Origin: Candidatus Bathyarchaeota archaeon | GTDB lineage: Archaea; Thermoproteota; Bathyarchaeia; TCS64; B23 | Length of the DNA: 47,390 nucleotides | Assembly (NCBI GenBank): GCA_937898665.1 | Contig: CALEIY010000128.1 | Coordinates: 1-47,390 of the forward strand | Direction: 5' to 3' | In this document: positions 1 through 47,390 of the stretch, one piece after another | Numbering within the stretch: position 1 is the first letter of the stretch | Layout of the letters: every line of letters begins with the position of its first letter | The notes under the pieces: generated by a model | Databases searched by the model: none | Seen by the model: only the letters and a program-made list of their open reading frames with translations | Told to the model about the DNA's origin: nothing | Translations under genes and position numbers: made by a program

Positions 1-141
1 CCCCCCTACTATCCACTGATCATCACTCTCCTCCCCTTCATCTCAGCCTACTTCCTCGCCAGAATCTGGATTGAGGATTCTAGAAGATCTGCTCCTCGGC
101 ATAGACCTCTAGGCCTCTATCCGTTATCCTATACGGCCTAG
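1..141 (+). CDS. possible 3' end of a membrane protein gene (partial)
   Basis: Frame 1 is open from the window edge to a TAG at 139-141. The first 25 codons encode a hydrophobic stretch (YYPLIITLLPFISAYFLARIW) that would fit a last transmembrane helix; the tail is Arg/Pro-rich. It would overlap the convergent KaiC-like gene by about 62 bases, similar to other convergent overlaps in this window. There is no start codon and no recognisable family, so it may be chance. Confidence 0.25.
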   Translation, partial: PPYYPLIITLLPFISAYFLARIWIEDSRRSAPRHRPLGLYPLSYTA

Positions 142-817
142 GCTGATCATCGTGGTCGACCCCCCTCATCTTCTCAACCTCAATCGTCCTCACCAATCCC
201 CTGTCAGCCCTAATCCTCTGCAGGATAATGACCCCATGGGCTAGATACTCCTCCAACTGAACCCCGCGTTCGAGACCCCTCGCCCTCAGCTCCAGGGTTG
301 CAATATTCGTCGTCCCGAGGCTGTCGAGGAGGGAGAAGAGTTCGAGGATCACCTCCCTCCTCCTCACCACATCTGGATAGATGAGGGTCAACGAGGTGAG
401 GGGGTCGATGACAATCCGCTTCGCAGAGACCTCGTCGACGGCATCCCTGATCCTAGACTTCAACCTGCCGATGTCGAATCTCATCCTCCGTGGATGGGCA
501 TCTATGAATAGGAGTCGCCTCTCCCTCTCGGCATCCTCAAGCCTCCATCCGAAGGCCTCCATCTCACGGTATAGATGCCCCCTCGACTCGTCGAGGCTTA
601 CGTAGACGCCATTCTCACCGTGATCATAGATGCCCCTATAGAGGAACTGAACGGAGAGGATGGTCTTACCCGATCCAGGGCCGCCGAGGAGGAGGATGGT
701 TCTACCCCTCGGGAAGCCACCTCTCAGCATCCTATCGAGGCCGTCCACGCCGGTGGGAACCCTCTCGATGATGGTCATCAAGGAGATTTGGAGAGTCGAA
801 TAGAAAGCGCTTTCCAT
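80..817 (-). CDS. KaiC/RadA-superfamily ATPase
   Basis: Single-domain RecA-like ATPase of the KaiC family. The hallmark RVPTGVDGLD lead-in is followed by a Walker A motif (GGPGSGKT, about residues 45-52) and a Walker B strand ending in the Asp of RIVIDPLTSLT (about residue 138). At about 245 aa it has one ATPase domain, against two in cyanobacterial KaiC. Such archaeal proteins often take part in signalling or regulation; the partner is unknown. ATG 817 is chosen because upstream AT-rich DNA lies at a distance suitable for a leaderless start; ATG 778, directly before TIIERVPTG, is the main alternative. It is divergent from a DUF835 gene, a family often found with KaiC-like ATPases, so the two may function together (inference). 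Confidence 0.88.
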   Translation of the reverse strand: MESAFYSTLQISLMTIIERVPTGVDGLDRMLRGGFPRGRTILLLGGPGSGKTILSVQFLYRGIYDHGENGVYVSLDESRGHLYREMEAFGWRLEDAERERRLLFIDAHPRRMRFDIGRLKSRIRDAVDEVSAKRIVIDPLTSLTLIYPDVVRRREVILELFSLLDSLGTTNIATLELRARGLERGVQLEEYLAHGVIILQRIRADRGLVRTIEVEKMRGVDHDDQPRPYRITDRGLEVYAEEQIF

Positions 818-872
818 AACCAAAATCCTTAATGAAATATCTTAACTAGAGGGATGGGGGAGTTTTAACTGG

Positions 873-1352
873 ATGGTGAGGGCTGGAGTCTCCTACCTCA
901 TCGAGGAGGAGAGGGGTGAGGAGATATACAGGGTGTTCAGGGAAGTCCTAAGAGATGGTTATAGGGGTCTCTGCATAACGAGGATCAACCCCCAGCAACT
1001 TGAGAGGGATTTCGGCTTCAGAGATGTGAGGTATATCTGGCTGAGCGATACCAAAGTCGAGGGATACCTCTCCATAAAGGATCTCATAAGGCTGAGCGTG
1101 GAGGTCGATAGGTTTCTAAGGGAGGTGGATAGGGGCGTGATACTCCTAGACGGCTTCGAATATCTCTGCGCTCAATACTCCTTCGAGACCACCCTACGCT
1201 TCCTACACCTCCTGAGGGAGAGGATATCGACGGGGAGGCATATACTACTGCTCTCCCTCAGCCCCGAGGCCCTCGATAGGAGGCAGCTTATGAGGGTTAG
1301 GAGGGAGCTCCAACCCCTGGAGACATGTTTAAGTGGATTTGAGGGCTTCTAA
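873..1352 (+). CDS. DUF835 domain protein
   Basis: The 159-aa product matches the pattern of the archaeal DUF835 family: an opening YLIEEE strand, a GLCITRINP block, the WLSDTKVEG segment, then a strand-Asp element (VILLDGFEYLC) and a terminal LLLSLSPEAL block, resembling the layout of a P-loop-like fold without an evident Walker A. The biochemical function of the family is not established. It starts at ATG 873, divergently from the KaiC-like gene, and its last 20 bases overlap the GTG start of nrdJ, so it may be the first gene of that transcription unit. No membrane segment or metal site is seen. Confidence 0.8.
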   Translation: MVRAGVSYLIEEERGEEIYRVFREVLRDGYRGLCITRINPQQLERDFGFRDVRYIWLSDTKVEGYLSIKDLIRLSVEVDRFLREVDRGVILLDGFEYLCAQYSFETTLRFLHLLRERISTGRHILLLSLSPEALDRRQLMRVRRELQPLETCLSGFEGF

Positions 1353-3705
1353 CACTCGGGTCGATGAAGTGGTTAAGATAGAGAGGATCATCAAGAGGGA
1401 TGGCCGAATCGTTGAGTTTGATCCGGAGAAGATCATCACAGCCATCTGGAAGGCGTTGAAGGCCACGGGGAGAGATGATCGAGAGCTGGCTGAGAGGCTG
1501 GGCTTACAGGTTGTTGATAAGCTGGAGGAGAGATATGCGGGGGAGATGCCCCACGTCGAGGAGATTCAGGACGTCGTCGAGGAGACCCTAGTCGAGAACG
1601 GCCTATACGAGGTGGCGAAGGCCTACATACTATACAGGAGAAGGCGAAGCGAGATCAGGGAGATCAAGAGGCTGCTAGGCGTCACCGACGACCTTAAGCT
1701 GACGCCCAACGCCGTCGAGGTTCTGAGAGCCAGATACCTGCTGAGAGACGAGGAGGGCAGGATCACGGAGACGCCTGGACAGATGCTGATGAGGGTAGCC
1801 AGATACATAGGCCTCGTCGACGCCCTCTACTGGCCCGAGGTCTATGACAGGGAGGGGGGGCAACCTGAACGTAAGACGGAGATGGAGTATGGGGATTATC
1901 ACCCTGGAAGGTCAAACCTCAACCAATACGAGTTCGAGATGCTGAGGAGGCTCTACAACCGCCTGGGAGCGGAGGGGAGGATGAGGGTCAGCTTCCCAGA
2001 GCTCCTAAGCCTCATCGAGGAGCGATGGGACCAGCTCTACGAGGAGACGATAGAGGTCTTCTATCAGACCATGATGAATAGATACTTCCTACCGAACTCG
2101 CCGACCCTGATGAATGCGGGCGCCCCCCTGGGTCAGCTCTCAGCCTGCTTCGTCCTCCCCATAGAGGACTCCATCGAGAGCATCTTCGACGCCCTGAAGG
2201 CGACGGCCATGATCCATAAGAGCGGCGGCGGAACCGGCTTTAACTTCTCAAAGCTGAGGCCGAGGGGCGACATAGTGAAGACGACAAGCGGAGTGGCCTC
2301 GGGGCCTGTGAGCTTCATGCGCATCTTCGACACGGCGACGGAGGTTATAAAGCAGGGGGGTAAGCGTCGAGGAGCTAACATGGGCATATTGAGGGTTGAC
2401 CACCCAGATGTAGAGGAGTTCATCAAGGCGAAGAGGGGTGGAGGCTTCAGGAACTTCAACATCTCCGTCGCCGTCACCGACAAATTCATGGAGGCCCTGG
2501 AGAGGGATGGGGAGTATCCCCTCATCAACCCTAGAAATGGGGAGACGGTTAAGAGGGTTAAGGCGAGGCATATCTTCAACCTCATCGTCGCCAACGCCTG
2601 GGAGACCGGAGACCCAGGTCTCATATTCCTGGACACCATCAACCGGCATAACCCCACACCCCACCTGGGCAGGATAGAGGCGACAAACCCCTGTGGGGAA
2701 GTTCCGCTTCTCCCCTATGAATCCTGTAACCTAGGCTCCATCAACCTATCCCTGATGCTGCGGAAGACCGATGACGGCTACGAGGTGGATTGGAGGAGGC
2801 TGAGGGAGGTCGTCTCCATAGCCACCCACTTCCTAGACAACGTCATAGACGCCAACCTCTATCCGCTGCCCGAGATCGAGGAGGCGACCCTGAGAACCAG
2901 GAAGATTGGCTTAGGGGTCATGGGCTGGGCTGAGATGCTCTTCAAGCTCCGCATCCCCTACGACTCCGAGGAGGCCTTGGAGCTGGCACGGAGGATAATG
3001 GAGTATGTCAACTATCACAGCAAGCTCAAATCCATAGAGTTGGCCAGGGAGCGAGGCCCCTTCCCAGCCTTTAAGGGTTCGATCTACGACGATGAGAGGC
3101 CGAGACTCCCCTTCGAGGCTGAGGGCGAAGAGCGGATCTACAGCCTCGACTGGGATAGGGTTAGGAGACTCATCGGGGAGTGGGGTATAAGGAATGCGAC
3201 GACCACATCCATCGCCCCCACTGGGACTATAAGCATCATAGCTGGAACCTCCAGCGGCATAGAACCAGCCTTCGCCCTCGCCTACATGAGGGTAGTCCTC
3301 AGCGGCGTGAGGATGCTGGAGATAAGCCCAGCCCTCGAGGAAGCCCTGGAGGCTGAGGGCCTCAAACGGGATGAGGTTTTGAGGGAGGTTTTGAAGACTG
3401 GAACCCTGAGGGGCGCTGAGGTTCCCGAGGAATTCCGGAGGATCTTCGTCACCTCCCTAGAAATCGACGCCGATTGGCATGTCAGGATGCAGGCCACCTT
3501 CCAGGAGTTCACCGACAACGCCGTCTCGAAGACCGTAAACCTGAGGGAGGACGCCTCCATCGATGATGTGGAGCGGGTCTTCCTCCTAGCCTATAAGCTG
3601 GGGTGTAAGGGGATCACCGTCTACAGGTATGGGAGTAAGGGGGAGCAGGTTCTATACCTCGGAGCTCCAACGCCTACGCATCCCTGCCCCGTCTGCGAGG
3701 TGTAG
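1333..3705 (+). CDS. nrdJ: class II (adenosylcobalamin-dependent) ribonucleoside-diphosphate reductase
   Basis: Reduces ribonucleotides to deoxyribonucleotides using a coenzyme-B12 radical. An N-terminal ATP-cone (about residues 15-105, IIKRDGRIVEFDPEKI) gives allosteric control, followed by the ten-stranded barrel. The redox thiols are Cys272 (SACFVLP) and Cys465 (ESCNLGSIN); the radical/catalytic trio is Asn452-Cys454-Glu456 in NPCGE. The substrate loop SGGGTGFNFSKLRP and the SIAPTGTIS motif are intact. The protein stops at CPVCEV: it keeps one CxxC for thioredoxin-type re-reduction but lacks the longer zinc-ribbon tail common in class II enzymes. GTG 1333 is used, preceded by GGAGA; GTG 1369 is an alternative. 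The cobalamin adenosyltransferase follows after 7 nt, which fits the cofactor need. Confidence 0.96.
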   Translation: MDLRASNTRVDEVVKIERIIKRDGRIVEFDPEKIITAIWKALKATGRDDRELAERLGLQVVDKLEERYAGEMPHVEEIQDVVEETLVENGLYEVAKAYILYRRRRSEIREIKRLLGVTDDLKLTPNAVEVLRARYLLRDEEGRITETPGQMLMRVARYIGLVDALYWPEVYDREGGQPERKTEMEYGDYHPGRSNLNQYEFEMLRRLYNRLGAEGRMRVSFPELLSLIEERWDQLYEETIEVFYQTMMNRYFLPNSPTLMNAGAPLGQLSACFVLPIEDSIESIFDALKATAMIHKSGGGTGFNFSKLRPRGDIVKTTSGVASGPVSFMRIFDTATEVIKQGGKRRGANMGILRVDHPDVEEFIKAKRGGGFRNFNISVAVTDKFMEALERDGEYPLINPRNGETVKRVKARHIFNLIVANAWETGDPGLIFLDTINRHNPTPHLGRIEATNPCGEVPLLPYESCNLGSINLSLMLRKTDDGYEVDWRRLREVVSIATHFLDNVIDANLYPLPEIEEATLRTRKIGLGVMGWAEMLFKLRIPYDSEEALELARRIMEYVNYHSKLKSIELARERGPFPAFKGSIYDDERPRLPFEAEGEERIYSLDWDRVRRLIGEWGIRNATTTSIAPTGTISIIAGTSSGIEPAFALAYMRVVLSGVRMLEISPALEEALEAEGLKRDEVLREVLKTGTLRGAEVPEEFRRIFVTSLEIDADWHVRMQATFQEFTDNAVSKTVNLREDASIDDVERVFLLAYKLGCKGITVYRYGSKGEQVLYLGAPTPTHPCPVCEV

Positions 3706-3712
3706 AGCTGAG

Positions 3713-4222
3713 ATGGGTAAGATATTCCTCTACTATGGGACGGGGGCGGGGAAGACTACGAACGCCTTGGGCTTAGCGCTTAGATGCGTCGGACACGGCC
3801 TCAGAGCCGTCATCATACAGTTCATGAAGGGGAGGAAGGACATCGGTGAATACCTCATCAGGGAGCGCCTCGCCCCCCACTATGAGATATACCAATTCGG
3901 GAGGGAGGAGTGGGTCAACCTTCGGAATCCAAGCAGTGAGGATAGGAGGCTCGCCCATAAGGCCCTGGAGAAGGCGAGGGAGATCCTTAGGGAGAGGCCC
4001 CACCTATTGGTGCTGGATGAGATATGCCTAGCAGCCTACATAGGCCTCATCGACGTCGACGAGGTTTTGAAGCTACTGGATGAGGTTCCGGAGGAGACGG
4101 ATATCGTCCTCACAGGTCGATTCTGCCCGCCAGAGCTGATCGATAGGGCTGACATCGTCAACATGATCGTTGAGGTGAAGGCTCCGAAGAGGATCTACAC
4201 CCGCCTAGGCATAACCCACTGA
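3713..4222 (+). CDS. cobA: cob(I)alamin adenosyltransferase, CobA/CobO type
   Basis: Transfers the adenosyl group of ATP to cob(I)alamin, giving adenosylcobalamin. A P-loop lies at the very N-terminus (GTGAGKTT, residues 9-16), followed by IIQFMKG and the LVLDEICLA segment with the acidic Walker-B-like residues, and LTGRFCPPELIDRAD near the end: all signatures of the CobA/CobO family (about 170-200 aa; here 169). The ATG at 3713 follows the GAGGTG ribosome-binding sequence that overlaps the end of nrdJ. The tight placement between nrdJ and an ATP-cone protein suggests it serves the B12-dependent reductase directly. Confidence 0.93.
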   Translation: MGKIFLYYGTGAGKTTNALGLALRCVGHGLRAVIIQFMKGRKDIGEYLIRERLAPHYEIYQFGREEWVNLRNPSSEDRRLAHKALEKAREILRERPHLLVLDEICLAAYIGLIDVDEVLKLLDEVPEETDIVLTGRFCPPELIDRADIVNMIVEVKAPKRIYTRLGITH

Positions 4223-4223
4223 G

Positions 4224-5057
4224 GTGTCCAGAGTGATCATGGTTGTGAAGTGGGATGGGCGTAGGGAGCCCTTCCAGAGGGGGAAGATCGTTAAAACCCT
4301 TATGAGGATTGGAGCCTCCAGGTCTGTGGCTGAGGAGATCGCCAGACGCATCGAGGATGAGGCCTACGACGGCATATCAACCAGGGAGATACTCGAAGCA
4401 GCCTTCAAACATCTAAGCCAATATGAGCCGACGGTCTCGCTGAGGAGAGACCTGAAGTCAGCCCTAGGAGCCTTAAGGCCTAAGCCGGATTTCGAGGAGT
4501 ATGTACGCATACTGCTGAGGGGGATGGGCCACGGGGTAGAGGGGAATAGGATTCTCAGGGGTAGATGCGCCACCCATGAGGTTGACGGCATCATACACAT
4601 GGGAGGTGAGACCCTCTACCTGGAGGTGAAGCACCACTCGAATTCGCATACCTATACACCCTTCGAGGTAGCCCTCGCAGCGAAGGCGAAGTGGGACGAC
4701 CTAATAGAGGGCTATAGGATGGGATTGAACCCCTACAGGATCGATGGGGTTCTCATCGCCACAAATACGAAGCTGACGATGCATGCCAGGAGATACGCCG
4801 ACTGCGTCGGCATCAAATACCTCGGCTGGAACACCCCTGAGAGTGGAGGCATAGATCAACTCATCGAGGAGACGGGGCATTACCCGATCACGATGCTGAG
4901 AAGCCTCAGCGAGGGGGAGCTGGAGAGCCTCTCAGCTGGGGGCATACTCACCCTCAAGCAGCTCCTCTCAGCCCAGCTGCCGCCCTCAATCCCATCCTCC
5001 AGGGCCTCAAGGCTGAGGGGGGAGGCGAGAAAGATATTGGAGCTCGCTGAGGGCTAG
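4224..5057 (+). CDS. ATP-cone / PD-(D/E)XK endonuclease-like protein
   Basis: Two visible modules. Residues about 5-85 form an ATP-cone (VVKWDGRREPFQRGKI), the nucleotide-sensing domain best known from ribonucleotide reductases and NrdR. Residues about 90-200 look like a restriction-endonuclease/Holliday-junction-resolvase fold: an Asp (Asp121 in HEVDGI) followed by Glu134-x-Lys136 (LEVKHH), the PD-(D/E)XK core. The last 50 residues (LSEGELESLSAGGILTLKQLL) resemble a helix-hairpin-helix-like tail. Substrate unknown. Start codons GTG 4224, GTG 4233 and ATG 4239 are all possible; GAGGTG at 4221-4226 fits 4233 best. It is last in the nrdJ-cobA unit and ends in a 4-bp stop interlock with the next, opposite gene. 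Confidence 0.82.
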   Translation: MSRVIMVVKWDGRREPFQRGKIVKTLMRIGASRSVAEEIARRIEDEAYDGISTREILEAAFKHLSQYEPTVSLRRDLKSALGALRPKPDFEEYVRILLRGMGHGVEGNRILRGRCATHEVDGIIHMGGETLYLEVKHHSNSHTYTPFEVALAAKAKWDDLIEGYRMGLNPYRIDGVLIATNTKLTMHARRYADCVGIKYLGWNTPESGGIDQLIEETGHYPITMLRSLSEGELESLSAGGILTLKQLLSAQLPPSIPSSRASRLRGEARKILELAEG

Positions 5058-6268
5058 CTATGCCGCTTTAAGACCCTCCTCTGAACCTCTATGGCGTGGT
5101 CGATATCCTCCTCGGTGTTGTAGAAGTGTATAGAGAACCTGACGCCGCCCACCCCACCCTGATACCTCAAAGAGACCACTATGGGCCTCGGCATATTGCT
5201 TCGCATCGCCTCAAAACTCTCCTTGTCGACGCTGTATCTCCCCGTCGTGTAGGATATGAGGCCATGCCTCATATCAGGCTCCTCAGGGGTGTTAACCTTA
5301 CAACCCAGCTCCTTCAGCCGCTCGATGCAGTAGCCTCCGAGACGCTTAACCCTCCGCTCTATGGCCTCAGGCCCCAGCTCGTTGAGATACCTCAAGGCCT
5401 CATCCCAGCCCCATAGGATGTCGCCGGTGCACATGCCCATGTCGAAGCGGTCGGCCGTCCGCACGGGTGGATACTCATAATCCTTGACGTTGTCGTGATC
5501 CGGATACCAGAACCTTATTCCACGTGGAGTCTCGATGTTGAGGTAGTTCGAGTAGAAGGGGTCAAACTCCTCGATGAGCTCCTCCTTTATATAGAAGATT
5601 CCAGCCCCCTCTGGGCCGCACTGCCATTTATAGCTGCCTGAGATGAGGATGTCGACATCCATCTCCCTGACGTCGCAGACCACGGCGCCGAGGGATTGGA
5701 AGGCATCGTCGACGACGAGGGCTCCATGCTCATGCGCCACCTCGCAGACGGCCCTGACATCGTAGGTGAAGCCCGTCGTCCAGGCGGTTTGGTTGATGCA
5801 GACGATCCTGGTGCGGTCATCGATGGCCTTCTCCAAGTCCTCAAGCCTTATGACGCCGTCGACGTTTCTGACTCGCCGCATCTCGACGCCTAGCTTTCTC
5901 AGGTTGAACCATGTATGGCTGGAGGAGGGGTAGGCGAGATCCGTGAAGACGACATTGTCCCCCCTCCTCCAATCTATCAGCATCTTAACTAGGTTGAGCG
6001 CTGTGACGACTCGATAGATGTAGCATATCTCCTCCTCCTTCGCGTTGATCAGCTTAGCAGCCTCCTTCTTCGCATGCATCGCCTTCTCGGAGAGAAATGG
6101 ATGGTTTGCTATGTCGTCTCTCCCAGCCAGCCGCAGCCTCCAGAACTCCATTATGGCTTCGAGCCAACGCCTATTAGGGGTGGAGATATTTGCGCAGTCG
6201 AGGAAGGTGACATGCCTAAGAAGGGGGAAATCCTCCCTTATCTTCTCCACATCCCTATCGACATCCAT
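5054..6268 (-). CDS. class V aminotransferase-fold PLP enzyme
   Basis: Fold-type I PLP enzyme of the class V aminotransferase / SufS / isopenicillin-N-epimerase-like group, 404 aa. The Schiff-base Lys is probably Lys214 in SGSYKWQCGPEG, the ring-nitrogen Asp lies in VVDDAFQS (Asp187 or 188) with Gln191 stacking on the cofactor, and ICINQTAW is the usual central strand (here IVCINQTAW). The catalytic Cys loop that defines cysteine desulfurases is not evident, so desulfurase activity is doubtful; an epimerase, lyase or transaminase acting on an amino acid is more likely. ATG 6268 starts the standard DVEKIREDFP helix. It lies downstream of purF on the same strand after a 27-nt gap. The substrate cannot be read from the sequence. 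Confidence 0.85.
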   Translation of the reverse strand: MDVDRDVEKIREDFPLLRHVTFLDCANISTPNRRWLEAIMEFWRLRLAGRDDIANHPFLSEKAMHAKKEAAKLINAKEEEICYIYRVVTALNLVKMLIDWRRGDNVVFTDLAYPSSSHTWFNLRKLGVEMRRVRNVDGVIRLEDLEKAIDDRTRIVCINQTAWTTGFTYDVRAVCEVAHEHGALVVDDAFQSLGAVVCDVREMDVDILISGSYKWQCGPEGAGIFYIKEELIEEFDPFYSNYLNIETPRGIRFWYPDHDNVKDYEYPPVRTADRFDMGMCTGDILWGWDEALRYLNELGPEAIERRVKRLGGYCIERLKELGCKVNTPEEPDMRHGLISYTTGRYSVDKESFEAMRSNMPRPIVVSLRYQGGVGGVRFSIHFYNTEEDIDHAIEVQRRVLKRHS

Positions 6269-6295
6269 ACATCATAATGGGGAGCTGTAGAGTTC

Positions 6296-7756
6296 TTAAC
6301 ACCATCCCTCGTAGATCCTGCCCCTCTCCTCCTCGCCGCTTTGAAGACGCTCCCACATCTCCCTCGCCATCTCATCAGCCCTAGGCGTCGGATAGCGTCG
6401 AGTCACACAGCCTAGGCATAGCTCATCTCGACGCAGCCCCGTCGCCTTGACATAATCCTCTATGGGCTGATAGTTGACGCTGTCAGCCCCGATCTCCTCA
6501 GCTATCTCCTCAGGCGTCCTCCAAGCCCCGATGAGCTCGCTGTAGGTGGCCATGTCGATGCCGTAGAAGCAGGGGGCTATGATGCGTGGATAGGTGATGA
6601 AGAGATGTATCTCCCTGGCTCCGGCGGCCCTTAGACGGCGGACGACGGATCTGGTGGTGTCGCCTCGCACTATGCTGTCATCTACGACGGCCAGACGCCT
6701 ACCCCTTATCTTCCTGGTTAGGATGTTCACCTTCCTGGCGAGTATAAGCTCCCTCTCCTCAGCCTTTGAGATGAAGGCCCTCTGGGTGACGTATCTATGC
6801 CTCCTCGTCGCCATCTCCCAGGGAAGCCCCGATGCGATGTGGAAGCCATAGGCGGCGTCATTCGCAGTCTCCGGCAGCGAGATGACGACGTCGCATCTGG
6901 AGGCGACATCCTCGAATCTCCTGGCCAGATTCATCCCGAACTGGACTCTGGCCTCATAGACGTAGCGGTCGTTGAAGAGGGAGTCGGGCCTGGCGAAGTA
7001 GGCGAACTCGAAGGCGCAGAAGGCTCTGCGGCCGCTATATCTAACCCTCTCCCTGTGAAGCCTCCCCTCCTCGATCCAGAGTAGCTCTCCTGGAGAGACC
7101 TCGCCGCAATACTCCAATCCATTTATGTCTAGGCCGACGCTCTCAGAGCTGAAGGCCTTTATGCCCTCGCCGCAGCCGTGGCATAGGGGCTTTATACCTA
7201 GGGGATCCCTGAAGGCTAGGAGGGTTCCATCATCTATCAGGCAGACGGTTGAGTAGGCCCCCTCCACCTGATCCATGCAGAGCTTAACGGCCTCCTGTAT
7301 GGATCCCTCCTCCTCCAATGTTCCGAGAAGAAGCCTATTCAGGGCGTGGGCATCCGATAGGCCTTCGGGTAGGCCTAGGGAGCTGCGTAGCTCCCCCATA
7401 TTCACGATGTTTCCATTGAAGGATAATGCGATGGAGCGTCGACTGCCACGCTCCAACACCGGCATCGCATTCCTCCGCAGCGACTCCCTATCGACTGAGC
7501 CTGAGGTCGTATACCTGACATTTCCGATTCCCAGCCTCCCTGGGAGGCTCTCCATAAGGGTCTTAAGCTCCTCCCCTGATAGAGCTGGTATCATACCCAG
7601 CTCCCTGTATAGCCGTATGCCATCGCTGAGGGTGGCGAAGCCATGGCTTTGATGGCCGCGGTGATTCTGAGCTAGCAACCCCCAATACAGGTAGGGGAGG
7701 GCCTCACCATCTTCGACGTATATGCCATAGACGCCGCAGTTTTCATGGAGACTCAT
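6296..7756 (-). CDS. purF: amidophosphoribosyltransferase
   Basis: First committed step of de novo purine synthesis: PRPP plus glutamine to 5-phosphoribosylamine. The N-terminal Ntn glutaminase domain starts at the nucleophile Cys7 (HENCGVYGIY), which is exposed after removal of a short propeptide. The phosphoribosyltransferase half carries the PRPP loop VVDDSIVRGDTT. Cysteines at CFYGIDM and CLGC near the C-terminus match the [4Fe-4S] ligands of Bacillus-type PurF. ATG 7756 is preferred over upstream alternatives because GGAGGAG lies 7 nt before it. It overlaps the end of purC by 14 bases, indicating translational coupling in a purC-purF operon. Confidence 0.96.
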   Translation of the reverse strand: MSLHENCGVYGIYVEDGEALPYLYWGLLAQNHRGHQSHGFATLSDGIRLYRELGMIPALSGEELKTLMESLPGRLGIGNVRYTTSGSVDRESLRRNAMPVLERGSRRSIALSFNGNIVNMGELRSSLGLPEGLSDAHALNRLLLGTLEEEGSIQEAVKLCMDQVEGAYSTVCLIDDGTLLAFRDPLGIKPLCHGCGEGIKAFSSESVGLDINGLEYCGEVSPGELLWIEEGRLHRERVRYSGRRAFCAFEFAYFARPDSLFNDRYVYEARVQFGMNLARRFEDVASRCDVVISLPETANDAAYGFHIASGLPWEMATRRHRYVTQRAFISKAEERELILARKVNILTRKIRGRRLAVVDDSIVRGDTTRSVVRRLRAAGAREIHLFITYPRIIAPCFYGIDMATYSELIGAWRTPEEIAEEIGADSVNYQPIEDYVKATGLRRDELCLGCVTRRYPTPRADEMAREMWERLQSGEEERGRIYEGWC

Positions 7757-8705
7757 CGGATAGCTCCTCCATAACCTCATCGACGGTTTTGAGGTCGAAG
7801 GCGTCTAAGGGTCGACGTCCGCTGAGAACCTCATAGGAGGCGACGCATCGCTTCGAGACCTCCCTAACAACGGGGCCTGGAATCTCAGGTGGCTCCCCGT
7901 CTCCGGTATAGCCGATGCGGCGTAGATACTCCCTCAGGAACTCCTTGTCGAGGCAGTGGGCCTCCTGGGGTCTGCCAGGCTCATAGCGGCGCATATCCCA
8001 GAACCTCGCCGAGTCATGGGTTGGAGGCTCATCTATCTGGATGAGGATGCCCCTCCACCTCCCAAACTCAAGTTTAAAGTCTGGTATTATGATCCCCCTC
8101 CTCTCAGCCTCCCGGCGGTAATAATCGAAGAGGCTATAGGTCGCCTCCTCCAGCTCGCTCCACTCATCCCTGGTGACGAGACCCCTATCGATGGCCTCGG
8201 CCTTGGATAGCTCGACGTCATGTCCAGTCTCGCTCTTCGTAGTCGGCGTCAATATCACCTCGGGGAGCTCCTCAGCCATCTGCAGGCCGTTTGGAAGCCT
8301 AACACCGCTGATGACCCTGACGCCACGCTTATAGGCCCTCCAGGCTGAGCCGTAGAGGTAGGCTCGACATATCCACTCGATGTCTATGCGCTCAGCCTTT
8401 ACAACCCTCATGGTTCTCTCATCGACGGATTCGATGAAGTGATTTGGGAAGATGTCTTTAGTCTTCTGAAACCAGTAGACCGAGAGGGCGTGGAGGCTCA
8501 CCCCCTTATGGGGTATCAACGTTGGATAGACGACGTCGAACGCCGATATGCGATCCGTGGCGACGAGTAGGAGCTCCTCCCCCAGATCATAGATGTCTCG
8601 AACCTTCCCCCTTCTTAGGAGGCGCCTCCCAGGGAGATTCGAGGCTCTTAAAACCTTGACATATCCCGGGCCGAGGGGGTCTGGGACGAGGTAGGACTCC
8701 TCCAA
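7743..8705 (-). CDS. purC: phosphoribosylaminoimidazole-succinocarboxamide synthase
   Basis: Ligates aspartate to CAIR in purine synthesis. Recognised by the RRGKVRDIYDL start, TDRISAFDVVYP, the ICRAYLYGSAWRAY block, TPTTKSETGHD and the metal/ATP-binding DFKLEFGR segment. At 320 aa it is of the longer ADE1-like type, with a C-terminal extension (REVSKRCVASYEVLSG). The start is TTG 8705 with GGAGGG 6 nt upstream; no ATG is available before the conserved core. The gene heads a purC-purF-(PLP enzyme) minus-strand run; purM is about 35 kb away in this same window, so the pathway genes are scattered. Confidence 0.95.
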   Translation of the reverse strand: MEESYLVPDPLGPGYVKVLRASNLPGRRLLRRGKVRDIYDLGEELLLVATDRISAFDVVYPTLIPHKGVSLHALSVYWFQKTKDIFPNHFIESVDERTMRVVKAERIDIEWICRAYLYGSAWRAYKRGVRVISGVRLPNGLQMAEELPEVILTPTTKSETGHDVELSKAEAIDRGLVTRDEWSELEEATYSLFDYYRREAERRGIIIPDFKLEFGRWRGILIQIDEPPTHDSARFWDMRRYEPGRPQEAHCLDKEFLREYLRRIGYTGDGEPPEIPGPVVREVSKRCVASYEVLSGRRPLDAFDLKTVDEVMEELSDESP

Positions 8706-8806
8706 ATTCGGCCCTCCAACACCTCACCTCTAAACCCACACTCGATTATATCAAGATTGTTTCAACCCCTTACCGGTTAAGACTTAAGGGTTGAGAAACA
8801 TGGTGG

Positions 8807-9421
8807 ATGGGGGAGTTGGTCTCAAGCAGACTTAAGGAGTGGTTCCAGGAGGTGGTTAAACCCCTCGCCCAGCTTCTCTCAGATATGGGGCTAAAGCCCA
8901 ATCATCTAACCCTCCTTGGACTCTCGATCTCAATGCTCTCCGCCCTCTGCTACCTAAACCTCCATAGGGCTGTGTGGATGCCCCTGGCGGCCTCGCTTCT
9001 CCTCCTCCTCTCAGGTCTAATGGACGCCCTCGACGGGGTTCTAGCCAGGATTAGGGGTGAGGCCTCACCCCTCGGAGGCTTCCTAGACTCCCTCGCCGAT
9101 AGATACTCAGACGCCATAGTCCTAGCCTCCATCACAGTCGCAGGCCTCTGCCCCCCGATCTATGGTCTAGCAGCCCTCGCAGGCTCGCTTCTAGTCAGCT
9201 ACTCCAGAGCTAGAGCAGAGGTTGAAGGCGTCTCCATGGCGGGCGTAGGCATAGCTGAGAGGGGGGAGAGAGTCATACTGCTGTCGGCATCGACTCTCCT
9301 CACCTACCTAAAGGCCGAGGCCCTCCCCCTCAGCATCCTCCTATTGGCCCTACTCACCCACATCACGGTGATCCAGAGGGCCCTCCACGCCTATAAGGCC
9401 CTCAAACCTAGCGCCTCCTGA
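8807..9421 (+). CDS. CDP-alcohol phosphatidyltransferase (archaetidylinositol phosphate synthase-like)
   Basis: Integral membrane enzyme of polar lipid synthesis. It carries the full family motif DG-x2-AR-x8-G-x3-D-x3-D (DGVLARIRGEASPLGG, then FLDSLAD) in about the third helix, which binds metal and CDP-archaeol. About five or six hydrophobic helices are visible; the length of 204 aa fits archaeal AIP synthases, though archaetidylserine or archaetidylglycerol phosphate synthase cannot be excluded. The acceptor is inferred from length and context only. ATG 8807 is used. Its 3' end overlaps the convergent eS26 gene by 14 bases. Confidence 0.85.
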   Translation: MGELVSSRLKEWFQEVVKPLAQLLSDMGLKPNHLTLLGLSISMLSALCYLNLHRAVWMPLAASLLLLLSGLMDALDGVLARIRGEASPLGGFLDSLADRYSDAIVLASITVAGLCPPIYGLAALAGSLLVSYSRARAEVEGVSMAGVGIAERGERVILLSASTLLTYLKAEALPLSILLLALLTHITVIQRALHAYKALKPSAS

Positions 9422-9701
9422 TGGGGGCTCTAAGCTTCCTCTCCTCCTTAGACCTGATCTTCACTATGCCATAGTGGACGGCGCAGCTTATACAGGCGTA
9501 GCGGGTAACCTGATACCTGGAGATCCTCGCCCCCATCTTCTTCAACTCCTTCCAAAGTCGGGGATCGACGACGGAGCTCCATCGGGTGATCTTCTTCGCC
9601 TTATCCCTCGGGACGAGGGCCCCGCAGTAGCTACATTGGACTACCCCTGAACGCCCCTTAGACCCCTTGGATCTACCGCCGCTACTCCTCTTCTTAGGCA
9701 T
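9408..9701 (-). CDS. rps26e: 30S ribosomal protein eS26
   Basis: Small-subunit protein that contacts mRNA near the exit channel. The basic N-terminus (MPKKRSSGGRSKG) is followed by a zinc-ribbon: Cys23-x2-Cys26 (QCSYCGALVPRDKA) and Cys70-x2-Cys73 (ACISCAVHYGIV), with the CGALVPRDKA block diagnostic of the family. 97 aa is the usual archaeal length. ATG 9701 has a TATTTATA box centred about 27 nt upstream and no usable ribosome-binding site, so the mRNA is probably leaderless. The family is found in TACK and Asgard archaea and eukaryotes, not Euryarchaeota, and is a main reason for the lineage call. Confidence 0.94.
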   Translation of the reverse strand: MPKKRSSGGRSKGSKGRSGVVQCSYCGALVPRDKAKKITRWSSVVDPRLWKELKKMGARISRYQVTRYACISCAVHYGIVKIRSKEERKLRAPIRRR

Positions 9702-9724
9702 CTCCAATGTAGAGGGCGGCCTCC

Positions 9725-9732
9725 TATAAATA
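9725..9732. promoter_or_regulatory. shared TATA box of a divergent leaderless gene pair
   Basis: TATAAATA reads as TATTTATA on the other strand. Its centre (9728.5) is 27.5 nt from the eS26 ATG (9701) and 28.5 nt from the PfkB GTG (9757), the spacing expected from a TATA box to a start site at the first base of the start codon. No second box is needed for either gene. The purine-rich BRE-like flank (GAGG) is better on the eS26 side. Confidence 0.6.
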
Positions 9733-9756
9733 CCCTCGTATAATCTCTAAGATGAT

Positions 9757-10647
9757 GTGCCGAGTCTAACGGTGGTCGGCCATATAGCTGTAGATAGGAT
9801 CATCACGGAGAGAGGCTCCAGAGTTCAGCTTGGAGGACCACCCACCTACGCATCCGCCACGGCGAGGCTTCTAGGCTTGAGAATCGACGCCGTCACGAAG
9901 ATCGGGGGAGACCTGCCATGGGGGTTTAGAGCCAGGCTTAGGATGCTCGGCCTGAAACCCATAATCGTCGAGGGATGTGAGACAACTCGATTCATCCTCG
10001 ACTATAGAGGTGGACGGCGCCGCCTCTCGGTGGAGGCCGTATGTGAGGCCATAAAGCCAGATGAGGTTGAGGATGCCTCCAGGGATGCGGTGATGCTGAC
10101 GCCGATCATCGGCGAGGTTCCAAGGGAGACGGCTCTAAGGCTGAGGGGGGCTGGCATCCTCGCCTTGGATCCCCAGGGCTACCTTAGAACCCTAAACCCC
10201 GACGGCTCGATAGGGTTGAGGCCCTGGCTAGACCTGGAGCTCCTCTCAGCCATAGACATCTATAAATCCACCCTTCGGGAGTTGAGGCTGATAACCGGTG
10301 TGGAAGCCCCCTTGAAGGCTTTGGGGAGGCTTCACGGGATCGGCGTTGGAGAGGCCATCGCCACCCTAGGCGATGAGGGGGCGATACTCTCGCTCGGCGA
10401 TGAGGCCTATAGGATTCCAGCCTATAGGGTTGAGGCCGTAGACCCGACGGGGGCTGGAGACGTCTATCTCGCCGCATACCTCATAGAACGCCTCAGAGGG
10501 GGAGAGCCAACCTGGTGTGGAGCCTTCGCCTCCGCCACGGCCTCCCTAATCGTGGAGACGGCTGGGGCATCCTTCAAGGCCTCGTCTAAGGAGCTTCAGA
10601 GGAGAGCCTATGAGATATATGGGGAGGTTAAGAGGCTCCGAGGATGA
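9757..10647 (+). CDS. PfkB-family carbohydrate kinase, possible myo-inositol kinase
   Basis: Ribokinase-fold sugar kinase of 296 aa. LGGPPTYASA near the N-terminus is the first PfkB signature, and DPTGAGDVYLAAYL (residues 229-242) the second, with catalytic base Asp235 and the anion hole TGAG. It phosphorylates a sugar, nucleoside or cyclitol; the specificity cannot be read directly. The LGGPPTY variant and the nearby archaetidylinositol-phosphate-synthase-like gene make myo-inositol kinase a reasonable guess (inference). GTG 9757 is the only start that keeps the VVGHIAVD strand whole; ATG 9752 is out of frame. Divergent from eS26 with a shared TATA box; its end overlaps the next convergent gene by 20 bases. 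Confidence 0.85.
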   Translation: MPSLTVVGHIAVDRIITERGSRVQLGGPPTYASATARLLGLRIDAVTKIGGDLPWGFRARLRMLGLKPIIVEGCETTRFILDYRGGRRRLSVEAVCEAIKPDEVEDASRDAVMLTPIIGEVPRETALRLRGAGILALDPQGYLRTLNPDGSIGLRPWLDLELLSAIDIYKSTLRELRLITGVEAPLKALGRLHGIGVGEAIATLGDEGAILSLGDEAYRIPAYRVEAVDPTGAGDVYLAAYLIERLRGGEPTWCGAFASATASLIVETAGASFKASSKELQRRAYEIYGEVKRLRG

Positions 10648-10906
10648 GGCGCCTAGCGGTGAGGTAAACCAATAGGGCTATGGAGAGGTCGAGAAGCCAG
10701 AGCAGGGGCAGAGGCATGGGTCGACGCCCCTTCTCAACCCTATCAAAGCGAATCTCAGTCTTCTCCTCAGCTGAGATCGAGGAACTCGCAGCCTTAACCG
10801 ATTCACCGGCCTCCCTCTCAGGTGCGAGGAGGGGGACGGCTGAGACGAGGAGTGGGCCTAAAACGAGGGCGGAGATCACGTAGGCCAGCAGTCGACGATG
10901 ATCCAC
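10628..10906 (-). CDS. small two-helix membrane protein
   Basis: I do not recognise a family. The 92-aa product has a hydrophobic N-terminal segment (about residues 6-28, YVISALVLGPLLVSAVPLLA), a polar, Glu/Ser-rich loop of about 35 residues and a second hydrophobic helix (LLWLLDLSIALLVYLTA) close to the C-terminus, so the loop is probably outside. GTG 10906 has an ATTAATAT box centred 27.5 nt upstream (10930-10937), which supports a real leaderless gene. Its 3' end overlaps that of the PfkB gene. Confidence 0.55.
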   Translation of the reverse strand: MDHRRLLAYVISALVLGPLLVSAVPLLAPEREAGESVKAASSSISAEEKTEIRFDRVEKGRRPMPLPLLWLLDLSIALLVYLTARRLILGAS

Positions 10907-10929
10907 ATCCAGCGATTCCCCCTCACCCT

Positions 10930-10937
10930 ATTAATAT
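10930..10937 (-). promoter_or_regulatory. TATA-like box for the small membrane protein
   Basis: ATTAATAT, read on the minus strand as ATATTAAT, is centred 27.5 nt from GTG 10906, with a purine-poor downstream stretch and no ribosome-binding site. Consistent with the leaderless promoters elsewhere in the window. Confidence 0.45.
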
Positions 10938-10989
10938 CTACAGTTTAGAACAGTGGCAAATCAAATAGGGTTGGAGACGTTAAGAGAGG

Positions 10990-12573
10990 ATGTTGAGGGA
11001 GATCGAGGAGAGGCTGAGGGAGGAGGCTGGGGAGGCAGTCGCCCTAGCCTACAATAGGCCGTCGAGGACTCTGAGGGAGATCACAGCCCTAGCCGTCCTG
11101 GAAGCTGGAGGCGTGTGGAGGCGTAGGGTAGAGCTGGAGGAGCGGCGATTAGACCTCCTCATGGTTGAGAGAAAGCTCTTCGAGGAGGACGTCGAGGCCT
11201 CAACGCTGCTGGACACCGCCGCTGGGAGGCTACTCATCCCCTATAGGGCCATCATCGGCGGGGAATATCTCTCAAGGTGGGAGGAGGCCTATAGGAGGAG
11301 GAAGATCCTGGAGAGCCTTAAGGCTCTCATCCTTGAGAGGCCTGAGCTTTCAAGGGAGCTACGCATAGACCCCCGATACTTCGCCTATGACATCCTCATG
11401 TCCCTCTCCCACATCCTACCTCAGGCTGAGGAGGAGCTCAACACAGTTGAGGGGGGCGCACCCGAAGGCTTCCTCAAGACCCTCAGGGAGTTGGAGGGGG
11501 AGGGCTATATACGAGTGGAGGATGGATACATCGTCATCGACGAGGACTACATAGATGAGGTTTTGAAGAGGGGGTCAAGAACCCTCGAGCAGCTGGAGTC
11601 GATTAGGAGGGCGATAAGGGAGCTCATAGCCGACGGAGTGAATGGAATCCTAGACCTCTTGAGGGGGCTGCCCCTCTACCCCCTAATCGAGGAGGCTCTC
11701 CCAAGGCTGAGGCAGAGACTCCCCCAGCCGGATAGGTTTCTATACTTCCCCACGGCTAGGGGTCTAACAAGCCTATCGGAATCCCTCAGCGTGGAGGAGC
11801 TCGTCTCAAGGTTGGAGCCTGAAGCCGAGGCTGAGGAGGTTGAGCTGAGGAGGATCGGCGGAGTCCTAAACGAGGTCTATCTGCTAATCTACACGGTGGA
11901 GGGTGAACAGCGTAGAGCTGTGGTGAAGTGGTATCCGAACTGGACGAGCCTGAAATGGACGCCCGTAGCCCTCTGGACCCTTGGAACAAGGGGCTTCGCC
12001 ATCGCGGGCCGTGAACGGATGGAGCGTGAATGCGCCTCAACGCTATTCCTAAGCCGAGGGGGGATACCCGTCCCAAGGGTTCTATACGCCAGCTTCATGG
12101 ATCGCCTACTGGTCAAGGAATACGTTGAGGGATCCTCCTTCGTCGAGGTTGTGAAGACGATCCTGAGGGGGAGGACCGATTTATTCGGGGAGGCCGTCAG
12201 TCGTCTTGGTGAGACGTTAGCCCTGATCCACGGCCTCGGGGCGACGGTGGGCGACTGTAAGCCCGACGACTTCATCCTCTCCGATGGGAGGCCCATCCTC
12301 GTCGACCTGGAGCAGGGATCAAGGGGTGGAGACGCCTCCTGGGATGTAGCCGAGTTCCTATACTTCTCAGGGCGCTATGCGAGTCCACTAGACCCCCTCG
12401 AGGGGGCTGAGAGACTCGTCGAACTCTTCGCCCAGGGCTACCTGGAGGGTGGTGGAAGCCTTGAGGTTCTGAGGGAGGCGGGGAGGCTGAGATACTGGAA
12501 GGTCTTCACACCCCTAGTTCTACCCCAAGTCCTATACACCATCTCCAGGAGGCTAAGGGGACTCAAAGCCTAA
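10990..12573 (+). CDS. atypical protein-kinase-like protein with a long N-terminal domain
   Basis: 527 aa. The C-terminal 250 residues resemble the Bud32/RIO/ABC1 kinase-like group: a candidate ATP-anchoring Lys in AVVKWYPNW, the catalytic loop GDCKPDDFIL (catalytic Asp422) and the metal Asp439 in ILVDLEQG, which replaces the usual DFG. The N-terminal 270 residues are helical, contain a possible winged-helix segment (LKTLRELEGEGYIRVEDGY), and match nothing I recognise. It probably phosphorylates a protein or small molecule; the target is unknown. ATG 10990 follows GAGG closely and a GGAG further up. It faces the HDAC-like gene and shares a 4-bp stop interlock with it. Confidence 0.8.
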   Translation: MLREIEERLREEAGEAVALAYNRPSRTLREITALAVLEAGGVWRRRVELEERRLDLLMVERKLFEEDVEASTLLDTAAGRLLIPYRAIIGGEYLSRWEEAYRRRKILESLKALILERPELSRELRIDPRYFAYDILMSLSHILPQAEEELNTVEGGAPEGFLKTLRELEGEGYIRVEDGYIVIDEDYIDEVLKRGSRTLEQLESIRRAIRELIADGVNGILDLLRGLPLYPLIEEALPRLRQRLPQPDRFLYFPTARGLTSLSESLSVEELVSRLEPEAEAEEVELRRIGGVLNEVYLLIYTVEGEQRRAVVKWYPNWTSLKWTPVALWTLGTRGFAIAGRERMERECASTLFLSRGGIPVPRVLYASFMDRLLVKEYVEGSSFVEVVKTILRGRTDLFGEAVSRLGETLALIHGLGATVGDCKPDDFILSDGRPILVDLEQGSRGGDASWDVAEFLYFSGRYASPLDPLEGAERLVELFAQGYLEGGGSLEVLREAGRLRYWKVFTPLVLPQVLYTISRRLRGLKA

Positions 12574-13628
12574 AGGCTCCAATAGGCCTCTAGGCGACGC
12601 TCCAACTCCTCGACGACTCTAAGGGTTCTCTCAAATATCCCCCTCCCAGCCCTAGGAGGCTTCGAAGCCTCCTCCAATTCGACGTCGAAGCCGGCAACCC
12701 CTGAAAGCAGCGCAAGCCACCCCATGGCGACCGTCTGGGGGTTGTAGCCGCTACAGCAGAAGTCGACGACTCCGCAGCCGGCCTCCGAGGCCGCCTCGGA
12801 GACCGCCTCACCTATACGTCTCAAGCCGCTGAGCGAGAAGCCTAAGCTAGCAAGTCCATCCTGGAAGTGGGGGTCTGAACCACCGTTGCGGAGTATTATC
12901 TCAGGCCTAAACTCCCTGGCCAAGGGCTTGAATATGCGCTGGAGCACGACCTCAAGGCAGCGGTCATCAGCCCCAGGTGGAAGGGGGATGTTCACAGTGT
13001 AGCCCTCACCCTCCCTCTCGCCGATTTGATGGATGAAGCCCGTCCCAGGGTAGATGGTTCTCGGATCCTGATGTATGGAGATGAAGAGGATGTGGGGGTC
13101 GTCGTAGAAGATGTCCATGGTTCCATTTCCGGCGTGGGCGTCGGTGTCGAAGATGAGTATGCGACTTAGCCCCCTCCTCTCCATGAGGGCCTGGGCGCAG
13201 ATGGCTACGTCGTTGAAGACGCAGAAGCCCCCGCCATAATCCCTGCCAGCGTGGTGGAGACCCCCACCGACGACCTCAGCCACCCTGTAACGGCCGTCGA
13301 CGACCAATTCACCAGCCCTGAGAGCCGAGCCGACTATCAGCCTCGCAGCCCTAACAATGCCTGGATTCAGAGGAGTATCAGCTGAGAGCGGTATACGCCG
13401 CTCAGCCATCACCTCCACCATTCTGATATACGCCGGCGAATGGATGAGCTGTAGGTCCTCATCCCCAGCGGCCTCCGGCTCAAGGAGATCCACGTCATCT
13501 CGGTTCAGTATGCCCTTAGACCTCAGCAGATCCATGAAACGTGGGAAGCGGTCTCCCCTGAAGGGATGGCCGAAGCCGAAGTCGTAGTTGATGAGATCTG
13601 GATGATAGAGGATGGCGACTCGATCCAC
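12570..13628 (-). CDS. histone deacetylase / acetylpolyamine amidohydrolase family hydrolase
   Basis: Zinc-dependent amidohydrolase of the arginase-deacetylase fold, 352 aa. The His dyad His125-His126 (GGGLHHAG), the GFCVFND strand, zinc ligands Asp163 and His165 (DTDAHAGNGT) and Asp252 (NGGSDPHFQD), and the transition-state Tyr295 (CSGYNP) are all present, so it should be active. In archaea such proteins may deacylate lysines of chromatin or other proteins, or small acetylated amines; the substrate is not clear. GTG 13628 starts directly before the RVAILYHP strand. An archaeal histone is encoded in the same window but 19 kb away, and it has few lysines. Confidence 0.9.
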   Translation of the reverse strand: MDRVAILYHPDLINYDFGFGHPFRGDRFPRFMDLLRSKGILNRDDVDLLEPEAAGDEDLQLIHSPAYIRMVEVMAERRIPLSADTPLNPGIVRAARLIVGSALRAGELVVDGRYRVAEVVGGGLHHAGRDYGGGFCVFNDVAICAQALMERRGLSRILIFDTDAHAGNGTMDIFYDDPHILFISIHQDPRTIYPGTGFIHQIGEREGEGYTVNIPLPPGADDRCLEVVLQRIFKPLAREFRPEIILRNGGSDPHFQDGLASLGFSLSGLRRIGEAVSEAASEAGCGVVDFCCSGYNPQTVAMGWLALLSGVAGFDVELEEASKPPRAGRGIFERTLRVVEELERRLEAYWSL

Positions 13629-13667
13629 AATTATCCTCTCGAGGGCGAGGATAAAAAGGGTCTTCGA

Positions 13668-14144
13668 TTATAGGGGTATGTCGAGGGTCTCCTTAGCCGT
13701 GTCGAAGACCATACAGGTTAGCGTCTTCTCTATCCCCTTCACCATCCTCAGCTTGTCGACGACGAAGCGCCCGATCTCGGCGACGTCTCGGGCCTTAACC
13801 TTTATGAGGATGTCCCAGTCGCCCGTGATGATGTGAACCTCCTGAACCTCTGGGAACCTGGCGATCTCCCTCGCGATCTCCCTCTGATCCAGGGTCTCAC
13901 TGATGCCTGGGGTTCTATATGTGAAGGAGGCGAGTATAAAGGCCGTTGTGGGTCTGCCCAGCTTCTCCGCATCCAGGATGGCCTTATATCCCTTAATTAT
14001 CCCCTGCTCCTCAAGCCGCTTTATGCGTGAGTATATCGTTGTCTGCGGACATCCCAATCGTTCAGCTATCTCCCTCGCCGAGGCCCTCCCATCCCGTTGG
14101 AGGATGTGGAGTATCTCCCTATCCCTATCGTCGAGCTTCATCAT
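13668..14144 (-). CDS. Lrp/AsnC family transcription regulator
   Basis: 158 aa. An N-terminal helix-turn-helix (about residues 4-55, DREILHILQRDGRASAREIA) is followed by an alpha-beta ligand-binding domain (RAM, about 70-145) with the EVHIITGDWDILIKV strand pair typical of the family. It probably forms octamers that sense an amino acid. It is divergent from the aaRS-derived asparagine synthetase gene, the same pairing as AsnC/asnA in E. coli although the synthetase is unrelated. A CATTTTAATG box lies 26.5 nt upstream of ATG 14144, and an inverted repeat sits just behind it. Confidence 0.93.
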   Translation of the reverse strand: MMKLDDRDREILHILQRDGRASAREIAERLGCPQTTIYSRIKRLEEQGIIKGYKAILDAEKLGRPTTAFILASFTYRTPGISETLDQREIAREIARFPEVQEVHIITGDWDILIKVKARDVAEIGRFVVDKLRMVKGIEKTLTCMVFDTAKETLDIPL

Positions 14145-14165
14145 AAAAATTACGATTTAAATGCC

Positions 14166-14175
14166 CATTAAAATG
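14166..14175 (-). promoter_or_regulatory. TATA-like box of the Lrp/AsnC gene
   Basis: CATTAAAATG (CATTTTAATG on the minus strand), centred 26.5 nt from ATG 14144; suggests a leaderless start. The nearer ATTTAAAT at 14155-14162 is too close to the start to serve. Confidence 0.5.
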
Positions 14176-14181
14176 TTTATC

Positions 14182-14198
14182 CTCGTATTTTTAACGAG
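14182..14198. promoter_or_regulatory. candidate Lrp/AsnC operator (inverted repeat)
   Basis: CTCGT-N7-ACGAG, a perfect 5-bp inverted repeat around an AT-rich core (ATTTTTA). It lies between the TATA-like boxes of the divergent regulator (14166-14175) and the asparagine synthetase gene (14213-14220), upstream of both. The layout (two short arms, AT core, 15-17 bp) matches known archaeal Lrp sites in general form. Confidence 0.5.
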
Positions 14199-14212
14199 AA
14201 TTCATGGAAAAA

Positions 14213-14220
14213 TTTTAAAT
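14213..14220 (+). promoter_or_regulatory. TATA-like box of the asparagine synthetase gene
   Basis: TTTTAAAT centred 29.5 nt upstream of ATG 14246; ATG 14249 would also suit. No ribosome-binding sequence precedes the start, so a leaderless or near-leaderless transcript is likely. Confidence 0.55.
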
Positions 14221-14245
14221 CCTGGGGATCTCGTCCCTCAAACCC

Positions 14246-15238
14246 ATGATGACCCTGGACGTCGGGGAGTTGAGGGGGAGACTCTGGAGGCGTTACAGGG
14301 AGATTAGAGAACCCTGGATGAGGTGGATGCTGAGGGTTCAGGATGAGGCCCTCTCAGCCCTGAGAGACTTCCTCAGGGGGGAGGGCTTCATAGAGATACT
14401 CGCCCCCATCATCGGGCCGGTGACCGATCCAGGGATCAGGGGTGCGAAGCAGGTCTCCATCGACTATTATGGTGAGAGATTCAAGGTGATGAGCAGCATG
14501 ATACTCTACAAGCAGATGGCCGCCACGGCTCTGGGCAGGATCTTCGCCCTCTCACCGAACATAAGGCTCGAACCCCTAGAGGCCCTCTATACTGGTAGGC
14601 ATCTCGCGGAGTTTAGGCAGCTAGACCTAGAGGTGGCTGAGGCCACATACCTCGACCTCATGGAGCTTGGGGAGAGGATGCTGATCTACGTCCTGAGAAG
14701 AGTTAGGAGGGAGTGCGCCGAGGAGCTGGAGAACCTGGGCAGGGAGCTGAGGATACCCTCCAGACCCTTCAAGAGGCTGACCCACGCCGAGGCCGTTGAG
14801 CTGCTCAGGGAGGAGGGCTTCAACCTCAAGCATGGGGAGGAGATACCCTGGGACGCCGAGAAACACATCTCATCCCTCTTCCAGGAACCCTTCTGGATCA
14901 TAGACTACCCGATAACGGCTAGGGGCTTCTACGACAGGGAAGACCCCGATAGGCCTGGAATCCTCAGGGACTTCGACCTCCTATACCCAGAGGGCTATGG
15001 GGAGGCCATCTCCGGCGGCGAGAGGGAGTATGAATACGAGCGAGTTCTGGCGAGGATGAAGGCGAGGGGAGAAAACCCAGAGGATTATAGCTGGTATCTT
15101 GAGATGCTACGCGAAGGCATAAAGCCCACAGCCGGCTTCGGCATAGGCGTGGAGAGGCTCACCAGATACCTCTGCGGCCTGAAATACATCTGGGACGCCG
15201 TCCCCTTCCCAAAGGTTCCAGGGATACCCTCACCCTAA
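14246..15238 (+). CDS. archaeal-type asparagine synthetase (AsnRS/AspRS-related)
   Basis: 330-aa protein with only the class II aminoacyl-tRNA synthetase catalytic core and no anticodon-binding domain. Motif 2-like LAEFRQLDLEVAEAT and motif 3-like GFGIGVERLTRYLCG are clear, as is the motif 1 region IEILAPIIGPVTDP. This matches the archaeal asparagine synthetase described in Pyrococcus abyssi, which amidates aspartate through aspartyl-AMP. A true AsnRS would be about 430 aa with an N-terminal OB-fold, which is missing here and has no room upstream. The divergent Lrp/AsnC regulator supports a role in asparagine supply. Confidence 0.88.
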   Translation: MMTLDVGELRGRLWRRYREIREPWMRWMLRVQDEALSALRDFLRGEGFIEILAPIIGPVTDPGIRGAKQVSIDYYGERFKVMSSMILYKQMAATALGRIFALSPNIRLEPLEALYTGRHLAEFRQLDLEVAEATYLDLMELGERMLIYVLRRVRRECAEELENLGRELRIPSRPFKRLTHAEAVELLREEGFNLKHGEEIPWDAEKHISSLFQEPFWIIDYPITARGFYDREDPDRPGILRDFDLLYPEGYGEAISGGEREYEYERVLARMKARGENPEDYSWYLEMLREGIKPTAGFGIGVERLTRYLCGLKYIWDAVPFPKVPGIPSP

Positions 15239-15243
15239 ATAGA

Positions 15244-15325
15244 GGGAGGAGTCTATCCCAGAGGACTCATCTAAGGCCTCCTCCCCCTGAAAGACCTATG
15301 GGAAACCGCCAATCCAGGCTGGATT
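15244..15325. other. hairpin-rich intergenic stretch
   Basis: Within the 216-base gap after the asparagine synthetase gene are GGGAGGAG (15244-15251) with CTCCTCCC (15278-15285), a nested GAGTC/GACTC pair (15249-15253 and 15264-15268), and a perfect 15-nt palindrome AATCCAGGCTGGATT (15311-15325). They could fold in RNA or form cruciforms. No coding frame or tRNA is seen here. Confidence 0.35.
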
Positions 15326-15362
15326 TCACCTCCTTATTCACGATAATGGCATCAAAGCCCAA

Positions 15363-15411
15363 CCTATAACAGCCCTATAATTTTCCCATGATGTTAATGG
15401 TTCCATTAACC
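15363..15411 (+). repeat. intergenic palindromic element, copy A
   Basis: A 49-bp element that recurs, inverted, at 41119-41167 with about 41 matching positions and no gap. The outline is CTATAAC, five variable bases, TATAATTTTCCCA, then a 16-bp palindrome TTAATGGTTCCATTAA (within a perfect 18-bp palindrome here, 15393-15410) ending CC. It lies 44 bases upstream of the TrmI-like gene. TATAATTT inside it could act as a TATA box. Its function is unknown. Confidence 0.75.
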
Positions 15412-15454
15412 AACTCAGGAAGCTTTTAGGCCTCTAAACCCCCTAGAAATCGAG

Positions 15455-16225
15455 ATGGAGCTCATCGAGGAGGGGTGCGACGTCCTCCTATACCTCGACC
15501 ATCGAAGAACATACCTGGTGAAGGTTAGGGGAGACAGAGAATTCCACACCCATAAGGGATTCATACGCCTCGGGGAGCTCATCGGAAAGCCCTATGGATG
15601 CGCCGTAGAGAGCAATCTCGGCGTCCGATTCTACGCTCTAAAGCCCCTTATAAGGGATAGGGTTTTGAAGACAGAGCGGAGAACCCAGGTCATCTACCCG
15701 AAGGATATGGGCTTCATACTCCTCATGGCCGATGTGGGGCCTGGAAGCAGGGTTGTGGAGGCTGGAACGGGGAGCGGGGCGCTAACCCTCGCCCTCGCCA
15801 ACGCCGTGAAACCGGATGGAAAGATCTACAGCTATGAGATACGGCGGGAATTCCAGAGGGCTGCGATGAGGAACATCGAGAGGGCGGGCCTAGCAGACTA
15901 CGTCGAGTTCAAGCTCCGCGACATCACAGAGGGGATAGAGGAGGAAGAGGTGGATGCCGTCATCCTCGACATGGCGACGCCCTGGCTCGTCGTCCCCCAC
16001 GCCCATAAGGCCCTAAAGGGTGGGGGAGTCTTCCTCTCCTTCAGCCCAACCATAGAGCAGGTTATGCGAACCGTCTCAGCCCTGAGGGAACACCCCTTCA
16101 TCGAGGTGGAGACCTATGAGATCATGCTGAGGCGCTTCATCGTCGAGGAGAATCGGACGAGGCCCGAGACCCTGATGATAGGGCATACGGGATATATAAC
16201 GGTGGGGAGGAAGGTCTTAGAATAG
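15455..16225 (+). CDS. trmI: tRNA (adenine-N1)-methyltransferase, TrmI family
   Basis: Makes m1A at position 57/58 of the tRNA T-loop. The N-terminal beta domain ends in RTQVIYPKDMGFIL, the hallmark of TrmI; the Rossmann SAM-binding loop follows (VVEAGTGSGALT, about residues 97-108), with acidic IYSYEIRREF closing the ribose site and LDMATPW in place of the catalytic D/N-P-P-like motif. 256 aa is the usual archaeal length. ATG 15455 is the first Met of the domain. The M42 peptidase starts at its stop codon, so the two are co-transcribed. Confidence 0.94.
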   Translation: MELIEEGCDVLLYLDHRRTYLVKVRGDREFHTHKGFIRLGELIGKPYGCAVESNLGVRFYALKPLIRDRVLKTERRTQVIYPKDMGFILLMADVGPGSRVVEAGTGSGALTLALANAVKPDGKIYSYEIRREFQRAAMRNIERAGLADYVEFKLRDITEGIEEEEVDAVILDMATPWLVVPHAHKALKGGGVFLSFSPTIEQVMRTVSALREHPFIEVETYEIMLRRFIVEENRTRPETLMIGHTGYITVGRKVLE

Positions 16226-17328
16226 TGGAGATGGTGAGCGAGATGTTCGATGAGAAGGCTATGGGATTGATGAAGCAGCTCATGGAGGCCTTCGGGCCTC
16301 CAGGCTTCGAGAGGGAGGTTGCCTCGCTGCTGAAGGGCTATCTGAAGCCCTACGCCGATGAGATCGTCGCCGACAAGCTCGGCTCCATAACCTTCGTAGT
16401 TAAGGGTTCCGAGGAGCGTCCGAGGGTTCTATTGGCGGGGCACATCGACGAGGTGGGCTTCATAGTCTCCTCCATCACCGATGAAGGCTTCCTCACCTTC
16501 CACCCCCTAGGAGGATGGTGGAGCCAGGTGCTGCTGGGTCAAAGGGTGGTCGTAAGAACCAGTAAGGGGGACATCGTCGGCGTCATAGCCGCCAAGCCGC
16601 CGCACATACTGCCGGAGGAGGAGAGGAAGAAGGTTGTCGACATCAAGGATATGTACATCGACATCGGGGCGACGAGCAGGGAGGAGGCTGAGGCGACGGG
16701 CGTTAGGATCGGAGACCCCATCGTCCCCTGGAGCCCCTTCACCCTCATCCAGGAGGGGAGGGTGGCGATGGGTAAGGCCTTCGACGACCGAATCGGGGCC
16801 TTCGCCATAGCCGAGGTGATACGCCGAATAAAGGAGGGGGGCATAGAGCATCCAAACACGGTTTATGGAGCCGCAACGGTTCAGGAGGAGGTGGGCCTAA
16901 GGGGGGCGCAGACAATATCGCATGTCGTCAACCCCGACGTCGCCATCGTCCTAGAGGTAGACATCGCTGGGGATGTCCCAGGCATAAAGCCTAGGGAGGC
17001 CCCGACGAAGATGGGGAAGGGGCCTGGCCTACTCACCTTCGATAGGACGATGATACCGAACCAGCCCTTCAAGGAGTTCATCATAGAGGTCGCCAGGCGA
17101 TGTCAGATACCCCTCCAGCTCAGCCATGTCACAGGTGGAACCGACGCTGGACGCATACACCTCCAGAGAGCCGGATGCCCATCAGCCGTCATCACGATAC
17201 CCACGAGGCATATACACAGCCACACATCCCTCCTCAGCCTCAGAGACGTTGAGAACGCCATCAGATTGACGGTGGAGCTCATCAAACGCCTCGACATGGA
17301 GACCGTCGAGGGATTCACAGCCATCTAA
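16225..17328 (+). CDS. M42 family aminopeptidase
   Basis: Dinuclear-metal aminopeptidase of the TET/glutamyl-aminopeptidase (M42) type, 367 aa, cytoplasmic and usually dodecameric. Metal and catalytic residues are visible in order: AGHIDEVG (His ligand and Asp), FDDRIG (bridging Asp), QEEVGLRGA (catalytic Glu and ligand Glu), LEVDIAGD (Asp) and PTRHIHSH (final His). The PDZ-like insertion lies between about 75 and 170. It degrades short peptides released by larger proteases. The start is uncertain: GTG 16225 overlaps the trmI stop; ATG 16231 and ATG 16243 are in frame, the latter preceded by GGTGAG. Confidence 0.94.
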   Translation: MEMVSEMFDEKAMGLMKQLMEAFGPPGFEREVASLLKGYLKPYADEIVADKLGSITFVVKGSEERPRVLLAGHIDEVGFIVSSITDEGFLTFHPLGGWWSQVLLGQRVVVRTSKGDIVGVIAAKPPHILPEEERKKVVDIKDMYIDIGATSREEAEATGVRIGDPIVPWSPFTLIQEGRVAMGKAFDDRIGAFAIAEVIRRIKEGGIEHPNTVYGAATVQEEVGLRGAQTISHVVNPDVAIVLEVDIAGDVPGIKPREAPTKMGKGPGLLTFDRTMIPNQPFKEFIIEVARRCQIPLQLSHVTGGTDAGRIHLQRAGCPSAVITIPTRHIHSHTSLLSLRDVENAIRLTVELIKRLDMETVEGFTAI

Positions 17329-17376
17329 TAGCCTAGAACATCGTTACCCTTTTTAACCCCCTAAGCCTACGATAGA

Positions 17377-17458
17377 GAGGCGTCGGGGGGAAGGGCTTCG
17401 ACACCTCCTGGAATCCCTGGCTGAGACTTATACAGGGAGATCTCCCAGCCGACGCCTT
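17377..17458 (+). ncRNA. candidate structured RNA in the thrS leader
   Basis: AGGCGTCGG (17378-17386) pairs perfectly with CCGACGCCT (17449-17457), with a further G-U pair outside. Inside, CCCTG (17415-17419) pairs with CAGGG (17433-17437), and GGGG/CCTCC can form a further arm, giving a closed multi-arm fold of about 80 nt that ends 24 nt before the thrS start. AGA follows the closing stem, as in some archaeal H/ACA RNAs, but no clean pseudouridylation pocket is seen. It may be a leader element or a separate RNA. Confidence 0.4.
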
Positions 17459-17481
17459 AGAGCATCAAGAGGTGTATAGTT

Positions 17482-19386
17482 TTGGTGATGATTAGACTGC
17501 CCAGCGGCGAGTATAGAGAATGCGAGGCTGAACGCATAATAGACTGCCTACCCGAGGGAGTCGGCCTAATAGCCCGAGTCGACGGTAGACTACTAGACCT
17601 AACGGCTCCACCCCCAAGGGAAGGGGAGGTTGAGATACTGGACTTCAACTCCAGGGAGGGGCGTGAAGCCTACTGGCATACGACTTCACATATACTCGCC
17701 CAGGCTGTGAAGGAGCTATATCCCAACGCGAAGCTGGGCATCGGGCCGCCGATAGAGGAGGGCTTCTACTACGACTTCGACATCGGCGACGAGGTCTTCA
17801 CACCCGAAGACCTGGAGCGCATAGAGGGGAGGATGAGGGAGATCATAGAGCGAAACCTACCCCTCAAGCGCGTCGAGATGTCTAGAGAGGAGGCTATCAA
17901 GCTATTCCAGGAGCGGGGTGAACCCTACAAGGTGGAGCTCCTAAGGGAGATGGAGGAGAAGACCGTCTCGGTCTACTGGCAGGGGGACTTCGTAGACCTA
18001 TGCCGAGGCCCCCACCTCCCCTCAACCGGCTATGTTAGATATGTGAAGCTCCTATCCTCCTCCTCAGCCTACTGGAGAGGCATAGAGACCAATCCCGTAA
18101 TGCAGCGCATCTATGGCATCAGCTACCCCGAGGAGGAGATGCTGAGGGAATACCTCCACCGCCTTGAGGAGGCTAAGCGCAGGGATCACAGGGTTCTCGG
18201 AGCAAAGCTGGATTTATTCTCCATACATGAGGAGTGTGGAGCCGGCCTCATACTATGGCATCCGAAGGGGGCGATGCTGAGGAGGATCATCGCCGACTAC
18301 GTCCTCGACGAATATCTGAAACGGGGTTATCAACTCGTATCGACACCCCACATAGCCAGGGGGGAGCTGTGGGAGATCTCAGGGCATATGGGCTACTACA
18401 TAGAAAACATGTATGTCTTCGAGAAGGGGGGTGAACGCTACGTCGTAAAGCCGATGAACTGCCCCTTCCACATCCTCATCTACAAGACCAAGACCAGAAG
18501 CTACAGAGACCTGCCGATCAGGTATACGGAGCTTGGAACCGTCTACCGATATGAGCGATCGGGGACGCTCCACGGCCTACTGAGGGTTAGGGGCTTCACC
18601 CAGGATGACGCCCACATATTCTGCACCCCCGAACAGCTTGAGGACGAGGTTCTAGGCGTCCTCGACCTAACGCTGCACATTCTAAGAACCATGGGCTTCA
18701 AGGAGTTCAAGGTCGTCCTATCGACCCGAGACCCAGAGCATCCGGAGAAGTATATGGGAACCGATGAGGAGTGGAGGCGCGCCCAGGAGGCGCTGATTCG
18801 GGCGCTGGAGAGGAAGGGGCTGCCCTATGAGGAGGCCCCTGGAGAAGCAGTCTTCTACGGCCCGAAGATCGATATAAAGCTCGTCGACGCCATCGGACGC
18901 ACCTGGCAGTGCACCACCATCCAGATAGACTTCAACCTACCGAGGAGGTTCAACGTCACCTACATAGGCCCCGACGGGAGGGAGCATCTCGCCGTCATGA
19001 TCCATCGAGCCCTCTTAGGCTCTCTGGAGCGTTTCATAGGGGTTCTATTGGAGCATTACGCCGGAAACCTCCCCGTCTGGCTCTCACCGATCCAGGTTAG
19101 GGTTCTCCCCATCAGCGATAGGTACGTCGACTATGCCAGGGAGATCTATGAGCGTCTAAGAGGTGAGGGCATCAGGGCGGAGCTCGATGAGAGGGGTTTG
19201 ACCATCGCATATAAGGTGAGGGAGGCGGAGGAGGAGAAGATACCCTACATGCTCATCGTAGGACGACGAGAATTGGAGTCCCACACAGTATCGGTGAGGA
19301 GGCATAGGATCGGAGACCTCGGCCAGATGACCCTGGAAGAGTTCCTGGAGCGGATTAAGAGGGAGATCGAGGAGAAGACCCCTTAG
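17482..19386 (+). CDS. thrS: threonyl-tRNA synthetase, bacterial type with editing domain
   Basis: Charges tRNA-Thr. 634 aa with a short TGS-like N-terminus (1-55), the bacterial N2 editing domain (HTTSH at 66-70 and DLCRGPH at 172-178, i.e. the His, Asp, Cys and His that clear Ser-tRNA-Thr), a class II catalytic core with its zinc-site Cys in MNCPFH, motif 2 (TVYRYERSGTLHGLLRVR) and motif 3, and the anticodon domain (VRVLPISDRY to the end). Most archaeal ThrRS have a DTD-like editing domain instead, so this is a bacterial-type enzyme. TTG 17482, GTG 17485 and ATG 17488 are possible; GAGGTG at 17469-17474 is best placed for TTG. Confidence 0.95.
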   Translation: MVMIRLPSGEYRECEAERIIDCLPEGVGLIARVDGRLLDLTAPPPREGEVEILDFNSREGREAYWHTTSHILAQAVKELYPNAKLGIGPPIEEGFYYDFDIGDEVFTPEDLERIEGRMREIIERNLPLKRVEMSREEAIKLFQERGEPYKVELLREMEEKTVSVYWQGDFVDLCRGPHLPSTGYVRYVKLLSSSSAYWRGIETNPVMQRIYGISYPEEEMLREYLHRLEEAKRRDHRVLGAKLDLFSIHEECGAGLILWHPKGAMLRRIIADYVLDEYLKRGYQLVSTPHIARGELWEISGHMGYYIENMYVFEKGGERYVVKPMNCPFHILIYKTKTRSYRDLPIRYTELGTVYRYERSGTLHGLLRVRGFTQDDAHIFCTPEQLEDEVLGVLDLTLHILRTMGFKEFKVVLSTRDPEHPEKYMGTDEEWRRAQEALIRALERKGLPYEEAPGEAVFYGPKIDIKLVDAIGRTWQCTTIQIDFNLPRRFNVTYIGPDGREHLAVMIHRALLGSLERFIGVLLEHYAGNLPVWLSPIQVRVLPISDRYVDYAREIYERLRGEGIRAELDERGLTIAYKVREAEEEKIPYMLIVGRRELESHTVSVRRHRIGDLGQMTLEEFLERIKREIEEKTP

Positions 19387-19969
19387 CCTCCATCCTCTCC
19401 AGAAGCTCAGCCCAATCGATCTTTATGAGAGCGGCCATGATGATAGCCAATAATATGGCTGTGGCGACAACCCCCCAAAGGCCTCCACCCCCACCGAAGA
19501 GATCTCTGATGAAAACATAGCTGAAGCGCCCCGCATAGGCGATGGTGATGCCCATCGCCGTCTTCCCCAGAAACGCAGCCAGCAGCGCCTTTCTGAGATC
19601 ATAGCGTAGCATCCCGAGGGGTATGAGGATAAGATCATCGGGGAGGGGAAGATAGGCGAAGAGGAAGATGGCGAACATCCCATAGCGCTCAACAAGCTTC
19701 CTAGCGCTCTCAAGGCGACGCTGATAACTCTCGCCCAGGAGCTTACGACCCCCAAGGCCGAGCAGATAGGCTGAGAACTCCCCTATAGTGGCCCCGAGGC
19801 CGCAGACCAGGCCCAGGAGAAGGGGATTGAGGGTAGCCCCAAAGGCATAGATGGTCAACGTATAGGGGACGGGGAAGAGGATCGTGAAGTTGCCAAAGAT
19901 GGAGATGAGGAAGGCACCTAAATAGCCGTAAACTCTGACGAAGCCCTCCATCCAGCCCCAGAGACTCAT
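19355..19969 (-). CDS. DedA/VTT-type membrane protein
   Basis: 204-aa integral membrane protein of the SNARE-associated/VTT (DedA, YqaA-like) superfamily. About five hydrophobic segments; the family-typical GLVCGLGATIGEFSAYLLG re-entrant region with a conserved Glu, and YLPLPDDLILIPLG further on. Relatives act as lipid scramblases or affect undecaprenyl/polyprenyl-phosphate recycling and membrane homeostasis; the archaeal function is unproven. ATG 19969 begins MSLWGWMEGF. Its C-terminal 32 bases overlap the end of thrS on the other strand. Confidence 0.85.
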   Translation of the reverse strand: MSLWGWMEGFVRVYGYLGAFLISIFGNFTILFPVPYTLTIYAFGATLNPLLLGLVCGLGATIGEFSAYLLGLGGRKLLGESYQRRLESARKLVERYGMFAIFLFAYLPLPDDLILIPLGMLRYDLRKALLAAFLGKTAMGITIAYAGRFSYVFIRDLFGGGGGLWGVVATAILLAIIMAALIKIDWAELLERMEAKGSSPRSPS

Positions 19970-20050
19970 AGTAACCCGCTAAGGAGACTAACCCCTTAAG
20001 ATTCTTAAAAATGGGTTGTCGTATCTATTAGATTCGGATTGGAGAAAAGT

Positions 20051-20058
20051 GTATAAAC
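20051..20058 (+). promoter_or_regulatory. TATA box of the radical SAM gene
   Basis: GTATAAAC centred 27.5 nt before GTG 20082, within an AT-rich stretch; no ribosome-binding site precedes the GTG. Suggests a leaderless start and supports GTG 20082 over the out-of-frame ATG 20078. Confidence 0.6.
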
Positions 20059-20081
20059 AGGGATTCCGAGGCTAAATATGG

Positions 20082-21563
20082 GTGAGGAAATTAGGCTCAG
20101 CGGGTGAAAAGGCTCAATTAATGGCTGATCTCGTTGAGAGATGGGTAAATAATCCATTACTGATAGGATTGCTGAAATTTCTCTCGAAAAGGGATGAGAG
20201 GGGAAGGAGAATTGAGAGAATACTACTCGATTACGCCGGTTTGGATACCGAGCTGAGCTTAGGGGATAAACTGGGGAGCTTCATTCTGAAGACCTTCCTA
20301 AAACAGGTTTTAAAGGCCTTAAAGCTCGATGAGGAGAACATCAAGAGGCATCTAAGAATAGGTTATTGGAGGAAAGGGTTGGCATCGGTTCTGGAGGGTA
20401 TAGCGTGGAGGGGGGTTGAGAGACCCTTCACGGCTTCAGCTCCCTTCCTGATAGTATGGAACTTCACCGATGCATGCAACCTGCGTTGTAAGCACTGCTA
20501 TCAGGGGGCTGATAGGCCTAAGCCGGATGAGCTCTCAACGGAGGATGCCTTGAGGGCGGTGGACATCATGGCCGACGCTGGGGTGGCCTACATAGCCTTC
20601 TCAGGCGGGGAGCCCTTGATGAGACCCGACTTCTTCGAAGTTGCTAAGAGCGTTGTGAAGCATGATATGGGATTCTCCCTCGCAACGAATGGGACATTAT
20701 TGACGAGGGAGACGGTTAAACGTCTAGAGAAATTGGGGTGCGACTTTGTCCAGATATCCCTCGACGGATTGAGGGAGATCCATAACAGGTTTAGGGGGAT
20801 AGACTGCTATGATAGGGTTATCGAGGGAATTAAGAACGCAGTTGAATCAAGAATGGCGGTTGGAATAGCGACATGCGTTACGAGATACAACATCCATGAG
20901 GTGGACGCACTCATAGATCTCGCTGAGAAGCTTGGGGCAGACCAATTCATACACTACAACTTCATCCCAACCGGGAGGGGAAGGGAGATAATCGAGATGG
21001 ATATCACACCCGATGAGAGGGAGGATCTCCTAAACCACCTCGCCTCCCAAATAGGTTCGAGGAGGCTGATCCTACTATCGACGGCCCCCCAGTATTCTAG
21101 GGTCTGCCTCGGCTATGGATACGTCTCCCTCACCCACTTCGACACCTTTGGACAGCAGCTTGGGAAGAGTGAGGAGGTTGGATTCCTCGCAGAGTTCATA
21201 GGTGGATGCGGAGCTGGAAGACTCTATATGGCTTTACAGCCAAATGGAGACCTGACACCCTGCGTCTTCATGCCCATAAAGGTTGGAAACATCCTCGTCG
21301 ACGACTTCCTAGATCTCTGGTGGAACTCGGAGGTACTCAATAAGCTGAGGGATAGGAGGAGCTTCAAGGGATACTGTGGCAGATGTCCATGGAGGGAGAT
21401 ATGCGGTGGATGTAGGGCGAGGGCCTACGCCTACTTCGGAGATGTCCAGGAGTCCGATCCAGGATGTCCACTCAACATGGATCGATGGAGGATGATCGAG
21501 GAGGGGATCCCATCTCCCAGGTTAGAGGCCGAGATCAAGGTAGGAGTCGACGGCTTCGATTAG
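20082..21563 (+). CDS. radical SAM/SPASM domain protein
   Basis: 493 aa. An unusual N-terminal helical region of about 120 residues precedes the radical SAM core: the [4Fe-4S] cysteines are Cys132, Cys136 and Cys139 (CNLRCKHCY), followed by AFSGGEPLM (SAM binding) and SLATNGTLL. The C-terminal SPASM region holds many Cys (CGAGRLYMALQPNGDLTPC, then CGRCPWREICGGC and DPGCP), which bind one or two auxiliary clusters. Relatives mature ribosomally made peptides or act in heme biosynthesis (AhbC/AhbD-like). No precursor peptide gene is seen next to it. Its first 350 bases are visibly AT-richer than neighbouring genes. The 3' end overlaps the convergent P-loop gene by 42 bases. Confidence 0.9.
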   Translation: MRKLGSAGEKAQLMADLVERWVNNPLLIGLLKFLSKRDERGRRIERILLDYAGLDTELSLGDKLGSFILKTFLKQVLKALKLDEENIKRHLRIGYWRKGLASVLEGIAWRGVERPFTASAPFLIVWNFTDACNLRCKHCYQGADRPKPDELSTEDALRAVDIMADAGVAYIAFSGGEPLMRPDFFEVAKSVVKHDMGFSLATNGTLLTRETVKRLEKLGCDFVQISLDGLREIHNRFRGIDCYDRVIEGIKNAVESRMAVGIATCVTRYNIHEVDALIDLAEKLGADQFIHYNFIPTGRGREIIEMDITPDEREDLLNHLASQIGSRRLILLSTAPQYSRVCLGYGYVSLTHFDTFGQQLGKSEEVGFLAEFIGGCGAGRLYMALQPNGDLTPCVFMPIKVGNILVDDFLDLWWNSEVLNKLRDRRSFKGYCGRCPWREICGGCRARAYAYFGDVQESDPGCPLNMDRWRMIEEGIPSPRLEAEIKVGVDGFD

Positions 21564-22427
21564 GTGGCTGAGCCTCTCAGCGAGTCGATCATAATCCATC
21601 AGCTCCCATCTCCGGAGAGGTGGAATATCCACGAAGCCATCAGGCTTAAGGAGGGGTACGACATTCTCCGCCCTAAGCTCCATAGGCTCCCTCCCAAGCT
21701 CCCTATAGGCATTCAGCATCTCCAAGTAGTCATCTGGGTCATAGAAGATCGCCGATCCAGGTGAAACACCTATGATCGCATCGTATTTGATCTCAGGTGT
21801 TGGTGAGGCGGCGTCGTTATATCCCTCAACTATTAGGGCCTCACAGCTTTCCAAGACCTCCCCCAGGCATGTTGATATAGCCCTTTTAGACAGCCTCCCA
21901 TGTATCCCACTCCACTCCTCCATGTTATCTATCTCCACCACCTCCTCCGCGTCGGCCCTCAGGGCGTTGAGATAATCCTCGTCGACGAGAAGCCTATGGG
22001 TTGAGAGGCCCCTATTTAACACGATGATATGCCTCATTCCCCCATCCCACACCGTATATCTCTCAACGATGAGGTGCGTGTAGATGTCCTCCTCCAATAG
22101 ATAGAGCTCCCGCCCCATCCCCTCCTCAAGGAGGTTTTTAGCCTTTAATGGCGTGAAGAGGGCGTCAATGGGGTTTAGAAGCTCATAGGGTAGGGTGCAG
22201 CATGATGCCTCCCTCAGCTTTGTTATATCCTCGCAGTATAGCCTCCCCTCGGATCGACATCTCAGATAGGCGTCATATTGATACCATAGGTTGTGGCCAG
22301 CCCTAGGCTTGAAGGGGACCACCATAACACCCGCTTTGTGTAGCCCCCTACAGATGGCTGAGGCGACCGTCGTCTTCCCAGAGTCATGTGGTAGGAGGCC
22401 GAATATTAGGAGGCTCCTCCGAGGCAT
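21522..22427 (-). CDS. P-loop ATPase related to the BioD/CobQ group
   Basis: 301 aa. A Walker A variant sits near the N-terminus (PHDSGKTT, about residues 13-20), as in dethiobiotin-synthetase/cobyric-acid-synthase-type ATPases, followed by VVPFKPRAGHN, which parallels the substrate-carboxylate strand of that group, and CEALIVEGYNDAA, the Walker B-like strand with an acidic EG. Conserved archaeal protein; the substrate is unknown. ATG 22427 is the only good start. It ends inside the radical SAM gene's 3' end, so the two are convergent, not an operon. Confidence 0.75.
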   Translation of the reverse strand: MPRRSLLIFGLLPHDSGKTTVASAICRGLHKAGVMVVPFKPRAGHNLWYQYDAYLRCRSEGRLYCEDITKLREASCCTLPYELLNPIDALFTPLKAKNLLEEGMGRELYLLEEDIYTHLIVERYTVWDGGMRHIIVLNRGLSTHRLLVDEDYLNALRADAEEVVEIDNMEEWSGIHGRLSKRAISTCLGEVLESCEALIVEGYNDAASPTPEIKYDAIIGVSPGSAIFYDPDDYLEMLNAYRELGREPMELRAENVVPLLKPDGFVDIPPLRRWELMDYDRLAERLSHLIEAVDSYLDLGL

Positions 22428-22461
22428 CAGGGGTTTGGGGAGGATTCAATGGAGTTAAACC

Positions 22462-23661
22462 TTAGGGTGGAGGCCTAGCTCCGAGGGTGACCTCCACATC
22501 CATGGTCTTTCCCTCCCTAATGATGGTGAGCACAGCCTTGTCTCCAGGCCTTTTATGCCGCTCCATGTAGAGGACGAGGTCGTAGAACTGCCTGACGGCG
22601 TGTCCATCCACGCCGATGATTATGTCGCCTCCCACCTTCACCCTGCTGCCATCTATGATGGCCTCGGTGGTTCCGCCTCTAAGACCAGCCTTCTCAGCTG
22701 GCCCCCCCTCAACGACGTCGACGACGAGGCATCCCCGGGTTGAGGGGTCTAAGCCCATCGCCTCTGCGATGGCCGGCGTCACATCCATCCCCTCTATGCC
22801 GAGGTATGGATGCTCATAGGTTCCCTTCTCTATGAGGTCTGGAAGCTCCCTCTTGATGGTGTCGATGGGGATGGCGAAGCCTATGCCCGCAAACTGCCCC
22901 GTCCCGCTGACGATGGCGGTATTCATACCCACCACCTCCCCCCGCATATTTAGCAGGGGGCCGCCGCTGTTACCGGGGTTTATGGCGGCATCGGTCTGGA
23001 TGACATCGACGATGACGAAGCCCCTCGGAGCTCTCATCTGCCGGCCTAGGGCGCTGATCACACCTACGGTCATGGTCCCCTCAAGGCCGAAGGGGTTCCC
23101 TATGGCGATCACCCGCTCCCCAACCACAAGCTGGGAGGAGTTCCCGAATTTCACTGGTTTGAGGAGGCTCTCAGGGACATCGACATCTATGACGGCCAGG
23201 TCGACGTAGGGATCGGTTCCAACGATCTCCGCCTCGGCGATGGTTCCATCTGGGAAGGTAACCTCGATCTCCCTAGCACCCTCCACGACGTGGTTATTGG
23301 TGATGATCCTCCCCTCCTTGTCGTAGACGAAGCCTGAGCCTGTTCCCCTGCCGAAGGGGGTTCTCACCGAGATGAGGACTACCGACCACTTGGTTCGATT
23401 ATATATCTGAACCAGGGTTAGGGACTCCGATGCGTTTCCAACTCTAAGTATTTTGATCTCATCTCTCAGCGATGAGACCTCCGATTGGAGGCTGTGGATC
23501 TGAAACCTGAGCGTCTCGATCTCCCCCTCAAGCCTCGAGGCCCTAAGCCTGAAGTCTAGGACGAAGTAGGCTAGAGCCACGATGTTGAGGGTCAGGATGA
23601 TGATTACGGCGATGGATAGTAGACTCCTCCTAGGTCTCTCACTCACCTCCATGGTCGACAC
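22462..23661 (-). CDS. HtrA/DegP-like serine protease
   Basis: Membrane-anchored trypsin-fold protease with a PDZ domain, facing the outside. An N-terminal signal-anchor helix (about residues 14-36) and a short coiled coil (40-75) precede the protease domain with the triad His124 (ITNNHVVEGA), Asp154 (YVDLAVID) and Ser232 (NPGNSGGPLL). One PDZ domain covers about 275-395. The role is quality control of misfolded envelope proteins. GTG 23661 lies 25 nt from a TATAAAATA box; ATG 23652 is an in-frame alternative. The divergent Dph6 gene uses the same intergenic box. Confidence 0.94.
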   Translation of the reverse strand: MSTMEVSERPRRSLLSIAVIIILTLNIVALAYFVLDFRLRASRLEGEIETLRFQIHSLQSEVSSLRDEIKILRVGNASESLTLVQIYNRTKWSVVLISVRTPFGRGTGSGFVYDKEGRIITNNHVVEGAREIEVTFPDGTIAEAEIVGTDPYVDLAVIDVDVPESLLKPVKFGNSSQLVVGERVIAIGNPFGLEGTMTVGVISALGRQMRAPRGFVIVDVIQTDAAINPGNSGGPLLNMRGEVVGMNTAIVSGTGQFAGIGFAIPIDTIKRELPDLIEKGTYEHPYLGIEGMDVTPAIAEAMGLDPSTRGCLVVDVVEGGPAEKAGLRGGTTEAIIDGSRVKVGGDIIIGVDGHAVRQFYDLVLYMERHKRPGDKAVLTIIREGKTMDVEVTLGARPPP

Positions 23662-23681
23662 CCTACTCCTAAAGTTGCGTC

Positions 23682-23690
23682 TATAAAATA
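23682..23690. promoter_or_regulatory. shared TATA box between HtrA and Dph6 genes
   Basis: TATAAAATA (TATTTTATA on the other strand), centred at 23686: 25 nt from GTG 23661 of the HtrA gene and 26 nt from ATG 23712 of the Dph6 gene. No second box is seen in this 50-base spacer. Confidence 0.6.
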
Positions 23691-23711
23691 AAGGGTAATC
23701 ACCCTTAAACT

Positions 23712-24389
23712 ATGAAGGTGCGGCTCGCAGCCCTCTTTACCGGTGGTAAGGACAGCACCTATGCGGCTCACCTCGCCGAAGATCTAGGCGAACTCAGATA
23801 CCTGGTGACGATGATCCCACAGCGAGAAGACAGCTGGATGTTCCACACCGTGAATATAGGGCTGGCATCCCTGATAGCCGAGGCCTACGGCGTGGAGCAT
23901 GTAGCAGCATCCACCTCCGGCGTCAAGGAGGAGGAGCTCCAAGACCTGAGGAGGGTTCTTGAAGGCCTCGACGTCGACGCCGTCATCTCAGGCGCCATAG
24001 CCTCAAACTATCAGCGGAGACGCATAGACAAACTCTGCCAACAGCTCGGCCTCAAGCATATCACACCCCTATGGGGGAGAAACTCCGCCGAGCTGTTGAA
24101 GGAGATGCTGGAGGCAGGCCTCAGGATCATGGTTACAGGTGTAGCGGCTCTGGGCTTAGATGAGCGCTGGCTTGGCAGGATCATCGATGAAGAGGCCCTC
24201 AGGGAGCTGTTGGAGCTGAATCGGCGATATGGCATCAACATATGTGGCGATGGAGGCGAGATGGAGACACTGGTGCTGGATGCCCCCTGGTTCAGATATA
24301 GGGTTGAGATCCTGGAGGCGGAGAGGCTGTGGGACGGTATAAGTGGGGTATACCACATTCGGAGGGCGGAGCTTATACCTAAAGGCTAG
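23712..24389 (+). CDS. dph6: diphthine-ammonia ligase
   Basis: Last step of diphthamide formation on elongation factor 2: ATP-dependent amidation of diphthine. The PP-loop ATP site is at the start (ALFTGGKDSTYAAHLAE, SGGKDS-like) and the family-defining ICGDGGEMETLVLDAPWF block is near residue 180-195. 225 aa is the usual size of the archaeal single-domain form. ATG 23712 gives MKVRLAALFTGGKDS. Its TAG interlocks with the stop of the small zinc-protein gene by 4 bp. Confidence 0.94.
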   Translation: MKVRLAALFTGGKDSTYAAHLAEDLGELRYLVTMIPQREDSWMFHTVNIGLASLIAEAYGVEHVAASTSGVKEEELQDLRRVLEGLDVDAVISGAIASNYQRRRIDKLCQQLGLKHITPLWGRNSAELLKEMLEAGLRIMVTGVAALGLDERWLGRIIDEEALRELLELNRRYGINICGDGGEMETLVLDAPWFRYRVEILEAERLWDGISGVYHIRRAELIPKG

Positions 24390-24592
24390 AAGGGTTTAAA
24401 CCTCCACTTCTCCACCAGCCGCTCCTTCTTCCGCCTCCTCTTAAACTCCTTATAATGCTCCTCGCAGAGATATGCCCTCCGACCCTCGACATCCAGACCC
24501 GCAGCCTTAGCCCTCTCAACGGAGACGGATCTCACAGCCGGCTTAGAGCAGCCCTTAACGCTGCATCCGACGCCTCTTTTAACCCTCCCCAT
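24386..24592 (-). CDS. small archaeal zinc-binding protein
   Basis: 68-aa basic protein with a treble-clef-like metal site: Cys9 and Cys14 (GCSVKGCSKP) plus CEEH near residue 43-46 (AYLCEEHYKEFKRRRKK). The Lys/Arg-rich C-terminus suggests nucleic acid or ribosome binding. It resembles a conserved archaeal protein family without a known function. ATG 24592 is preferred to the longer frame because it has a CTTTAAAG box 30.5 nt upstream (24619-24626). Confidence 0.75.
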   Translation of the reverse strand: MGRVKRGVGCSVKGCSKPAVRSVSVERAKAAGLDVEGRRAYLCEEHYKEFKRRRKKERLVEKWRFKPF

Positions 24593-24618
24593 GGCGACGA
24601 GTAGAATAGGCTGACTGC

Positions 24619-24626
24619 CTTTAAAG
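24619..24626 (-). promoter_or_regulatory. TATA-like box of the small zinc-protein gene
   Basis: CTTTAAAG, centred 30.5 nt before ATG 24592 on the minus strand; a self-complementary box in an otherwise short spacer. Confidence 0.45.
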
Positions 24627-24653
24627 GCTTTCACAATCTAGTGCAAAAAGGGG

Positions 24654-25133
24654 TTAGCCAGGCCTGATGTTGAAGGGGGTTAGGGCCCTGGCCTCGATGC
24701 CTCCCCCCTCGATCTCATAGGCGGCGTAGAACTCAACGACGTAGCCCTCACCCTCATGGGAGAGCATTAGGGCATCGATGGTCAGCGTATCCCCCGCTCC
24801 CAGGGGGTCTCCATCGAGGAGCTCCTCTGTGGTCATCACCTCTCCCTCGACGAGCCATCTATGGGGCAGAGCCACATGGACCTCCTCATCTTCGATCTCC
24901 AGGACGAGGATGCGCCCCTCCACCAGTAGGAGCTTCCCCTCCAGCGTCGTCGCCTCTCCATGGGTTAGGATGAAGCGTATCAGCCTCCATCGGCAGCAGG
25001 GATGTCGCCTAGGGGAGACACCTCCACCCTGCTCTCCCTCCCCCTCGCCCTGAGACCAGCCCAGGGGTAGGAGGGTCAAGCCTCCTAGGGCGATGAGAAG
25101 GGAGAGCATCAGTGCGATATGCTTCCTCTCCAT
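24654..25133 (-). CDS. secreted or membrane-anchored hypothetical protein
   Basis: I do not recognise a family. About 159 aa: an N-terminal signal segment (MERKHIALMLSLLIALGGL), a Gly/Glu-rich linker with two adjacent Cys (RRHPCCRW), then a beta-rich domain (TTLEGKLLLVEGRILVLEIE and onwards) that could be an OB-like barrel. It is probably exported. GTGG-rich sequence 4-5 nt before ATG 25133 acts as a ribosome-binding site, and TTTTAAAT at 25164-25171 may be its TATA box. In-frame ATG 25148 is an alternative. Confidence 0.6.
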   Translation of the reverse strand: MERKHIALMLSLLIALGGLTLLPLGWSQGEGEGEQGGGVSPRRHPCCRWRLIRFILTHGEATTLEGKLLLVEGRILVLEIEDEEVHVALPHRWLVEGEVMTTEELLDGDPLGAGDTLTIDALMLSHEGEGYVVEFYAAYEIEGGGIEARALTPFNIRPG

Positions 25134-25214
25134 CTTTCCACCGGTCATTGATATTAGGTTTAGTTTTAAATTCATTTCTCACTTATGGTGTGTATCAGCG
25201 GTGTAGACCATAGA

Positions 25215-25523
25215 TCAATCCCCTAGGAGCTCCTCCTCCAGGTGTATGAGGAGGCCGAGGCGCTTCTCCCACCGCTTATAGAAGGAGTGTTGCCTATAGG
25301 CAAGATAGGCGTTGTAGAGCAGCGCAACTAGTAAGATAAGGGTGAGGACTCTCCATATTAAGCCCTCCCGTAGGAGTCTGGGTATGAAGAGGAGGATGAG
25401 GATGCCTGTAGTCAATAGGCTGAGCAGGGAGCCTGTCCTAAACCTATCCCACTCCCCCTCGATCTCTAGGAGGAAGTCATGGAGCGTCCTCAGGGGTAGG
25501 GCCCTCTCCCTCTCGCCTCCCAT
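25215..25523 (-). CDS. small membrane protein with two helices
   Basis: About 102 aa, no family recognised. A polar N-terminal part (RTLHDFLLEIEGEWDRFRTG) leads into two adjacent transmembrane helices (LLSLLTTGILILLFIP and VLTLILLVALLYNAYLA), then a basic and acidic tail (HSFYKRWEKRLGLLIHLEEE). Both ends are probably cytoplasmic. ATG 25523 has TAAAAC-type AT sequence about 31 nt upstream; TTG 25541 would add six residues. It follows the winged-helix gene at 25575-25832 on the same strand. Confidence 0.6.
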   Translation of the reverse strand: MGGERERALPLRTLHDFLLEIEGEWDRFRTGSLLSLLTTGILILLFIPRLLREGLIWRVLTLILLVALLYNAYLAYRQHSFYKRWEKRLGLLIHLEEELLGD

Positions 25524-25574
25524 CAGATACAGCCTCCCCAACTCCGCTGATAAAACCTATTCACCATAGGTGAA

Positions 25575-25832
25575 TTAGAGGATGGAAGGGAGCGCCTCCC
25601 TAAGGCGATCATAGATCTCTCTCCCCCGCTTAGAGATGTAACAGTTACCCCTCTCATTCTCCTCCACCAGTCCCCGCTCCTTCAGATAGTTGAGGTGTTT
25701 GAGGAAGTCGTCATAGCTGAGGGTCGTAGCCCTCCTCCATATATGAGTGCGAGGCTGAGGCTCGGGGTTGAAGTAGAGGTATTCAAGTATCTCAAAGCGT
25801 ATCTGAACCGCCCCCTTCCTCCTCCGCCCCAT
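25575..25832 (-). CDS. small winged-helix DNA-binding protein
   Basis: 85 aa, a single winged-helix domain: basic start (MGRRRKGAVQIRFEILEYLY), recognition-helix region TTLSYDDFLKHLNYLKERGLVEE and wing NCYISKRGREIYDRL. It resembles the stand-alone archaeal winged-helix proteins (Sso10a-like/HTH_45). It probably binds DNA as a dimer and regulates local genes; targets are unknown. GTATAAGA (25857-25864) centred 28.5 nt upstream of ATG 25832 indicates a leaderless mRNA. Confidence 0.78.
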   Translation of the reverse strand: MGRRRKGAVQIRFEILEYLYFNPEPQPRTHIWRRATTLSYDDFLKHLNYLKERGLVEENERGNCYISKRGREIYDRLREALPSIL

Positions 25833-25856
25833 CTTAAAAGGGAAGTTGAGGGGAGG

Positions 25857-25864
25857 GTATAAGA
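25857..25864 (-). promoter_or_regulatory. TATA-like box of the winged-helix gene
   Basis: Reads TCTTATAC on the minus strand; centred 28.5 nt from ATG 25832. Confidence 0.45.
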
Positions 25865-25919
25865 CTCTATGGGCGACAACTCTTTAACCTAGACCCCTCC
25901 GATACTAAGCGATAAAAAG

Positions 25920-26741
25920 TTGGCCGTCGGAATAACCCTCTCAACAAAAGACCAGGTCGGAGCCACCCTGCTTCCTATGCTCATGGAGTGGGGCTTCGAG
26001 GAGACGGAGCATCTAGGGGTGCTGAGGTGGAGAGGACTCTACCTTATCGTCGTCGACGAACCCATAGTCCCCACGGAGGGCTATAAGCCGAGGATCAAGC
26101 CCTACCCCATCGACTATGATGGATTGGCTGAGCAGCTCGGCATAGAATACTACGTCGTCGCCTATAGGCATGCCTCTAAGAGTGGAGCCCCCTGCCTGAC
26201 GGTTCATGCACCTGGAAACTTCGGCGAGGCCCTCTATGGGGGTCGACCGAGGGAGCTCCAGAGGACTGTGGCCAAGCCCATGAGAAGCATCTTCCTGAGG
26301 TTAAGGGAGAATCCGCCGGAGGGCTATGCTGTAAGCCTTGAGGCGACGCATCACTCCCCGACGAGCTTCAAGACCCCCATGTTCTTCGCGGAGATCGGGA
26401 GCACCCCAGAGCAGTGGACGGATCCCGAGGCGGCGGAGCATCTCGCCTCCGCCATCCTTGAGGGCGTCTTCGAGGTGGGGGAGGCCCCCGTCGCCATAGG
26501 CTTTGGGGGAGGCCACTACTGCCCGAAGTTCACCGAGCTGGAATCCGAGATGGCCTTCGGCCACATCTGCGCCAAGTATGCCCTCGACCTCCTCGACGAG
26601 GAGCTTGTGAGGCAGATGGTGGAGAGAACCGTCGACGGCGTCGAGGCTGCGATCCTCGACCATAAGGGGATGAAGAGTCGACAACGGAGAAGGGTTGAGG
26701 AACTCCTCAGAGAGCTGGACATCGAATATGAGCGTAGATAG
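25920..26741 (+). CDS. dtdA: D-aminoacyl-tRNA deacylase, archaeal/plant type (DTD2, GEK1)
   Basis: Removes D-amino acids mistakenly attached to tRNA. The archaeal family is unrelated to bacterial DTD and carries the signatures seen here: LTVHAPGNFGE, LEATHHSPTSFKTPMFF, EIGSTPEQW and GFGGGHYCPKFTELE with a His-rich metal site. 273 aa is typical. The start is TTG 25920: the opening strand VGITLSTKDQVG is conserved, and the next ATG (25977) would remove it. It faces the DUF72 gene with no spacer between the two stops. Confidence 0.93.
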   Translation: MAVGITLSTKDQVGATLLPMLMEWGFEETEHLGVLRWRGLYLIVVDEPIVPTEGYKPRIKPYPIDYDGLAEQLGIEYYVVAYRHASKSGAPCLTVHAPGNFGEALYGGRPRELQRTVAKPMRSIFLRLRENPPEGYAVSLEATHHSPTSFKTPMFFAEIGSTPEQWTDPEAAEHLASAILEGVFEVGEAPVAIGFGGGHYCPKFTELESEMAFGHICAKYALDLLDEELVRQMVERTVDGVEAAILDHKGMKSRQRRRVEELLRELDIEYERR

Positions 26742-27914
26742 TTAGAGGGCTTTGAAACGCCATCTGTCTCGCTCCTCCCATATGCGCTCCAGAAGCCTCC
26801 TGGCCAGCTCCTCTGGGAGGCTTAGGAAGAGCCTCGCGAGATGCTTACACATCCGCTTCTCGCCCACCCCCTTCCTCCAGTCATCGCAGTCATGCCTGAT
26901 GACTCTGCCCTCGACGTCGATCTCTATGGTGTATCCCCTGATGTAGGCCTCAACATACTCGGGGTCAGCCCTTATGATCTCGACCTCCCCCTCATCCATG
27001 CCCTCGGCTCGAATAAGCCTGGAGGTGGTTGTGAACCTCAATAGGAGATCCGCGACGCCGAGGCCCTCACCATAGGCCTCAAGCGGTCTGATGTCTACAG
27101 GTCTTAGAACCTGCTCCCTAAACTCCTTGATGTGTTTTAAAACCTTCAACTGCTCCGGCGTCGCCTCACCTAGAAGCTTCAGCAGCTCTATGGCGTTCTT
27201 CACGGCGTTAGCTGAGAAGTGGTTGTTGAAATAGCCGTAAACCTTCTCAGCCCTCCGCTCAGCCTCCCTCACCTTTGGAACCCAGCTCTCCAGCTCATCC
27301 TCGCTGTATTCATAGTCGTACCAGATGCGGCGTCCATGGCCATGCCATCGGATATAGGCGAAGTCAGCAGTCACCTCCACCTCCGGCGGGAGGAGAGGCT
27401 CATCGACGATGGTGTATGCAACGCCGTAGCTCCTCAACAGCTTCCAGGTCTCACCCCTCATCCAGGAGGGATGTCTAAACTCCACGGCCCACTCATAGTG
27501 TTCAGGGAGTATGTCGAGGAACCTCTCTAGATCCTCTACATGCCTCTCATAACTGAATTTTGGTCTGAGCTGTATGAGGATCGGCCCCAACTTCTCAGCC
27601 AGCGGCCTCATCAGGTCTAGGAAACGCTCTAAATCCTCCTCAACTCCCTCCTCCAGCCTCAGCCACTTGTCATGGGTGATGACCTTCGGCAACTTAACGG
27701 CGTAGATGAAGCCTGGCGGCGCGTACCTATACCAGCCCCTAACCATCCCACGGGTTGGGTATCGATAGAAGGTGGAGTTCACCTCAACCGTTGGGAAAAC
27801 CTCGACATAGCGTCGGAGCATACCCCGCCCAGCTCTATAGAAGGGGCCAATCCACTCATCATAGCTCCAGCCACTGGTTCCAATGAGGAGGGACAAGGAT
27901 TCACCCATCCTCAT
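26742..27914 (-). CDS. DUF72 TIM-barrel protein fused to a SWIM-type zinc finger
   Basis: 390 aa. The first 240 residues are a DUF72 (YecE-like) barrel: IGTSGWSYDEW, the VEVNSTFYRYP strand, FIYAVKLPKVITH, WAVEFRHPSWM and YGYFNNHFSANAV are its landmarks. The remaining 150 residues end in a SWIM-like zinc finger (a first Cys in RHDCDDW and a second Cys plus His in MCKHLARLF), preceded by a strand pair (YTIEIDVEGRVIRHDC). DUF72 enzymes have no firm function; SWIM fingers bind DNA or proteins. ATG 27914 starts the gene. SWIM ligands are spaced unusually and the metal site is inferred. Confidence 0.8.
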   Translation of the reverse strand: MRMGESLSLLIGTSGWSYDEWIGPFYRAGRGMLRRYVEVFPTVEVNSTFYRYPTRGMVRGWYRYAPPGFIYAVKLPKVITHDKWLRLEEGVEEDLERFLDLMRPLAEKLGPILIQLRPKFSYERHVEDLERFLDILPEHYEWAVEFRHPSWMRGETWKLLRSYGVAYTIVDEPLLPPEVEVTADFAYIRWHGHGRRIWYDYEYSEDELESWVPKVREAERRAEKVYGYFNNHFSANAVKNAIELLKLLGEATPEQLKVLKHIKEFREQVLRPVDIRPLEAYGEGLGVADLLLRFTTTSRLIRAEGMDEGEVEIIRADPEYVEAYIRGYTIEIDVEGRVIRHDCDDWRKGVGEKRMCKHLARLFLSLPEELARRLLERIWEERDRWRFKAL

Positions 27915-27962
27915 CTCATCCGCCGTCGATATTAAACCCTCGGATACCGGTTAATCCAGCCT

Positions 27963-28148
27963 CTAAGGCCCTCTGAGGCCGAGCATCTCCCTAGTCTCCT
28001 CAGGAATCGCTATGGGGAGATCCAGCTCCCCAACGATCTCGTCGACTGTGCAGGGAACATAAGGTGTCTCAGCCTTGGAGACATATTCCCCTCCAGTTAT
28101 GGCTGCGGTTATGATTAGAGGCTCCATGGGATCCCAGTGGCCCTCCAA
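27963..28148 (-). pseudogene. internally deleted beta-keto acid cleavage enzyme (DUF849) remnant
   Basis: A 61-codon frame. Residues 10-38 (PLIITAAITGGEYVSKAETP onwards to TVDEIV) match the N-terminal strand and loop of the beta-keto acid cleavage enzyme family (DUF849). Residues 43-60 (DLPIAIPEETREMLGLRG) match its extreme C-terminus, where ATP-x-EAR-x-ILGL-like sequence is usual. The roughly 220 residues in between, with the metal-binding and catalytic residues, are missing, yet the frame is kept. No enzyme activity is possible. TTG 28148 is 26.5 nt from the shared TATA box; ATG 28127 is an alternative start. It may be a decaying gene, an expressed mini-protein, or an assembly artefact. Confidence 0.55.
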
Positions 28149-28170
28149 CGGGAAATGGTTTTGGACAACC

Positions 28171-28178
28171 CTTTAATG
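28171..28178. promoter_or_regulatory. shared TATA-like box between the DUF849 remnant and HAD genes
   Basis: CTTTAATG (CATTAAAG on the other strand), centred at 28174.5, exactly 26.5 nt from both TTG 28148 and ATG 28201. Confidence 0.5.
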
Positions 28179-28200
28179 CGGTTCATCCTAATGCTCTGAG

Positions 28201-28845
28201 ATGCCGATAGAGGTTGTCAGCTTCGACATGGAGGGAACCCTCATAACGCCTCGGTTCAGCGAACTCATCTGGGAGTACGACATCCCACGGCTCTACGCCG
28301 AGCGACATGGCCTAACCCTGGAGGAGGCGAGGCGTAGGGTATTCGAGGAGTATATGGAGATCGGCGATGAGCGCCCAGAGTGGTATGACATCGAATACTG
28401 GTTTAGGAGATTGGATCTACCAGGAGATTGGAGGGAACTCCTGGAGATGAGGCGAGACGCCATAGAGCCATATCCGGAGGTTAGAGCGGTTCTGGAGAGG
28501 CTCTCCGAGGATTACAGGTTGATAGTCACCTCAAACACCATTAGGGAGTTTCTGGAGGTTCAGCTCCAGGGCCTAGAGGGCTTCTTCACCCACATCTTCT
28601 CAGCCCCATCAGATTTCGGCGAGGTAAAGAAGACAGCTGGCTTCTATAGGCGTATCTGCGGCATCGTCGGCGTCAAGCCTAGCTCCATGGCCCATGTGGG
28701 AGACCACTGGAGATTCGACTACCTCGCTCCCAGGTCTATAGGCATAGAGGCCTACTACCTGGATCGGGTCGATGAGAGAGTGGGGAAGCATGTAGTCCAT
28801 GATTTAGAGGAGTTTGAGCGTAGGATCAGGCTTCTTGATGGATGA
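28201..28845 (+). CDS. HAD-superfamily hydrolase with a DxE motif
   Basis: 214 aa, probable small-molecule phosphatase. Motif I is SFDMEGTLI: the nucleophile Asp8 is present, but the second acid of the usual DxD is Glu10. Motif II is VTSN (about residue 104), motif III Lys is in GEVKKTAGFY, and motif IV is HVGDHWRFDY. A helical cap lies between about 20 and 85. Glu in place of the acid/base Asp is found in some archaeal and phosphoserine-phosphatase-like members, so activity may remain. ATG 28201 is leaderless, with a box 26.5 nt upstream. Confidence 0.85.
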   Translation: MPIEVVSFDMEGTLITPRFSELIWEYDIPRLYAERHGLTLEEARRRVFEEYMEIGDERPEWYDIEYWFRRLDLPGDWRELLEMRRDAIEPYPEVRAVLERLSEDYRLIVTSNTIREFLEVQLQGLEGFFTHIFSAPSDFGEVKKTAGFYRRICGIVGVKPSSMAHVGDHWRFDYLAPRSIGIEAYYLDRVDERVGKHVVHDLEEFERRIRLLDG

Positions 28846-28892
28846 TGAATTCATAACTCTTTAAATGCTTGTTAACATCCTTTACAGACAGC

Positions 28893-30095
28893 ATGTTGAG
28901 TTCACTGCTGATACTCCTCACCCTTCTAACATCACTTCAGGGAGCCTATACGCCGCTGGAGCTGACCATCAGAGTCTATGATGACGGCTACGTCGCCGTG
29001 GACTACATCATCTCCCTTGATCCCACCCTAGTTGAGGTGAATGTCACCCTCTTCGGCCTCCTCTATCAAGATCTCATGGTCGAGGATCAGGAGGGGCTAC
29101 CCCTAAACTACTCAGAGTTTGAAGGTGGAATAAAGATCGAGAGCCTAGGCTCCACATCCGCCCACATAACCTACACAACTCCAGACCTGACGAATAAGAC
29201 TGGCCGCCTCTGGCTTCTCTCAATCGAGACGCCGATATCCGCGACCATCATACTTCCGGAGGGGGCTGCGATAATGGGGTTAAGTGAAATCCCCCTCTCC
29301 CTCACGACGGTGGATGACTCACCGCTTCTCATCATGCCTCCTGGGAGGGTGGAGATCTACTATGCCCTAGGGGTTGTGGGGACTAGGGAGCATGCCATGG
29401 CGCTCATAAAGGAGGGGGAGGCAAAGCTGGAGGAGGCGAAGTCTGAGGGATTGAAGGTTGAGGAGGCTGAGAAACTACTGGAGGATGCCTACAGAGAGCT
29501 GGAGGGGGGGAATTACGCCCAAGCTGAGGAGCTCGCCTCAAAGGCCCTGGAGGAGATCACGGGGATCATCGAGGAGGCCCATGAAGCGATGGAGGCGATG
29601 AAATCAGCTGAGGAAGCTATAGACAAGGCGAGGGGGGAGGGTAGAACTAAGGGATTGGAGGCGGCGGAGAGGCTTCTACAAAAGGCCTCTGAGGCCTATA
29701 AAGCGGGAGACTACGTCGAGGCTGAGAGCCTAGCCTTGAAGGCTAGGGAGGTGGCTGAGGCGGCGGAGAGGCCTTTAACCCCCTATGTCTACATCACCGT
29801 CGGCGGAGCCGTGGCAGCGGCGGCTATCGCATTCCTTCTACGACGGTGGAGACGCGATGAGATCGACGTGGAGGAGCTCCTGGAGAAACGCCCCGACCTC
29901 AGATTCGAGGATAGAGAAGTCATCAGATTTCTCGCCGAGGCTGGGGGAGAAGCCTTCGCCTCTGAGATCAGGGATCGCTTCAACATCCCCAGGACAAGTG
30001 CCTGGAGGCTGATCAAGAGATTGGAGCGGGAGGGACTCGTAGAGGTGAGGAAGGTGGGTGGACATAGCCTCGTTAGATTGAGGAGGATGGAATAG
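28893..30095 (+). CDS. membrane-tethered winged-helix transcription regulator
   Basis: About 400 aa. A signal segment (MLSSLLILLTLLTSLQG) leads to an external beta-rich domain with several N-glycosylation sequons (NVT, NYS, NKT), then an Ala/Glu-rich coiled coil with TPR-like repeats (ELEGGNYAQAEELASKALEE), one transmembrane helix (YITVGGAVAAAAIAFLL) and a cytoplasmic winged helix (SEIRDRFNIPRTSAWRLIKR). This is a one-protein sensor that binds DNA from the membrane. ATG 28893 is preferred because TTTAAAT lies about 31 nt upstream; a TTG at 28869 would precede the signal peptide. The next gene encodes a secreted coiled-coil protein of similar build. Confidence 0.82.
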   Translation: MLSSLLILLTLLTSLQGAYTPLELTIRVYDDGYVAVDYIISLDPTLVEVNVTLFGLLYQDLMVEDQEGLPLNYSEFEGGIKIESLGSTSAHITYTTPDLTNKTGRLWLLSIETPISATIILPEGAAIMGLSEIPLSLTTVDDSPLLIMPPGRVEIYYALGVVGTREHAMALIKEGEAKLEEAKSEGLKVEEAEKLLEDAYRELEGGNYAQAEELASKALEEITGIIEEAHEAMEAMKSAEEAIDKARGEGRTKGLEAAERLLQKASEAYKAGDYVEAESLALKAREVAEAAERPLTPYVYITVGGAVAAAAIAFLLRRWRRDEIDVEELLEKRPDLRFEDREVIRFLAEAGGEAFASEIRDRFNIPRTSAWRLIKRLEREGLVEVRKVGGHSLVRLRRME

Positions 30096-30160
30096 ATGTT
30101 TCAGGAGGTTCCGCCGGGTTCCTCTAATATCGCCAATTCGAGGGTCATGGTGGTGATGTG

Positions 30161-31597
30161 ATGAGGCGGCTGATGGCTATACTTATCCTCGCCCTGGTGA
30201 CCGCTATGCTCCCCGTCAATCCGGCCTCAGCTCAAGGCCTAACCGTGGAGATCGAGGGGAGGTATCAGAATCCTGGAGGAGTTGTATCTATACATGGATC
30301 AGCTAGACCTGGAGCTGAGGTCTCCATAGTGGTCACATCGGCTCTGGGTGTCGTGATATTGAACACGACGGTGGAGGCCGATGAGGATGGATGCTACAGC
30401 CTAGAGCTATTCCTACAGGCGAATGCCACCCCAGGCCTCTATAAGGTCTCAGCCTACAGCGACGGCGAATCGGTGGAGAGGAGCTTCACAGTCACCATAT
30501 CATCGCTGGAGACCATAGCTGAGAAGCTGATACGGATCGCGAATATGAGTAGGATGAAGGTGGAGACCCTAATGGAGAGGCTGAACGACTCAGGCGTAGA
30601 GATCCCTGAGGAGGCGGTGGAGAGCTATGAGAACGGCGTGGAGACCCTCAGCAAAGCCGTGGAGGCGTTGAAGGGAGATGATCCAAGCGGAGCCATCGAG
30701 TATGCCCTGAAATCCCTAGAGGGCTTCAGGGCGGCCATGGGGATCCTATTTGAGGAGGCTCCGAGGACCACCGCTGAGGATCTAGCGGAGAAGATGAGGA
30801 TCCTTAAGACGGCAATAGAGAGGGCCTACAGCTTCCTAGAGAGGGTTGAGGAGCTGGCGGATAGATTGGAGGGGGAGGGCTACGACGTCTCAGAGGCGCG
30901 AAGCCTCTTGGAGGAGGCGAGAACACACCTGGAGGAGGCTGAGAGGCTCCTAAGCGACGGAGACATCGACGATGCGGCGAGGGAGCTGGCCTCAGCCCGC
31001 GGCCTGATGGGGAGAGCCTGGGGCTACCTACATAAGTTGATGGCTGACGTGAGGGAGAAGCGCATAGAGAGATTCCTAAATCACACGGAGAGGCGTATAG
31101 AGGCTTTGAAGGCTAGGGTCGAAGCCCTACGGGGGAGGGTTCCAGACGAGAAGCTGGATAGATGCCTAGAGCGACTAGATAGAGTTGAGGAGAGACTTGA
31201 GAGGATCAGGGAACACCTGAGAGAGAGGGAGATGGGAGCCATCGTCGAGGAGCTTTACAACGCCTCGAGGGATATGGGAAGGGCCCTAGGGGAGGTGGAG
31301 GGAGACTACTCTAGGCTGCTGAGGGAGATGGATAGGCTTCAGGCGAAGATGCTGACGCTGAACGCCACCGCGAGAGGTATAGCCCTCAGAGGGGGAGATG
31401 CGACGGAGATAAGGGAGGAGGCTGAGAGGGCCAAGATGAGGCTGAGGTCGATGATCGAGCATCTAAGGGAGAGAAGGGAAAACGTGAGGAGGATCGTGAG
31501 ACACATCATCCAACATAGAGAGGAGCTGACTAAGTATGCCGAGAAGTTGAGGGAGAGGGCTGAGGAGACCTCCAAAACCTCTCAAACTCATAGATGA
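30161..31597 (+). CDS. secreted coiled-coil protein with an Ig-like domain
   Basis: About 478 aa. Signal peptide (RRLMAILILALVTAMLPVNPASAQ) followed by a beta-sandwich (about 28-115; VSIHGSARPGAEVSIVV, typical of MG2/carboxypeptidase-regulatory-like folds), then about 350 residues of charged helices predicted to form long coiled coils, with repeats (LLEEARTHLEEAERLLSDGD) like those of the preceding membrane regulator. No C-terminal anchor is seen. It may be a surface or S-layer-stalk-like protein or a partner of the regulator (inference). GTG 30158 is directly before ATG 30161; GGTGGTG precedes both. The 3' end overlaps Nep1 by 68 bases. Confidence 0.75.
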   Translation: MRRLMAILILALVTAMLPVNPASAQGLTVEIEGRYQNPGGVVSIHGSARPGAEVSIVVTSALGVVILNTTVEADEDGCYSLELFLQANATPGLYKVSAYSDGESVERSFTVTISSLETIAEKLIRIANMSRMKVETLMERLNDSGVEIPEEAVESYENGVETLSKAVEALKGDDPSGAIEYALKSLEGFRAAMGILFEEAPRTTAEDLAEKMRILKTAIERAYSFLERVEELADRLEGEGYDVSEARSLLEEARTHLEEAERLLSDGDIDDAARELASARGLMGRAWGYLHKLMADVREKRIERFLNHTERRIEALKARVEALRGRVPDEKLDRCLERLDRVEERLERIREHLREREMGAIVEELYNASRDMGRALGEVEGDYSRLLREMDRLQAKMLTLNATARGIALRGGDATEIREEAERAKMRLRSMIEHLRERRENVRRIVRHIIQHREELTKYAEKLRERAEETSKTSQTHR

Positions 31598-32240
31598 GTC
31601 TAGAGGTGACAACCCAGGCGTCTAGAACCTCAGGATATATGCTGACAGCCTCATCCACCAGGGCGAGGGTTTCACCCTCCAACTCTCCTTTTGGATAGGC
31701 GCCGATGAAGACGGCGGGCCTCTCCTCCTTTATTAAACGTCGACAAACCTCCTCGAGGCTTCCCTCTCTTCCACGACTCGTCAAGGCGATGACGTAGGTG
31801 GCTTTGATCTCCTCCAATAGCTCCCTCAGCTCCATTCTCCTCAGCCTTAATAGGGGCTTCTCAGCGCCTGGGGGAACCATCCCCCTCTGGAATAGCTGCT
31901 CGATCAGGCCCTTAAACCGATTATAGTCCCTTGGAAGCCTCGTCTCCGGATCAACCTCTATGACATATCCCCCAATTGTGTGAACCCACACCCTCAGTCC
32001 ACCTTCACGATTCAGGGGGGAGCCTAACGCCTCTAGGAGGCAGAAGTGAACTATGTCTGGTCTCCCCCTCTTATGGGCCTTTGGAAGATTCTTCATAGCT
32101 GCATGGTGGAGGCTTCGATCTAGGAGAACCTCAGAGGGCTTCTTACCCCTCCTCTTCGCATCCCTCCTCACGGAGGGGTGATGTATAATAACCCTTGGAA
32201 CCAGCTCCAAGGCGGCTTCCACCAGTATGAGATGCAGCAT
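31530..32240 (-). CDS. nep1: 16S rRNA pseudouridine-N1-methyltransferase Nep1
   Basis: SPOUT-fold methyltransferase (Emg1/Nep1) that makes m1-pseudouridine in helix 35 of 16S rRNA and aids small-subunit assembly. Recognised by RRGKKPSEVLLDRSLHHAAMKNL, RPDIVHFCLLEALGSPLN, VWVHTIGGYVIEV and the SAM knot VFIGAYPKGEL. 236 aa is typical for archaea. ATG 32240 begins the MLHLILVEAALELVP strand. It is divergent from the histone gene, with interleaved TATA-like boxes for both in the 46-base spacer. Confidence 0.93.
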   Translation of the reverse strand: MLHLILVEAALELVPRVIIHHPSVRRDAKRRGKKPSEVLLDRSLHHAAMKNLPKAHKRGRPDIVHFCLLEALGSPLNREGGLRVWVHTIGGYVIEVDPETRLPRDYNRFKGLIEQLFQRGMVPPGAEKPLLRLRRMELRELLEEIKATYVIALTSRGREGSLEEVCRRLIKEERPAVFIGAYPKGELEGETLALVDEAVSIYPEVLDAWVVTSRLIYEFERFWRSPQPSPSTSRHT

Positions 32241-32251
32241 CTGGATCAGAA

Positions 32252-32258
32252 GTTAAAT
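32252..32258 (+). promoter_or_regulatory. TATA-like box upstream of the histone gene
   Basis: TTAAATA about 32 nt before the TTG of the histone gene; the self-complementary CCTTAAAGG at about 32269-32277 lies at the matching distance for the divergent nep1 gene. Confidence 0.35.
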
Positions 32259-32286
32259 AGGCGGCGGAGCCTTAAAGGTCTCCGAG

Positions 32287-32508
32287 TTGGCTGAGGAGTT
32301 CACCCTAGCGCCGATGAGGAGACTCCTAAAGAGATTTGGAGACTTGAGGGTGAGCGTGGAGGCGAGTGAGGAGCTCCGCAAGGTCATAGGGGAGTATGGT
32401 GAACGCATCGCCAGGGCTGCGGTGGCCAACGCATTGAGGGAGGGGCGTAAAACCATATTGGCGAGAGATGTTAGGGCTGCTAGGAGGGAGGTTGAGGCCG
32501 GGGGATGA
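32287..32508 (+). CDS. archaeal histone
   Basis: 73-aa minimal histone fold that wraps DNA: alpha1 (LAPMRRLLKRFG), alpha2 (ASEELRKVIGEYGERIARAAVANALREG), loop with the canonical Lys-Thr pair (GRKTILARDV) and alpha3. No tails, 13 Arg and only 3 Lys, so acetylation would have few sites. The start is TTG 32287; ATG 32314 would cut into the first helix. It ends in an ATGA overlap with the SpoIIM-like gene, so the two are translated together. Confidence 0.92.
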   Translation: MAEEFTLAPMRRLLKRFGDLRVSVEASEELRKVIGEYGERIARAAVANALREGRKTILARDVRAARREVEAGG

Positions 32509-33122
32509 GGGGAGAGACTCCGAGGACGATAGCGATCCTATTCGGCGACTCGGCTGAATACGTCTGGGGACTCCGCCACCTCTTCCTCCTCACCCTCCTA
32601 GTCTTCCTCTCATCACTCATCATCGGCTATAATCTAGGTGGGAGACTCCCAGGGGATCCATTGGAGCAGCTTAGGAGGATGATACCAAACCTGAAGGAGA
32701 TGACGCCTATAGGCCTATTCATATTCATCGCCGCCAACAACCTGGCTAAAAGCCTCATCTGGATGCTGATGGGCATACTATTCTCCCTACCCCCCATCCT
32801 CTTCACCATCCTAAATGGCTTCTACATCGGCTGGGTCTCCCACACCTCCGCCGAGGAGCATGGACTCCTCCTAACCATCACCGCCCTCGCACCCCATGGA
32901 TTGATAGAGCTTCCAACGATACTACTCAGCTCAGCCGCAGGCCTCGCCCTAGGATACCACGCAATAAATAGGCTTAGAGGGAGGGGAAGCCTCCAAGAGG
33001 AGTTGAAGAAGGCTATAAGGCTCTACATACACTACATCGCACCCCTCCTCATCCTCTCAGCCCTGATAGAGGTCTCCCTGACGCCTATGATCACGAGGCT
33101 GGTGGAAGGCCTCATCACATGA
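32505..33122 (+). CDS. SpoIIM-like membrane protein
   Basis: 205 aa, about five transmembrane segments. It has the family pattern of a stage II sporulation M/DUF95 protein: FIAANNLAKSLIWMLMG (the N-N-x-K helix), FTILNGFYIGWV, and TALAPHGLIELPTILLSSAAG with the PHG-x-x-E-x-P motif. The function in archaea is unknown; relatives work in membrane shaping or with transporters. ATG 32505 overlaps the histone TGA. Confidence 0.88.
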   Translation: MRGETPRTIAILFGDSAEYVWGLRHLFLLTLLVFLSSLIIGYNLGGRLPGDPLEQLRRMIPNLKEMTPIGLFIFIAANNLAKSLIWMLMGILFSLPPILFTILNGFYIGWVSHTSAEEHGLLLTITALAPHGLIELPTILLSSAAGLALGYHAINRLRGRGSLQEELKKAIRLYIHYIAPLLILSALIEVSLTPMITRLVEGLIT

Positions 33123-33201
33123 TGTAGCCGAGAAACCAAAGCCTATGCGACATAACCACCCATCGAATCGACATAGTTAAGGAAGTGAAACGCTGCGAAT
33201 C

Positions 33202-33209
33202 CTTTAAAT
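33202..33209 (+). promoter_or_regulatory. TATA box of the ribosomal operon
   Basis: CTTTAAAT about 54 nt before the uL3 ATG (33260), implying a leader of roughly 25-30 nt with the GAGG ribosome-binding sequence just before the start, unlike the mostly leaderless genes around it. Confidence 0.5.
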
Positions 33210-33259
33210 CTAAGACGTTTGTGTAGATAACAGCCATTAAAAGAGGGGATGGTTGAGGG

Positions 33260-34267
33260 ATGCCGAGGACTAGGGCCCCGAGAAGGGGCTCCATGGCCTA
33301 TTCGCCGAGGAAGAGAGCTAAGAGTATAGCTGGCCGAATCCGCTTCTGGCCCGAGGTGGAGGAGGGGCCGAGGCTCCTCGGCTTCGCGGGCTATAAAGCC
33401 GGCATGACCCACGTCTTCATGATCGAGGATAAGGAGCGTTCACCCGATTATGGTAAGGAGGTTAGATGCGCCGCCACCGTCCTCGAGACGCCGCCGATGC
33501 TCATCTGCGGTGTGAGAGCCTATGAGAAGACGGTGGACGGCCTAAAGGCCCTGACGGAGGTCTGGATGGAGAATCCACCTGAAGACCTTAAACGCAGGGT
33601 TAAAACCCTGAGGGGGGGATCACCGGAGGAGGGCTTCAAGCGCCTCGAGGAGGGTCTGGATAGGATTGCGGAGCTGAGGGTCATCGCAGCCACCCAGCCC
33701 CGACTGGCCTCGGTGCCGAAGAAGAAGCCTGAACTCATGGAGATCAAGATCGGTGGGGGAACCAAGGAGGAGCAGCTGGAATATGCCAAGGAGCTCCTCG
33801 GCAAGACGATTAGGATAACCGACGTCTTCAAGCCTGGGGAGGCCGTCGACGTCATCGGCGTCACCAAGGGTAAGGGATTCCAGGGCCCTGTGAAGCGTTG
33901 GGGCGTTAAGATTCTCTCGCACAAGGCTAGGAAGACGAAGAGGGGGGTTGGAACCCTCGGTCCATGGCATCCCGCGAGGGTTATGCCCACGGTTCCCAGG
34001 GCCGGTCAGATGGGCTTCCACAACAGAACGGAGTATAACAAGCGGATACTCCTCATCGGCGAGGACGGGGAGAAGGTCACCCCGAAGGGGGGATTCACAA
34101 GATACGGCGTCATACGCACCGATTACGTCTTATTGAAGGGAAGCGTCATGGGGCCGCCGAAGAGGCTGATAAAGCTGAGGAAGGCGGTCAGGCCGCCCCA
34201 CTTCCCCGAGGAGCCGCCGAAGATCACCTACATCTACAGGGGCTCCGTGGAGGGTGAGGGAGGTTGA
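33260..34267 (+). CDS. rpl3: 50S ribosomal protein uL3
   Basis: 335 aa, archaeal/eukaryotic-type uL3 that reaches the peptidyl-transferase centre. Landmarks are PRKRAKSIAGRIRFWP, GFAGYKAGMTHV, VDVIGVTKGKGFQGPVKRWG and GPWHPARVMPTVPRAGQMG. First gene of the ribosomal cluster. Its TGA overlaps the TTG start of uL4. Confidence 0.97.
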   Translation: MPRTRAPRRGSMAYSPRKRAKSIAGRIRFWPEVEEGPRLLGFAGYKAGMTHVFMIEDKERSPDYGKEVRCAATVLETPPMLICGVRAYEKTVDGLKALTEVWMENPPEDLKRRVKTLRGGSPEEGFKRLEEGLDRIAELRVIAATQPRLASVPKKKPELMEIKIGGGTKEEQLEYAKELLGKTIRITDVFKPGEAVDVIGVTKGKGFQGPVKRWGVKILSHKARKTKRGVGTLGPWHPARVMPTVPRAGQMGFHNRTEYNKRILLIGEDGEKVTPKGGFTRYGVIRTDYVLLKGSVMGPPKRLIKLRKAVRPPHFPEEPPKITYIYRGSVEGEGG

Positions 34268-35034
34268 AGGTTCCCGTCGTAGACCTGGAGAACAATGTCA
34301 TAGATGAAGTCGAGCTCCCACGGGTATTCCAAACACCCTTTAGACCCGACGTCATTAAGAGGGCGGTGATAGCTCAGCAGTCTCATAGGTTTCAGCCTCA
34401 GGGCAGGGATCCCATGGCGGGTAAACGGACGACGGCTGAGTCCCTCGGGACGGGACTCGGCATAGCGAGGATTCCGAGGGTTAAGGGGACTCAGCGTGGA
34501 GCCTTCGCCGTTGGAACCGTCGGAGGCCGCAGAGCCTTCCCACCGACGAGTGAGAAGAGGATCAGGAAGAGGATTAACAAGAAGGAGAGGTGGCTAGCTA
34601 TCAAGTCCGCCATAGCAGCCACAGCCCTCAGAGACGTGGTCGCAGCTCGTGGACACATCATCGACGCCGTCAGCCATCTACCCATCGTCGTCGACGACTC
34701 CATAGAGGAGTTGAAGAAGACGAGGGAGGTGCGAGAACTCTTCATGAAGCTGGGCGTCTGGCCCGACGTTGAGAGGGCTGACAGGGGGAAGATCAGGGCT
34801 GGTAAGGGGAAGATGAGGGGGCGTAAACGGAAGGTGGGGAAGGGGCCCCTAATCGTCGTCATGGAGGATAGGGGCATAGGCAAAGCCAGCGCCAACCTCC
34901 CAGGCGTCGAGGTGGTGAAGGTGACCGACTTAAACGCTGAGGTTCTAGCCCCTGGAGCGCATCCTGGGAGGCTTGTCATCTGGTCTCGCTCAGCCTTTGA
35001 GGCTCTAGACAAGGTTTGGGGTGAGAAGCCTTGA
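34264..35034 (+). CDS. rpl4: 50S ribosomal protein uL4
   Basis: 256 aa, lines the exit tunnel. Recognised by [32 protein letters not shown], the basic loop ([16 protein letters not shown]) and [20 protein letters not shown]. Starts with TTG in a TTGA overlap with the uL3 stop; GAGGGAGG is just upstream. Ends in another TTGA overlap with uL23. Confidence 0.97.
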
Positions 35035-35291
35035 AGCCCCATGAGGTGATTAAATATCCCCTGATGACGGAGAAGGCCGTCAACCTCATTGAGAGGGAGA
35101 ATAAGATCACCTTCATCGTCGACCGTAGGGCTACGAAGCATGACATCGCCAGAGCCGTCGAGCAGCTCTATGGGGTTGGCGTGGAGAAGGTCTGGACGCT
35201 GATAACGCCGAAGGGGGAGAAGAAGGCGATGGTTAAACTTAAGAAGGGGTACAACGCAACCGACCTAGCTATAAGGCTTGGAATCCTATAG
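35031..35291 (+). CDS. rpl23: 50S ribosomal protein uL23
   Basis: 86 aa, at the tunnel exit where SRP docks. [19 protein letters not shown] is the classic N-terminus, followed by [23 protein letters not shown] start within TTGA, coupled to uL4. uL2 follows after 10 nt. Confidence 0.96.
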
Positions 35292-35301
35292 GTGAAATGA
35301 T

Positions 35302-36024
35302 ATGGGTAAGAGGCTGATAGTTCAGCGTCGAGGCCGGGGCTCTCCGACCTTCAGGGCAGCCAAGAGTGGGAAGGTCGCACCGGTGAAGTATCCACCCCTC
35401 AACGTCATGGGTAGAGGCTGGGTGAAGGAGCTGCTCCACGACGCGGGGAGAGGTGCCCCCCTCGCCTACATCGCCCTCGAGGAGGGCGTCGACTACTACA
35501 TCGCAGCCCCAGAGGGCCTATACGTCGGCCAGACCGTTGAGATAGGGCCTAAAGCCCCAGTCAAAGTGGGGAATGTCCTCCCCCTAGGCGCAATACCCGA
35601 GGGAACGATGATCTGTAACGTCGAGATCAGACCTGGCGACGGCGGCAAGATCGCGAGGAGCTCCGGAAGCTACGCCACTGTCGTGTCTCATACGCCGGCT
35701 GGAACCCTGGTGAAGCTGCCTTCAAAGAAGATCGTCGTCCTCCCCGATGGCTGTAGGGCCACCGTGGGCGTCGTAGCGGGGGGAGGCAGGAAGGAGAAGC
35801 CCTTCATGAAGGCGGGTGAGAAGTATCACCTGATGAGGGCTAAGGGGCATAAGTATCCAAAGGTGAGGGGCGTGGCGATGGCGGCTGTCTCACATCCCCA
35901 CGGCGGAGGCAGCCATAAGTATCCTGGGAAGCCGACGACGGTCTCGAGGCATGCACCTCCAGGGCGTAAGGTGGGCCTCATAGCTGCCAGGGAGACGGGT
36001 AGGAAGAAGAGGAAGAGGAAGTAA
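35302..36024 (+). CDS. rpl2: 50S ribosomal protein uL2
   Basis: 240 aa, essential for subunit joining and peptide bond formation. Archaeal features: RRGRGSPTFRAAKSGKVAPV start, IEVGQ-like VGQTVEIGPKAPVKVGNVLPLGAIPEG, and the C-terminal VRGVAMAAVSHPHGGGSH with the functionally important His. Ends with a run of Arg/Lys. A 36-nt spacer with its own TATA-like box separates it from uS19. Confidence 0.97.
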   Translation: MGKRLIVQRRGRGSPTFRAAKSGKVAPVKYPPLNVMGRGWVKELLHDAGRGAPLAYIALEEGVDYYIAAPEGLYVGQTVEIGPKAPVKVGNVLPLGAIPEGTMICNVEIRPGDGGKIARSSGSYATVVSHTPAGTLVKLPSKKIVVLPDGCRATVGVVAGGGRKEKPFMKAGEKYHLMRAKGHKYPKVRGVAMAAVSHPHGGGSHKYPGKPTTVSRHAPPGRKVGLIAARETGRKKRKRK

Positions 36025-36028
36025 GCCC

Positions 36029-36036
36029 TTAAATAC
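36029..36036 (+). promoter_or_regulatory. possible internal promoter before uS19
   Basis: TTAAATAC centred 28.5 nt before ATG 36061, in the only sizeable spacer of the ribosomal cluster; would give uS19 its own leaderless transcript. Confidence 0.4.
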
Positions 36037-36060
36037 TGCGGAGGCGTAGAGTGGGGCGAT

Positions 36061-36447
36061 ATGCCACGGGAGTTCCTCTACAGGGGATACACCATCGATG
36101 AGCTTAGATCGATGTCGATGGACGACTTCATCAGGCTACTCCCAGCTAGGCAGAGGAGGAGCCTGAGGAGAGGCCTAACGCCAGCCCAGAGGATCTTCCT
36201 AGAGAAGATTAGGTCGACGCCCCCGGATAAGCCGCTGAGGACTCACTGTAGAGATATGATCATACTCCCCGAGATGGTTGGCAGAACCATCTTCGTCCAC
36301 AATGGAAAGGAGTTCGTCCCCGTGAAGATCACCGAGAAGATGATCGGCCACTACCTCGGCGAATTCGCCATAACAAACAAGCCTGTGAAGCATGGAAGAC
36401 CAGGTGTAGGAGCCTCGAGAAGCTCGATGTACATACCCCTCAAGTAG
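36061..36447 (+). CDS. rps19: 30S ribosomal protein uS19
   Basis: 128 aa, head of the small subunit. Typical archaeal sequence: [20 protein letters not shown], then [39 protein letters not shown] and [16 protein letters not shown]. In most archaea uL22 and uS3 follow; here the cluster ends and a convergent glycosyltransferase gene begins one base later. Confidence 0.96.
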
Positions 36448-36448
36448 T

Positions 36449-37636
36449 TCAGTTGAGGAGCTCCTCCACGGCCTCGAGGGCCTTCTCAACCCCGCTTCCC
36501 AGCTCGATTTGGGAGGATATCTCACTAAGTTTCTCCAGATAGCTTTCATCCCTCAGCATCTGCTTAATCAACCCTAGGAGTCTACCTGTTGAGAGGTTGA
36601 ATTGTTCTAGGGCCTCGGCGACGCCTAGCTCTCTCGCCCTCCTGGCGTTGGCATACTGCTCCGTATGTCCAGGCGTGGGGATGAGTATCTGGGGCTTACC
36701 ATAGCAGATACTCTGGAGTATCGTCTCATGGCCAGCCCTGGAGACAACCAGATCACAGGCCTTCAGGTATCTAAACCTATCCTCAATCCAGGGTATGAGG
36801 ATCAGCGGCCCCCTCCTCTCGGGCTTGGAGCCTCCCCCCACCATCCCCATAGACATGACAACCCTAAAATCGTCGGGGAACTCCTCGAAGATCCTGATCA
36901 GCGTCTCTATGAGGGGAATCCTCTCCCTCCGTGGGCCGCTTATAGAGGCATATATAAGGAATCGATCCTCCGCATCCAGCTCGCGGCGGAGCTCCTCGAC
37001 GCCTTTAACCTCGGAGGGCTGGACGGGGAGTACGGCCCCAATAAACCTCACCCTGCGCCGATACCCCCTCGGAATACGCAGCGAATCGAGGGAGATCGTA
37101 TAAGGCTCGGGGAGATCCGGTATGAGTATCAAATCGCTGAGAGACCATCCCCATCCTATCAGGGTTAGGAGCGCCCCATCGGCGATCCTAGAGAGGGTGA
37201 AGAACTTCCTACTCCGGGGAACTATGAGCTGGAATTGGTTTAGGATGAGGATAACGGGTAGACCCAGCAGCCTAGCCGCGAAGATGGGTGAAAGCCTCGT
37301 ATCGGATACGACCAGGTCTGGCCTATAGGCCCTCATATATTCCAGCTCCATGCCGACCTGGTGGAGGAATCTGGGTATGAGGGGAATCAACCCCTTAGCC
37401 GCTGATCTCCTCAGGTCGATTTGACCGATGGCATCGGTCTCCATGGACATTGGGGGAGCCTTAACGATGTCGTAGCCATAGCCCCTGAGATATTCGACGC
37501 CCTCTAGATAGGTGGAGAAGAGGAGGCGGCAACCCCTCCTCTCAAGCTCCCTAGCTATAACATGGCAGCGGGTGACATGGCCATATCCTAGGCCGCAGGG
37601 GGCGATGTATATCCTCGCCCCCTCGAGGCTGGGCAT
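36449..37636 (-). CDS. GT-B glycosyltransferase, MurG/GT28-like
   Basis: About 395 aa. The N-terminal Rossmann half starts IYIAPCGLGYGHVTRCHVIA (glycine-rich loop of the MurG/UDP-glucosyltransferase type) and the C-terminal donor half has the PWIEDRFRYLKACDLVVSRAGHETI and GKPQILIPTPGHTEQYANA segments with the donor-binding SRAGHET. It transfers a nucleotide-activated sugar to a lipid or small molecule; the acceptor is unknown. ATG 37636 is chosen; TTG 37642 forms a TTGA overlap with the AMMECR1 stop and is equally possible. Confidence 0.88.
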   Translation of the reverse strand: MPSLEGARIYIAPCGLGYGHVTRCHVIARELERRGCRLLFSTYLEGVEYLRGYGYDIVKAPPMSMETDAIGQIDLRRSAAKGLIPLIPRFLHQVGMELEYMRAYRPDLVVSDTRLSPIFAARLLGLPVILILNQFQLIVPRSRKFFTLSRIADGALLTLIGWGWSLSDLILIPDLPEPYTISLDSLRIPRGYRRRVRFIGAVLPVQPSEVKGVEELRRELDAEDRFLIYASISGPRRERIPLIETLIRIFEEFPDDFRVVMSMGMVGGGSKPERRGPLILIPWIEDRFRYLKACDLVVSRAGHETILQSICYGKPQILIPTPGHTEQYANARRARELGVAEALEQFNLSTGRLLGLIKQMLRDESYLEKLSEISSQIELGSGVEKALEAVEELLN

Positions 37637-37638
37637 CC

Positions 37639-38259
37639 TCAACGCCTCTCCAACTCTCTGCGGATAACCCTACCCCTAGGCTCCTCCTCGGCGAAGATCT
37701 CAGCCTGAAACCTGTAAACCTCCGTATCGGGGAGAAGCCAGGCATCGGGGGGTAGCCAGGCCTTAAGGCAGCACTGGGTGAGAAACTCCTCGGCATCCCA
37801 ACCCCACTCGATGGGAACCTGGGGGAGAAGCAGACCCCTGAAGCCTCCACGGCTGACGATGAGGCCGTCTCGACCTATAACGATGTGACGGGGATAATCC
37901 TCAGGCCTCTCAACCACTATCCGCTCCGGAGGCGTAAGGACGCTAACCTCAACGATGATCTCATCCATCTCCTCTAGGCTGACAGGCTTAAATCTGGGGT
38001 CATGAAGCGCGGCGCTTATCGCCGCGTCGACGACGGCCTCCGCCAGGGGATGTTCAGGATACGGGTAGCCTATACAGCCCCTCAGTCTATGCGCCCCCTC
38101 CACCTTATTGAGGGTGACGAAGACTCCTCTCGGCTCCATCAACTTCTCGGGGGCTGAAGGCCTTATTCGCCGCCCCTCCCTAAGACGGGTCTCAATGGCT
38201 TTGCGGGCCAGCCTGACCAGAAACTCCCCATCCTCGAGGGTGAGGTTCATCACCTCCAC
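37639..38259 (-). CDS. AMMECR1-family protein (AmrA-like)
   Basis: 206 aa. The diagnostic LRGCIGYPYPEHPLAEAVVD motif lies in the middle, with FKPVSLEEMDEIIVEVSVLTPPE and a C-terminal FLTQCCLKAWLPPDAW. The family is widely conserved in archaea and bacteria, often with a Memo-like protein and a radical SAM enzyme, and its biochemical role is unsettled. GTG 38259 touches the stop of Mut7-C; ATG 38250 is an alternative with GGTGGAGGTG directly before it. The radical SAM gene at 45006-46154 may be its partner though it is 7 kb away; no Memo gene is in the window. Confidence 0.93.
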   Translation of the reverse strand: MEVMNLTLEDGEFLVRLARKAIETRLREGRRIRPSAPEKLMEPRGVFVTLNKVEGAHRLRGCIGYPYPEHPLAEAVVDAAISAALHDPRFKPVSLEEMDEIIVEVSVLTPPERIVVERPEDYPRHIVIGRDGLIVSRGGFRGLLLPQVPIEWGWDAEEFLTQCCLKAWLPPDAWLLPDTEVYRFQAEIFAEEEPRGRVIRRELERR

Positions 38260-38736
38260 CTACCCCTTGAGGCCTTTATAAAGCCTCTCAGCCTCCTCTA
38301 TGGTCTCCACAATTCTACGCCAGTGGCTGCCCCTCCAATAGACCCTTCCACAGCCGGTGCAGATCCAGAAGCGTTTGTATCGGTTGTAGGTTCCCTCCGG
38401 AACTAGGCCTCTAACCTCCTCTCGCTCCACCTCCCTTAGGGGGAGGCCGCACATTGGGCATCTCGATCCCTCGGGCTTGAGGGTGAGGGTGAAGCGGCGT
38501 GCCACGGAGGCCAATCTCTCGGCGTCGCTCTCCCCCTCCACGAAGTGGGCGTTCAAACCCATCCTCAGGGCCTTCCTGTAGAGAGCCTTATCCCGCGTCA
38601 ATAGGATCCGATTCTCCTCCATAGCCCTCCTGATCAGCTCGTCGTCTTCAGCATCTCTAATATACTCGGCGTCGTAGCCGCAGATTCTAAGCCATCGGGC
38701 GAGGGAGCCGAGCATCCCATCGAGGAGAAATCTCAC
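38260..38736 (-). CDS. Mut7-C RNase domain protein
   Basis: 158 aa. A PIN-like nuclease fold with the acidic start (RFLLDGMLGSLARWLR, DAEYIRDAEDDELI, LLTRDKAL) and a C-terminal zinc ribbon (SRCPMCGLPL and ICTGCGRVYWRGSHW). The family is named after the C-terminal domain of metazoan Mut-7 and is predicted to cleave RNA. GTG 38736 starts MRFLLDG. Directly abuts AMMECR1, so the two are an operon. Confidence 0.92.
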   Translation of the reverse strand: MRFLLDGMLGSLARWLRICGYDAEYIRDAEDDELIRRAMEENRILLTRDKALYRKALRMGLNAHFVEGESDAERLASVARRFTLTLKPEGSRCPMCGLPLREVEREEVRGLVPEGTYNRYKRFWICTGCGRVYWRGSHWRRIVETIEEAERLYKGLKG

Positions 38737-38748
38737 CTCGGCTCCCCT

Positions 38749-39318
38749 CTACTCCTCGAGATCTGCCCTACAATCCTCGCAGAGAAATTCGCCTGAGATG
38801 GCTTTGAGATTGGTGGAGTAGCATCCACATCGATCGCAGTAGCCCACGAGGGAGGGGCCGCTGGGGGCCTCACTGCTCATAATCCTCGATCTCTCCTGAA
38901 CTATCTCGATGATATCTGGAACTACCCTCAATATGTCCCTGTCGGAGATGATGCCCAGCAGCCGCCCCTTATAGGTGACGCCCAGCCTCCGAATATTCAA
39001 TCTATTCATCATGGTCATGGCATCCAGCAGGCTGGTCTCTGGGCCGACGGTTCTAAGAGGCGTCGACATCACCTCTCCAGCCTTAGCCTCCGCGGGGTTG
39101 ACACCCTTCGCCACAACCCTTAGAACTATGTCGCGTTCGGTGACGATTCCGACGGGCTGTCCATCCCTCCTGGTGACGATGACGGCTCCAATCCCATTTT
39201 CGTCCATGATCCTAGCCACCTCAACTATGCTGGCCTCCTCGTCGACGGTTATGACGGGGCTGGTCATCGCCTCCCTCACCAGCATCCTAGGCGTCAGCTC
39301 CAGATCCAAGCGGAGCAC
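38749..39318 (-). CDS. CBS-pair protein with C-terminal zinc ribbon
   Basis: 189 aa. Two CBS motifs (about 14-70 and 78-135: VREAMTSPVITVDEEASIV, VGIVTERDIV, AGEVMSTPLRTV, GIISDRDILRV) form a nucleotide-sensing Bateman module, and the last 45 residues hold a zinc ribbon (CDRCGCYSTNL, CEDC). It may sense ATP/AMP or SAM and regulate a partner; unknown. GTG 39318 has a GATAAAAAG box centred 27 nt upstream; ATG 39285 is an alternative. Confidence 0.88.
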   Translation of the reverse strand: MLRLDLELTPRMLVREAMTSPVITVDEEASIVEVARIMDENGIGAVIVTRRDGQPVGIVTERDIVLRVVAKGVNPAEAKAGEVMSTPLRTVGPETSLLDAMTMMNRLNIRRLGVTYKGRLLGIISDRDILRVVPDIIEIVQERSRIMSSEAPSGPSLVGYCDRCGCYSTNLKAISGEFLCEDCRADLEE

Positions 39319-39340
39319 CGAATCAAAGAGGAGAGGAGTG

Positions 39341-39349
39341 GATAAAAAG
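39341..39349 (-). promoter_or_regulatory. TATA box of the CBS-zinc gene
   Basis: GATAAAAAG (CTTTTTATC on the minus strand), centred 27 nt from GTG 39318. Confidence 0.5.
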
Positions 39350-39419
39350 TGTTGTGATGAACCCTATGACGCCGCTTGGAGGCTTCAAAAAGCGTCTCAT
39401 GAAGCTGAAGGGAAACCAC

Positions 39420-39429
39420 TTTTTAAAAA
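39420..39429 (+). promoter_or_regulatory. TATA box of the ribophorin-like gene
   Basis: TTTTTAAAAA, centred 27.5 nt before ATG 39452; it supports that start over the longer frame, which runs through the CBS gene. Together with AAAAAGTG at 39344-39351 it forms an 8-bp inverted repeat (CACTTTTT, 39417-39424). Confidence 0.55.
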
Positions 39430-39451
39430 TCAACCAACCATATACTCTGCG

Positions 39452-41119
39452 ATGTCTCAGACGCCCCTAATCCTCATAGCCCTCCTTCTACTACCAACTC
39501 CCGCAATCCATCAATCCATCGATGGAATCAGCGTGGAGAGATACGTGGAGCTCCAACCTGGGGGAGTCCTCCTCATCAATGACACCATAACCCTGAACGC
39601 GGCGATCACGGTTCTCTACATCAGGCAGCCGGAGGGTTGGAGGGAGGAGGAGGCGGCCTTCCAGCTCTACGAGATGAATGGATGGAAACCCATCGAATTC
39701 GAGACCTTAGAGAAGGGGGAGGCCAGATGGTTTATGATCCACCTCCCACCTGGTGGAGATCTCTATAGGTTGAGGGCCTCATACCTCTACGCCGACGAGG
39801 TGAGATGGAGAGGTGGAAACTACTCACTTGAAATGCCCTTATACCCAGCCCTCGCCGATGATCCCTTAAACCCCTCAAGTTGGAATATCACCCACCTCAC
39901 CTTCAAGGCATATCTCCCCGAGGGATCAAAGCTCATGAAGGTGGATTCCCCTCTCTCCATCTACAACTCCACGGTGGATGGCCGCAGCCTTCTAAGCCTC
40001 GTGTCGGGGACTCCCCTCGACGCCCTCCAACCCCCCTCAGCCATCATCGAATATACTCCATCGCCGAGTGAGGGGCATCCAATTAGGATTGATTCCCTGA
40101 GGGTTAGGGTGCGGATTGGATGGGGGATAGGCGTCGAGGAGGATTACACCATCGTAAATGTGGATGGAAACCTTGAGAGTCTCCATTTAAGGCTTCCCAG
40201 AGGGGCGGGAGGGGTTAAGGCCTATGATAGGGCTGGCCCCTTAAAGGTGAGCAGCAAGACTGATGATAGAGGCGTCGACGTCTACATCTACCCCAGATCG
40301 GCTGTCGGGGTCGATGAGAGGTGGAGCTTCACCCTCAGATACACCCTGCCAAAGCGTGGACTCATAACGAGGAGCAAATCGAGGTATCGGTTGACATATA
40401 ACCTCACCCATCCACCCTGCTATATCTCCCAGGCCTCAGTAGAGGTTAGACTTCCAGATGGGGGAATCCCGACGGCTAATCAACCCGCGGGGGAGGTGGA
40501 GAGGATCTCTTACATCGCCTATAGGGTTTCAATATCCCTGGGTGGGATTGCACCTCTAGAGGAGATGGCGATCTCCATCGATTATAGATGGACACCCTTC
40601 TGGCTTATATTGAGGCCGATGCTATGGGGCCTCCTGATAGCTGCGATCACGGCTGTGGTCCTCCTACCCATCAGAGGGCGGAGGAGGGTGGAGGTAGAGG
40701 AGAAGCCGACGACGCTGGAGGAGTTCCTGGAGCTCTATGATCGACGTATAGGGCTGCTCATCGAGTTGGAGGAGCTGGAGGAGGAGCTGGAGAGGAAGGA
40801 GATCGGTCGGGAACGCTTTGAGAGGGAGTCCGCGGAGACTCATAGGAGATTGATGGAGCTCTCAAGACGGCTGAGACGGCTGGAGGCGAGGCTCCTGGAG
40901 GAGAGGCCTGAGCTGTCGGAGGAGTTGGAGGGGCTGAGGATGGCTGAGGAGGAGCTGGAGAGGGCGATGGCGGCCCTGAGGAGCCTGGAGAGGAGGCTGA
41001 GGAGGAGGCGCATCTCCAGGAGGGACTACGTGGAGAGGAGGCGTGAACATATCGAGAGGCGGCGCAGGGCGCTTAGGAGGATCGAGGAGGCCATCTCAGC
41101 CCTCAGGGGCTCGGCCTAG
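39452..41119 (+). CDS. type I membrane protein, ribophorin-I-like layout
   Basis: 555 aa. Signal peptide (MSQTPLILIALLLLPTP), an external beta-rich region of about 370 residues, one transmembrane helix (LLIAAITAVVLLP, about 390-407) and a cytoplasmic tail of about 150 residues that is almost all charged coiled coil. The external part (SVERYVELQPGGVLLINDTI, MPLYPALADDP and later TLRYTLPKRG) has the look of ribophorin I (Ost1), the oligosaccharyltransferase subunit, and contains sequons such as NDT, NYS, NIT, NST and NLT. Homology is not shown. ATG 39452 follows a good TATA box; the frame upstream is antisense to the CBS gene. Confidence 0.7.
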   Translation: MSQTPLILIALLLLPTPAIHQSIDGISVERYVELQPGGVLLINDTITLNAAITVLYIRQPEGWREEEAAFQLYEMNGWKPIEFETLEKGEARWFMIHLPPGGDLYRLRASYLYADEVRWRGGNYSLEMPLYPALADDPLNPSSWNITHLTFKAYLPEGSKLMKVDSPLSIYNSTVDGRSLLSLVSGTPLDALQPPSAIIEYTPSPSEGHPIRIDSLRVRVRIGWGIGVEEDYTIVNVDGNLESLHLRLPRGAGGVKAYDRAGPLKVSSKTDDRGVDVYIYPRSAVGVDERWSFTLRYTLPKRGLITRSKSRYRLTYNLTHPPCYISQASVEVRLPDGGIPTANQPAGEVERISYIAYRVSISLGGIAPLEEMAISIDYRWTPFWLILRPMLWGLLIAAITAVVLLPIRGRRRVEVEEKPTTLEEFLELYDRRIGLLIELEELEEELERKEIGRERFERESAETHRRLMELSRRLRRLEARLLEERPELSEELEGLRMAEEELERAMAALRSLERRLRRRRISRRDYVERRREHIERRRRALRRIEEAISALRGSA

Positions 41120-41167
41120 GTTAATGGTTCCATTAATATCCTGGGAAAATTATAACTCCGTTATAGA
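41119..41167 (-). repeat. intergenic palindromic element, copy B
   Basis: The second copy of the element at 15363-15411, here in the opposite orientation, starting at the last base of the preceding stop codon and ending 60 bases before the ferredoxin start. It keeps TTAATGG-NN-CCATTAA and TGGGAAAATTATA (the reverse of TATAATTTTCCCA) and CTATAAC at the far end; differences are concentrated in a five-base block and the two centre bases. Confidence 0.75.
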
Positions 41168-41226
41168 CCCGAAAACAATTTAACCGACCGCTGAAAACTT
41201 AAGTGATTTAAAAGAGGGGGTCTAGT

Positions 41227-41409
41227 ATGCCGACTATAACCATAGACTATGAGAAATGCACCTTCTGCCAGACCTGTGTAAGCACCTGCCCCATGGGTGT
41301 CTATGAGGTTCAGGGGGACAAGGTCGTCGTCGCAAACCCTGATGAATGCGTCGTCTGCAGAGCCTGTGAGGCAGCCTGCCCAAATGAGGCTATAACCGTC
41401 GAGGAGTAA
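41227..41409 (+). CDS. 2[4Fe-4S] ferredoxin
   Basis: 60 aa, electron carrier with two CxxCxxCxxxCP motifs (CTFCQTCVSTCP, about 11-22, and CVVCRACEAACP, about 41-52), so two [4Fe-4S] clusters. Very short, with no extension. GGGGGT lies about 5 nt before ATG 41227, and GATTTAAAAG further up may be its TATA box. The repeat element sits upstream. A T-run follows the gene. Confidence 0.95.
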   Translation: MPTITIDYEKCTFCQTCVSTCPMGVYEVQGDKVVVANPDECVVCRACEAACPNEAITVEE

Positions 41410-41420
41410 AATCCCATCCC

Positions 41421-41426
41421 TTTTTT
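41421..41426 (+). terminator. T-rich terminator after ferredoxin
   Basis: TTTTTT preceded by CCC, 11 nt after the ferredoxin stop; the typical archaeal oligo-T signal. It precedes the next promoter-like CTTTTATC (41442-41449) that sits 25.5 nt before ATG 41471. Confidence 0.5.
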
Positions 41427-41470
41427 AGACTCTCTCCACGACTTTTATCCCTGGAGGATGGGATAAATCG

Positions 41471-42520
41471 ATGGCCAGCATATTAGAGAGGGCTGGGGAG
41501 ATTAGGAGACGCGGCGGAGCGCTTTTAGAGGCCCTCGACGCCTTCCCAGAGGGCTGCAGGGAGGGTATAAGGCTGGGCGAGGCGGCGGAGCTTCACGGCC
41601 TTGAGGGCCTCAAGCCTAGATGTATTGTGGTCGCCGGCATGGGTGGATCGGCGATGGGGGGACTCCTCCTACGAGATTGGCTTCTCGACTCCTCGACGCC
41701 CATATACGTCTCAGCCGGCTATCATCTACCAGGCTTCGTGGATGATGAGACCCTCATAATAGTTGTAAGCTACTCGGGAAATACGGAGGAGACCCTCTCA
41801 GCCTTCGAGGAGGCCGTGGAGAGGGGATGCCCCATCCTCACAGTCACATCAGATGGAGCGCTGGAGAGGCTGTCGGAGAGGAGGGGTATCCCACTGATCA
41901 GACTCCCCACCGGCTTAAAGCCTAGGGCATCACTCCCCCAGCAGTTCTTCTCCATGACGGCGGCCCTTAGGAGGATCGGCGTCGACGCTCCCTGGCATGA
42001 GCTGGAGGAGGCTATAGGGATTCTTGAGGAGCTTAAACCGAAGCTGACTCCCGAGACCCCTCCGGAGGAAAATGAGGCTAAGACTCTAGCCCTAAAGTTG
42101 AAGGGGTTCATCCCCCACATCTATGCCCCTAGACGTCTGGGGGCGGTCGCCTACAGGTTTAGAACCCAGCTGAATGAGAATAGCAAGCTCCCAGCCTGCT
42201 CGACACCGCTTCCGGAGGGCTTCCATAACGCCGTAATGGGCCGCGAGGGGCCTGAAGATCTGCTGAGTAGGATAGCGGCCATAATACTCAGGGATCCAGG
42301 TGAGGAGTCTAGGCTGAGGGATAGGATCGACGCCTTCAGGAGGCTCCTCGAGGAGAGGTTTGGGAGAGTTCTGGAGCTATGGGCATGGGGTGGGGGACTC
42401 CTATCCAGGATGCTGTCAGCCCTCTACATCGGCGACTATACATCGGTCTATCTCGCACTCCTCTACGGCTTTGATCCATCCACCACGGAGTCCATAGAGA
42501 TTTTGAAGAGGGTGGGGTGA
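41471..42520 (+). CDS. bifunctional phosphoglucose/phosphomannose isomerase
   Basis: 349 aa, SIS-domain isomerase interconverting glucose/mannose-6-phosphate and fructose-6-phosphate. VVAGMGGSAMGGLLLRD binds the sugar phosphate, VVSYSGNTEETLSAFE is the SIS signature, and LPQQFFS and LNENSKLP are archaeal/thermophile PGI-PMI landmarks (Glu and His residues of catalysis in this part). ATG 41471 starts it; GGAGG lies upstream. It ends in an overlap with the SPOUT gene. Confidence 0.94.
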   Translation: MASILERAGEIRRRGGALLEALDAFPEGCREGIRLGEAAELHGLEGLKPRCIVVAGMGGSAMGGLLLRDWLLDSSTPIYVSAGYHLPGFVDDETLIIVVSYSGNTEETLSAFEEAVERGCPILTVTSDGALERLSERRGIPLIRLPTGLKPRASLPQQFFSMTAALRRIGVDAPWHELEEAIGILEELKPKLTPETPPEENEAKTLALKLKGFIPHIYAPRRLGAVAYRFRTQLNENSKLPACSTPLPEGFHNAVMGREGPEDLLSRIAAIILRDPGEESRLRDRIDAFRRLLEERFGRVLELWAWGGGLLSRMLSALYIGDYTSVYLALLYGFDPSTTESIEILKRVG

Positions 42521-43374
42521 TGGCTCAGCCTCCACGGAGGAAGCATAGACTATCCATCGCCATCCCCTCCTCCCTCGTATCCGAGATACCTCATCTACGG
42601 GAGAAGACGGCTACAATAGGTCACATAGGGAGAGCAGCCGCCCTCTTCAGGGTCGACGACATCTACATCTATAGAGACCGCCCAGATGAGAGTCGACTGA
42701 TAGGCCTCATCCTAAGATACATGGAGACTCCACAATATCTACGGCGACTCATGTTCGGGATGATGGCTGAGCTGAGATACGTCGGCATACTACCACCACT
42801 GAGGACGCCCCACCATCCATTGAGGAAGAAGGCTGAGGAGCTTGAACCTGGAGAGGTTAGAGAGGGCCTAGTTCTATCAAGTGTCCGAGACGCCTACCTA
42901 GTTGACATAGGTGTAGATAAGCCGATAAGGGTGAGGGGGAGACCTCCATCGCCGACGGGGAGGGCGACGGTGAGGATCATCAAATCCGGCTCCGAGCCTG
43001 AGGGCATCTTCATAGATCGAGAGGAGGTTGAGATCTATTGGGGATTCGAGATACATCAATATAGGAGGGGGGTTGGGAGGCTAGCTGTGGAGGGAGGATT
43101 CGACCTAGCTATCGCCACATCTAGATATGGAGTCCCCTACTCCATCGTCGAGGGGCAGCTCAGGGAGAGCTGGAGGCGGTCGAGGAGGATCCTCATAGCC
43201 TTCGGATCTCCCAGGAGAGGATTGAAGGAGCTTCTAAAGGGTGAGGGACTCACCCTGGAGGAGGCCTTCCACTACACGATAAACACCATCCCAAACCAGG
43301 GATGTGAAACCGTGAGGACGGAGGAGGCGGTCTACGCAACCCTAGCCCTCCTCAACCTCCTAGAGGCTGGGTAG
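42517..43374 (+). CDS. SPOUT-fold RNA methyltransferase (COG2106 type)
   Basis: 285 aa. Trefoil-knot methyltransferase of the archaeal family often encoded before the uL3 gene; here it is elsewhere. Features: KHRLSIAIPSSLVSEIPHLR, TATIGHIGRAAALFRVDDIYIY, the OB-like insert (VLSSVRDAYLVDIGVDKPIRV) and the knot strand ILIAFGSPRRGLKELL with IPNQGCETVRTEEAV at the SAM site. The substrate is presumed to be rRNA. ATG 42517 overlaps the preceding stop. Confidence 0.9.
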   Translation: MMAQPPRRKHRLSIAIPSSLVSEIPHLREKTATIGHIGRAAALFRVDDIYIYRDRPDESRLIGLILRYMETPQYLRRLMFGMMAELRYVGILPPLRTPHHPLRKKAEELEPGEVREGLVLSSVRDAYLVDIGVDKPIRVRGRPPSPTGRATVRIIKSGSEPEGIFIDREEVEIYWGFEIHQYRRGVGRLAVEGGFDLAIATSRYGVPYSIVEGQLRESWRRSRRILIAFGSPRRGLKELLKGEGLTLEEAFHYTINTIPNQGCETVRTEEAVYATLALLNLLEAG

Positions 43375-43375
43375 T

Positions 43376-43813
43376 ATGGCATCGAGAGATGAGGAGCTCC
43401 TAGAGGCGGAGCTGAAGGGTAAAACCCTACTCGTCTACCTCTACCTCCTGAGGAGTAGGAAAAACACCGTCGGCGTGAGGGAGGTTCAGAGGGCGCTTGG
43501 ATTCAGCAGTCCAAGCGTCGCGGCATATCACCTAAACAAGCTGAGGGAGCTAGGCCTCGTCGAGAGCATCCGAGGAGACTATAGGTTGAAGAGGCTGGTG
43601 AAGGTGGGGGTTTTAAGACGATTCATCACCATCAGAGGCCTCCTACTGCCGAGGCTCCTCTTCTACGCCGTCCTCATCACCTCCATGCTCATCACCTACC
43701 TGATCCAGTATCCACAGCTGACCAGGAGGAATGTCGCGGCGATAGTCCTCGGCCTCGTCCCCACCATCATCCTCTGGTATGAAACCCTCAAAACCTGGAG
43801 GGAGAAACCCTAA
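43376..43813 (+). CDS. winged-helix protein with two transmembrane helices
   Basis: 145 aa. N-terminal winged helix (VREVQRALGFSSPSVAAYHLNKLRELGLVES, recognition helix SSPSVAAYHLNKL), then two hydrophobic helices (LLFYAVLITSMLITYLI and VAAIVLGLVPTIILW). A membrane-bound DNA-binding regulator, small and without an external sensor domain. It starts 1 nt after the SPOUT stop, so it belongs to the PGI-PMI / SPOUT unit. The target is unknown. Confidence 0.8.
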   Translation: MASRDEELLEAELKGKTLLVYLYLLRSRKNTVGVREVQRALGFSSPSVAAYHLNKLRELGLVESIRGDYRLKRLVKVGVLRRFITIRGLLLPRLLFYAVLITSMLITYLIQYPQLTRRNVAAIVLGLVPTIILWYETLKTWREKP

Positions 43814-43857
43814 AAGGGGCGAAGCATCATAAGCAGGAAAAGCCTACTTCTAGACGC

Positions 43858-45009
43858 ATGTCCTCAAGATATAGGGAGCTTGGAGTCGATGTTGAGAAGC
43901 GGGGTATAGAGGCCTTCAGGGGGCTGATCCGAGGCCTCTACCCCAACGCCTTCTGCGTCATCCATAGAGACCCCTCCGATCCATCGATGGGCCTAGTTCT
44001 CCACACAGATTCAGCGGGCAGCAAGCCGATTCAGGCATATCTACACTGGAGGGAGACCGGAGACCCCAGCTGGTTCAGGGGGCTCGCCCAGGATGTGGTG
44101 GCTATGAACCTCGACGACATCATCTGCGTCGGAGCCAGGCCCACCGCCTTCGTCGACTACATCGCCTTCAACACCCTCCACATCGATAGGGAGGCCCTAC
44201 TCAGCGAGACGGCTAAAGGCTTTGAAGAGGTCTTCACCACCCTGGAGAAGCTTGGCGTCAACATCCTCTTCTCAGGGGGAGAGACAGCCGACCTACCCGA
44301 CCAGCTTAGAACCCTCGACATCTCTGGAACCATCCTGGGGAGAGTCCCCCTCAATAGGGTCGTAACGGGAGATGCCATAAGGCCTGGAGACCTCATAGTC
44401 GGCCTGAGAAGCGGGGGGAAGGCCCGCTACGAGGAGGGGGAGAACAGTGGAATCATGTGCAACGGCCTAACACTCGCGAGATGCAGCCTCATGAAAGCCG
44501 AGTATGTTGAGAGGTATCCTGAGCTGGCTCATCCAGCTGGTGGACGTTATAGGGGGAAATACAGCTTCGACGAGTATCTAGAGGAGCTGGAGATGACCGT
44601 CGGGGAGGCCCTCCTCTCACCGACGAGGCTGTATGCCCCGATAATCCTCAAAGTCCTCGAGGAGCTCCCAGAGGGAGTTCATGGACTCATCCATAACACC
44701 GGTGGAGGGTTAACGAAGTGTCTGAGGGTGGGGAGGGGCATCCTCTACGTCAAGGATTCGCTGCCAGAGCCGGACCCGATATTTAGGCTGATCCAACGGG
44801 AGGGCCGTGTGGATTGGAGTGAGATGTATAGGGTTTTCAACATGGGCGTAGGCTTCGAGGTCGTCGTCGAATCCGGATACGCCGATGATGTCATCGACAT
44901 CTCTGAGGCCTATGGCGTCGAGGCCCAGGTCATAGGCCGATGTGAACGCGGCCCTGAGGGCAATGGGGTGCGCATCGAGTCGAGCTATGGACGATTCCTC
45001 TATCCCTAA
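43858..45009 (+). CDS. purM: phosphoribosylformylglycinamidine cyclo-ligase
   Basis: 383 aa, AIR synthase of purine biosynthesis. N-terminal VLHTDSAGSKPIQAYLH (substrate), DVVAMNLDDIICVGARPTAFVDYI, and LFSGGETADLPDQL; NTGGGLTKCLRVGRG lies in the C-terminal half. It is longer than the about 345-aa bacterial enzymes. ATG 43858 starts MSSRYRELGV. Stop interlocks with the radical SAM gene by 4 bp (CTAA). purF and purC are about 35-37 kb away in this window. Confidence 0.93.
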   Translation: MSSRYRELGVDVEKRGIEAFRGLIRGLYPNAFCVIHRDPSDPSMGLVLHTDSAGSKPIQAYLHWRETGDPSWFRGLAQDVVAMNLDDIICVGARPTAFVDYIAFNTLHIDREALLSETAKGFEEVFTTLEKLGVNILFSGGETADLPDQLRTLDISGTILGRVPLNRVVTGDAIRPGDLIVGLRSGGKARYEEGENSGIMCNGLTLARCSLMKAEYVERYPELAHPAGGRYRGKYSFDEYLEELEMTVGEALLSPTRLYAPIILKVLEELPEGVHGLIHNTGGGLTKCLRVGRGILYVKDSLPEPDPIFRLIQREGRVDWSEMYRVFNMGVGFEVVVESGYADDVIDISEAYGVEAQVIGRCERGPEGNGVRIESSYGRFLYP

Positions 45010-46154
45010 AGCTCGGACTTCATGGCGATCCTCTCGAAGCGCTCCATGGATCCTACGCCGATGAGGTGTAGGTTTCCGACGTGAACCCTCTCCAGATGCC
45101 TTTTCGCCGCCCTGTAGCATTCGATGACCTGCCTCATAGGCGTGATGGGCAAGTCCATCATGTGATGATCGGGGTGGAAGATTAGTAGGCTGTAGGGTAT
45201 GGAGGCGTCGAGGTCGGCGATGAACTCCGCGATGGCCTCCACCTCAATGGCGTCGACGTAGCCTGGAACCAGAAGCGTCGTCGCCGTCAAAACCGGCAGC
45301 CCCCTCCTCTCGGGGTAGAGCCTCTCAGCTATCATCCTGAAGTTCTCATAGGCCCTCCTATTCGGGACGCCGCTGAGGGCGAGGCTCAGCGAAGGCGTGA
45401 AACACTTCAAATCGAATTTCACATTCCCCCCTGTCTCCAAAGCCAGCTCGGCAGCCCGATAGACGAGGCGGCTGTTCCCACAGCCATTCCACTCGAAGCA
45501 GATTCTTAGAGGCTTGTCGCCCCTGGCCTTAACAGCCATCTCGGAGGCCCTTATGGCGAAGGGGAGCTGTGGATCGGGGTCTCCGCCGAAGTAGCAGATA
45601 CAGCTTATACGCCTATTCCTCCTAACAGCCTCAGCCAGCATCGAGGCCGATCGAGGCTTCAGGCCGCTGAGATCCTTATGCGATGGATTCTGGCAGAAGA
45701 GGCAGTCGAAGTTACAGCCGTAGAAGAAGACGGCGAGGTTGCTATAACCCCACTCAGGGCCATCTCTATAGGCATATCGGGGATAGCCGGCCCCCGTCCC
45801 AGCGGGGCAGAACCAGGCTGCACAGCAGTTGGTGACGTGGGGATCCAGATAGGCGTAGAAGACTCCCTCCTCGGGTGTTGAGAGGGATTTAAGGCTTCCA
45901 CCCTCATTCCATCTTAGGCCGCAGTATCCCCGCTCCCCATCGCCGATGAGGCAGCGATTGGAGCAGAGGTCGCAGGGAATCCCATCCTCCGAGCGTGGAG
46001 GCTTTGGGGGTAAACCCAGGATGCTCCTCACAGCCGTGTGAGCCTGCTCTATATGGGGCATCGCCTCTTGAGGCCTCTCCCTGATGCAGTCGAGGCAGAC
46101 GCCGAGGATTTCGGCGACGATCTTCTCCTCTCCACAGAGTTTACAGCGATTCAT
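45006..46154 (-). CDS. cysteine-rich radical SAM enzyme, AmrS-like
   Basis: 382 aa. Two Cys-rich N-terminal parts, a zinc-ribbon (Cys4, 7, 20, 23) and CDLCSNRCLIGDGERGYCG (Cys61, 64, 68, 78), then Cys110, 111 and 116, come before the radical SAM core, FYGCNFDCLFCQN (Cys147, 151, 154). The second region and the core resemble the radical SAM partner of AMMECR1 and the pyruvate-formate-lyase-activating type, but the extra cysteines could bind additional clusters. Substrate unknown. ATG 46154 starts MNRCKLCGEE; a TATA-like CTTAAAAT is 31.5 nt upstream (46182-46189). Confidence 0.87.
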   Translation of the reverse strand: MNRCKLCGEEKIVAEILGVCLDCIRERPQEAMPHIEQAHTAVRSILGLPPKPPRSEDGIPCDLCSNRCLIGDGERGYCGLRWNEGGSLKSLSTPEEGVFYAYLDPHVTNCCAAWFCPAGTGAGYPRYAYRDGPEWGYSNLAVFFYGCNFDCLFCQNPSHKDLSGLKPRSASMLAEAVRRNRRISCICYFGGDPDPQLPFAIRASEMAVKARGDKPLRICFEWNGCGNSRLVYRAAELALETGGNVKFDLKCFTPSLSLALSGVPNRRAYENFRMIAERLYPERRGLPVLTATTLLVPGYVDAIEVEAIAEFIADLDASIPYSLLIFHPDHHMMDLPITPMRQVIECYRAAKRHLERVHVGNLHLIGVGSMERFERIAMKSEL

Positions 46155-46181
46155 ACATCCATGCTTCCCTCAGCCTCGAGG

Positions 46182-46189
46182 CTTAAAAT
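46182..46189 (-). promoter_or_regulatory. TATA-like box of the cysteine-rich radical SAM gene
   Basis: ATTTTAAG on the minus strand, centred 31.5 nt before ATG 46154. Confidence 0.4.
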
Positions 46190-46197
46190 CGACTCGG

Positions 46198-46205
46198 TTT
46201 TATAC
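46198..46205 (+). promoter_or_regulatory. TATA-like box of the asparaginase-family gene
   Basis: TTTTATAC, centred 30.5 nt before ATG 46232. With the box above this divergent pair has two separate boxes, unlike the three shared-box pairs. Confidence 0.45.
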
Positions 46206-46231
46206 GGATTCAACCCCCATATATCTCTCTG

Positions 46232-47176
46232 ATGGTTAAGCCCTTTATAGTTGGAACCGAGAACGCTAAAGACGCCCTGAAGGTGGGCGTCGAGGCCCTT
46301 AGGAGGGGAGGATCAGCCATCGACGCGGTTGAGGCAGCCATAAGGGTTGTGGAGGAGAATCCCCTAGACCACGGCGTGGGCATCGGAGGGATACCGAATC
46401 TCCTAGGCGTCGTCCAGCTGGATGCCTCCATCATGGAGGGCAGAAACCTGAGGGCCGGAGCCGTCGCAGCTGTTAGGGGCTTCCTACACCCAATATCCAT
46501 AGCGAGGAAGGTGATGGAGGAGTCTCCCCACGTCCTCCTCGTCGGGGAGGGGGCTGAGCTCTTCGCCGAGGCGATGGGCTTCAAACGCCATGGAGACCTC
46601 CTCACCGAGAGGACGAGGGAGATATACCAGGCCTTCCTGGAGGACGCCCTGGAAAAGCTGGATGAAAGCTTCACCTGGAAGGATTACATCATCCGATACG
46701 TCAGGAATTATAAGCTGAGGGATTGGTATGAGCGATTGGTGAAGTATCACGGCGGAACAGTCGACGTCATGGCGATGGACGCCAACGGAGATATATGCTC
46801 AGGCGTCTCCACAAGCGGCACAGCCCTGAAGCTTCCAGGGAGGGTTGGCGACTCACCGATAATAGGTGCTGGAAACTACTGCGACAACAGGGTTGGAGCA
46901 GCAGCCTGCACGGGCAGAGGCGAATTGGCCATAAGGCTGTCCACAGCCAGGAGCATCATCGAATATATGCGAAACGGGATGAGCGTCGAGGAGGCCTGCA
47001 TAAAGGCGATGAGGAATGTCCTGGAGCTCCATGAGACCGGAGGCCTAAACTGCCTGGCCTTCGACAGGGAGGGGAATACCGCCGCAGCCTCAACCTACGC
47101 CGAGAGGCCCTACTACTACATGGACATCGACATGGATGAGCCGGAGGAGAGATGGGGGGTTCTGGTGGAGGATTGA
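46232..47176 (+). CDS. Ntn-type asparaginase / glycosylasparaginase family hydrolase
   Basis: 314 aa, family of isoaspartyl peptidase, plant-type asparaginase and aspartylglucosaminidase. The N-terminal GGSAIDAVEAAIRVVEENPLD is typical, as is the autocleavage site KYHGGTVDVMAMD with the nucleophile Thr (about residue 172), and GAGNYCDNRVGAAACTGRGE in the second chain. Autocleavage would give alpha and beta subunits. It hydrolyses L-Asn, beta-aspartyl peptides or glycosyl-Asn; the HGGTVDVMA variant does not decide. ATG 46232 is the start. It ends with a TTGA overlap with the next gene. Confidence 0.92.
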   Translation: MVKPFIVGTENAKDALKVGVEALRRGGSAIDAVEAAIRVVEENPLDHGVGIGGIPNLLGVVQLDASIMEGRNLRAGAVAAVRGFLHPISIARKVMEESPHVLLVGEGAELFAEAMGFKRHGDLLTERTREIYQAFLEDALEKLDESFTWKDYIIRYVRNYKLRDWYERLVKYHGGTVDVMAMDANGDICSGVSTSGTALKLPGRVGDSPIIGAGNYCDNRVGAAACTGRGELAIRLSTARSIIEYMRNGMSVEEACIKAMRNVLELHETGGLNCLAFDREGNTAAASTYAERPYYYMDIDMDEPEERWGVLVED

Positions 47177-47390
47177 GCGGAGGCTCAGCCATCAGGGGTG
47201 TTAGCAGAGACATCTACGGGGAACGCCGACCCATAGAGGGAGTCGTCGTCGCCCTGATACACGTCACCTTCACCGATAGGGGTTTAAACCTCATAGGGTC
47301 TATGAGCAGGGCGCTGAAGAGGGGGGAGATACACGAGTTGATGATCACGGATGAGGAGGCGAAGCCAGGCTCCAGGGTTGACAGGGTCTC
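47173..47390 (+). CDS. unknown protein, N-terminal fragment
   Basis: The frame opens at TTG 47173 within the TTGA of the asparaginase stop and runs off the window: about 72 residues including GVVVALIHVTFTDRGLNLIGSM and KRGEIHELMITDEEAKPGS. No family is recognised with certainty. The tight overlap implies co-expression with the asparaginase-family gene. Confidence 0.6.
   Translation, partial: MSGGSAIRGVSRDIYGERRPIEGVVVALIHVTFTDRGLNLIGSMSRALKRGEIHELMITDEEAKPGSRVDRV

Follow-up and report, generated by a model that had tools for sequence, protein, structure and literature searches.

The 47,390-nt stretch of bathyarchaeal DNA analysed here (the window) carries a short palindromic sequence in two copies of opposite orientation, and the question raised by this locus is what such a sequence is for: a two-part protein-binding site, a promoter for a small RNA, or a miniature mobile element, the three readings offered in a first-pass annotation of the same DNA.

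Structure of the repeated element

The two copies had been described as aligning over 49 bp without gaps and with about 8 mismatches. When positions 15363-15411 are set against the reverse complement of 41119-41167, 9 mismatches are counted (8 if the outermost base is omitted), and they cluster much as had been reported, chiefly in the loop and right arm of a left-hand palindrome, P1, and at the centre of a right-hand one, P2. Only the right-hand palindrome had been recognised in that description; the left-hand one, ATAAC-N3-GTTAT, had been overlooked. The whole element is 47 bp long and is made up of P1, a T-rich middle (AATTTTTCCANGAT) that includes TTATAA / GGAAAAATTATAA, and P2 (GTTAATG-N4-CATTAAC), with the centres of P1 and P2 some 29-30 bp apart, about three helical turns. 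The symmetry of P1 is evident in copy 2 and in most other copies and is half-degenerate in copy 1. Three versions of P2 can be distinguished: class 1, GTTAATGGnnCCATTAAC; class 2, GTTAATGGTGGCgcTaAC and similar sequences; and class 3, GTGACTGGTGGCnnTCAC.

Both copies are intergenic, as had been stated. Copy 1 (15364-15410, + strand) lies downstream of an AsnRS-like class II tRNA-synthetase-domain gene (14246-15238, +) and 44 nt before the ATG of a TrmI-type tRNA methyltransferase gene (15455-16225, +). Its P1, ATAACAGCCCTAT (15366-15378, +), has a degenerate right arm and is followed by the T-rich middle, AATTTTCCCATGAT (15379-15392, +), and by P2, GTTAATGGTTCCATTAAC (15393-15410, +), a perfect palindrome about TT. 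Directly downstream is a putative TATA-like box, CTTTTAGG (15423-15430, +), at -32 to -25 relative to the TrmI ATG. Copy 2 (41120-41166, - strand) runs in the opposite orientation, between a Ribophorin_I-domain gene (38975-41119, +; the start of this ORF is uncertain), whose stop codon abuts P2, and a 2x[4Fe-4S] ferredoxin gene (41227-41409, +), whose ATG at 41227 is 60 nt from P1. Here P1, ATAACGGAGTTAT (41152-41164, -), is a perfect palindrome, and P2, ATTAATGGAACCATTAAC (41120-41137, -), has A/C as its outer pair and reads GTTAATGG... in the sister species G001.

Occurrence in related genomes

The genome to which the window belongs (G000; 1.83 Mb in 255 contigs, 95% complete) was compared with two sister species of the same genus, G001 and G002, and with a more distant member of that genus, G003, which is 68% complete; the draft genomes are in 140-255 contigs. 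The core palindrome TTAATGGNNCCATTAA occurs in the 1.83 Mb of G000 in 5 exact copies and 1 copy with one mismatch, far in excess of chance (a reversed control pattern gave 0), and all six of these close copies carry the entire 47-bp block. When two variant classes are counted as well, the total for G000 rises to 10. Using profiles made from sequence only (R1, built on six copies, and R2, on 17), the element was located at 13 places in G000 and at 11 each in G001 and G002 (E <= 0.001), with some marginal variants included. A search of the genome and its relatives was the check that the first-pass annotation had proposed, with a lack of further copies as the outcome that would speak against an element; what was found instead was additional intergenic copies, standing before the same genes in the sister species.

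Outside these three species the element was not seen, either in G003 or in the other 28 genomes of the order (profile search, E <= 0.001), and the R1 profile gave no convincing match in another 29 genomes of the class. The exact full-length class-1-type pattern, run against 84,980 species, matched only the two sister species, as the Bathyarchaeota MAGs AUK253 and S8B1_HD70. Exact scans of viral contigs gave 1, 0 and 2 matches, which were set aside as chance-like, all three lying in apparent coding regions of unrelated phages. In G003, P1-like palindromes on contigs C63 and C72 were likewise rejected as copies, P2 and the rest being missing; the one on C63 (CTATAACACTGTTATA, near 2004-2042) lies, by eye, between HTH-regulator-like and copper-type P-ATPase-like genes.

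The orthologous positions at which copies recur among the three species are AsnRS/trmI, ribophorin-like/ferredoxin, PEPCK/aminotransferase, HEPN-MNT/luciferase-like operon, tRNA-Arg, tRNA-Gly/topoisomerase, priL/priS, sfsA, DUF3303/PadR, the Cas6 region, a PfkB-type kinase and a provirus. Where a copy is missing from one of the three genomes, the flanking genes are mostly absent from that assembly too. G003 has trmI and sfsA loci that are devoid of the element and that retain TATA-like boxes, the one at trmI resembling CTTTTAGG; they are not clean empty sites, because the surrounding non-coding DNA differs as well.

This distribution bears on the suggestion of a mobile element. In its fullest form this would be a non-autonomous repeat, similar to REP or MITE sequences and perhaps released by integrated viruses, whose copies spread in the common ancestor of the three species and have since been inherited passively. 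The element's presence in proviruses and its absence from the distant genus member agree with that suggestion, as do the element-free trmI and sfsA loci of G003, the association with proviral modules and tRNA genes, the indel breakpoints that abut the element at C7 and C117, and the similar distribution of a second repeat, B, which adjoins the element at trmI in the window and at C59/C43. The copies do not differ between relatives in the way this would imply, however, but stand at the same places in G000, G001 and G002; there are only 10-13 of them, no transposase flanked by a pair of copies was found among the matches, and neither a consistent target duplication nor a clean empty site was seen, though some loci fall in unassembled parts. 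(The CCAAC found on either side of copy 1 was considered as a target-site duplication and discarded, since it is not retained in G001 or G002.) Passive inheritance of a mobile repeat is accordingly judged improbable, though the copies may have originated as repeats, which would be compatible with a present function.

Repeat B is itself a dispersed sequence of about 97 bp, found in the window at 15242-15342 (+), 21 nt upstream of copy 1. Its two conserved boxes, GGGGTCTATCCCAGGGG and CCGCCANTNNNNNCTGGATTTCACATCCTTGTTCACG, flank a variable middle of almost constant length. At <= 3 mismatches there are 8, 5, 5 and 0 copies in G000, G001, G002 and G003, respectively; the repeat is next to the element at two loci, trmI and PfkB, and no consensus fold was found for it. 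As a separate observation, positions 2663-2762 (-) of an examined stretch of G001 (L190, on C67) match the Rfam family PYLIS_3, the pyrrolysine insertion sequence of mttB, with a score of 46.6 bits, a hint that pyrrolysine may be used in this lineage.

Sequence conservation and covariation

Divergence was measured in one species pair per locus at 12 loci, with an indel-aware alignment of the flanks. Changes were found at 9 of 456 positions (2.0%) in the arms and middle, at 11 of 84 (13%) in the palindrome centres, or loops, and at 49 of 701 (7.0%, with 5.9% gap columns) in the adjacent non-coding flanks (core vs flank, p = 8e-5; core vs loops, p = 4e-5; per-locus Wilcoxon, p = 0.01). The arms thus change 3.5-fold more slowly than the flanks and show no indels, and the centres are not slower. 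Since the arms and middle diverge less than either the centres or the flanks, the element is under selection, which also tells against a passively inherited repeat; and conserved arms around free centres are the mark of a symmetric binding site, as predicted here.

The paired arms also change together. Among 20 distinct copies of all classes, 87.9% of the cells are paired, against 80.6% in shuffles, and two-sided changes are seen at 6 arm pairs where the shuffled mean is 2.7, a signal that collapses when the partners are slid; the replacement of GTTAATG/CATTAAC by GTGACTG/CAGTCAC is one example. From their symmetry and their covariation, both P1 and P2 have the two-fold symmetry of such a site. 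Covarying arms could also be those of a structured RNA or a small-RNA gene, and P2 is able to form a 7-bp hairpin, yet this explanation is barely tenable: symmetric DNA sites covary likewise, the stem is AU-rich, folding is no more stable than that of shuffled sequences (z from -0.8 to 0.0), and no Rfam family was detected at the two window copies or at the four other close copies, where only tRNA matches were obtained at gathering thresholds.

At two loci, C217 and C246, the P2 centre is TT in one species but AA in its sister, a double change equivalent to inversion of the palindrome in place. This is what would be expected if the element were a chromosome-maintenance site of the parS, dif or recombinase type, bound by a partition or recombination protein, and the existence of around a dozen scattered palindromes, most of them intergenic and with no fixed orientation, and of a tyrosine-recombinase-like fragment (identified by eye) near C216 could be read in the same way. 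The centre changes may, however, reflect a mere absence of constraint, and such a site would not account for the consistent nearness of the element to gene starts or for its exact placement at the starts of regulator and proviral genes, as described below; we regard this role as very improbable.

Genes adjoining the element

At 11 of 13 loci a protein or tRNA gene begins 1-66 nt beyond an edge of the element, which may point either way (start codons are those of the ORF calls, and the figure of 11/13 varies with the grouping of split or near-identical loci such as C178/C191). The P2 side faces the gene at trmI (44 nt to the start), aminotransferase (50), priS (63, in G001), sfsA (30) and an M28-type peptidase (48), and the P1 side at ferredoxin (60), the luciferase-like operon (44), tRNA-Arg (55), cas6 (66) and a proviral gene (1). 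The exceptions are the DUF3303 and PfkB loci, with the start some 150 nt off, and C100, where the copy sits between convergent tRNA-Gly and topoisomerase genes with no start nearby. Several loci have a TATA-like box in the interval that separates the element from the start of the gene. No common theme was found among the genes beside the copies.

Other roles in transcription were considered and rejected. A T-run towards the 3' end of the upstream gene, as for a terminator, is present at only some of the loci; a promoter acting in one direction does not agree with the roughly half of the loci that point the opposite way, or with the separate TATA-like boxes at several of them. The earlier idea of a small RNA promoter is weakened by the same half-and-half orientation to the nearest gene and by the lack of excess folding stability. 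With the element mostly placed immediately 5' of the promoter, whichever way it points, an operator fits better than either a promoter or a terminator. The two-part protein-binding site thus emerges as the best supported of the three original guesses, with its additional intergenic copies, the same genes in the sister species, the arms kept and the centres free; we put at about 0.7 the probability that the element is a dispersed cis-acting operator, whichever protein binds it.

Several other features of these neighbourhoods may be recorded. In G000 only, a HEPN-MNT pair of toxin-antitoxin type separates the element from priS (C7, compared with C36 of G001 and C3 of G002), and a second such pair, adjoining another copy (C217 of G000), is largely deleted in G001 (C9). 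On C191 of G000 the sequence upstream of the element contains repeats of a short unit resembling GTTCCATGAAGAGAG, which probably form a CRISPR array.

A candidate regulator in provirus-like regions

Variant copies of the element are also found on a two-gene module that encodes an 80-aa Zn-ribbon protein and a small, putative ribbon-helix-helix (RHH) protein. On C101, P1 (CTATAACACTGTTATAG) is immediately 5' of the ATG of the Zn-ribbon gene; on C91 and C216, P1, TATAATTTT and another palindrome (ATAAGTGGTGGCCACTTAT) overlap the RHH start; and on C185 and on C11 of G002 the region of the RHH start contains a class-3 P2 together with the AATTTTTTCCCAGGAT block. A site is thus present at the candidate regulator's own gene on C91, C216, C185 and G002 C11, and before the Zn-ribbon gene of C101. 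No recognisable operator was found at the RHH orthologue of G001 (C93). The class-3 P2 module adjoins rpsB in G001 and G002, and C101 additionally codes for homologues of proviral genes. Among the 32 genomes of the order, strong matches to the module occur solely in G000, G001 and G002, the same set that has the element, though as these three form one clade the co-distribution counts as a single event and is weak evidence.

A complete class-1 element is present in a head-tail provirus of G001 and G002, where its edge lies 1 nt ahead of the ATG of a small gene, itself two genes upstream of that for terminase; homologues of terminase, portal, capsid and tape-measure proteins are encoded nearby or in the G000 counterparts. 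Provirus-like head-tail regions with terminase, portal, capsid and tape-measure genes were noted on C185, C239 and C101 of G000, C69 of G001 and C41 of G002, and they also carry an ABC-ATPase/acetyltransferase gene.

The RHH protein of C101 matches RHH_1 with E = 0.003, a score that falls short of the Pfam curated cut-off. The candidate protein also matches the PHROG family phrog_4738, 'transcriptional repressor', with E = 5e-4, and its best PDB sequence match is NikR (E = 0.01). An AlphaFold model of low confidence (pLDDT 65) has a strand-helix-helix order, with helices at 17-25 and 32-52; Foldseek gave nothing significant with the monomer model.

From position and co-occurrence the RHH protein is the most likely candidate binder, and the proposal that it binds the operator, as part of a system shared by the host chromosome and the proviruses, has in our estimate somewhat less than an even chance of being right. 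It is also conceivable, though rather unlikely, that the same operator is bound by some other host regulator, for example a winged-helix protein of the Lrp/AsnC or PadR type, and that the proviruses carry sites for host control. The evidence from selection and position does not depend on the identity of the binder, the 18-bp palindrome suits a helix-turn-helix dimer, and suitable genes are at hand: an Lrp/AsnC gene (13668-14144) some 1.2 kb from copy 1, and two PadR-like genes near the C133 copy. Unlike the RHH modules, however, the Lrp and PadR genes have no copy of the element immediately at their starts.

Protein binding at the element, the RHH identity of the binder and the direction of control are what we infer in the following scheme. 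A dimeric or tetrameric protein would read the arms of P1 and P2 as double-stranded DNA and control the adjoining promoter; if it is the RHH protein, encoded in the module beside rpsB on the chromosome and in the provirus-like regions, a dimer or higher oligomer would bind P1 and P2 cooperatively. With the element just upstream of the TATA box at most host loci, the bound protein could activate, or could repress through protein spreading, so that control of host genes could be positive or negative. At the proviral and regulator loci, where P1 is directly on the start codon, repression by blocking of initiation would be expected. For all three symmetric versions of P2 to be bound within one genome, paralogous binders or a relaxed specificity would be required. 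A further step, unlikely and put forward as speculation, is that a virus-derived RHH repressor was domesticated in this lineage of Bathyarchaeia, its two-palindrome operator having come to stand at roughly a dozen core genes, among them those for tRNA, tRNA methyltransferase, primase, ferredoxin and Cas6, to give one circuit common to host and proviruses.

Comparison with known systems

The Bathyarchaeia are abundant and almost uncultured, and to our knowledge gene regulation in them is essentially unmapped; the analysis supplies a defined cis-element, conserved and paired with a specific candidate binder, that lends itself to in-vitro tests requiring no culture. It may also provide an instance of a viral regulator that has become part of a host network.

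Like the REP, REPIN and BIME sequences and the MITEs of bacteria, the element is short, palindromic, mostly extragenic and dispersed. It differs from them in having about a dozen copies as against hundreds, in its fixed positions in three species, in its selected arms and in having no known link to a transposase. It resembles the archaeal BRE/TATA promoter in the TTATAA / GGAAAAATTATAA of its middle, but consists of two selected palindromes, occurs in mixed orientation and has separate TATA-like boxes downstream of it at several loci. RHH operators of the CopG/NikR type are two-fold symmetric and similar in size to the element, and NikR is the nearest PDB sequence to the candidate regulator, as given above; the present sites differ in that no metal or copy-number context was seen and two palindromes are combined in a fixed 47-bp unit.

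The closest parallels lie with the RHH factors of archaeal viruses. SvtR of SIRV1 and F55 of SSV1 bind their own and other promoters, including positions upstream of TATA, and for viral RHH factors such as SvtR spreading along the DNA has been proposed as the mode of action (PMC5569661). Shared with the present case are a small regulator, here a putative RHH protein, the provirus-like context, the presence of sites both at the gene of the regulator itself and at further viral promoters, and the location of those sites upstream of, or overlapping, promoter elements. The sequence and two-palindrome layout found here differ from the tandem repeat bound by F55 and from the sites of SvtR and AvtR. 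The other difference is that here, where binding is predicted, matching sites are conserved at about a dozen loci of the host core genome in three species.
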